DNA from: Clostridium thermobutyricum
Lineage (GTDB): Bacteria; Bacillota; Clostridia; Ch29
Reading direction: 5' to 3'
Assembly: GCA_016842005.1 (NCBI GenBank)
Contig: JAENYD010000023.1
Location: 1-36,199, forward strand
DNA: 36,199 nt
The notes under the pieces are model-generated. The model saw only the letters and a list, made by a program, of their open reading frames with translations. It did not search any database and had not been told where the DNA came from. Position numbers and translations under genes: made by a program. Of the stretch, positions 1-36,199 are shown in pieces (within the stretch, counting starts at the first letter, position 1; each line of letters begins with the position of its first letter).

Positions 1-55
1 CGGCACGTACGGTGGTGTGAGAGGACGGGGGTTAATCACCCCCTCCTACTCGATT
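1..55 (+). mobile_element. Group II intron 3' end (domain V 3' arm and domain VI), truncated by window edge
   Basis: The first bases contain GCACGTACGGT, which matches the 3' strand of a bacterial group II intron domain V. They are followed by a GTGAGAGG linker and a G-rich/C-rich hairpin, GGGGG-TTAATCA-CCCCC, ending in CTCCTACTCGAT. That is the usual form of domain VI with its bulged branch-point A near the 3' splice site. The intron body and any reverse transcriptase lie left of the window. The 3' boundary near 53-55 is estimated from the usual AY end. A solitary remnant is possible because only the tail is visible. Confidence 0.72.
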
Positions 56-99
56 CCGGGAAACCCTGTGTACATTATGCGGTCTTTTTTTCAATTATG

Positions 100-108
100 T
101 GGTAGAAT
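100..108 (+). promoter_or_regulatory. Possible extended -10 promoter for yqeG-aroE
   Basis: TGGTAGAAT has the TGn extension directly before a -10-like hexamer (TAGAAT, 103-108), about 30 bases upstream of the yqeG start. No good -35 hexamer sits 17 bases upstream. The call rests on the extended -10 shape and the position between the intron end and the first gene. Confidence 0.35.
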
Positions 109-138
109 ATAGATAATAACAGTGCAGGAGGAGACGGC

Positions 139-660
139 ATGATGGAATTGCTTAGACCGGACGAATATATTGCTTCAGCCTTTGAGACCGATCTGGACAG
201 AATGATGGAGAGAGGTATTACCGGCTTGATAATAGATATTGACAATACCCTTGTAAGCTGGAAGACAAAAACCGCGGACCGGAAGGTGCTGGAATGGTTT
301 GCCCTCCTTGATGCAAAAGGCTTTAAGGCCTGTATACTGTCAAATAATACAAAAGACAGGGTGGTGACATTTACCGAAACTATAAGGGTCCCTGCAGTGT
401 ACAGGGCGGTGAAACCCCGGAAAAGGGCCTTCCGTAGCGCTATGGCCATGATGGGTACAAACCCCCGGAATACAGCTGTCATAGGGGACCAGATATTTAC
501 CGATGTTTATGGGGGAAACAGGATGGGCCTCTATACCATTCTGGTAGTACCTGTTGACCATAAAGAGTTTATTACCACCAGACTGGTGCGGATACTGGAG
601 AAGAGAATAATTGATTCTATGGTCAGACGGGGAAAATTAAAAAGACCGGAAGGCAGGTGA
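139..660 (+). CDS. yqeG: YqeG-family HAD phosphatase
   Basis: The 173-residue protein has the HAD signatures in order: motif I DIDNTLV near residue 33 (nucleophile Asp), motif II LSNN near residue 67, a motif III lysine in KPRKRAF, and motif IV GDQIFTDVYGGNR near residue 115. This fits the YqeG/HAD-IIIA group, which is related to yeast Gep4 phosphatidylglycerophosphate phosphatase. The exact substrate in bacteria is not settled, so I call it only a phosphatase. An AGGAGGAG ribosome site lies just upstream of the start; a second ATG follows immediately. The stop touches the ribosome site of aroE, so the two genes are probably co-transcribed. Confidence 0.93.
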   Translation: MMELLRPDEYIASAFETDLDRMMERGITGLIIDIDNTLVSWKTKTADRKVLEWFALLDAKGFKACILSNNTKDRVVTFTETIRVPAVYRAVKPRKRAFRSAMAMMGTNPRNTAVIGDQIFTDVYGGNRMGLYTILVVPVDHKEFITTRLVRILEKRIIDSMVRRGKLKRPEGR

Positions 661-665
661 TCTAT

Positions 666-1535
666 ATGAATATAAACTGTCAAACCAGAAAAATTGCTTT
701 GCTGGGTTATCCCCTGGGGCACAGCATATCTCCCTTTATGCACAATAAAGCCTTTGAACTGCTTGGCCTGAATTATATATATCTACCTTTGGAAGTGGAA
801 CCGGAAAGGCTGGGTAAAGTGGTGGAGGCTCTTATTGCCCTGAATTTTACAGGATTCAACGTTACAGTACCCCACAAGGAAAGGATTATGGATTACTGCA
901 GCCGGCTCTCCGCTGATGCCGGTATTATCGGGGCGGTAAATACGGTGATGATAAATGACGGTGAACTGTACGGCGACAACAGCGACTGGCTCGGGTTTGG
1001 TGCATCGTTAAACCGGGAAGGGTTCAATCCCTGCGGAAAGAGATGTGTTGTGGTTGGTGCGGGAGGAGCAGCCCGGAGTGTCTTATACGCCCTGTTGCGG
1101 GCTGACCCCTGCAATGTGACGGTTATAAACAGGAGTATTGAAAAAGCGGAAAAGATGGTGAAGCATTTTCAAGGACATATGAAGGATACAGGGGTGAATG
1201 TCCTGGATATTGGCGCCGGAGAAGCCATAGAGGCATGCCGGGAAGCCCACCTGATTGTCAACACCACTCCCCTTGGAATGAAGCCTCGTCTTAATCAAAG
1301 TCCCCTTCCTCCCACCTGCTTCGCACCAGGTCAGGTGGTAGTGGACCTTATATATAACCCACCGTCAACCCTGTTTCTGGACTGTGCGGCCAATGCCGGT
1401 GCCAAAACGGTTAACGGTCTGGGCATGCTTATCCTGCAGGGGGCTTATGGGTTTAAAAAATGGACAGGCAATGATTTTCCCGTAAAAACTATAGAGAATT
1501 TCATAAAAAAAGAAGGAATTTTCAAAGCAATATAG
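666..1535 (+). CDS. aroE: Shikimate dehydrogenase (NADP+)
   Basis: The enzyme reduces 3-dehydroshikimate to shikimate in the aromatic amino acid pathway. The shikimate-binding segment GYPLGHSISPFMHN is near the N-terminus, the catalytic lysine lies in NVTVPHKE, the partner aspartate in DNSDWLGF, and the NADP-binding loop in GAGGAARS. The C-terminal NGLGMLILQGA segment is also typical. Length is about 289 residues, normal for AroE. I prefer ATG 666 over GTG 657 because AGGCAGGTGAT, a near-perfect anti-Shine-Dalgarno match, lies just before it and would be partly used up by the GTG start. The pathway partners aroK and aroQ sit beyond the pilus operon. Confidence 0.95.
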   Translation: MNINCQTRKIALLGYPLGHSISPFMHNKAFELLGLNYIYLPLEVEPERLGKVVEALIALNFTGFNVTVPHKERIMDYCSRLSADAGIIGAVNTVMINDGELYGDNSDWLGFGASLNREGFNPCGKRCVVVGAGGAARSVLYALLRADPCNVTVINRSIEKAEKMVKHFQGHMKDTGVNVLDIGAGEAIEACREAHLIVNTTPLGMKPRLNQSPLPPTCFAPGQVVVDLIYNPPSTLFLDCAANAGAKTVNGLGMLILQGAYGFKKWTGNDFPVKTIENFIKKEGIFKAI

Positions 1536-1603
1536 AACTAGTAGATTAAAATGGAGAACTTTGTAGATATTGGATGATTTTTTTGAGATATGACCGATTC
1601 ATA

Positions 1604-1634
1604 CCGACTATGGAACAGCTAGTCGGATTTTTTT
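1604..1634 (+). terminator. Intrinsic terminator between aroE and pilB
   Basis: CCGACTA (1604-1610) and TAGTCGG (1620-1626) form a perfect 7-bp stem with a 9-base loop, followed by an A and seven Ts. It ends only 16 bases before the pilB start and abuts its ribosome site. It either ends the aroE transcript or attenuates entry into the pilus operon. Confidence 0.75.
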
Positions 1635-1650
1635 GAGGGGAAGTTGAAAT

Positions 1651-3339
1651 ATGCCGGGAAGAAAAACAAACAGACTGGGGCATATTCTGCTGGCATCGGG
1701 GAAAATCACAAGGGAACAGCTGGATTATGTACTGGAACTTCAGAAGGAGAGAAAGGACAAGCTTGGGAAGATTCTGATTGATGAAGGAATGGTATCCGAG
1801 AATGAAATAGTGGAGGCCCTGGGACACCAGCTGGGGATACCGAGTATAAACCTGGACAGGACTTATATCGGTCCGGAAATAACCAGGCTTGTACCCAAGG
1901 CTATGGCGCGAAAATATAATCTCATACCTATCAAAAGGGACAGGGGAATACTCACCGTTGCCATGAATGATCCCCTGGACCTGTCCGCCCGGGACGCGGT
2001 GAAGCTGGCAACGGGACTGGATGTACAGCCTGCCATTGTGTCCAGGGGGGATATAGAGGTTGCCATAGAGTATTATTATGGTAAACAGGCTGCAGAAGAA
2101 GCAATAGAAGATTTGAAGAGGGAGTACCGAAGGGATAATAATGCTGTCTCGTATACGGAAGCTCTGAACCAGATCAGCAGCGCTCCTGCTGTGCGGCTGG
2201 TGAATTCGATAATTGAACAGGCAGTGTTGAAAAGGGCCAGTGATATACATATTGAGCCGGGAGAGACCGGTCTGAGGGTCAGGTTCAGAATCGACGGGGA
2301 CCTCCAGGAGGTCATGAATACATCCATGGATGCCCACCGGGCAATGGTAACCAGGATAAAGATAATGAGCAATTTAAACATTGCAGAAAGCAGAGTTCCG
2401 CAGGATGGAAGGGTGGAAATGGAGACGGGAGGGAGGAACCTGGACCTGAGGGTTTCGGTCCTGCCCTCTGTCCATGGAGAAAAGGCGGTGATAAGAATCC
2501 TGAACAGGAACAATACCCTTATGTCATGGCGGCAACTGGGTCTGAATGAGGAAAACATAAGGGCACTGGAAGGCATTCTTAAAGCACCCTACGGTATGAT
2601 ACTGGTTACCGGCCCCACCGGGAGCGGCAAGACAACAACCCTGTATACAGTCCTGAAAGAACTGAACCGTTCTGCCGTTAATATAATTACTATAGAAGAC
2701 CCGGTAGAGTACCGGCTTGAAGGGATAAACCAAGTGCAGGTGAACCCCAAGGCCGGTTTGACCTTTGCCACCGGGTTGCGGTCAATACTCAGGCAGGACC
2801 CTGACATAATAATGGTGGGAGAGATAAGGGATGAGGATACTGCAAATCTTGCGGTAAGAGCGGCCATAACCGGGCATCTGGTTCTGAGCACTCTTCATAC
2901 CAATGATGCGGCGGGGGCTGTCATCCGACTGGTTGATATGGGAGCAGAACCTTACCTGGTAGCATCCTCCGCTGTGGCTGTTATATCCCAGCGGCTGGTG
3001 CGGAAGCTCTGCCCCCGGTGCAAAGAAGGATATACTGCATCTCGGGAAGACCTGCACATGCTGGATGCAGGCATAGATGATGAACTGACCCTGTACAGGA
3101 GCAAAGGGTGTCCGGACTGCAACGGTTCGGGGTATCTTGGGCGAACAGGGGTATACGAGATAATGGAAATCACAAAAAGCCACAGGGACCTGATAAACCG
3201 TAAAGTCTCTTCGGACAGGCTGCTGGAGGTTTCGGTCAGAAATGGCATGGAAACCCTTAAGGGTAACTGCGCCAGACTTGTTATAAACGGCATTACTTCA
3301 ATGGAAGAGATGATAAAGGCGGTATATGTACAGAAATGA
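1651..3339 (+). CDS. pilB: Type IV pilus extension ATPase PilB with c-di-GMP-binding MshEN domain
   Basis: This hexameric secretion ATPase powers pilin polymerisation. The N-terminus carries the MshEN signature: RLG at residues 8-10, LL at 13-14, G17, I19, L24, L28 and Q31. A second degenerate copy starts at K37-L38-G39. In characterised PilB/MshE proteins this domain binds c-di-GMP. The ATPase core has Walker A GPTGSGKTTT near residue 321, an Asp-box/Walker B DPDIIMVGEIRDE near 384, and a zinc-binding pair CPRC (about 454) and CPDC (about 487). At 562 residues it is full length. A GAGGGGAAG ribosome site precedes the ATG. It heads the pilus operon, 15 bases before pilT. Confidence 0.96.
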   Translation: MPGRKTNRLGHILLASGKITREQLDYVLELQKERKDKLGKILIDEGMVSENEIVEALGHQLGIPSINLDRTYIGPEITRLVPKAMARKYNLIPIKRDRGILTVAMNDPLDLSARDAVKLATGLDVQPAIVSRGDIEVAIEYYYGKQAAEEAIEDLKREYRRDNNAVSYTEALNQISSAPAVRLVNSIIEQAVLKRASDIHIEPGETGLRVRFRIDGDLQEVMNTSMDAHRAMVTRIKIMSNLNIAESRVPQDGRVEMETGGRNLDLRVSVLPSVHGEKAVIRILNRNNTLMSWRQLGLNEENIRALEGILKAPYGMILVTGPTGSGKTTTLYTVLKELNRSAVNIITIEDPVEYRLEGINQVQVNPKAGLTFATGLRSILRQDPDIIMVGEIRDEDTANLAVRAAITGHLVLSTLHTNDAAGAVIRLVDMGAEPYLVASSAVAVISQRLVRKLCPRCKEGYTASREDLHMLDAGIDDELTLYRSKGCPDCNGSGYLGRTGVYEIMEITKSHRDLINRKVSSDRLLEVSVRNGMETLKGNCARLVINGITSMEEMIKAVYVQK

Positions 3340-3354
3340 AGGAGCTGACCGGAT

Positions 3355-4410
3355 ATGAATTTGGAAGAACTGCTGAAATTTGCCGTTGATAAGAATGTTT
3401 CGGATATACATATAACTGTGGGACTGCCTCCTCTGGGGCGGATAAACGGGAGCTTATTTCCCTTGAACGACGACAGATGCACACCGGCGGATACCGAGGA
3501 TATTGTAAATAACATCCTGGACGAGGCGCAGAAGAATGTTATTAAAGAAAAGGGAGAAATTGACTTTTCCTATTCCATCAAAGGGCTTGGCCGGTTCAGG
3601 GTTAATATCTACAGGCAAAGGGGAAGTTACAGCCTTGCTTTGAGAGTGGTCTTCCAGTCCATCCCCAGCCTGGATGAGCTGGGTCTTCCCCCGGTTGTAA
3701 AACACCTTGCAGAAAAGACAAGAGGGTTAATACTGGTAACCGGCCCGGCAGGAAGCGGTAAGTCCACCACCCTGGCAGCGATGATAGACTTGATTAACGA
3801 GACCAGAAATTGTCACATTCTTACCCTGGAAGAGCCCATAGAGTATCTGCACAGACACAAAAGGAGTATTGTAAATCAGCGGGAGATAGGGCATGACGTT
3901 CAGAATTTTGTTGCCGGTTTGAGGTCTTCCCTGCGTCAGGACCCGGATGTGATTTTAGTAGGGGAAATGCGAGATGTGGAGACAATTGCCGCAGCCATTA
4001 CTGCTGCTGAAACCGGTCATTTTGTTTTATCCGCCATGAATTCTCTGGGAGCGGATAGGACTATTGACAGGATGGTTGAGATTTTTCCTCCCCATCAGCA
4101 GCAGCAGATAAGGATTCAGCTTTCCACGGTTTTGCAGGGGGTGGTCTACCAGCAGTTGATACCGGGAGCCAATGGCGGTGGAAGGGTGGCAGCAGTGGAA
4201 GTCATGCTGGCAACTCCGGCCATAAGGAATCTTATCAGGGAAGGCAAGATTTCCCAGATAGCAACCTCCATGCAGATTGGGAGAAGGTCTGGCATGCAGT
4301 CCATGGACTTTGCCCTGGCACAGTTGGTCAAGGAAGGTCGCATCTCCCGGGAAAATGCCCTCCTTTATTGCTCCAATGAGCAGGAATTGGGGAGGTTTCT
4401 GGAGGGGTAA
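3355..4410 (+). CDS. pilT: Type IV pilus retraction ATPase PilT
   Basis: The 351-residue protein is the size of PilT. It has Walker A GPAGSGKSTT near residue 129, the Asp box in TLEEPIEYLH, Walker B DPDVILVGEMRD, and the PilT-type C-terminal AIRNLIREGK motif that is needed for retraction. It lacks the N-terminal MshEN region and the zinc cysteines seen in PilB. It depolymerises pilin at the inner face of the membrane and supports twitching or DNA-uptake movements. An AAGGAGCTG ribosome site precedes the ATG. Confidence 0.95.
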   Translation: MNLEELLKFAVDKNVSDIHITVGLPPLGRINGSLFPLNDDRCTPADTEDIVNNILDEAQKNVIKEKGEIDFSYSIKGLGRFRVNIYRQRGSYSLALRVVFQSIPSLDELGLPPVVKHLAEKTRGLILVTGPAGSGKSTTLAAMIDLINETRNCHILTLEEPIEYLHRHKRSIVNQREIGHDVQNFVAGLRSSLRQDPDVILVGEMRDVETIAAAITAAETGHFVLSAMNSLGADRTIDRMVEIFPPHQQQQIRIQLSTVLQGVVYQQLIPGANGGGRVAAVEVMLATPAIRNLIREGKISQIATSMQIGRRSGMQSMDFALAQLVKEGRISRENALLYCSNEQELGRFLEG

Positions 4411-4441
4411 GAGAATAAAGGAAAGGTCAGGGGATGGGGTT

Positions 4442-5653
4442 ATGCCTGTTTATCACTTCAGGGCATTAAACAACCTGGGGCAAGAAGTCTCAGGGACATG
4501 TGAGGCGTCGGACAGGGCTGCGGCTGTTTGCCTGCTCATGGAACAGGAAATCACTCCCGTTGAAGTCAGGAAGGACAGGCAGATATCCAGGAGTGTTATG
4601 CCCCTGAGGCTGTTCAAACAGGTCAGACTTAAAGACCTGGCCCTTTTATGCAGGCAGTTGTCCGTGATGGTAAATGCCGGAGTGTCAATACCTGACAGTC
4701 TGGATATTGTGAGAAAACAGGGAAACAGAGGGCTTAGAGAGATCCTTGACAGTATATATAAAGAAGTGCAGAAAGGTAAAAGTCTTTCACAGGTAATGAG
4801 AATGCACGGGGAAGTTTTCCCCCGCCTTCTGGTCAATATGGTGGAAGCCGGGGAAGCAAGCGGGGCTTTAGGCCAGGTACTGGATATAATGGCGGTACAC
4901 TATGAAAAGGAATACAAAACGGTGGCGAAAGTGAAGAACGCCCTGATTTATCCAGTCTTTGTAGGAGCAGCGGCTGTAATGGTGGTGGTCATCATGGTTG
5001 TTTATGTGCTTCCGGTATATGTTGCTCTGTTCCAACAGGCCGGATTGATACTGCCTGTATCAACCAGGATGCTGATACGCGGGAGCAGTTTCATAGAGAA
5101 GTACAGCACCGGCATCACAGCCATTATTATAGGATTAACGGCAGGCTGTGTTATGGTAGCGAGAACCGGCGGGGGAAAAAGATATTCTGACGGCATGAAA
5201 ATTGTGTTTCCGGTACTGGGCAGTGCATATACCAAGCTTATTACCGCCCGGTTTTCACGGACCCTGGGAGTTCTTACCGGCAATGGCATTTCACTGCTTA
5301 AGGGAATGGACATTGCAAAGCGAGTTATTGATAACCTGGTAATTGAGGGATACCTGACCGAAGTTCAGAAAGATATAGAAAAAGGCAGGGGATTAAGTGA
5401 AGCCCTTGAGCAAATACGCTTCTTTCCCCCGATGATGATACAAATGGTTAGAATAGGCGAAAACAGCGGGACCCTTGATAATGTCCTGGAAAGGACTGCA
5501 GATTTTTATGATGGTGAAGTGGAAGATGCGGTAGCCAGGCTTGCTGCTCTTTTTGAGCCTGTTCTTATCATTCTGATGGCGGCTGTTGTGGCCTTTATTG
5601 TGATATCCATAGTCCTGCCCATGATGGACATTATAACTGCTGGAGCGTTATGA
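4442..5653 (+). CDS. pilC: Type IV pilus inner-membrane platform protein PilC
   Basis: The 403-residue polytopic protein has two repeated T2SSF domains. One is around residues 60-185, ending before a hydrophobic hairpin (VFVGAAAVMVVVIMVVYVL). The second is around 265-390, ending with the C-terminal hydrophobic stretch AAVVAFIVISIVLPMM. Motifs such as LCRQLSVMVNAGVSIPDSL and EAGEASGALGQVL are standard for PilC/GspF. The open frame extends upstream into pilT, but ATG 4442 is chosen because the AGGGGATGGGG ribosome site lies directly before it and the protein then starts MPVYHFRAL, the normal PilC start. It couples the ATPases to the growing fibre. Confidence 0.94.
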   Translation: MPVYHFRALNNLGQEVSGTCEASDRAAAVCLLMEQEITPVEVRKDRQISRSVMPLRLFKQVRLKDLALLCRQLSVMVNAGVSIPDSLDIVRKQGNRGLREILDSIYKEVQKGKSLSQVMRMHGEVFPRLLVNMVEAGEASGALGQVLDIMAVHYEKEYKTVAKVKNALIYPVFVGAAAVMVVVIMVVYVLPVYVALFQQAGLILPVSTRMLIRGSSFIEKYSTGITAIIIGLTAGCVMVARTGGGKRYSDGMKIVFPVLGSAYTKLITARFSRTLGVLTGNGISLLKGMDIAKRVIDNLVIEGYLTEVQKDIEKGRGLSEALEQIRFFPPMMIQMVRIGENSGTLDNVLERTADFYDGEVEDAVARLAALFEPVLIILMAAVVAFIVISIVLPMMDIITAGAL

Positions 5654-5680
5654 GGCAGAAACCGGGAAGGGTGATGGTGG

Positions 5681-6094
5681 ATGGGGTACGGTAAAAATGC
5701 ATCTGGCAGGGATGCACTGAAAAATAACAGGGGTTTTACTCTGGTGGAGCTCATGGCGGTACTGGCAATACTGGCGGTTATTGCAGTAATAGCGGTTCCC
5801 AGGTTTGCAGAAACCATTCAAACGGCAAAGGAGAAGGCTGACAGGGCTTCTGCCCAGATAATAGCCAGGGCGGCCGAGCAGATGTATATTGATATAAACG
5901 GTGACGGTCAGGAATTGTTCTCAGGTACCCTGCTGCGGGATGAGGGATATCTGAGGGAACAACCGGTGCCGCAGGCGAGCGAGTATGGAGAGTTCATAGC
6001 TATAGTGGATGAGGATGGAATATGTAAGGGTGTATATTATGGAGCGGATGAAAAGGATTACGACGGGAACAACAATTTACTGGAACGCCAGTAG
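5681..6094 (+). CDS. Major type IV prepilin
   Basis: A 137-residue prepilin. A short charged leader ends in NNRG, followed by the class III signal FTLVELMAVLAILAVIAVIAV. The conserved Glu at position +5 after the G/F cleavage point is required for assembly. The mature part has the alpha-helical spine ERADRASAQIIARAAEQ-like segment and a short globular end rich in Asp, Gly and Asn, resembling GspG/PilA-type pilins of Clostridia. As the first pilin in the operon, next to pilBTC, it is probably the major subunit, but that is inferred from position. Confidence 0.88.
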   Translation: MGYGKNASGRDALKNNRGFTLVELMAVLAILAVIAVIAVPRFAETIQTAKEKADRASAQIIARAAEQMYIDINGDGQELFSGTLLRDEGYLREQPVPQASEYGEFIAIVDEDGICKGVYYGADEKDYDGNNNLLERQ

Positions 6095-6112
6095 CCCTGA
6101 AGAGGCTGTTGA

Positions 6113-6871
6113 TTGCCTGTGATTTGTGGCATGGTCTTTCTATGGGGGCTTATGGCAGGCAGCTTTTTGAGTGTGTGTGTTTACAGGATACCCAGGGGTC
6201 AGGGGGTCATATTTGGTTTTTCCCGATGTACATCCTGCGGAAAACATTTGAAGGTCTTTGACCTGGTGCCGGTAATAAGCTATATGGTTCTGGGCGGAAA
6301 ATGCAGGTACTGCGGCAGGAAAATTTCCACCTTATACCCTCTGATTGAGCTGATTACGGGGATGCTGTTCGTGCTCCTGTTCCAGAAATTCTCTCTGGGG
6401 TTTTTATTCATGAAATACGCGGTGCTGGTATCAGTTTTGACGGCAGTTTCTTTCATTGATATGGAGCACTGTATCATTCCCGGTTCGCTGCTCGGGATAG
6501 GTCTGGCTGCGGGTGTAGTATTTGCGGTTATAGAAGGGAAGGGGACCGCTGCCGGATACATAGCAGGAATGGCTGCAGGGAGTGGTATACTTCTTCTGGT
6601 GATTCTTGCATCAGGAGGAGGGATGGGTATGGGGGACATGAAATTGATGGGTGTCATAGGGCTTTTCCTGGGCTGGAAGCTCAGTCTCCTGACGCTTTTT
6701 TCTGCCTTTGTAATAGGCGGTATTGCAGGAACGGTGCTGGTGCTGACGGGGAAAAAGACCGGTAAGGACGCTGTCCCTTTTGGGCCGTTTTTATCACTGG
6801 CCGCATTAATATCTGTTCTTGCAGGGCAGCAGATCATATCCTTATATCTGCATATTACCGGGGGGGCATGA
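6113..6871 (+). CDS. pilD: Prepilin peptidase / N-methyltransferase (A24A)
   Basis: The polytopic enzyme cleaves prepilins after the leader glycine and methylates the new N-terminus. The cytoplasmic loop carries two CxxC pairs, CTSCGKH and CRYCGRK. Both catalytic aspartates of this aspartyl protease family are visible, in SFIDMEHCIIP and in the GxGD-type motif GMGMGDMKL. The protein has 252 residues and about seven hydrophobic segments. TTG 6113 is chosen because AAGAGG lies seven bases upstream; GTG 6119 or ATG 6131 are alternatives. The stop codon is followed directly by the next pilin gene. Confidence 0.93.
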   Translation: MPVICGMVFLWGLMAGSFLSVCVYRIPRGQGVIFGFSRCTSCGKHLKVFDLVPVISYMVLGGKCRYCGRKISTLYPLIELITGMLFVLLFQKFSLGFLFMKYAVLVSVLTAVSFIDMEHCIIPGSLLGIGLAAGVVFAVIEGKGTAAGYIAGMAAGSGILLLVILASGGGMGMGDMKLMGVIGLFLGWKLSLLTLFSAFVIGGIAGTVLVLTGKKTGKDAVPFGPFLSLAALISVLAGQQIISLYLHITGGA

Positions 6872-7325
6872 AAAATGCCACATTAGAGACAGGGGTTTTA
6901 CCCTTATAGAAGTAATGCTGGTACTGATGCTGATAGCCGTAATGGCAGGTATGGCCGGTCAGAGTTACGGCCTGATTCTTGATGGCGTGAATGCCAGGAC
7001 GTCAATAAGGCAGATGGTTACTGATATCCGGTATGTACAGCAGATGGCTCTGGGGGAAGGTACAAACTGTTATATTGCCTTTGACAGGTATAATGGATCC
7101 TATCGTATTTTCAAGGCTGCAAATCCCGGTCCCCATATTATAAAAGTGGTAAACCTGGAGGACAGAATACGTATTACCGGTACTACATTTCCTGAAGACC
7201 GTTTTCACTTCACTGCATTGGGTGCTCCTTCCAGAGGCGGGACAATAATTGTCTGCGATGGGAGGGGGAAGGAGTACAGATTGACAGTGCTGCCGGCAAC
7301 GGGACGGGTAAAAGTCTATCATTGA
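6868..7325 (+). CDS. Minor pilin, GspH/FimT-like, with disrupted start region
   Basis: The protein has the prepilin signal RDRGFTLIEVMLVLMLIAVMAGMAG and a small globular domain typical of GspH/FimT minor pilins. No ATG, GTG or near TTG lies in frame close to the signal. The nearest in-frame start is TTG 6819, deep inside pilD, which would give an unusually long leader. ATG 6868 is ideally placed and overlaps the pilD stop, but it is one frame off and hits a stop after 13 codons. One extra A in the A5 run at 6871-6875 would give MKKCHIRDRGFTL, a normal leader. I therefore report the gene from ATG 6868 with a probable indel. Confidence 0.75.
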
Positions 7326-7732
7326 GGTTGTGGGGAGTATTGATTGATTTTGTCAGAAACCGGAAAGGAATTACTCTTATTGAGATACTGGTGTCAATGG
7401 CTGTACTGTCCATAGCTGTTTTATCCCTTACTGGTATGTTTTCCTTTTCTGCTGCAAGGGTTTGGGATGCTTATGGGAACACTGCCGCCCTGACGGTGGC
7501 AAGGGATATTATGGACAGGATCAAGTCCGGGGATATTAATCCGTCAAACCTGGAAGATGTAGTCAGCGATTATGAGAACCTTCACAATATGAGTATAAGG
7601 GTGGATATTACCGGAGAGGATGAACATGGCAGTCTCTGGAAAGTGAAGATATATGTTGCCTGCCGCCCGGGGATGGACCCTGAAAGGGATGGGGTATTTC
7701 TGGCATCCTATTATTTCCTCAAAAACCCGTGA
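7322..7732 (+). CDS. Minor pilin, PilV/GspI-like
   Basis: The protein is about 136 residues. The leader ends RNRKG, followed by ITLIEILVSMAVLSIAVLSLTGM, a class III prepilin signal with the +5 Glu. The Ile at +1 after the glycine instead of Phe is unusual but tolerated in minor pilins. TTG 7322 overlaps the preceding stop; TTG 7328 or TTG 7340 are possible later starts. The mature region (ARDIMDRIKSG) resembles PilV/GspI, which help prime pilus assembly at the tip. The 107 bases after it hold no clear gene. Confidence 0.82.
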   Translation: MRLWGVLIDFVRNRKGITLIEILVSMAVLSIAVLSLTGMFSFSAARVWDAYGNTAALTVARDIMDRIKSGDINPSNLEDVVSDYENLHNMSIRVDITGEDEHGSLWKVKIYVACRPGMDPERDGVFLASYYFLKNP

Positions 7733-7839
7733 TATTCTGTATTCCCGGCAGCAGCGGCATCCATTCCGCCCCGTTGATTGGCCGGGAAAATGGGGAACGA
7801 GGAGATGTATTCCTTACATGCCTGGTATGGTGATGAAAG

Positions 7840-8307
7840 ATGTGTAATGATAAAAAAGAAGAGGGATTTTCCGTAATCGAGCTTCTGATTGCCCTGGGGC
7901 TGACGGTTTTAATTCTGTCTGCCGCAGCTATGGTCTGTTTCTACGGCCAGCAAAACTGGGAGAGGGTTGCCGGACAGGCGGAAGTGCAGCAAAACCTGAG
8001 AATTGCCATGCATACCCTCAGTACCGGCATAAGACAGGCTGATGTGATTGAAATATACAGGCAGGAGAAGAAAATCGTCCTTAAAAATGACGATACAATA
8101 AAGTCTTATATTTTCGACCCTTCCACAAAGGAGATCAAGTTAGGTGAAAGCGGCAGTACGGTTGCCATGCAGATGGAAGAATGCAACTTCAGGTATTCAA
8201 AAGGTCTGATTGAAATTTTCCTGAGCACTCCTGCATGGAAAGGAATGGAAGGAACAGATTATGTATTCACAATATATGCCAGGGGAAAAGAGGTATACCA
8301 GTATTAA
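7840..8307 (+). CDS. Minor pilin, PilW/GspJ-like
   Basis: A 155-residue prepilin with a short leader KKEEG and the signal FSVIELLIALGLTVLILSAAA, including the +5 Glu. The following segment QQNLRIAMHTLSTGIRQAD is the spine motif common in PilW/GspJ-type minor pilins. It lies between PilV-like and PilX-like genes, the usual order of a minor pilin cluster. The ATG at 7840 overlaps a short upstream reading frame. Its 3' end overlaps the next gene by 47 bases. Confidence 0.82.
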   Translation: MCNDKKEEGFSVIELLIALGLTVLILSAAAMVCFYGQQNWERVAGQAEVQQNLRIAMHTLSTGIRQADVIEIYRQEKKIVLKNDDTIKSYIFDPSTKEIKLGESGSTVAMQMEECNFRYSKGLIEIFLSTPAWKGMEGTDYVFTIYARGKEVYQY

Positions 8308-8794
8308 ACATAACCGGGGAGCCGTCCTGGTTATGGTGATGATGACCGTTTTGATACTTACAGTACTGGGGACAGCACTGCTTTCGATATCTATCAGTGA
8401 ATACAGGATGGAAAGGGCGAACAGGGACAGTGTTGCTGCCTATTATCTGGCTGAAGGTGGTCTGGAAAAAGCTGTACATCAAATATCCATTATGGATGAT
8501 ATACAGCCTGATCAGCTTCTGGGCAGAACATGGGAAATGGGAGAGGAGGATGCGGATTTACTGGAACCGGACACCGGGGGAGGTTTTACCGTTATTATTG
8601 AAGATATATGCCTTATAGATACCATGCTTAACGGGGAAGAAGCGTACGCGTTTATATATGAAGCGGTACTGAGGTCCCGGGCTGCAGTGGGAAGAATGAG
8701 CGGAGAAATTGAAGCCCTTTTAAGGGTTGAAGATTATACGGCAGAGGGTTGGAACAATTGTGTCGAAGTGAAGCGATGGCGTCAGATAAGGTGA
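8261..8794 (+). CDS. PilX-type pilus assembly protein
   Basis: The 177-residue protein starts with a short basic region ending KHNRG, then AVLVMVMMTVLILTVLGTALL, and continues AYYLAEGGLEKA. That is the signature of the PilX N-terminal domain. Unlike the other pilins it has no +5 Glu after the glycine, as in the GspK/PilX class whose members cap the fibre. GGAAGG eight bases upstream supports ATG 8261 over ATG 8276, so the start overlaps the previous gene and suggests translational coupling. Confidence 0.8.
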   Translation: MYSQYMPGEKRYTSIKHNRGAVLVMVMMTVLILTVLGTALLSISISEYRMERANRDSVAAYYLAEGGLEKAVHQISIMDDIQPDQLLGRTWEMGEEDADLLEPDTGGGFTVIIEDICLIDTMLNGEEAYAFIYEAVLRSRAAVGRMSGEIEALLRVEDYTAEGWNNCVEVKRWRQIR

Positions 8795-8823
8795 AGGTTA
8801 AAAAATAACGGGAGGTGTTAGGA

Positions 8824-9096
8824 TTGAAACTGAAGAATTACATGGAAGATGTGGTGCTTCATGTCCTGCCAGATATCCTCAAGAATTATGATGGCATATG
8901 CAAATGTGAAAAATGTGTATTTGATATTGCTGCCCTGGCTTTAAATACATTAAAACCCCACTATGTAGTAACTGAAAAAGGAGAAGTGTATTCCAAGGCC
9001 CGGGAACTGTATAATCAGTTTGAGGTGGATGTAACTGCTGCTATTCTGGAAGCCGCCAAGCTGGTGGCCGAGCATCCGAGGCATGATACCGACTAG
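8824..9096 (+). CDS. comFB: ComFB-family protein
   Basis: The 90-residue cytoplasmic protein matches the late-competence ComFB family: the N-terminal YMEDVVLHVLPDIL helix, the cysteine segment CKCEKCVFDIAALALN, then LKPHYVVTEKGEVY and an alpha-helical end. The family is named from the Bacillus comF locus, where its role is unclear. ComFB-domain proteins in cyanobacteria have been reported to bind c-di-GMP and to affect pilus-based movement. TTG 8824 is the likely start, because GGAGG at 8811-8815 is eight bases upstream and the earlier GTG would lie inside that site. Its place in the pilus operon suggests pilus regulation. Confidence 0.85.
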   Translation: MKLKNYMEDVVLHVLPDILKNYDGICKCEKCVFDIAALALNTLKPHYVVTEKGEVYSKARELYNQFEVDVTAAILEAAKLVAEHPRHDTD

Positions 9097-9099
9097 GCG

Positions 9100-10041
9100 G
9101 TGCCGGGCATGCTGAATATGGGGGCAAGGATACTGGGGCTTGACATAGGCAGTACATACATAAAATGGATTGTATATAAAGAGAGCATAAAGAGTCCCGT
9201 GGTATGCGCATGGGGGCATACCTTCACCCCTCCGGGGGCAGTACGGTGCGGGGAAATACTGCGCAAGGAGGAATTGAGGGAAAAGCTGGATGAAATCATC
9301 AGGTCGAATAAGCTGGATGTCACAAAGGCTTCCATTACCCTTTCATGCCCTGAAATGGTCATAAAGGTTAAAGAACTGCCCCTGCTGAAAAACAGGGAGA
9401 TAAAAGAGGTAACAAGATTTGAAATCAGGATGATGGGTCCATCCAATGCCGGGGAATATATAACGGATTACAGGATACTGGAAAAGGTTTATTCTAAAGG
9501 AGTAAGGCTGCTAAGGGTAATGATGGCTTCAGTGCCAGCGAGGATAATACAACCTTACATCCAGCTTATAAGGGACCTTGACATGAAACCGGCCGTACTG
9601 GATGTTCACAGCAACAGCGCTGCCAGGTTTCTAAGCAGATACAGGCCTGCCTGTACGAAGGATTGTTATTTACTGGCGGACATAGGGGCTGAAACTACTA
9701 CAGTAGCAGCGGTTAAGGGAAGTGTTCCCTTGTTCTCCCGTGTATTGGCGGAAGGCCTTCGGGACATGCCCGGGGCCTCCGGCGGTTCCTTTGATTCCAC
9801 CCAGTTATACCGTTTCATTCAATCCTATCAGCGCAGTAACAGCACCCTTGCCCGTTCAATAATTGTGATTGGTGGGGGAAGCTATGCAGGGGAACCGGGA
9901 GATATCATAGCCAGCCAGCCGGGGCTGTCAAGAATATTCCTGGATGAGGATATTGTATTTAATAAGAATCCGGGCATGGAGGCAGCCCAGATACCTTTAT
10001 ATGCCAATGTCCTGGGGTTGGCTTTCAGAGGAGGGAGGTAA
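9100..10041 (+). CDS. pilM: Type IV pilus assembly ATPase-fold protein PilM
   Basis: A 313-residue actin/FtsA-like protein. The N-terminal phosphate-1 motif LGLDIGSTYIKW lies near residue 12, the phosphate-2-like DIGAETTTVAAV near residue 198, and the adenosine-type motif IIVIGGGSYAG near residue 255. PilM binds the short N-terminal tail of PilN and links the cytoplasmic motor to the membrane. GTG 9100 directly follows the comFB stop; ATG 9109 or 9118 are alternatives. The stop overlaps the ATG of pilN (TAATG). Confidence 0.9.
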   Translation: MPGMLNMGARILGLDIGSTYIKWIVYKESIKSPVVCAWGHTFTPPGAVRCGEILRKEELREKLDEIIRSNKLDVTKASITLSCPEMVIKVKELPLLKNREIKEVTRFEIRMMGPSNAGEYITDYRILEKVYSKGVRLLRVMMASVPARIIQPYIQLIRDLDMKPAVLDVHSNSAARFLSRYRPACTKDCYLLADIGAETTTVAAVKGSVPLFSRVLAEGLRDMPGASGGSFDSTQLYRFIQSYQRSNSTLARSIIVIGGGSYAGEPGDIIASQPGLSRIFLDEDIVFNKNPGMEAAQIPLYANVLGLAFRGGR

Positions 10042-10601
10042 TGATAAAAAAGGATATAAACCTCTTGCCCGATGGGTATAAAAATCGGGAGTACCGCTTT
10101 GGGGCAGGAAAAATAAAACTCATGATTCTTGTCTTATTGTTCCTCGGGATTACGGCACTGATATGGGTGCCTCCGTATATGGTCGGTGGTCTGCAGGGCA
10201 AAAGTTTTTTTATTGATAGTGCAATCATTGGTATGGAAGATGAGAAAAACCGCAGTGAAATGTATTTCCGGCTGCAGCAGCAAATCGCACAGAGGAAAGA
10301 GCTTATAGAGGCTATCGGCTTAACGGATTTCCGGTTATCCCAGCTCCTTTGCGAAGTTTGGGACAGGGTACCCGGCGGGGCATCAGTGGTCAAGGTTGAA
10401 TACAACGGAAGAGGATATCTGGATATAGAAGGGGAGGTCCCGAGTTATTCTGGAGCAGCTCAGTTTATGGCGGGTTTGCGGCATATGACCAGTGTCAGGG
10501 AAGTAATGCCTGTCTGTATTGAGGAAAAAGGAAAGGGTATGCTTGGATTTGAGATAATATGCGTTTTAAAAGGCGGAAGTGGTGAAGATGAAGCTGAGTA
10601 A
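10041..10601 (+). CDS. pilN: Type IV pilus assembly protein PilN
   Basis: The 186-residue bitopic protein begins MIKKDINLLPDGYK, containing the INLLP motif that docks into PilM. One membrane helix follows at about residues 28-46 (LMILVLLFLGITALIWVPP), then a coiled-coil stretch and a small ferredoxin-like domain. Its start overlaps the pilM stop and its end overlaps pilO, so the three are tightly coupled. In Gram-positive systems the PilMNO complex works without an outer-membrane secretin. Confidence 0.9.
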   Translation: MIKKDINLLPDGYKNREYRFGAGKIKLMILVLLFLGITALIWVPPYMVGGLQGKSFFIDSAIIGMEDEKNRSEMYFRLQQQIAQRKELIEAIGLTDFRLSQLLCEVWDRVPGGASVVKVEYNGRGYLDIEGEVPSYSGAAQFMAGLRHMTSVREVMPVCIEEKGKGMLGFEIICVLKGGSGEDEAE

Positions 10602-11163
10602 AAGGGAAAGGGCACTTGTACTGGCGGTATTTATTGTGCTCCTTTTACCTGTCTATTACAAATATTACCTTACACCCCATATTGAAAAATATCTGTCTCT
10701 GAAGAGCAAGGTGGAGACCGGCTCTGCAGAGCTGCAAAGACTTGAAAAAGCAAAAGAAAATATGACGGGGCTGGCAAAAAGTATTGAAAACCATATGGAG
10801 CAACTGGCCCGCCTGGAAACAGTCCTGCCCCACAGTAGCAAAACGGACGAAATAATACTGGACATGGAAGGGCTTTCCCGCCAGACAGGGGTGAAACTGC
10901 AGGAAATAGTTTTCCGCGGTACCGGTATGAATGAAGGATGGGTGGAGGCGCAGTCAAAAGGCAAGGAGTACTGTGAAATCATCTTCAGCATAAAGGTAAC
11001 GGGGTCCAGAGACCAGGTTATTTCTTTTATAAGAGGGATAGAAAGTTTTACGCGGTTATTCCGGATGAATAATGCTCTGCTTTATAGAAATTCTCAGGTC
11101 TCCGGCAACACGCTAACCGCTGAACTGGATGTCAGTGCTTTTGCCCTGGAGAGTGATGGGTAA
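10588..11163 (+). CDS. pilO: Type IV pilus assembly protein PilO / GspM-like
   Basis: A 191-residue bitopic protein with a short basic start (KLSKRER), one membrane helix ALVLAVFIVLLLPVYY at about 9-24, a coiled coil to about residue 80 (ELQRLEKAKENM), and a ferredoxin-like periplasm-side domain. This architecture fits PilO or GspM; the position directly after pilM-pilN favours PilO. ATG 10588 is chosen over GTG 10579 because GGCGGAAG precedes it. It is the last pilus gene in the window; no terminator is obvious before the aroK promoter region. Confidence 0.85.
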   Translation: MKLSKRERALVLAVFIVLLLPVYYKYYLTPHIEKYLSLKSKVETGSAELQRLEKAKENMTGLAKSIENHMEQLARLETVLPHSSKTDEIILDMEGLSRQTGVKLQEIVFRGTGMNEGWVEAQSKGKEYCEIIFSIKVTGSRDQVISFIRGIESFTRLFRMNNALLYRNSQVSGNTLTAELDVSAFALESDG

Positions 11164-11206
11164 ATATAATCAAAAAGTTTCCTGGCCGTTTAAGGGCAGG
11201 GATATA

Positions 11207-11215
11207 TGGTATAAT
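11207..11215 (+). promoter_or_regulatory. Possible extended -10 promoter for aroK
   Basis: TGGTATAAT combines the TGn extension with a consensus -10 hexamer (11210-11215), 39 bases upstream of the aroK start. The -35 region is poor. The same TGG-TATAAT form recurs at the OLE promoter. Confidence 0.5.
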
Positions 11216-11253
11216 AATTGTATCAAAAATGATAGGGGACATAAGGTGATGCC

Positions 11254-11772
11254 ATGGCTAGCAATATTGTACTTACAGGCTTCATGGGTACCGGTAAAAC
11301 CTCTGTGGGAAAGCTGGTGGCCCGTAAAACGGGGATGGGCTTTGCAGATACCGATGCACTGATTGAGGCTCTGGAAGGCAAAAGGGTGGAAGATATTTTC
11401 AGGGAAAAAGGGGAAAAGTACTTCAGGTCGCTGGAAGAGAAGGTTATCTCCAGAGTGTCGGATCTCAAGGGGTTTGTTATTGCTACCGGCGGAGGAGCGG
11501 TATTATCTGCGGACAATATGGATAACCTCAGGAAGAGAGGTATTATTTTTTGTTTAAGGGCCAAACCTGAAACCGTATACCGGAACATACGGAATAGCCC
11601 CGATGAAAGGCCTCTGCTCAAGGAGAAGGATATGCTGCTGCAGATAAATAAATTGATGGAAGAGAGAGAAAAATACTACAGGAATGCCCATTACATTATT
11701 ATTGTTGACGGCAGGACAGCAGAAGAGACAGCAGAAGAGGTCATATCCATATTTAAGGCAATACATCAATGA
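11254..11772 (+). CDS. aroK: Shikimate kinase
   Basis: The enzyme phosphorylates shikimate at O3 using ATP. The 172-residue protein has Walker A GFMGTGKTS at residues 9-17, the shikimate-contacting DTD near 33, the GGGAV motif near 77 and the adenine/lid arginines around NSPDERPLL. An AAGGTGAT ribosome site precedes ATG 11254. It is the second shikimate gene of the window, separated from aroE by the whole pilus operon. Confidence 0.96.
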   Translation: MASNIVLTGFMGTGKTSVGKLVARKTGMGFADTDALIEALEGKRVEDIFREKGEKYFRSLEEKVISRVSDLKGFVIATGGGAVLSADNMDNLRKRGIIFCLRAKPETVYRNIRNSPDERPLLKEKDMLLQINKLMEEREKYYRNAHYIIIVDGRTAEETAEEVISIFKAIHQ

Positions 11773-11808
11773 GAGTTTTTTTATTTTTTGAGAGGATGTG
11801 AAAGAACA

Positions 11809-12666
11809 GTGGTCAAATTCGGACCGTCAGGCAACTCCAATGCCTTTTATGACCAGGGATACAAATCGTCTCTGGATGCGCCCGGGTGGCTGCGGGATAT
11901 GGGACTGGAGGCTTACGAATATTCATGTACAAAGGGCGTGAAAATAAGGGAAAGTACTGCTGTGCAGTTAGGGGAAAAGGCCAGGGAAAACAATATAACG
12001 CTGAGTATACATGCCCCTTATTATTTAAATCTTGCCAGCCCCGATGAGGACAAGAGGCGCAATTCCATAAGATATCTGATGGAAAGCTTGCAGGCAGCCA
12101 GATGGATGGGGGCCGGCAGGGTGGTGTTTCATCCCGGAAGTTGTGGAAAGACAGGCAGGGCCAAAGCCCTGGAATTGGCCAAGGATACCCTCTCCAGGGC
12201 TATTGACCAGGCTGACGGCAAAGGATTCGGGGATATAGTCCTGTGTCCTGAAACCCTGGGTAAAACAAATCAGCTGGGAAGGCTGGAAGAAATAATAGAA
12301 ATGTGTAAACTGGACAGCCGCCTTATACCTACAATTGACTTTGGTCATATCCATGCGTATACCCTGGGGGGATTAAAGGAAAAACGGGACTATCTCAGGG
12401 TGTTTGAAGTCATTGAAGAGGGGCTGGGCCGTGAAAGGCTTAAAAACCTGCACATACATTACAGCAGGGTAGAGTATACCGGCAGGGGAGAAAAGAAGCA
12501 CTGGACCCTGGCCGATACCCGGTACGGCCCTGAGTTTGAACCTCTGGCAGAAGTCTTGATTGAGAAGGATATCAATGCAACAATAATCTGCGAGTCAAGG
12601 GGGACCATGGCTGAAGATGCCGCTGTGTTAAAGGAGATTTACTGTAAAATTCGAGATAAGGGTTGA
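11809..12666 (+). CDS. Endonuclease IV-like TIM-barrel protein (AP endonuclease family 2)
   Basis: The 285-residue protein has the metal-ligand set of the Nfo/xylose isomerase-like barrel in order: His in SIHAPY, His in VFHPGS, Glu in CPETLGK, Asp and His in DFGHIHAY, His in HIHYSRV, and Glu in ICESRG. Family members cut DNA at abasic sites using three zinc ions. The N-terminus KFGPSGNSNAFYDQGY differs from classic Nfo and is typical of a clostridial subgroup, so the substrate is less certain than the fold. GTG 11809 is preferred because AGGATGTGAAAG lies before it; TTG 11788 is the alternative. Confidence 0.85.
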   Translation: MVKFGPSGNSNAFYDQGYKSSLDAPGWLRDMGLEAYEYSCTKGVKIRESTAVQLGEKARENNITLSIHAPYYLNLASPDEDKRRNSIRYLMESLQAARWMGAGRVVFHPGSCGKTGRAKALELAKDTLSRAIDQADGKGFGDIVLCPETLGKTNQLGRLEEIIEMCKLDSRLIPTIDFGHIHAYTLGGLKEKRDYLRVFEVIEEGLGRERLKNLHIHYSRVEYTGRGEKKHWTLADTRYGPEFEPLAEVLIEKDINATIICESRGTMAEDAAVLKEIYCKIRDKG

Positions 12667-12692
12667 TTTTTGCTATTCATTACAGGGATAAT
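12663..12692 (+). promoter_or_regulatory. Possible promoter for aroQ
   Basis: TTGATT (12663-12668) and GATAAT (12687-12692) are 18 bases apart, about 40 bases before the aroQ start. A second GATAAT at 12695-12700 could also serve. The match is moderate. Confidence 0.4.
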
Positions 12693-12733
12693 GTGATAAT
12701 ATTATATGAGAAAAAGTGGAAGGAAGTAACGGG

Positions 12734-13165
12734 ATGAAGAAGGTTCTCGTAATTCACGGCCCGAATCTCAATCTGCTGGGGACAAGGGAAGTGGGCACGT
12801 ATGGAAGATTTACCCTTAAACAGTTGAATGACCTGATCAATAAGACTGCAGGGGATCTGGGACTGTCGGTCAGCATTGAACAGCACAATGCTGAAGGGGA
12901 CATCATTGAAAGCATACATAAGGCAGCGGAAGAGGAATATGATTGCATAATAATCAATCCCGGGGCATATACCCACTACAGTTATGCCATAAGGGATGCC
13001 ATCAGAGGGGTTAATCTCCCCGCTGTTGAAGTACACCTGTCAAATATATACTACAGGGAGGAGTTCCGCTCCAAATCGGTAATTGCACCGGTATGTGCGG
13101 GACAGATATGCGGCTTCGGGCCCGAAAGCTACCTGCTTGGTCTCCATGCCGCAAAAGGGCTCTAA
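12734..13165 (+). CDS. aroQ: Type II 3-dehydroquinate dehydratase
   Basis: The enzyme converts 3-dehydroquinate to 3-dehydroshikimate, the substrate of AroE. The 143-residue length is that of the dodecameric type II enzyme. Motifs are HGPNLNLLGTRE with its active-site Arg, the catalytic Tyr in GTYG, NPGAYTHYSYAIRDA, and EVHLSN with the catalytic His. ATG 12734 has GGAAGGAAG upstream; the earlier GTG at 12716 would overlap that site and is rejected. Confidence 0.96.
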   Translation: MKKVLVIHGPNLNLLGTREVGTYGRFTLKQLNDLINKTAGDLGLSVSIEQHNAEGDIIESIHKAAEEEYDCIIINPGAYTHYSYAIRDAIRGVNLPAVEVHLSNIYYREEFRSKSVIAPVCAGQICGFGPESYLLGLHAAKGL

Positions 13166-13188
13166 GAAAAATCCACGGAGGGAAAGCA

Positions 13189-14256
13189 TTGACAGACAGA
13201 CTGGTTAAAGTGAAGAATCTCATTGCCCGGAAAGGGCTGGACGGCATCTTTGTCTCAAGAGGAGCAAACAGGAGGTATCTCAGCGGGTTTACAGGTTCCA
13301 CAGGCAACCTTTTGATTACACCGGACGAGAATATCTTTATTACCGATTTCAGGTATGTGGAACAGGCTGAGCAGGAGTGTACCGGATTCAAAATCGTAAA
13401 GTGCTCAAAGGATTATACGGATGCCCTGGCGGAGTTGATGGAAAGCCGTTCTGTTAAGCGCATGGGGTTTGAGGACAGGGACCTGTCATATTTTCAATAT
13501 ATCCGGATGAAAGACAGGCTGGAAGGGGTGGAACTTGTAACCCTTGGTGAAGACCTGGACAGGATGAGAATGGTAAAAGACGGGGAAGAACTTGAATGTA
13601 TAGCAAAGGCCGCAGAGATAGCCGACATGGGCTTTGAGCATATTTTGAACCATATCGGGCCCGGGGTCCGGGAAAGGGAGGTTTCCCTGGAACTGGAGTT
13701 TTTCATGAGAAAACAGGGTATATCAGCGCCGTCCTTTGAGTTTATTGTGGCTTCCGGACCAAGGTCTGCCCTGCCGCACGGGATTGCAAGCGATAGGAGG
13801 ATAGAGAAGGGAGACCTGGTAACCCTCGACTTTGGAGGGGTCTTCCACGGCTATTGTTCGGACATGACCAGGACGGTGGTGGTTGGACAGTATACTCCCC
13901 GCCAGAAGGAAATATACGATATTGTCCTGGAGGCGCAGTTGCAGGCCCTGGAGCAGATAAGACCGGGGATGACCGGGGCGGAGGTTGATAGAATAGCAAG
14001 GGATGTTATTGATAATGCCGGCTACGGAGAATATTTCGGCCATGGCCTGGGCCATGGAGTGGGACTGCTCATTCATGAGGCGCCCGTTCTAAGCCATAAG
14101 GGGGATATTGTCATGGAACCGGGGATGGTTGTTACCGTGGAGCCGGGAATTTATATCCCGGGTTTTGGCGGGGTAAGGATAGAAGACCTTCTGGTAATAA
14201 AGGAAGACGGTATTGTAAACCTTACCCGTTCGCCAAAAGAGTTGATTATTATATAA
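13189..14256 (+). CDS. Xaa-Pro aminopeptidase (M24B)
   Basis: A 355-residue two-domain protein. An N-terminal creatinase-like domain (about 1-125) precedes a pita-bread catalytic domain. The five metal ligands of the dinuclear site are visible: Asp in DFGGVFHGY, Asp in CSDMTRT, His in HGLGHGVG, Glu in TVEPGIY and Glu in RIEDLLV. It removes N-terminal residues preceding proline. The frame is open upstream into aroQ, but TTG 13189 with GGAGGGA just before it is the likely start. It is directly followed by efp, a conserved pairing in Firmicutes. Confidence 0.92.
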   Translation: MTDRLVKVKNLIARKGLDGIFVSRGANRRYLSGFTGSTGNLLITPDENIFITDFRYVEQAEQECTGFKIVKCSKDYTDALAELMESRSVKRMGFEDRDLSYFQYIRMKDRLEGVELVTLGEDLDRMRMVKDGEELECIAKAAEIADMGFEHILNHIGPGVREREVSLELEFFMRKQGISAPSFEFIVASGPRSALPHGIASDRRIEKGDLVTLDFGGVFHGYCSDMTRTVVVGQYTPRQKEIYDIVLEAQLQALEQIRPGMTGAEVDRIARDVIDNAGYGEYFGHGLGHGVGLLIHEAPVLSHKGDIVMEPGMVVTVEPGIYIPGFGGVRIEDLLVIKEDGIVNLTRSPKELIII

Positions 14257-14283
14257 ACAATATACATATCAGGAGGGATACTC

Positions 14284-14841
14284 ATGATTTCAGCAGGTGA
14301 TTTCAGGAAGGGGATCACATTTGAAATGGACGGCCAGATATACCAGGTACTGGATTTTCAACATGTAAAACCCGGTAAAGGGGCCGCTTTTGTCAGGACA
14401 AAATACAAAAACATCATTACAGGGGCCACCCAGGAAAAAGCCTTCAACCCCAGTGACAAGTTTCCCAAGGCTCATATTGAAACCAAAGGGATGCAATATT
14501 TATATGATGACGGGGACCTTTACTACTTCATGGATATGGATACATATGAGCAGGTGCCCTTAAGCAAGGAAAAAGTGGAAGAAGCCATTAAATATCTGAG
14601 ACCTAACGATATGGCCACTGTGAAGTTTTATAAGGGGAATGCCTTTTCAGTGGAGCCTCCCAACTTTGTTGAACTGGAGGTCTCCGAAACCGAACCCGGA
14701 TTTAAAGGGGATACCGCTCAGGGGGCTACAAAGCCTGCTGTGGTGGAGACAGGAGCGGTTGTTCAGGTACCCCTGTTCATTGAGATTGGAGATGTGATTA
14801 AGATAGATACCAGAACGGATGAGTATATCTCCAGAGTTTAG
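14284..14841 (+). CDS. efp: Translation elongation factor P
   Basis: The 185-residue protein has the three beta-barrel domains of EF-P, which rescues ribosomes stalled at polyproline stretches. The loop [10 protein letters not shown] carries Lys32, the residue modified in Bacillus-type EF-P. The C-terminal motif [13 protein letters not shown] is conserved. An AGGAGGGA ribosome site precedes the ATG. It sits 27 bases after the aminopeptidase gene. Confidence 0.97.
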
Positions 14842-14877
14842 GGTAATAATAATTGTATAAAAAGGAGGTTGAAAATT

Positions 14878-15321
14878 ATGGAATATTTGTATGAAAGGGT
14901 ATCCTATTTGAGAGGTCTTGCAGACGGGCTTGAGATCAGCGAAGACTCTAAAGAAGGAAAACTGCTGTTGCAGATGGTTGATGTCCTGGAGGAGTTCGCA
15001 GATGCCATAAACGAACTGGCGGATGCCCATGATGAACTGGATGAATACGTGGAGTGTATTGACCAGGACCTTGGAGATGTGGAAGACGAAATATTCGAAG
15101 ACATTTATGATGACGAAGATGACTATGATGATTTTGATGATGATGATGCCGAATACGTAGAGGTAGAATGCCCTCACTGTGAACATATAGTATGTGTGGA
15201 AGACAATATATTTGAAGATGATGATACTGACATTATCTGTCCCAACTGTCACAAACCCATATACCTGGAATTTGAAGAAGACGAAGTCAAAGACGATGAG
15301 GAAGAATTCGAGCAGGAATAA
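14878..15321 (+). CDS. CD1247 N-terminal-domain acidic zinc-ribbon protein
   Basis: This 147-residue protein matches the clostridial CD1247 N-terminal domain family: an alpha-helical start (LYERVSYLRGLADGL), a helix rich in Asp/Glu, and a C-terminal zinc ribbon with CPHC and CPNC pairs. Around residues 70-100 it is almost wholly acidic (DDEDDYDDFDDDD), and a second acidic run ends the protein. Its function is unknown. AAAGGAGG at 14861-14868 fixes ATG 14878 as the start rather than TTG 14869. The gene ends the efp operon, just before a strong terminator. Confidence 0.85.
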   Translation: MEYLYERVSYLRGLADGLEISEDSKEGKLLLQMVDVLEEFADAINELADAHDELDEYVECIDQDLGDVEDEIFEDIYDDEDDYDDFDDDDAEYVEVECPHCEHIVCVEDNIFEDDDTDIICPNCHKPIYLEFEEDEVKDDEEEFEQE

Positions 15322-15330
15322 CGAACAGCC

Positions 15331-15359
15331 AACAGCGGATATACTCCGCTGTTTTTTTT
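15331..15359 (+). terminator. Intrinsic terminator after the efp operon
   Basis: AACAGCGGA (15331-15339) pairs with TCCGCTGTT (15345-15353) around a five-base loop, and a run of Ts follows. It separates the efp group from the spoIIIA operon. Confidence 0.9.
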
Positions 15360-15447
15360 ATTCTCAACTATTGCACCTGTCTCCGAAAATTTAGACATAT
15401 TATTTTTTATTAAAAATATTAATTATATAAGAAAGGAGGACAGGTTC

Positions 15448-16470
15448 ATGGCAGTTACCTGGGATAGATTGGAGAAACGGAGCGACCCCGGAGGGGAAAA
15501 CCGTATAAAGTATGAGCGGTACCGGTCGGTACTGGATGCTGTCCCTACAAATATCCGGCATCTGCTCAAGGGCCTTTCTTATAATGATATGGAAAATATC
15601 GAAGAAATCCGTTTGAAAGCCGGAGCGCCTTTACTGATATATGGCAGCAATTTTAACGCATTCCTGACTGAAGACGGCAGAATGAGCAGACAGAAATCAA
15701 GGGCCTATATGGTAACTTCTGAAGATACCTCAAAAGCTCTTCAGCTTATGTGTAATTGCTCAATTTATTCCATAGAAGACGACCTGCGGAATGGATTTAT
15801 AACCATAAAAGGGGGACACAGGGTAGGTGTGGTGGGCAAAGTGGTTACAGAAGGGGGAAAGGTCAAGACCATAAAGGACATTTCAGGTCTGAACATCAGG
15901 ATATCCAGACAGGTCCTGGGGTGTGCCGGCAAGGTAATGCTTTATCTTATCCGCTCATGTACATCTGTGTACAATACCCTGATAATATCTCCTCCCCAGT
16001 GCGGAAAGACCACCCTTCTCAGGGATATTGTACGGCAGGTCAGCGGTGGCATACCTGCCATGGGATTTGAAGGGTTGAAGGTCGGGGTTGTGGATGAAAG
16101 GTCCGAAATAGCCGGGTGTTATAACGGGGTTCCGCAGAATGATGTGGGCATCAGAACCGATGTACTGGATGCCTGTCCCAAGGCCCAGGGTATGATGATG
16201 CTCATAAGGTCCATGTCGCCTTCGGTACTGGTGACCGATGAACTGGGAAAACCGGAGGACCTTGCAGCGGTTCAGGAAACGCTGAATGCCGGGGTCAACA
16301 TAATTACAACCGTCCACGGATGGGACGAGGAGGATGCACAGAGAAAACCGGTAATAGGTGAATTGCTTGAAAAAAGGATATTTGAGAGGCTTGTGGTTCT
16401 GAGCAGGAAGAAGGGGCCCGGTACTGTGGAGAGAATACTGGATGTATATACGGGCAAAAATCTGCTGTAG
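15448..16470 (+). CDS. spoIIIAA: Stage III sporulation protein AA (SpoIIIA-complex ATPase)
   Basis: The 340-residue ATPase resembles secretion ATPases. The P-loop PPQCGKTTLL is near residue 180, the Walker B-like segment VLVTDELGKPED near 255, and the usual N-terminal domain contains NIEEIRLKAG and GHRVGVVGK. It energises the SpoIIIA-SpoIIQ feeding channel made by the mother cell across the membrane to the forespore. GAAAGGAGG precedes the ATG. The upstream AT-rich stretch has CATATTAT at 15396-15403, a partial match to a sigma-E -10, but no convincing -35, so I do not call the promoter separately. Confidence 0.96.
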   Translation: MAVTWDRLEKRSDPGGENRIKYERYRSVLDAVPTNIRHLLKGLSYNDMENIEEIRLKAGAPLLIYGSNFNAFLTEDGRMSRQKSRAYMVTSEDTSKALQLMCNCSIYSIEDDLRNGFITIKGGHRVGVVGKVVTEGGKVKTIKDISGLNIRISRQVLGCAGKVMLYLIRSCTSVYNTLIISPPQCGKTTLLRDIVRQVSGGIPAMGFEGLKVGVVDERSEIAGCYNGVPQNDVGIRTDVLDACPKAQGMMMLIRSMSPSVLVTDELGKPEDLAAVQETLNAGVNIITTVHGWDEEDAQRKPVIGELLEKRIFERLVVLSRKKGPGTVERILDVYTGKNLL

Positions 16471-16491
16471 GACAGGATGGAGGGCTATAAA

Positions 16492-17013
16492 ATGTTGATA
16501 AAACTTATTGGCTCTGGGGTAATAATAACAGCCGCCACCTGTACAGGATATGTCCTGGCAGGCAGGTATTCGGGCAGGGTCAGACATATAAGACTGATGC
16601 AGGATGGCCTGCGCATGCTGGAAGGCCATATACTTTTCACTTCCACTCCTTTGCCCGAGGCCCTGAAGAAAACGGCGAAAAGGCTGGGCAAACCGGTAGA
16701 CCGGATTTTTGATATTTCGTCCGAACTATTGGACAGCCGGATGGGGTATACCGTGGAAGAAGCCTGGAGCATTGCCCTGTCAAGCACCAGAGACCTGTTA
16801 TGCATGAACGCTGAAGATATAGAGATTATCGCCAATTTTACCAAGACCCTGGGTTCCACCGACAAGGAAAACCAGGAGAAAAATTTTAGGCTGGTGGAGA
16901 TACAGCTTAATTCACAACTGAAAAAGGCAGAGGAAAACAGAGACAGGAACGAGAGGATGTATAAAAACCTTGGCTTTTTACTGGGTGCTACTCTTATAAT
17001 ACTTTTATTCTGA
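16492..17013 (+). CDS. spoIIIAB: Stage III sporulation protein AB
   Basis: The 173-residue membrane-anchored protein has an N-terminal helix (LIGSGVIITAATCTGYVLAG), a helical body resembling GspF/T2SS platform proteins, and a C-terminal hydrophobic anchor NLGFLLGATLIILLF. GGAGGG seven bases before ATG 16492 decides the start over ATG 16477. It is a mother-cell component of the SpoIIIA channel. Confidence 0.94.
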   Translation: MLIKLIGSGVIITAATCTGYVLAGRYSGRVRHIRLMQDGLRMLEGHILFTSTPLPEALKKTAKRLGKPVDRIFDISSELLDSRMGYTVEEAWSIALSSTRDLLCMNAEDIEIIANFTKTLGSTDKENQEKNFRLVEIQLNSQLKKAEENRDRNERMYKNLGFLLGATLIILLF

Positions 17014-17027
17014 GGGGAGAGAAGGCC

Positions 17028-17225
17028 GTGGACGTAAGCATGATCTTCAAAATAGGGGCTGTCGGTATTCTGGTAGCTGTCCTGAACCAGGTGCTAATAA
17101 GGTCGGGCAGGGAGGAACAGGCCATGATGGTTGCCCTGGCCGGCATTGTAGTGGTGCTTATGATGGTTATAAATATGATCAGCGATCTTTTTGAAAGTGT
17201 CAGGACCATGTTTGAGCTTTACTAA
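17028..17225 (+). CDS. spoIIIAC: Stage III sporulation protein AC
   Basis: A 65-residue protein with two membrane helices (IFKIGAVGILVAVLNQVLI and MMVALAGIVVVLMMVINMI) separated by a short SGREEQ loop, the standard SpoIIIAC form. GTG 17028 has AGGGGAGAGAAGG upstream. It lies 14 bases after spoIIIAB and five bases before spoIIIAD. Confidence 0.94.
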   Translation: MDVSMIFKIGAVGILVAVLNQVLIRSGREEQAMMVALAGIVVVLMMVINMISDLFESVRTMFELY

Positions 17226-17230
17226 AGGGT

Positions 17231-17626
17231 GTGAAACTGTTGGAAATATTTCAGATAGTAGGTATAGCCTTAATAGCTACCATCCTTGCTGTTCTGATAA
17301 AAGAGCACAGACCCGAAATAGCGCTGCAGATAAGCATTGTAACGGGATTGATAATATTTTTTCTTATTCTGTTCAAACTTGCTTCGGTACTGGATGTATT
17401 ACAGCAGCTCTCCGGTAAGATAAATATCGATCTGGTATACATCAGTACCATACTGAAAATTGTAGGCATAGCCTATATTGCCGAGTTTGGGGCACAGGTC
17501 TGCAGGGATGCCGGTGAAACGGCTATAGCCTCAAAGATAGAACTGGCAGGGAAGGTAATAATTATGGTGCTGGCAGTACCTATTCTGTGGGCTCTTATGG
17601 AACTGATAATAAGTATCGTGCCGTGA
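17231..17626 (+). CDS. spoIIIAD: Stage III sporulation protein AD
   Basis: A 131-residue membrane protein with about four hydrophobic segments. The region around KEHRPEIALQISIVTG and IVGIAYIAEFGAQVCRDAGE is typical of SpoIIIAD and similar to SpoIIIAC. GTG 17231 or TTG 17240 may be the start. It is embedded in the mother-cell membrane as part of the SpoIIIA complex. Confidence 0.93.
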   Translation: MKLLEIFQIVGIALIATILAVLIKEHRPEIALQISIVTGLIIFFLILFKLASVLDVLQQLSGKINIDLVYISTILKIVGIAYIAEFGAQVCRDAGETAIASKIELAGKVIIMVLAVPILWALMELIISIVP

Positions 17627-17640
17627 GGAAAGGGGATTTT

Positions 17641-18825
17641 ATGGATAAAAGAATGGCTGCAGGTCTGATTGTTATAGTTTTTCTGTTAATCCCTTTCTCC
17701 TGCCGGGAGGCTATGGCGGCCGACCAGTCGGAGGGTCCGGGTATGCTGGAGGGGCAGATTGATAATATTGATATAGAAGAAATCCAGCAGCTGTTAAACA
17801 GTCTTAACCAGGAAGTAGAAGGGTATATGCCGCGGCTGGATGCCGGTGAGATGATAAAGGCTTTTGCCACCGGCAAACTGGACCTGACTGCCGGGCAGAT
17901 AATCAAAGGTATAGGCAGATACCTGTTCGCCCAGGTACTGGCAAATGTCAACCTGCTGACAAAATTACTGGTCCTTGCCGTAATATATGCAGTACTGTAC
18001 AATATCCAGAATTCCTTCAGCAACGGCGCAATAGGCGAACTGGCCCAGATTGTATGTATGCTTGTACTGATTGCTGTTGCCATCCAGAGCTTCAACCTGG
18101 CAGTGGGAGTCGGTTCTTCGGTTATTGACAAAATGGTGCTTTTTATGCAGGCATTACTGCCTGCCCTGCTCGCCCTGCTGGCTGCAACGGGAGGAGTAAC
18201 GTCAATGGCTTTGCTTCAGCCGGTGGTGGCTGTTTCCATTGGTGTAATCAGCACCTTCTTCAAGGAAATACTCCTGCCGGTTATATTCTTTTCAGCAGTG
18301 CTGGCCATTACAAATAATCTGTCCGAAAAATTTCATCTGTCCCGCCTGGCATCTCTATTGAAACAGGGCTGTATTGCAGCCCTGGGGCTTGTACTTACCG
18401 TGTTTACGGGTATTATGGCAATTCAGGGGGTTACTGCATCCACAATAGACGGGGTATCCGTCAGGACAGCCAAATTTGCGGTGGATAGTTTCGTGCCCAT
18501 AGTGGGCGGGCTTCTTTCGGATACCGTAGACACCATAATGGGATGTTCCCTGCTGGTGAAAAATGCTGTTGGGGCTTTCGGCCTTATAACGCTTTTTATA
18601 ATTGTGGCTTTCCCGGTGATGAAGATAATATCCCTTGTCCTGATATATAAAATTGCGGCGGCGGTTATTGAGCCCATAGCCCAGGGGCCTCTTGTAAAGT
18701 GCCTTAACGACATGTCCAACAGCCTCCTGCTCCTGTTTGCCACGGTACTGTCGGTGGCGGTAATGTTTTTTATATCGGTAACCATTATTATCGGGGCAGG
18801 TAATACCGCCCTTATGATGAGGTAG
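17641..18825 (+). CDS. spoIIIAE: Stage III sporulation protein AE
   Basis: A 394-residue polytopic membrane protein with an N-terminal signal (AAGLIVIVFLLIPFSCREAMA, cleavage likely after AMA). A hydrophilic stretch to about residue 100 follows, then about six to eight hydrophobic helices. The frame is open upstream into spoIIIAD, but ATG 17641 follows GAAAGGGGAT and gives the expected signal peptide. SpoIIIAE is the largest membrane component of the channel. Confidence 0.94.
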   Translation: MDKRMAAGLIVIVFLLIPFSCREAMAADQSEGPGMLEGQIDNIDIEEIQQLLNSLNQEVEGYMPRLDAGEMIKAFATGKLDLTAGQIIKGIGRYLFAQVLANVNLLTKLLVLAVIYAVLYNIQNSFSNGAIGELAQIVCMLVLIAVAIQSFNLAVGVGSSVIDKMVLFMQALLPALLALLAATGGVTSMALLQPVVAVSIGVISTFFKEILLPVIFFSAVLAITNNLSEKFHLSRLASLLKQGCIAALGLVLTVFTGIMAIQGVTASTIDGVSVRTAKFAVDSFVPIVGGLLSDTVDTIMGCSLLVKNAVGAFGLITLFIIVAFPVMKIISLVLIYKIAAAVIEPIAQGPLVKCLNDMSNSLLLLFATVLSVAVMFFISVTIIIGAGNTALMMR

Positions 18826-18835
18826 GTGACTGCCG

Positions 18836-19453
18836 GTGGACCATCTGAGAAACTGGATAATAAATATTGTTATTACAATGATTTTTGTGGTTTTCATTGA
18901 AATACTGATGCCCAGCAGCAATATGAGAAAATATATCAATTTTGTGGTGGGACTGCTGGTTATGCTGGTAATACTCGGTCCCTTGCTCAATATTGCTTCC
19001 GGTGATTTCAGCATGAGCGGAAAGATACTGGAAGTATCCGGGGTAATTGATGCAAAAGATGTCCGGTATCAACTGGATAAGATAGAAGAAGGGCATAAAG
19101 AGGGTATAGTCCGCACCTACAAACATAAACTGCAGGAACAGATATCAAACCAGATAAGGTCTGCAGGACTTGCCAAAAATGTGGACGCCGAGGTCTTTAT
19201 TGATGAGGAATACGGCTCTGAAAGCTTTGGAACCATTACCGGTATCAGGGTAATAGTACGGGAAGGCGGCAGTACCGAATCCGGGCAACCTGTGCAAAAG
19301 GTTGAAATAAGAGTGGATATTGAAGAAGACCGGGAGACCGCAGGTGTTTTATCACATCAGGACCGGCAACTGAGGGAAAACATCTCTGCATACCTGGCAG
19401 ACCTGTACAACCTGTCCCCGGAAAATATAGACATTGTCTTGGAACAAATGTGA
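18836..19453 (+). CDS. spoIIIAF: Stage III sporulation protein AF
   Basis: The 205-residue protein has two N-terminal membrane helices (IINIVITMIFVVFIEILMP and INFVVGLLVMLVILGPLL). A soluble domain follows, ending in the ring-building-motif-like SAYLADLYNLSPENIDIVL. GTG 18836 is the start; it lies ten bases after spoIIIAE. It is a structural part of the SpoIIIA apparatus. Confidence 0.93.
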   Translation: MDHLRNWIINIVITMIFVVFIEILMPSSNMRKYINFVVGLLVMLVILGPLLNIASGDFSMSGKILEVSGVIDAKDVRYQLDKIEEGHKEGIVRTYKHKLQEQISNQIRSAGLAKNVDAEVFIDEEYGSESFGTITGIRVIVREGGSTESGQPVQKVEIRVDIEEDRETAGVLSHQDRQLRENISAYLADLYNLSPENIDIVLEQM

Positions 19454-19471
19454 AGATAAGGGGGAGTTGAA

Positions 19472-20062
19472 TTGAAAGACTTCTTTAATCTTAGAGACAA
19501 AATCAACCAGATGGGTACAAAAAAGCTGACCCAGAATCTGATGATTGTCATACTGGCTGCCGCTATTATAGTAATAGCCTCCAGCACCTTTTTGGAAAAG
19601 AAGAAGGATAATAGAAATAGTGTGGAGACAACAGGCATAGAATTAAATAAGAAACTGGATTTCAAAAACACCTATGAAGAACAACTGGAAAGCAGGCTGA
19701 AATCCATACTTGAACAGATTGAAGGGGTTGGGGAGGTTTCAATAATGATAACACTTAAAGTGGGAAGTGAGATAGTACCGGCCATCAACACTATAGAAAC
19801 CCAGAGCCAAACAGATGAAGAGGATTCCGGGGGTGGTACCAGGGAGATAAATCAAAAAAGCGTGGACAGCAAGGTAGTGTTAAAAAAGGGTTCAGGCACA
19901 GAAGAACAGCCCCTTATAGTGAAAGAGATTATGCCTGAGGTGAGAGGAGTAATAGTGGTAGCCGAGGGGGCGGAAAACCCGGTGATAGAGGCAAGGGTTA
20001 GCGATGCAGTTCAAACAGTACTAGGCATACCCGCTTTTAGGGTTAAAGTATATCCGAGATAA
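19472..20062 (+). CDS. spoIIIAG: Stage III sporulation protein AG
   Basis: A 196-residue bitopic protein: TTG start, one membrane helix at about 20-38 (LMIVILAAAIIVIASSTFL), then an intermembrane domain. The ring-building motif region includes EQLESRLKSILEQIEG and ISDAVQTVLGIP-like end residues. In Bacillus SpoIIIAG forms a large ring in the space between mother cell and forespore. GGGGGAG precedes the TTG. Confidence 0.94.
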   Translation: MKDFFNLRDKINQMGTKKLTQNLMIVILAAAIIVIASSTFLEKKKDNRNSVETTGIELNKKLDFKNTYEEQLESRLKSILEQIEGVGEVSIMITLKVGSEIVPAINTIETQSQTDEEDSGGGTREINQKSVDSKVVLKKGSGTEEQPLIVKEIMPEVRGVIVVAEGAENPVIEARVSDAVQTVLGIPAFRVKVYPR

Positions 20063-20084
20063 TTTTGATAGGGGGAATAGGGAA

Positions 20085-20678
20085 ATGATGATTATCAGGA
20101 AGAAGAGCATTATCCTGGCGTCTCTTATGCTTCTGCTTGTTATAGTGGTAATTGTTAATTATAATTTTAACAGGGAAGTGGCTGTGGAAAACCCGGACGG
20201 TGACATTACCTTTGTTGAGGGAGACGACAGTACATCCGAAGAGGCAGAGGCACCGGAGCAGGAACTGACTCTGGACAGCGAGGACAGCGGAGAACTGGAC
20301 ATAGAAGCCAGTGGGGCCAATCTCGCCGGTACCAGCTTTTTTATTCAGTCACGGCTGGATAGGGATAAAAACAGGAGCTTTTATATTGAAACCCTTGACG
20401 GGATTGTCGGCGATGAGCAGATAGATGCAGAGGTCAGGAAGATGGCCCAGCAGGAAATGATTGCCCTGATAAAGAAAAGTGAAACCGAGAGAATAATTGA
20501 AAACCTTATTAAAGCCAAGGGATTCAAAGATGCCCTGGTGATAATGAGTGACGCTTCCGTGAACGTTATAGTCAACTCTGAACAGCTAACCGCTGCCCAG
20601 GTGGCGCAGATTAAGGATATTGTTTCAAGGGAGGCTGATGTGAATATAGACAAAATAAAGATAATGGAAAAACAGTAG
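20085..20678 (+). CDS. spoIIIAH: Stage III sporulation protein AH
   Basis: A 197-residue bitopic protein: membrane helix at about 8-24 (IILASLMLLLVIVVIV), a long acidic linker (residues 35-75, rich in Glu, Asp and Ser), then a YscJ/FliF-like domain with KAKGFKDALVIMSDASVNV and VNIDKIKIM. In Bacillus this domain pairs with forespore SpoIIQ, which is not encoded here. It ends the operon; the next gene has its own promoter. Confidence 0.94.
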   Translation: MMIIRKKSIILASLMLLLVIVVIVNYNFNREVAVENPDGDITFVEGDDSTSEEAEAPEQELTLDSEDSGELDIEASGANLAGTSFFIQSRLDRDKNRSFYIETLDGIVGDEQIDAEVRKMAQQEMIALIKKSETERIIENLIKAKGFKDALVIMSDASVNVIVNSEQLTAAQVAQIKDIVSREADVNIDKIKIMEKQ

Positions 20679-20684
20679 AAATGT

Positions 20685-20714
20685 TTGTAAATACATATTC
20701 CCTTTTGATATAAT
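20685..20714 (+). promoter_or_regulatory. Sigma-A-type promoter for the Asp23-family gene and nusB group
   Basis: TTGTAA (20685-20690) and TATAAT (20709-20714) are 18 bases apart, 42 bases before the ATG of the Asp23-family gene. This separates a vegetative unit from the sporulation operon. Confidence 0.65.
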
Positions 20715-20755
20715 AGCTTTAAGTCAAGCAGACACTTGTGGAGGTGTAAGAAACT

Positions 20756-21148
20756 ATGGAAAAGATGAAGCACGAGCCGGAAGAGTTTGGTTCAGTTAAG
20801 ATAGCAGACGATGTTATAGAGATTATTGCAGGCCTGGCAGCCACTGAGGTTAAAGGGGTTACCGGCATGAGCGGTGGCATTGTGGGCGGTATTGCAGAAA
20901 TGATGGGCAAGAAAAATCCATCCAAGGGTGTCAGGGTCCAGGTGGGAGAAAAGGAAGTGACTGTCGATCTCTACATAGTTGTGGAATATGGTGTCAAAAT
21001 TCCTGACGTTGCCTGGGAAATACAGGAGAAGGTGAAAAAGGCCATAGAATCCATGACAGGATTGCACGTGTCCGAGATAAACATACATGTTCAGGGGGTA
21101 AACATGGAAAAGGAAGAAGACCATAGTGAACAGGAAAATTTAAGATAG
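20756..21148 (+). CDS. yqhY: Asp23/Gls24-family envelope protein
   Basis: The 130-residue protein has the family pattern: IADDVIEIIAGLAATEVKGV, the VDLYIVVEYGVKIPDVAWEIQ strand-turn region, and the C-terminal LHVSEINIHVQGV. Asp23-like proteins associate with the cell envelope. The Bacillus YqhY gene has the same place before nusB and has been linked to acetyl-CoA carboxylase control; that role here is only inferred from context. GGAGGTG precedes the ATG. Confidence 0.92.
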   Translation: MEKMKHEPEEFGSVKIADDVIEIIAGLAATEVKGVTGMSGGIVGGIAEMMGKKNPSKGVRVQVGEKEVTVDLYIVVEYGVKIPDVAWEIQEKVKKAIESMTGLHVSEINIHVQGVNMEKEEDHSEQENLR

Positions 21149-21156
21149 ATGCGGCG

Positions 21157-21189
21157 CTAACCTCCTTTGCAGGGAGGTTAGTTGTTTTT
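21157..21189 (+). terminator. Intrinsic terminator after the Asp23-family gene
   Basis: CTAACCTCC (21157-21165) pairs with GGAGGTTAG (21173-21181) around a seven-base loop, followed by TTGTTTTT. The T tract is interrupted by one G but the 9-bp stem is strong. Confidence 0.8.
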
Positions 21190-21227
21190 CCGAATTATCT
21201 TTGTAGTAGAATTATAATGGATATGGG

Positions 21228-21233
21228 TATAAT
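21228..21233 (+). promoter_or_regulatory. Possible -10 element for nusB
   Basis: A consensus TATAAT lies 45 bases before nusB and after the preceding terminator. TTGTAG at 21201 is too far upstream (21-base spacer), so the -35 is uncertain. Confidence 0.35.
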
Positions 21234-21277
21234 AGTACAGGTGGTAAATATTAGTATTACTGCAGGAGGAACTGTAA

Positions 21278-21685
21278 ATGAGCAGAAAAAACGCCAGGGA
21301 ACTGGTAATAAAGTTTCTTTTCCAGATGGAAGCCCGGGACGAGGACTACGGGGAGCTTATGGGACAGTTTATGGAGGATAACCGGCTGAAACAGGACGAG
21401 GAAATCTTTTTTACAAGAAGTGTGGAAGGAATAATGGAGCATCTGGAGGAAATAGACAGTCTGATACAGAACTATCTGGTGAACTGGACAAAAAACAGGC
21501 TTCCGGGAGTGGACCTGGCAGTACTGAGAAATGCCCTTTTCGAGATTTTATATCTGGAGGATATACCTGTCAGCGTATCAATAAATGAGGCGGTGGAAAT
21601 AGCCAAGAAATACAGTAATGCCGATTCAGGAGCTTTTGTTAACGGTATACTGGGTAAGGTAGTAAGGGAAAGGGATTTGCATTAG
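21278..21685 (+). CDS. nusB: Transcription antitermination factor NusB
   Basis: A 135-residue all-helical protein with the N-terminal SRKNARELVIKFLFQME and the C-terminal segments LRNALFEILYLEDIPVSV and NEAVEIAKKY...FVNGILGKV that define NusB. It binds boxA RNA with S10 (NusE) and supports rRNA transcription antitermination. GCAGGAGG precedes the ATG. Confidence 0.96.
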   Translation: MSRKNARELVIKFLFQMEARDEDYGELMGQFMEDNRLKQDEEIFFTRSVEGIMEHLEEIDSLIQNYLVNWTKNRLPGVDLAVLRNALFEILYLEDIPVSVSINEAVEIAKKYSNADSGAFVNGILGKVVRERDLH

Positions 21686-21694
21686 GTGATACAA

Positions 21695-22645
21695 ATGAGA
21701 ACATATCTGGGTATTGATACCAGTTGTTACACTACGTCAGTGGCACTGGTGGATGAGAATTTCAACCTGCTGGCAGATGAAAGGGTCATGCTGGATGTGA
21801 AACAGGGAGAAAAAGGCCTGCGCCAATCGGAGGCCGTGTTTCAGCATGTAAAGAACAGCGGACGGATCTTCGGTGAGATAAAAAGGATTATCTCCGGGCG
21901 AAAAATTGCCGCTGTGGCTTCCAGTACCAGGCCTAGACCGGTACAGGAGTCCTATATGCCGGTATTTGTTGTGGCGCAGAATATAGGAGAAATTATTGCA
22001 GGGGTAAACAATATACCCTGCTATAGTACAAGCCACCAGGAGAATCATATAATGGCGGGCGTGTGGTCGGCAGGCGGGCCTGCCTGCAGGCGGTTTCTGA
22101 CGGTGCACCTTTCGGGCGGGACAACCGAGCTTCTGGAAGTGGAGGAAGGAGAAAAAGGGTTTGATATTGAAATCATAGGGAATTCCTCAGATATAAGCGC
22201 CGGCCAGTTTGTGGACAGGATAGGTGTGGAAATGGGACTTCCCTTCCCTGCCGGTGTACATATGGAAAAACTGGCCCTGGCCATCGGCACCGAAGAAAGA
22301 GCCGCTGTCAAGATACCCTTTTCAATTGATGGAATGACGGTTAGTTTTTCGGGGCCTGAAAGTCATGCAAGACGTATGCTGAACCGGGGTATTGGCAGAG
22401 AACGGGTGGCATTCGCAGTTTTGCGCTGCATATCGGCTGCAGTGGCCCGGCTTGTGGACAGGGCCTGCAGGAAAAGCGGTGTGTATGATGTCTTGTTTGT
22501 GGGCGGGGTATCTTCCAATAGCTGTCTTAGGGACTACCTGAGGGGAAACCTGAACTACAGGTTGTATTTTCCTGAAGGGAAATATTGCAGCGACAATGCG
22601 GTGGGGACGGCTCTGATGGCCTGTAAGGCTGATAAAAAACAATAA
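21695..22645 (+). CDS. TsaD/Kae1-family paralogue (annotated elsewhere as O-sialoglycoprotein endopeptidase)
   Basis: A 316-residue ASKHA-fold protein. The N-terminal phosphate loop is LGIDTSCYTTSVAL, the HxxxH metal motif is HQENH near residue 114, HLSGGTTELLEV forms the second phosphate loop, and the C-terminal GGVSSNSCLRDYL corresponds to the GGVAAN motif of TsaD. Real TsaD makes t6A on tRNA and has the canonical NHLEGH. The altered sequence and the location beside xseA point to the clostridial paralogue, whose function is not established. ATG 21695 is preferred over GTG 21686. Confidence 0.85.
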   Translation: MRTYLGIDTSCYTTSVALVDENFNLLADERVMLDVKQGEKGLRQSEAVFQHVKNSGRIFGEIKRIISGRKIAAVASSTRPRPVQESYMPVFVVAQNIGEIIAGVNNIPCYSTSHQENHIMAGVWSAGGPACRRFLTVHLSGGTTELLEVEEGEKGFDIEIIGNSSDISAGQFVDRIGVEMGLPFPAGVHMEKLALAIGTEERAAVKIPFSIDGMTVSFSGPESHARRMLNRGIGRERVAFAVLRCISAAVARLVDRACRKSGVYDVLFVGGVSSNSCLRDYLRGNLNYRLYFPEGKYCSDNAVGTALMACKADKKQ

Positions 22646-22659
22646 AGTGAGGTCTGCCT

Positions 22660-23895
22660 ATGGATGTTAAGGCTTTTACCGTGAGTGAAGTCAATAACTA
22701 TATTAAAAAAAGCCTGTCGATAGATCCCATACTGTCCGGCATAACGGTTAAGGGAGAGATATCAAATCTCAAGCTTCACAGCTCGGGTCACATGTACTTT
22801 TCCCTCAAGGATAACTACTGCCGTTTGAGCTGTGTCATGTTCAGAAGGGATGCTGAAAGCCTTTCTTTTATACCTGAAGAAGGAACCGGGGTACTGGCCA
22901 AGGGCAGTATTTCGGTATACGAAAAAAGCGGACAGTATCAACTTTATGTCAGTGAAATGCTCAAGGACGGGCTGGGGAAATTGTTTGTCGCTTACGAACG
23001 ACTTAAGGGTAAACTGGAGAAGATGGGCTATTTTGATGAGAGCAGAAAGAAGAAAATCCCCTTTGTGCCGGGGAAAATAGGTGTGGTTACTTCTGCCCAG
23101 GGGGCGGCTGTAAGGGATATTATTTCTGTTATAAAAAGGCGGTTTAAAAATGTGGAACTGCTGGTATATAATGCGCTGGTCCAGGGGGTAAAAGCCCCTC
23201 TTGAAATCTGCCGCGGTCTGGAATATTTTAATACCTGTGAGAAAGTGGATGTCATAATAGTAGGGAGGGGAGGAGGATCTATTGAAGAGCTCTGGGCATT
23301 CAATGATGAAGGGGTTGCCCGGGCCATCTACAATTCAACTGTTCCTGTGGTATCTGCTGTGGGACACCAGACCGATTTCACCATTGCTGATTTCGTGGCA
23401 GACTTGAGGGCTCCTACTCCCACCGCAGCAGCCCAGATGGTGGTACCTGACATGAACAAGGTGCGGAGGAATTTGTGGACATGCTGCAGAAGAATGGAAG
23501 GCGCAGTGGTAAGGCAGGTGGACCTGAAGAAGCACAGGCTGGATAGATTGAAGAGCAGTTATGGCTTCAGACAGCTGGAGGATATGATAATGCAGCGGGG
23601 ACAGCAGCTGGATATCTGCTATAACAGGATGGGCAGGGCAATGACGGTGTACCGGGACAACAGGAGGCAGCTGCTGCAGGAAAAGGGTGCAAGACTGAAC
23701 AGTCTTAGCCCTCTCAGGATACTGGAGAGGGGTTATGCTGTGGTAACAAACCGCAAAAACGGCAGCCTTCTGAGGTCTGTAGAAGGCGTTGTGAAAGGTG
23801 ATATTCTGGATATCTGTCTGCAGGACGGGAATATTGATGTGGAAGTCCGGGACCTGCATGTTGACGGAGGGGGGAGAGAGACACATGAAGGATAA
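22660..23895 (+). CDS. xseA: Exodeoxyribonuclease VII large subunit
   Basis: A 411-residue protein. The N-terminal OB fold (FTVSEVNNYIKKSL, VKGEISNLKLHSSGHMYFSL) binds single-stranded DNA. The catalytic core contains GVVTSAQGAAVRDI, IIVGRGGGSIEELWAFNDE, VSAVGHQTDFTIADFVAD and the invariant PTPTAAA. A coiled-coil region binds XseB. It degrades single-stranded DNA from both ends. The stop overlaps the start of xseB. Confidence 0.96.
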   Translation: MDVKAFTVSEVNNYIKKSLSIDPILSGITVKGEISNLKLHSSGHMYFSLKDNYCRLSCVMFRRDAESLSFIPEEGTGVLAKGSISVYEKSGQYQLYVSEMLKDGLGKLFVAYERLKGKLEKMGYFDESRKKKIPFVPGKIGVVTSAQGAAVRDIISVIKRRFKNVELLVYNALVQGVKAPLEICRGLEYFNTCEKVDVIIVGRGGGSIEELWAFNDEGVARAIYNSTVPVVSAVGHQTDFTIADFVADLRAPTPTAAAQMVVPDMNKVRRNLWTCCRRMEGAVVRQVDLKKHRLDRLKSSYGFRQLEDMIMQRGQQLDICYNRMGRAMTVYRDNRRQLLQEKGARLNSLSPLRILERGYAVVTNRKNGSLLRSVEGVVKGDILDICLQDGNIDVEVRDLHVDGGGRETHEG

Positions 23896-24118
23896 CATGA
23901 CCTTTGAGGAAGCCATGAACCGTATGGAAGAAATCGTTGAGAAACTGGAAAGAGGAGAACAGCCCCTGGAACTTTCCCTGAAGCTGTTTGAGGAAGGGAT
24001 AAAACTGTACAGGTACTGTACGTCCAAGCTGGAAGAAGTGGAAGGCAGGATTTCTGTAATTATGCGGGATAATGAGAATAATATTGCGAAAATGGATCTG
24101 GATCTGGAGGGGAGCTAA
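23885..24118 (+). CDS. xseB: Exodeoxyribonuclease VII small subunit
   Basis: A 77-residue helical protein with the XseB pattern MTFEEAMNRMEEIVEKLERGE, LELSLKLFEEGIKL and a C-terminal LEEVEGRISVI. The true start is ATG 23885, which overlaps the xseA stop by 11 bases and follows GGAGGGGGGAGAG. Several XseB copies pack on the coiled coil of XseA. Confidence 0.95.
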   Translation: MKDNMTFEEAMNRMEEIVEKLERGEQPLELSLKLFEEGIKLYRYCTSKLEEVEGRISVIMRDNENNIAKMDLDLEGS

Positions 24119-24122
24119 CGTC

Positions 24123-25001
24123 TTGGATATTAAGGCTGCAATATATGACAGAAAACAATATATCGATGATGCCCTGGACAGGTATCTGGAGAGAAAGGAC
24201 GGGGTACCGGACAAGATATATCAGGGAATGCGATACAGCGTTTTTGCGGGGGGAAAAAGGCTGAGGCCCATACTGGCCGTAGGGGGATGCGAATTATGCG
24301 GGGGAAGGATTGAGGATGTACTGCCGGTTGCCTGCGCCATCGAATTGATACATACTTATTCCCTTGTACATGATGACCTGCCCGCCCTGGACAATGACGA
24401 TTACAGGCGGGGGAAATTGACCAGCCACAAGGTTTTTGGAGAAGCCCTGGCCATACTGGCAGGGGATGCACTGCTTAACACCGCATATGAAATCATGCTT
24501 GAAACCCTGGATAAAGGAGAAAGATACCTCAGGGCTGTAAAGCTGATTGCCCGGTCAGCCGGTGTCCAGGGCATGATAGGCGGGCAGGTGATTGACCTTG
24601 AATATGAGAATAAAGAAACCGGTCTTGCAATACTCAAAGAAATGCACGCTAAAAAAACCGGTGCACTGATAAATGCTTCCATACTGTCCGGAGCCCTCAT
24701 AGGCGGATGCAGCCAGGAGGAATACGGACATCTCCGGGAGTTTGGCAGCAGGCTGGGCCTGGCATTCCAGATAAGGGATGATATACTGGATGTGATTGGC
24801 GATGAGGATGTAATGGGCAAAAAAACAGGCAGTGATGCTGCAAATAAAAAATCTACCTATGTAACTGTGATGGGGCTGGGCAAGTCCAAAGAAATGGTCA
24901 GGATTCTGGCCGGAGAAGCAAAAGGTTATTTGAAACCCTTTGCGGGGAGAGCGGAGTTTTTTGTCCAGTTAACAGATTATCTGGTAAACAGGGAGTATTG
25001 A
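24123..25001 (+). CDS. ispA: Farnesyl/geranyl diphosphate synthase (short-chain polyprenyl synthase)
   Basis: A 292-residue isoprenoid synthase. The first aspartate-rich motif is in HDDLPALDND and the second in RDDILDVIGD. The conserved GGKRLRPIL segment is near residue 42 and KTG near 185. It condenses IPP with DMAPP/GPP. TTG 24123 follows GGAGGGGAGC; the frame is open further upstream into xseB but that site fixes the start. In OLE-bearing genomes ispA is a usual upstream neighbour of the RNA, and dxs a downstream one. Confidence 0.94.
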   Translation: MDIKAAIYDRKQYIDDALDRYLERKDGVPDKIYQGMRYSVFAGGKRLRPILAVGGCELCGGRIEDVLPVACAIELIHTYSLVHDDLPALDNDDYRRGKLTSHKVFGEALAILAGDALLNTAYEIMLETLDKGERYLRAVKLIARSAGVQGMIGGQVIDLEYENKETGLAILKEMHAKKTGALINASILSGALIGGCSQEEYGHLREFGSRLGLAFQIRDDILDVIGDEDVMGKKTGSDAANKKSTYVTVMGLGKSKEMVRILAGEAKGYLKPFAGRAEFFVQLTDYLVNREY

Positions 25002-25005
25002 GACT

Positions 25006-25449
25006 ATGAATTTTTTTTCCCAGCTGATACATAATAAAATTTTGATGATATCTTTTGTTTCCTGGTCCATCGCCCAGTTTTTGAAAGTGAGCCTTTCGCT
25101 GGTAAAAACAAAACGGTTCGATTTTGAAAGACTGGTGGGAGCTGGAGGCATGCCCAGTTCTCACTCTGCTTTTGTTATGGCACTGTCCACTTCTGTAGGG
25201 AAGATATATGGATGGGCATCGCCGCTTTTTGCCATGGCCATTGCCTTTGCCCTGGTAGTCATGTACGATGCAGCCGGTGTTAGAAGAGCTTCAGGAAAGC
25301 AAGCGGAGATTCTGAATATTATCATCAAAGATGTTATCGAGCATAAAGGATTAAAAGAAGAAAGATTGAAGGAGCTAATAGGGCATACACCCATTGAGGT
25401 TTTTGTAGGGGGTCTTTTAGGGATTATTATAGCAAATATACTGGTTTAA
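25006..25449 (+). CDS. Divergent PAP2-family membrane protein (YuiD-like)
   Basis: The 147-residue membrane protein has GGMPSSHSAFVMAL, the PAP2-type histidine motif, and MYDAAGVRRASGKQAEILN, both hallmarks of the divergent PAP2 (YuiD) family. About three hydrophobic helices are seen. These proteins are thought to be lipid phosphatases or related, with no firm substrate. The ATG lies four bases after the ispA stop. The OLE promoter starts seven bases after its stop codon. Confidence 0.9.
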   Translation: MNFFSQLIHNKILMISFVSWSIAQFLKVSLSLVKTKRFDFERLVGAGGMPSSHSAFVMALSTSVGKIYGWASPLFAMAIAFALVVMYDAAGVRRASGKQAEILNIIIKDVIEHKGLKEERLKELIGHTPIEVFVGGLLGIIIANILV

Positions 25450-25455
25450 TCCCGT

Positions 25456-25484
25456 TTGAAGGTACATTTTTATCATGGTATAAT
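25456..25484 (+). promoter_or_regulatory. Promoter of the OLE RNA
   Basis: TTGAAG (25456-25461), a 17-base spacer and TATAAT (25479-25484), with the extended TGG just before the -10. This is one of the best promoter matches in the window. Transcription should begin at about 25490-25492, right where the OLE RNA homology starts. Confidence 0.8.
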
Positions 25485-25489
25485 AAACT

Positions 25490-26083
25490 CTGAGATGGTG
25501 GTGCAGTATTCTAGTCGGTATTTTTTGCTTCTAAAGACGGGGCTAAAAATCCGTTAAAGGGCACATCGATGAAGTTCTTTGGGTCGGCTGCTGACGCCCA
25601 GTCGGGGGTCGATTCAGGGAGTAAGGAGATGGGGGCGATCTGCAACGGCATGCGGGCGTGGACCCTCACTCTGCGGAGACCTGGAGCATTCTGTGTTTCA
25701 GGATAAACCTGCAGCCTTAAAAGCTGCAGCGTAGCCTGCCTTGAGTGGAACGGGTGGAAGATTGACAGGTGAATTCCGAAGGGCCCTTTGGATGAAGCTA
25801 TTGCTTTCGAAACCCTTTCTGCAAAAGAGGCTAAGAAGCAGAAAATGCTGTCGAGGAAAACTCCTAGACTGTTCCGCAGGGAAACATACAGGGGATTAAA
25901 GTGCGGACTTAGTGGTAATCCAGCCCTGCCAGTGGTGACACGGCAGAAACATGCTTAAAGGGGAACCGCTGTTCCGGTGACGGGGTAGTGTATGTTTGGG
26001 AAAGCCTGCTGGACCTATGCCGCAAAATTAACCCGATATGTTACCACCAGAACATGTTACGGCTGATAGCAAAGGCTATCAGC
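25490..26083 (+). ncRNA. ole: OLE RNA (ornate, large, extremophilic)
   Basis: About 594 bases of structured, non-coding sequence lie between ispA/the PAP2 gene and oapA-dxs, the known OLE location. A 7-bp helix joins the ends: TGGTGGT (25496-25502) with ACCACCA (26043-26049). Internal hairpins include CTGCAGC/GCTGCAG (25709-25729), a GNRA-capped stem CTGCC..GTG-GTGA-CAC..GGCAG (25926-25946) and GGAAC/GTTCC (25962-25975). Established work shows OLE RNA is abundant, binds the membrane protein OapA and localises to membranes; in Halalkalibacterium halodurans its loss causes sensitivity to short alcohols, cold and raised Mg2+. The extra partners OapB and OapC are not encoded here. The 5' end is estimated from the promoter and the 3' end from the terminator. 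Confidence 0.94.
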
Positions 26084-26089
26084 TTTATT
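26062..26089 (+). terminator. Intrinsic terminator at the OLE RNA 3' end
   Basis: GCTGATAGC (26062-26070) pairs perfectly with GCTATCAGC (26075-26083) around an AAAG loop, followed by TTTATTTTATTTT. The T tract has single A interruptions, so some read-through into oapA is plausible. Confidence 0.85.
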
Positions 26090-26102
26090 TTATTTTCCTT
26101 TA

Positions 26103-26111
26103 TGCTATAAT
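26103..26111 (+). promoter_or_regulatory. Possible extended -10 promoter for oapA-dxs
   Basis: TGCTATAAT has the TGn extension plus a consensus -10 (26106-26111), between the OLE terminator and oapA. No usable -35 is seen because the region upstream is the terminator T tract. Confidence 0.45.
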
Positions 26112-26176
26112 TTACTTGTATGCTTTTAATACTAGGGATAGTGCGGTTGATTTAATGCAAAACGGGGGAGAATATT

Positions 26177-26773
26177 TTGAAGAAAAAGGAGAATTCAGGT
26201 AGAAGAACTTCCAGAAGGTGGATATTGTTAATCACGGTATTGACCTTTGCGGTGGCTTTAGCGATCAGTTTCCTGTCTGAGACCGTGGTGAGAAATCTGA
26301 ACATTGTCTCTGCCTTTGTAATACTAATAATTATTATTCTTATCGGTATAGTATTTGACATAATCGGTATAGCAGTGGCGGCATCCAGCAATAAACCGTT
26401 GAATGCAATGGCTGCCCAGAAAATACCGGGGGCCCGCGAAGCGGTTTTCTTACATAAGAATGCGGGAATAGTCTCAAATATATGTAATGACGTTATAGGG
26501 GATATATGCGGGATAGTGAGCGGAGCGGCAGGGGCGGTCATAGTCTCCAGGTTTATATTGATTTGCCCGTTGTTAAAGGCTGTTACTCTGGGGATTTTTG
26601 TAAGCAGCGCCATTGCAGCCATGACGGTGGGGGGAAAGGCGCTAGGCAAGAATTTTGCCATTAAAAACGCCAGTGATATTGCTTTCAAGGTAGGGAGACT
26701 GCTCAGCCTATTTCATGCCAAAACCGGGCTGAAACTGATGGATGTGCATAAAAAAAACGGCAGAAAGCGGTGA
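26177..26773 (+). CDS. oapA: OLE-associated membrane protein OapA
   Basis: A 198-residue integral membrane protein directly downstream of the OLE RNA. It has a basic N-terminus (KKK, RR, SRR), hydrophobic helices at about 15-34, 42-69, 105-128 and 132-152, and a basic tail KKNGRKR. Between helices two and three, SNKPLNAMAAQKIPGAREAV and the IVSNICNDVIGDI segment recall DUF21/CNNM-type transporter modules. OapA binds OLE RNA and brings it to the membrane in studied species. The start is TTG 26177 with GGGGGAG upstream. The stop lies six bases before the dxs start. Confidence 0.92.
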   Translation: MKKKENSGRRTSRRWILLITVLTFAVALAISFLSETVVRNLNIVSAFVILIIIILIGIVFDIIGIAVAASSNKPLNAMAAQKIPGAREAVFLHKNAGIVSNICNDVIGDICGIVSGAAGAVIVSRFILICPLLKAVTLGIFVSSAIAAMTVGGKALGKNFAIKNASDIAFKVGRLLSLFHAKTGLKLMDVHKKNGRKR

Positions 26774-26779
26774 AATATA

Positions 26780-28672
26780 TTGTATCATATACTGGATAAA
26801 ATTGAAGGGCCTGAAGATGTGAAAAAGCTGAACGATATACAGCAGAAAATACTTGCCAGCGAAATCCGGCAAGCCCTGATAGAAAACATCTCCAAAACCG
26901 GAGGACATCTTGCCTCAAATCTTGGAGTGGTAGAGCTTACCATAGCTATCCACAGCACATATTCAAGTCCCTGGGACAAGATTATCTGGGATGTAGGTCA
27001 TCAATCCTATGTCCACAAAATCCTGACAGGCAGGCTGGACAGGTTTTCCACCATAAGACAGTATAACGGGTTGAGCGGGTTCCCCAAGATGCAGGAAAGC
27101 CCTCATGACGCTTTTGGTACAGGGCACAGCAGCACTTCAATATCCACTGCCCTCGGGATAGCGGTGGCAAGGGATATGGAGGGAAAAGATTTTTCTGTAG
27201 TGGCTGTTATAGGGGACGGGGCCCTTTCCGGAGGGATGGCCTTTGAAGCCCTGAATCATGCAGGACATCTCGGGACCAATCTTACCGTGATACTTAATGA
27301 AAACGAAATGTCCATAGCAAAAAACGTGGGAAGTCTTGCGAGGTACCTGAGCCGGTTGAGGACAGACCCTACATACTCAAAACTGAAAGGGGACATTGAA
27401 AATATATTAAAAAAGATACCCGGCATCGGACAGAGTGTTGCCAAAGTAGCGGAAAAAGCAAAGGACAGCATCAAGTATTTTCTAGTACCCAGTATGTTTT
27501 TTGAAGAGTTGGGATTTACATATCTTGGACCTGTGGATGGGCATGATATTGCCATACTGAAGGATGTACTGTTCAGGGCAAAAAATCTTAAAGGACCGGT
27601 TTTAATCCATGTGGTGACCAAAAAGGGCAAAGGGTATAATCCTGCTGTAACCAACCCCGACAAATATCACGGTGTTGGTCCCTTTGACATAGTTTCAGGG
27701 AAAATAATCCAGAAACCCCAACGACAGACCTTTTCGTCGGCCTTTGGTGAAATAATGGTGGAACTGGCCGAGGAAGAGCCAAAACTGGTGGCAATAACCG
27801 CTGCCATGGCATCAGGTACCGGGCTGAGCCGGTTTGCAAAAACTTATCCGGGAAGATTCTTTGATGTGGCAATTGCAGAACAGCATGCCGTAACTTTTGC
27901 CGCCGGTATGGCGACTATTGGCTTCAAGCCGGTGTTTGCGGTTTATTCCACTTTTTTGCAGAGGGCTTACGACCAGGTTATACATGATGTATGCCTGCAA
28001 AATCTGCCCATTGTACTGGCAGTTGACCGTGCGGGGATAGTAGGCGAAGACGGACCCACCCATCACGGTGTCTTTGATATATCCTATCTCAGGCAAATAC
28101 CCAATATTCAGATACTCGCCCCCTCCGGCTGCAGTGAATTGAAAGCCATGATGCGGTATGCGGTTAATTGTGACGGCCCGGTAGCGATACGGTATCCCAG
28201 GGGGGAGGACGAGGAAAAACCGGTTGCGTACAGAGGAACGGTGCCTATAAGCAAAGGTGTTTCTGAGGTGTTGAAGGAAGGCAGTCATCTGTACATCCTG
28301 GCTGTGGGCAACATGGTTCCCAGGTCGTGCAGAGTGGCTGAAAAGCTGAAAGATACAGGTATAGATGCGGGAGTAGTGAACGTGAGGTTTGTAAAACCTC
28401 TGGATACCGAACTGATAAGCAGGATAGCGGTTAAAACCGGCAAACTGGTTGTTGTTGAGGACAATGTCGTGTCAGGAGGCTTCGGAAGCTCCCTGCTTGA
28501 ATATATAAGTGAGGCAGACCTGCCTTTAAAGGTGAAGATACTGGGATTCCCGGATGAATTTGTATCCCACGGTGATACCTGCAGCCTTTACAGGGAATAT
28601 GGTCTTGATGAAGAAGGGATACTGGAAAGAGTAGCGGGATTTGCCGCAGAAGGGGGAAGGGCTGTTGGCTAG
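26780..28672 (+). CDS. dxs: 1-deoxy-D-xylulose-5-phosphate synthase
   Basis: This thiamine diphosphate enzyme (630 residues) condenses pyruvate and glyceraldehyde 3-phosphate, the first step of the MEP isoprenoid pathway. Visible motifs are SNLGVVELTIAIH, WDVGHQSYVHKILTGR, the ThDP-binding GDGALSGGMAFEALN...NENEMSI, GPVDGHD, AEQHAVTFAAGMA and DRAGIVGEDGPTHHG. The start is TTG 26780. It pairs functionally with ispA on the other side of the OLE RNA. Its last codons overlap tlyA. Confidence 0.96.
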   Translation: MYHILDKIEGPEDVKKLNDIQQKILASEIRQALIENISKTGGHLASNLGVVELTIAIHSTYSSPWDKIIWDVGHQSYVHKILTGRLDRFSTIRQYNGLSGFPKMQESPHDAFGTGHSSTSISTALGIAVARDMEGKDFSVVAVIGDGALSGGMAFEALNHAGHLGTNLTVILNENEMSIAKNVGSLARYLSRLRTDPTYSKLKGDIENILKKIPGIGQSVAKVAEKAKDSIKYFLVPSMFFEELGFTYLGPVDGHDIAILKDVLFRAKNLKGPVLIHVVTKKGKGYNPAVTNPDKYHGVGPFDIVSGKIIQKPQRQTFSSAFGEIMVELAEEEPKLVAITAAMASGTGLSRFAKTYPGRFFDVAIAEQHAVTFAAGMATIGFKPVFAVYSTFLQRAYDQVIHDVCLQNLPIVLAVDRAGIVGEDGPTHHGVFDISYLRQIPNIQILAPSGCSELKAMMRYAVNCDGPVAIRYPRGEDEEKPVAYRGTVPISKGVSEVLKEGSHLYILAVGNMVPRSCRVAEKLKDTGIDAGVVNVRFVKPLDTELISRIAVKTGKLVVVEDNVVSGGFGSSLLEYISEADLPLKVKILGFPDEFVSHGDTCSLYREYGLDEEGILERVAGFAAEGGRAVG

Positions 28673-29489
28673 CAGGAAGGAGAGGCTGGATGTCCTCCTT
28701 GTAGAGAGGGGGCTGTCGGTCAGCAGGGAAAGGGCTAAAAGGTCCATTATGGCCGGCACCGTCTTTGTTGACGGTACCAGGGTTGATAAGGCGGGGACAA
28801 AAGTTGGAACGGACAGCGAGATTATTGTGAAAGAAGACCCGGTACCGTATGTGGGAAGGGGAGGCCTCAAGCTGGAAAAGGCCCTGGATTACTTTGGGAT
28901 AGATGTGTCCGGGAAAAAAGCTGTGGATGCAGGGGCGTCAACCGGCGGCTTCACCGACTGTATGCTTGGCAGAGGAGCTGTCAAGGTTTATGCCATTGAC
29001 GTGGGGTACGGGCAGCTGGACTGGAAGCTGAGGAAAGACCCCAGGGTTGTGGTGATGGAGCGTACCAATATCAGATATGTGAAGCCGGAAGACATAGAGG
29101 AAAGGTGTGATATAGCCGTAATAGACGTGGCATTTATATCGCTGACCCTTGTACTTCCGCCTGTTAATGCGTTACTGACCCATGACGGTGAGATTGTTGC
29201 GCTGATTAAGCCGCAGTTTGAAGCAGGCAGGGAAAAGGTTGGGAAAAAGGGTATTATCAGAGACCCGGAAGTTCACCGGGAAGTAATAAAAAAAGTAGCG
29301 GATTTTATGCTGGAGATGGGGTTACGGGTTAAGGGGGTTACCTTTTCGCCTATTACCGGAGCAGACGGCAATATTGAGTATTTCATATACGGGGCAAAGG
29401 GCAATGAAGATTTTAAGATGCCCGGGGATATGGATAGTATTATACTGCAGGTAGTGTTCGAGGCCCATAATACTCTCAAGCAGTTATGA
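28665..29489 (+). CDS. tlyA: TlyA-family rRNA 2'-O-methyltransferase (S4 and FtsJ domains)
   Basis: A 274-residue protein: an N-terminal S4 RNA-binding domain (RLDVLLVERGLSVSRERAKR, residues about 5-65), then a Rossmann methyltransferase with VDAGASTGGFTDCML as SAM motif I, DVAFISLT, and the catalytic lysine region LIKPQFEAGRE. In mycobacteria TlyA methylates 16S and 23S rRNA; in Clostridia the target is inferred. TTG 28665 overlaps the dxs stop and has GGGGGAAGGG upstream. Confidence 0.93.
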   Translation: MASRKERLDVLLVERGLSVSRERAKRSIMAGTVFVDGTRVDKAGTKVGTDSEIIVKEDPVPYVGRGGLKLEKALDYFGIDVSGKKAVDAGASTGGFTDCMLGRGAVKVYAIDVGYGQLDWKLRKDPRVVVMERTNIRYVKPEDIEERCDIAVIDVAFISLTLVLPPVNALLTHDGEIVALIKPQFEAGREKVGKKGIIRDPEVHREVIKKVADFMLEMGLRVKGVTFSPITGADGNIEYFIYGAKGNEDFKMPGDMDSIILQVVFEAHNTLKQL

Positions 29490-29546
29490 AGGAAATAGGA
29501 AATTATTGTAGAATAGTAAGCTGTATAGGAGGAAAGAAAGATTCTT

Positions 29547-30437
29547 ATGGAAAACTCAACCATTGATTTCGGAAAGGTGGGCATTATACCCAATCTGAAC
29601 AAGGAAGACAGCGTGGATATTGCATGCAAACTGATTGAGTGGCTGGAGAAAAAGGATGTCCGGGTATATCTCAATGAAATTACTGCAAATGCGGTCAAGA
29701 GACCTGATCTGGCCTTCCGTACCGCCGATATTTACAGGAATGTTGATTTTGTAATAGTTTTGGGCGGAGATGGGACTCTTTTGTCTGTCGCCCGGCAGGT
29801 TGCATGGTATAATACTCCCATCCTGGGGGTTAATCTGGGTCATCTGGGATTCCTGACCGAGCTGGAGACCGATAATATATATGCCGGCCTGGAAAAAATT
29901 CAAAAGGGGGAGTATGTTGTTGAGAAGCGGATGATGCTTGAAGCCAATGTAATAAAGGATAATATGATTTCGGAGACTTTTTGTGCCCTGAACGATGTGG
30001 TGATAACAAAGGGTTCCTTCTCAAGAATAATACACCTGAAGACCTATGTGGACAACCATTATGTGGAGACATATTTAGCCGATGGTCTGATAGTTTCCAG
30101 TCCCACAGGGTCTACCGCCTATTCCCTCTCCGCGGGAGGACCTATTCTAAGCCCCGAAGTAAACGGAATGGTTATTACTCCCATAAGTCCCCACAGCCTT
30201 CATTCCCGGTCTATAGTAATATCCAGCCGGGAGCAGGTAAAGGTAGAAATTGTCGGGGACCAGAACGATGTAATGCTGACTATTGACGGTCAGCACGGGT
30301 ATAAACTTAAAGTGGGAGATATTATACATATAAGGCAGGCTGAAGCTGCAGCCAATCTCATAAAACAAAAAGACAGGAATTTTTATGAAATTCTGAGGAC
30401 CAAACTGAATGAGCGTTTGCAGGAAGTGAAAAGATGA
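29547..30437 (+). CDS. nadK: NAD kinase
   Basis: A 296-residue NAD kinase that makes NADP+ from NAD+. The GGDGTLL motif is near residue 72, the NE/D-type segment follows, and SPTGSTAYSLSAGGPI forms the second signature near residue 182. AGGAGGAAAG precedes the ATG. The order tlyA-nadK-argR-recN is widely conserved in Firmicutes. Confidence 0.95.
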   Translation: MENSTIDFGKVGIIPNLNKEDSVDIACKLIEWLEKKDVRVYLNEITANAVKRPDLAFRTADIYRNVDFVIVLGGDGTLLSVARQVAWYNTPILGVNLGHLGFLTELETDNIYAGLEKIQKGEYVVEKRMMLEANVIKDNMISETFCALNDVVITKGSFSRIIHLKTYVDNHYVETYLADGLIVSSPTGSTAYSLSAGGPILSPEVNGMVITPISPHSLHSRSIVISSREQVKVEIVGDQNDVMLTIDGQHGYKLKVGDIIHIRQAEAAANLIKQKDRNFYEILRTKLNERLQEVKR

Positions 30438-30456
30438 GGAGGGAGGCTATACGCCC

Positions 30457-30906
30457 ATGAAAATTGCCCGGCATTCCAAAATCCTGGAGATAATTGAGAA
30501 TAATGAGGTGGAGACCCAGGAAGAACTTGCGGAAGAACTGAGAAAGAGCGGTTTTAACATCACCCAGGCTACCGTGTCAAGAGATATTAAAGAATTGAGA
30601 CTTATCAAAACCCTGAGTGAAAGTGGAAAGTATAAATACGCCACAATCAGACCCCAGGGCTCTGAACTGGTGGACAAGCATGTAAAGGTTTTTACCGAAG
30701 CCGTGTTAAGTATTGACTATGCATCAAACATTATTGTGGTGAAGACTATACCCGGAGCGGCCCAGGGGGCTGCTGCCGCTGTAGATGCTATGAATCTGGG
30801 GGAAATAGTGGGAAGCATAGCAGGAGACGATACTATTTTTGCGGTTGCAAGAAGTGAAAAAAAAGCCATTGAAATGGTAGAGAAGTTCAGGAAGCTTGTA
30901 GAATAA
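30457..30906 (+). CDS. argR: Arginine repressor ArgR/AhrC
   Basis: A 149-residue protein: N-terminal winged helix (KILEIIENNEVETQEELAEEL, with the recognition segment NITQATVSRDIKEL) and a C-terminal hexamerisation/arginine-binding domain with GAAQGAAAAVDAM and GSIAGDDTIF. It represses arginine biosynthesis genes in response to arginine. No clear ARG box was found beside it. It lies 19 bases after nadK. Confidence 0.95.
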   Translation: MKIARHSKILEIIENNEVETQEELAEELRKSGFNITQATVSRDIKELRLIKTLSESGKYKYATIRPQGSELVDKHVKVFTEAVLSIDYASNIIVVKTIPGAAQGAAAAVDAMNLGEIVGSIAGDDTIFAVARSEKKAIEMVEKFRKLVE

Positions 30907-30923
30907 AAGGGGGTTAATATTAA

Positions 30924-32624
30924 ATGCTATTAGAGCTGAGCATTTCGGATTTTGCTCTGATAGACAGTCTTTCCATATCTCTTTCCGGAGGCCTGAACAT
31001 ACTGACCGGTGAAACCGGTGCCGGAAAATCCATAATCATAGATGCCGTTAATATTGTTCTCGGGGAAAGGGCTGAAAAGGATATAATCCGGACAGGGGCA
31101 GACAGGGCTGTAATTGAGACCCTGTTCGACTGCACCGGAATAGAAGGGGTGACAGAGCTGCTTTCCCAGATGGAAATTGACCCGGAGGATGACGGAAGGT
31201 TATATTTGAGCAGGGAAATCAAAAGCGGGAGGAGTATCAGCAGGATTAACGGGAGGGCTGTTCCTCTGTCCTGCATAAAAGAGATAAGCAAGCTGCTGAT
31301 AGACATTCACGGACAGCACCAGCACCAATCTCTGCTGGATACCAGAAATCACCTGGAAATTCTGGACCAGTTCGGCGGGCATGACATACTTGAACAGAGG
31401 AAAAAGGTGGAACAACTTTACAGGGAACTGGACAGGTGCAGGAGGCTTCTTGAAAGCATGACCAGGGATGAGATGGAGAGACAGCGGAATATCGACCTGC
31501 TGACATATCAGACCCAGGAGATAGAGCAGGCCGGTATAAGGATAGGTGAAGATGAAGAACTGGGCAGGGTTAAACAAATAATGGCCAATGCCGAGAAAAT
31601 ATATCAGGCTCTGGCCCTCAGCTATCAAATCTTATATGGAGGAGACAGCCAGCCTGTCACCGTGATTGACGGTTTAGACCAAATCATATCCCTTGTTGGG
31701 CCGCTTACAAAAATAGATCCGTCCCTCGAGGAATTCTATAATTCGGTTGATTCTTCCTGTATGCTGCTCAAAGAAGTATCCCGGGATATTCGCAACTATA
31801 TCGACAGGATAGAGTTTGACAAGGAAGAACTGGAACGGGTGGAAGAAAGACTGGACCTTTTGAACAGGCTCAAGAGAAAGTACGGAAATACCATAGAAGA
31901 GATACTGGAATACAGGGATGAGAAAGCTGCAGAACTGGACAGGCTGGTTAACAGTGAGCAGGAGATGAAGGGTCTGGCGGACAGGATTGAGAGGCTGGAG
32001 GCAGAACTGAAAAAAGAATGTGACCTTCTCTCCTCCCTGAGAGAAAACGCATGCAGGCTTCTCGAAGACAATATACTCCACCGTATCAGGAAACTGGGGA
32101 TGGAGAAAGCAGATTTCAAGGTGAAAAAAGATAAGGCAGACAGCTTTACTGCCAGGGGGACGGACGATGTAGAGTTTCTGTTCAGCGCCAATCCGGGAGA
32201 ACCGCTGAAGCCCCTCAGTAAAATAATATCGGGAGGAGAGATGTCCAGGATAATGCTTGCAATAAAAACCAGCCTCGCCCATACCGATAAAATAAGGACC
32301 CTCATATTTGACGAAATAGATGCGGGCATCAGCGGCAGGACGGCGCAGGTTGTGGCTCAGCAGCTGGCGGAGGTATCCCGGAAGCACCAGGTTATCTGCG
32401 TTACCCATTTGCCTCAGATAGCGTCCATGGCTGACCGGCATTACTTGATTAAAAAAGATGAAAACAATGGGCATACCTTTACAACCCTTGAAATGCTGGA
32501 CACGAATGCCAGAGTTGAAGAGATGGCCAGATTGCTGGGAGGAGCCAAAGTAACCGGGGTTACATATGAGCATGCCAGAGAAATGCTTGACATGTCGGAC
32601 AGTTTCAAGAAACATCTGGATTAA
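30924..32624 (+). CDS. recN: DNA repair ATPase RecN
   Basis: A 566-residue SMC-like protein: the Walker A GETGAGKSIIID is near residue 29, followed by the FDCTG strand region, a long coiled coil (about 160-350), the ABC signature ISGGEMSRIMLAIK near 435, Walker B LIFDEIDAGISG near 460, and CVTHLPQIASMADRHY. It gathers broken DNA ends at double-strand breaks. Its TAA stop lies in the first base pairs of the terminator stem that follows. Confidence 0.96.
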   Translation: MLLELSISDFALIDSLSISLSGGLNILTGETGAGKSIIIDAVNIVLGERAEKDIIRTGADRAVIETLFDCTGIEGVTELLSQMEIDPEDDGRLYLSREIKSGRSISRINGRAVPLSCIKEISKLLIDIHGQHQHQSLLDTRNHLEILDQFGGHDILEQRKKVEQLYRELDRCRRLLESMTRDEMERQRNIDLLTYQTQEIEQAGIRIGEDEELGRVKQIMANAEKIYQALALSYQILYGGDSQPVTVIDGLDQIISLVGPLTKIDPSLEEFYNSVDSSCMLLKEVSRDIRNYIDRIEFDKEELERVEERLDLLNRLKRKYGNTIEEILEYRDEKAAELDRLVNSEQEMKGLADRIERLEAELKKECDLLSSLRENACRLLEDNILHRIRKLGMEKADFKVKKDKADSFTARGTDDVEFLFSANPGEPLKPLSKIISGGEMSRIMLAIKTSLAHTDKIRTLIFDEIDAGISGRTAQVVAQQLAEVSRKHQVICVTHLPQIASMADRHYLIKKDENNGHTFTTLEMLDTNARVEEMARLLGGAKVTGVTYEHAREMLDMSDSFKKHLD

Positions 32625-32648
32625 AAGCACTGAAAAAGTGCTTTTTTT
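32623..32648 (+). terminator. Intrinsic terminator after recN
   Basis: AAAAGCAC (32623-32630) pairs with GTGCTTTT (32638-32645) around TGAAAAA, followed by more Ts. The left arm includes the last two bases of the recN stop codon. Confidence 0.85.
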
Positions 32649-32714
32649 ATTCTAAACATGAAAATATGAGAGATAATCTCAGTTTTTCTATAGCATAATT
32701 GCTTTTTGAAAAGG

Positions 32715-32772
32715 TTAAGTTAAAAATATAAATCAACTTAAAAAATCAGGGTTGTCATATGTAATTGACACC
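32715..32772. other. Two dyads in the recN-spoIVB intergenic region
   Basis: TTAAGTT (32715-32721) and AACTTAA (32735-32741) form a perfect 7-bp inverted repeat. A second dyad has TGTCA (32753-32757, counting the bulged T before it) facing TGACACC (32766-32772). The region is AT rich and should hold the spoIVB promoter, but I could not place a sigma-G/F-type promoter with correct spacing. Confidence 0.35.
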
Positions 32773-32829
32773 AGATACAGGAGGGAGATTTAACAAGAGG
32801 AGTTCCGGAGATGAGGAGCGTGATAAGGT

Positions 32830-34158
32830 TTGCATAAATCGCTCAGAATAGCGATTTGGGCTGTGATGCTCTCTATAGTAATATTTTCAGCGGCTTATGT
32901 TCCGGATATCTACTTTCTGCTCTCAATGCCACAGGAATATACGGTGGTAGAAGGGGAAGAGCATACCCTGGATTTTAGACTTCCTCTGGGGGTATATGCC
33001 AGAAGCGAACAGGACAATATACTGAAACTGAACGGTCATGATGTCAGTATGGAAGGCATTAAAGTACAGGGATATCATCCGCTGATGCTTGAGACGCTGT
33101 CCCGGGGAAATGCACAGTTTGAGTTCAAACTCTTCGGACTGATACCTGTAAAAAAGATGACCGTGCAGGTTGTGTCTCCTGTAAAAGTTTTCCCGGGAGG
33201 TAATTCAATAGGAGTCAAGCTTTATACGCAGGGGGTCCTGGTGGTAGCGGTATCTGAAGTCACCGGCATAGATGGCAGGGATTACTGTCCCGCTGTTGAA
33301 GCCGGTATAGCTGTAGGGGACTCTATTATATCAATAAATGATACCAAGGTCAGAGATGCCGACCACGTTATAACGCTTTTGAACCAGCTCAGGGATGAAG
33401 AAATAAGTATAACTATAAAACGGGGAAAATATCCCATTGTAAAGAAAGTGAAACCTGTTAAAAGCCAGGAAGACGGCAAATACAGGATTGGTGCATGGGT
33501 AAGGGATAAGACTGCCGGGGTAGGCACTCTGAGCTTTTACTGTCCCGAGACCGGAATATATGGTGCTCTGGGCCATGCAATTACTGACGTGGATACCGGA
33601 CTGCTGCTGTCTGTTGAGGAAGGAGAGATACTCGAATCAAGGGTTGCGTCTATTGAGAAAGGCAGAATAAGAAAGCCCGGAGAGATAAAAGGTATTTTTT
33701 TTGAGGAGCAGAATAAGCTGGGAACCATAGAGAAGAACACACAGCTTGGAATATACGGAGTACTGGACAAACAACTGGAGAACAGCTATTTTCCCGAACC
33801 GGTATCTGTGGCCTTTCACCAGCAGGTAAAGGAAGGGAAGGCCAAGATATTGACTACCGTAGATAAAGAAGTTGAGATGTATGACATTGAAATACTGAAA
33901 GTTGCCAGACAGAATTATCCGTCCCCCAAAGGCATGGTGATAAAAGTAGTGGATAAGAAGCTGATTGATAAAACCGGGGGAATAGTACAGGGGATGAGCG
34001 GAAGTCCTATCATTCAGGACGGCAAACTGGTGGGAGCGGTCACCCACGTCTTTGTAAACGACCCTTTGAAGGGATACGGTATTTTTGCCGAGTGGATGAT
34101 TCTGGAGGCGGGATTGGATAAAGAATCGTATGAGATCCAGGTGGACAAAACAGGATAA
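32830..34158 (+). CDS. spoIVB: SpoIVB signalling serine protease
   Basis: A 442-residue S55 protease. An N-terminal membrane anchor (IAIWAVMLSIVIFSAAYVP) precedes a PDZ domain around residues 140-200 (VEAGIAVGDSIISIND). The peptidase domain has its histidine in GALGHAITD near residue 249 and its serine in GMSGSPII near residue 390. Secreted by the forespore, it cleaves SpoIVFA and so activates pro-sigma-K processing in the mother cell. TTG 32830 is the start. The gene pair spoIVB-spo0A is conserved in spore formers. Confidence 0.96.
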   Translation: MHKSLRIAIWAVMLSIVIFSAAYVPDIYFLLSMPQEYTVVEGEEHTLDFRLPLGVYARSEQDNILKLNGHDVSMEGIKVQGYHPLMLETLSRGNAQFEFKLFGLIPVKKMTVQVVSPVKVFPGGNSIGVKLYTQGVLVVAVSEVTGIDGRDYCPAVEAGIAVGDSIISINDTKVRDADHVITLLNQLRDEEISITIKRGKYPIVKKVKPVKSQEDGKYRIGAWVRDKTAGVGTLSFYCPETGIYGALGHAITDVDTGLLLSVEEGEILESRVASIEKGRIRKPGEIKGIFFEEQNKLGTIEKNTQLGIYGVLDKQLENSYFPEPVSVAFHQQVKEGKAKILTTVDKEVEMYDIEILKVARQNYPSPKGMVIKVVDKKLIDKTGGIVQGMSGSPIIQDGKLVGAVTHVFVNDPLKGYGIFAEWMILEAGLDKESYEIQVDKTG

Positions 34159-34183
34159 GGGCCCGTCAAGGGCTCTTATTTTA
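34156..34183 (+). terminator. Intrinsic terminator after spoIVB
   Basis: TAAGGGCCC (34156-34164) and GGGCTCTTA (34170-34178) form a 9-bp stem with one G-U pair and a GTCAA loop, followed by TTTTA. The stem begins at the spoIVB stop codon itself. Confidence 0.7.
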
Positions 34184-34255
34184 CCCGGGGGCTGCCGCCG
34201 TTAATACTCCCCTCCTCCCGGGAGGGAGATAAGTGGTGCACCGGCTCTGGCTAAC

Positions 34256-34305
34256 GGATGCTAAGCTTCAGGCGGGATTAAAATCCCGCCTGAAGCTTAG
34301 CATCC
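34256..34305. repeat. Perfect 23-bp inverted repeat upstream of spo0A
   Basis: The left arm (34256-34278) starts GGATGCTAAGC and the right arm (34283-34305) ends GCTTAGCATCC; the arms are exactly complementary over 23 bases with a TAAA loop. No T run follows, so it is not a standard terminator. The DNA just before it (34183-34255) is GC rich, with a further palindrome CCTCCCGGGAGG, unlike the AT-rich spo0A leader after it. It may be a small inserted repeat, a strong mRNA hairpin or a cruciform. Within 34179-34440 I see no gene. Confidence 0.85.
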
Positions 34306-34386
34306 TGTTTATTGGAGGCTTTTGCGGACCTAGAATACATAGGGAAAGTATTTTTTTATTCCTTTTAGTTGAATTTGGTATTTTAA

Positions 34387-34413
34387 GAAGGACTTAGCTT
34401 GTCTTTGTCGAAT
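34387..34413 (+). promoter_or_regulatory. Sigma-H-type spo0A promoter overlapping a 0A box
   Basis: GAAGGACTT (34387-34395) fits the sigma-H -35 at all but one position. After 11 bases, GTCGAAT (34407-34413) fits the -10 pattern RNNGAAT. TGTCGAA at 34406-34412 is the exact Spo0A-binding core (0A box) and overlaps the -10. This is the expected form of the sporulation-phase spo0A promoter, with direct autoregulation. Confidence 0.72.
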
Positions 34414-34455
34414 TAGTATGGGTCAACCAAAAATTAATGAATGGGAGGGTCAGTT

Positions 34456-35250
34456 TTGACTAACAAAACAATTAAATTGCTAATAGTGGATGATAACAGG
34501 GAATTTTGCGAGATTGTAGAAGAATATCTAAGCAGGGAAAAGGATATCAGAGTAGTAGGTATGGCAAACGATGGGTTTCAGGCTATTGAGATGATAAAGG
34601 AGGAAGATCCTGATATAGTTGTACTAGATATAATAATGCCTCATCTTGACGGTCTGGGAGTGCTTGAGAAACTCAATTCTATGGAATTTGACAGAATGCC
34701 CAATGTTATAGTTCTGTCTGCCGTGGGACAGGACAGGATAACCCAGAGGGCCCTGGCCCTGGGAGCGGATTACTATATAGTAAAACCCTTTGATATGCAG
34801 ATATTTATCAAGAGGATAAGGCAGCTTATGGACAGCAATATCGAAGCCGTTGAAAAGAAGAGAAAACTTGAACCTGAAAACTATTTTATGGAGGGCGAAA
34901 ACCTTGATGTGGAAATAACCAATATCATACATGAGATTGGCGTTCCCGCCCACATAAAAGGCTATTTATACCTGAGGGAAGCGATAAAGATTATAGTGAA
35001 CGATATAGAGCTCCTTGGCGCGATAACAAAGGAACTTTACCCAACCATCGCCCAGAAATACAACACTACTCCCAGCAGGGTGGAACGGGCGATAAGACAT
35101 GCCATAGAGGTGGCCTGGAGCAGAGGTAAGGTGGATACCATCAACAGACTCTTCGGGTATACCATACATAACAACAAGGGCAAGCCCACCAATTCCGAAT
35201 TCATAGCCCTGGTAGCCGACAAGATCCGGCTCAAGCAGAAGATAGTTTAA
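34456..35250 (+). CDS. spo0A: Sporulation master regulator Spo0A
   Basis: A 264-residue response regulator. The receiver domain has the acidic pair VDDN at 11-14, the phosphorylated Asp58 in VVLDIIMP, the SAVG switch residue region and the KPF lysine. After a linker, the Spo0A DNA-binding domain ends with the recognition helix [27 protein letters not shown] six bases before TTG 34456 supports this start over ATG 34441. Phospho-Spo0A commits the cell to sporulation; in Clostridia it is often phosphorylated by orphan kinases rather than a Spo0F/B relay. Its 3' end abuts a foreign integrase fragment. Confidence 0.97.
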
Positions 35251-35569
35251 AAAGTATAGACCGGAGAAATGGCTCTTCCCCGGTAATGTAGAAGAAAAAC
35301 ATATAACAGAACGAACGGTGCAGAGGGTTTTCGAGAGAGCACGAGATAACAGTGGAATAAGGAAATCCGTGTCAGTCCATACGTTAAGACATTCCTTTGC
35401 AACCCACTTGTTAGAAGCAGGAACAGACTTAAGATTCATTCAGGAGCTGCTGGGTCATAGCAGCTCAAAAACTACAGAAATATACACGCATGTAAGTAAG
35501 GGTAGTATTGAACAGATTCAAAGTCCATTGGACCGGCTTATGAATGAATTTAACCAGGGTGATCCATAG
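35246..35569 (+). pseudogene. 5'-truncated tyrosine recombinase (integron-integrase/Xer-like C-terminal part)
   Basis: The open frame begins at the very end of spo0A (stop at 35243-35245 in this frame) and reads [13 protein letters not shown], then [26 protein letters not shown] and IQSPLDRL. These contain the HxxR box, the third-box His and the catalytic Tyr of the C-terminal catalytic domain. The core-binding domain and the first catalytic Arg are missing, so it cannot be an active recombinase. The KWLFPG and SPLD-type end are those of integrases encoded beside cassette arrays. An internal GTG (35318) could express only a fragment. Confidence 0.85.
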
Positions 35570-35574
35570 TAAGT

Positions 35575-35694
35575 ATTAGCGACACTACGTCGCCTATACC
35601 ACTAATATGGCTGCATTCCCGACATAGTGTCGCTAATACAGCTTAATAAGAGGTTTTCCCGACATGCTGTCGGTAATAACATAGTTATGTGAAA
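35575..35694. repeat. Three degenerate 40-bp tandem units with phased dyads, possible attI-like region
   Basis: Units at 35575-35614, 35615-35654 and 35655-35694 each carry a dyad whose centres are exactly 40 bases apart: GCGAC-ACTAC-GTCGC, CGACA-TAG-TGTCG and CGACA-TGC-TGTCG. TTCCCGACAT is shared by units 2 and 3, and a TAATA-like segment follows in each. Units 1 and 2 also form an inverted repeat (16 of 17 bases). They lie directly between the recombinase fragment and the cassette-like gene, where integrase binding sites would be expected. Confidence 0.7.
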
Positions 35695-35710
35695 TTTTGA
35701 TAAGGAGGAG

Positions 35711-36079
35711 ACATCTTCACAAGAAAAATTTGGGAACGCCTTAGTAAACGCAATCGGGGCGAAAGAAGATATTGATGAATTTGTTGAGACAAATGAAAAA
35801 ATAAAAGGGCTTGGAAAAAAATTATACGAAATTTGATCAAAATACGCACACGGAAAACAATTACCAAGTACAATTAAGCATGATGTTTATGGAGATTTAT
35901 TTAAAACCGGGGTTTATGCCTACGCACTTTCAGTAAAATCTATTTTAGAAGAAAAAGGGTTTATCCAGTATTCAAGCGGTGCGAGTAATGGTTTCAACCC
36001 AGACTTTATTCGAGTATTAACTGACATTCACATGGGTTTGTTTAATGTTATGAATGAGAGTATAGAACATGAAGAATAA
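35711..36079 (+). pseudogene. Decayed cassette-like gene of unknown function
   Basis: A coding-like frame runs from 35711 to TAA 36077-36079, interrupted once by TGA at 35834-35836. It begins with SSQEKFGNALVNAIGAKEDI and, after the stop, continues SKYAHGKQLPSTIKHDVYGD and later ILEEKGFIQYSSG. A strong ribosome site AAGGAGGAG (35702-35710) is followed by ACATCTTCA where ACATGTCTTCA would give an ATG in frame, so a two-base loss probably destroyed the start. I do not recognise the family; it is mostly helical in appearance and hydrophilic. Its base composition is more AT rich than the flanking core genes. Confidence 0.65.
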
Positions 36080-36089
36080 TCAAAACTCC

Positions 36090-36199
36090 GCCTAACAAAG
36101 GCTTCCCATTCGGCGCGAAAAGCAGGAGCAGCGGGAGAAGGATTCAAGGGTAGGGCTGAAGTATGCGCGCCACACCCCTTCGCCGGGTGCAAGCACCGC
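36090..36199 (+). other. attC-like recombination site, 5' half (cut by window end)
   Basis: GCCTAAC at 36090-36096 fits the integron attC core RYYYAAC exactly and follows the cassette-like gene by ten bases, as attC sites do. It continues AAAGGCTTCCCATTCGGCGCG; CGCGCC at 36164-36169 can pair with GGCGCG at 36112-36117. The expected complementary 3' core (GTTAGGC-like) is not inside the window, so the identification is incomplete. Confidence 0.45.

Follow-up and report, generated by a model that had tools for sequence, protein, structure and literature searches.

The window analysed here, a stretch of 36,199 nucleotides from Clostridium thermobutyricum, raises the question of whether the nearly 600-base non-coding region preceding a membrane-protein gene constitutes a complete OLE-OapA locus, and of how the RNA and the protein gene would be transcribed relative to each other. 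Among the structured bacterial RNAs that still lack a known biochemical function, OLE ranks with the largest; hence, every copy that is well anchored and shares a genome with its partners is of use for comparison. The best explanation of the locus as a whole, to which we assign a probability of about 0.85, is that a full-length OLE gene followed by oapA would form a separate OLE unit with a hairpin as its end. The features are as follows:

24072..25001 (+): ispA-like polyprenyl synthetase (PF00348, E 1e-58)
25006..25449 (+): DUF212/divergent PAP2 (YuiD-like) membrane protein (PF02681, E 9e-52)
25456..25484 (+): putative OLE promoter TTGAAG-17-TATAAT, with TG before the -10 box (consensus match)
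25490..26063 (+): OLE RNA (full-length RF01071 match at 25482-26063; start near 25490 probable)
25775..25792 (+): P9.3 stem-loop with a GGCC loop, at the position of the published dimer kissing loop (fold of the stretch)
26061..26096 (+): 3' terminal hairpin GGCUGAUAGC-AAAG-GCUAUCAGCU (26061-26084) and U-tract, terminator-like, with the stem conserved across about 50 species
26103..26111 (+): putative extended -10 promoter of oapA, TGCTATAAT, recurring in all checked members of the window's family (f1)
26164..26170 (+): putative ribosome-binding site of oapA, GGGGGAG (sequence)
26177..26773 (+): oapA, a 198-aa membrane protein with a TTG start (alignments, DxxxD motif, CNNM fold)
26780..28672 (+): dxs (PF13292, E 3e-122)
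28641..29489 (+): tlyA-type rRNA methyltransferase (S4 and FtsJ)
29547..30437 (+): nadK (PF20143, PF01513)
30457..30906 (+): argR (PF01316, PF02863)
30924..32624 (+): recN (SMC_N, E 8e-20)
32830..34158 (+): spoIVB (PF05580, E 1e-88)
34441..35250 (+): spo0A (PF08769, E 4e-46)

The OLE RNA and its gene neighbourhood

We scanned the whole window against 4,227 Rfam families with cmscan and recovered OLE (RF01071, gathering score 50) at 25482-26063 on the forward strand, with a match that spans model positions 1-616 of 616 at 474.1 bits (E 2.9e-136); no second Rfam family was detected in the window, even at E 1. This was the check that an earlier note on the sequence had proposed, and the full-length match upholds its description of the region as an OLE copy intact at both ends. 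RF01071 is present as a single copy in the 2.6-Mb source genome, and the same search in 14 well-known control genomes returned nothing. The copy keeps 235 of the 247 strongly conserved (capital-letter) bases of the OLE consensus. The earlier note had also named translation of the region as the observation that would speak against OLE; across the three forward frames the longest stop-free stretch is 63 codons, so the region is not translated, and its interpretation as a protein gene was rejected. The 5' end of the Rfam model falls within the -10 box of the putative promoter, and the RNA thus probably starts near 25490, in line with the start that the earlier note had assigned. It is virtually certain that the RNA in the window is a full-length OLE followed by oapA.

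This OLE copy is typical and ordinary for its class, of which thousands of genomes hold examples; about 2,800 Bacillota genomes have been reported to carry an OLE RNA, nearly always accompanied by OapA (PMC11332333). Non-standard pairs in the Infernal alignment fall mostly in the P9 region, and the P9 stretch, when refolded alone, forms a perfect stem-loop around GGCC, the palindrome that serves as the kissing site of the OLE monomers in the cryo-EM dimer (PMC12286853). P7 and P8 are present in a form shorter than the consensus, and the P12.2/P13 region is aligned and kept, with an OapB gene present in the genome; for reference, OLE variant 1 is defined by a short P7-P9 and loss of the OapB site in P13, and variant 2 by the absence of P7/P8. 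P6 (about 25662-25675) reads ACCCUCAC and thereby lacks CCUCC, the anti-Shine-Dalgarno mimic described in H. halodurans as the site of bS21 contact, which may accordingly differ here. The five sister OLEs that we compared read ACCCUCCC in P6 and possess the mimic. With CCUCC present in just 18 of 164 OLEs, a perfect mimic is neither general nor family-defining.

Relative to the RF01071 references (H. halodurans and C. acetobutylicum), the window copy is thus alike in the full-length match, the retention of nearly all strongly conserved bases, the GGCC loop of P9.3 and the surrounding genes for isoprenoids, ArgR, RecN and sporulation, whereas it differs in its shorter P7/P8, in the lack of CCUCC in P6 and in a conserved 3' hairpin with a U-tract situated outside the model. 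The Pfam assignments bear out the proposed gene order ispA-PAP2-OLE-oapA-dxs-tlyA-nadK-argR-recN-spoIVB-spo0A, with PAP2 being the divergent DUF212 version; the product of one of these genes, ArgR, has been reported as an OLE-binding protein (PMC10898510). OLE, OapA and their neighbourhood are already established (PMC11332333, PMC12265935, PMC12286853, PMC9723947), and this copy adds a member to them. Just past spo0A, at 35318-35569 of the window, there is an 83-residue tyrosine recombinase fragment comprising only the C-terminal part (PF00589 positions 111-170), which looks like an integrase relic.

OapA and the partners of OLE

The earlier note recognized the protein encoded directly after OLE as a four-helix membrane protein corresponding to OapA, and this identification holds on the basis of orthologue alignments, adjacency and a predicted fold. 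No Pfam or NCBIfam family was detected above threshold in this protein, and its profile retrieved no match from the PDB sequences. Both alignments of OapA sequences keep D61, G64, D105, G108, D109, S115, G116, G153, K154 and K158 invariant; of these, D105 and D109 form the DxxxD motif, which is preserved in 46/46 OapA sequences and has been described as distinctive of OapA (PMC11332333). The AlphaFold2 model (pLDDT 85.8) predicts four long helices plus short ones, and its best PDB matches are four CNNM/CorC entries with Z from 13.3 to 11.5 and rmsd of 2.3-2.6 over 124-129 residues (7m1t: Z 13.3, rmsd 2.3 over 129 residues; 7cff: Z 11.6), the first unrelated entry in the comparison having a Z of 7.9. 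The predicted CNNM-like fold agrees with the published comparison. OapA thus resembles the CNNM/CorC/MpfA Mg2+ transporters in the fold of the membrane domain but is distinguished by the absence of CBS or CorC domains, and the similarity in sequence is weak, with the Pfam CNNM model touching the same part of the protein below threshold (E 0.019) and hhalign aligning 47 columns at low probability. The 198-residue protein at 26177 is therefore identified as OapA from its sequence, its position and its modelled structure; it shares with known OapA the four long helices, the DxxxD motif, the location after OLE and the CNNM fold.

The oapA start lies 113 bases downstream of OLE, and the linkage of the two is widespread. 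Among 30 loci fetched with the Rfam model, tblastn located an OapA orthologue next to OLE in 29, the 30th being cut by a contig end; conversely, OLE lies just upstream of oapA in 77 of the 80 named-genome loci fetched with the protein alignment, and one of the other three is likewise cut by a contig end.

A few loci depart from this arrangement. In Anaerofustis stercorihominis (L123 and L230), oapA precedes tlyA-nadK-argR-recN without OLE, and a full OLE (456 bits) is located on a different contig, whose fetched stretch contains no oapA, amounting to a split OLE-OapA pair. A metagenome-assembled genome of Candidatus Butyricicoccus stercorigallinarum (L079), whose assembly could be incomplete, has an oapA homologue with no OLE found in the locus or the genome. 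Two further genomes show three OLE matches (G479: L175, L220, L221) and two matches (G436: L167, L222), which is unusual for a mostly single-copy RNA.

The source genome also encodes candidates for the other partners of the RNA: a KOW-type OapB candidate between map and infA (L044:4909-5202, reverse strand) matching the PDB OapB structure 7k9b (E 1.6e-13); an L7Ae-family OapC/YbxF candidate adjoining rpsL (L045:1368-1616, reverse strand; PF01248, E 1e-15; YbxF 4lck, E 6e-12); and bS21. By analogy with published work on other species, the RNA here would dimerise, would be held at the membrane through OapA, which would bind it 2:1 as a dimer with the Mg2+-transporter-like CNNM fold, would bind OapB, OapC and bS21, and would assist the cell under Mg2+, cold, alcohol and carbon stress. 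The same genome encodes a single complete CNNM protein of the MpfA type, in keeping with the reported number of none or one in species that bear OLE; thus, OapA need not carry Mg2+ handling alone. As the likeliest physiological mechanism, though at odds clearly short of even, we propose that the OLE ribonucleoprotein would influence the handling of metal ions through OapA and would report the state of translation through bS21.

A conserved hairpin on the 3' side of OLE

Directly 3' of OLE, and outside the Rfam model, is a hairpin with the strands GCUGAUAG..CUAUCAGC, which is followed by the U-tract UUUAUUUUAUUUU (-15.9 kcal/mol, z -6.8). As in intrinsic terminators and attenuators, a GC-containing stem and a U-tract separate an RNA gene from the ORF that follows; however, the sequence of the stem is conserved across families, and in the related genomes tested it occurs once per genome, at OLE. 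Going by its form, the hairpin is quite likely a terminator, and we regard it as a conserved putative terminator of OLE and attenuator of oapA. The safest reading is that of an intrinsic terminator that would fix the 3' end of the OLE RNA. The fixed sequence of the stem may have either of two causes: recognition by a factor, or slow drift of a useful terminator.

The second of these causes, namely an ordinary intrinsic terminator whose stem is conserved by common descent only and whose sequence has no function of its own, stands at slightly under even odds. It accounts for the standard form of the element, and also for its phyletic distribution, as the bearers in the tree fall largely within one clade that comprises 67 of the 160 OLE sequences (support 0.78), and the hairpin label requires 7 changes on the 160-tip tree as against at least 34 in shuffles. 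This clade includes Alkaliphilus, Natronincola, Caloranaerobacter, Anaeromonas, Sporosalibacterium and Anaerosalibacter.

The manner in which the hairpin varies is less readily explained by descent alone. A first pattern located the stem GCTGATAG/CTATCAGC on the 3' side of OLE in 46 of 165 distinct OLE loci, and a wider search range raised this number to 50. The columns of the stem underwent 0-3 changes on the tree, as opposed to 13-20 in the flanking columns, a difference that is partly built in where the search pattern fixes the stem; yet positions left free by the pattern are conserved too (C in 45/45, G in 45/45 and the outer G in 43/45). Moreover, a terminator finder that uses no such pattern identified terminators in 34 loci of the clade, 32 of which have this stem; in three of the 32 (L164, L167, L170), insertions between OLE and the hairpin place it 50-110 bases further downstream. 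The loops, in contrast, comprise 37 sequences of 4-10 bases.

Under the first cause, a protein or the OLE ribonucleoprotein itself would recognize the stem by its sequence, and the stem would control read-through into oapA and thereby provide feedback on the OLE:OapA ratio. We hold this only tentatively, at odds clearly short of even. All 400 cells of the stem alignment (50 sequences by 8 pairs) hold standard pairs, with the variation consisting of changes to G-U and of double changes, two from A-U to G-C and five from G-C to A-U; this extreme conservation favours recognition, as does the copy number. The hairpin motif occurs once in the source genome, and CTGATAG-N3-10-CTATCAG is found exactly once in 13 of 16 related genomes, at OLE where the coordinates are comparable; the other three have G-U variants of the stem at OLE. 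A looser class-wide search gave scattered matches, and among the matches listed those at OLE were of the window's own family. The element was hence rejected as a genome-wide repeat or general terminator. A DNA-binding dyad is unlikely given the variable loop length.

Weighing against recognition are the lack of a known binding partner, the lack of a conserved complementary partner for the strands within OLE, and the loss of the hairpin from one whole subclade together with its absence from other OLE lineages, which display different terminators or none. Within the same OLE clade, L069 and L186 have a different conserved 3' hairpin, ATCCTAGTA..TACTAGGAT. The further proposal, that in one large clade of Clostridia the OLE system includes the hairpin as a regulatory element of its own, specific in sequence, which would both end the OLE RNA and meter oapA, perhaps via feedback from the OLE ribonucleoprotein or another factor reading the stem, is in our estimation rather unlikely. 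The element is not mentioned in the open OLE papers searched, a set outside which the original papers of 2006-2012 fall, and a literature search with the letters of the hairpin gave only unrelated papers among the matches listed; the novelty of the conserved hairpin is thus provisional.

Transcription layout of OLE and oapA

The sequence signals, as consensus matches, follow each other in the order promoter, OLE, terminator, promoter, oapA. We restricted the promoter count to OLE loci whose 5' anchor is clear; of these 57, 37 have a match of at least 10 of 12 positions, as against about 1 expected from shuffles. One member of the window's family has TGATATAAT in place of TGCTATAAT at the -10 element of oapA. 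From these signals we propose that OLE would be transcribed from its own promoter into a distinct RNA about 590-610 bases long, that its 3' end would lie at the hairpin (26061-26096), and that in the window's family oapA would be read from its own extended -10 promoter, which would set this oapA apart from known versions. Most hairpin bearers outside this family have some 20-100 bases between the hairpin and the oapA start and no convincing promoter in that interval, which is a further point in favour of recognition. In these relatives oapA would thus be expressed only by reading through the hairpin, which would then serve as an attenuator and set the amount of oapA mRNA per OLE RNA. This promoter-terminator-promoter layout, which was absent from the earlier note, is the only part of the locus that may be new.

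The main competitor to a separate OLE unit is that OLE is processed from a long polycistronic transcript and that the promoter and terminator signals go unused. The cluster has been reported as one polycistronic RNA in H. halodurans (PMC12265935), and the genes to either side share one orientation; a separate OLE unit may therefore not hold generally and would differ from the model species. Nevertheless, the excess of the promoter signal over shuffles across loci, the strong conservation of the hairpin and U-tract and the family-wide conservation of the oapA promoter make unused signals improbable. A cis-acting leader or riboswitch of oapA, as opposed to a trans-acting RNA, can be set aside: the nearly constant position upstream of oapA with an intervening terminator would suit it, but published work on how abundant OLE is, on its location at the membrane and on its partners (PMC12265935), together with the separation of OLE and oapA in the Anaerofustis genome, renders it highly improbable.

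The conserved hairpin offers a precise and cheap experimental handle, since in the related genomes tested this 20-base element is confined to OLE. Its mutation should tell whether the levels of OLE and OapA depend on each other, and might bring to light a new factor that acts on the OLE ribonucleoprotein. Past the oapA -10 box, at 26118-26134 of the window, a GTATG..AATACTA-like stretch recurs in the family and is a possible operator or start-region element.
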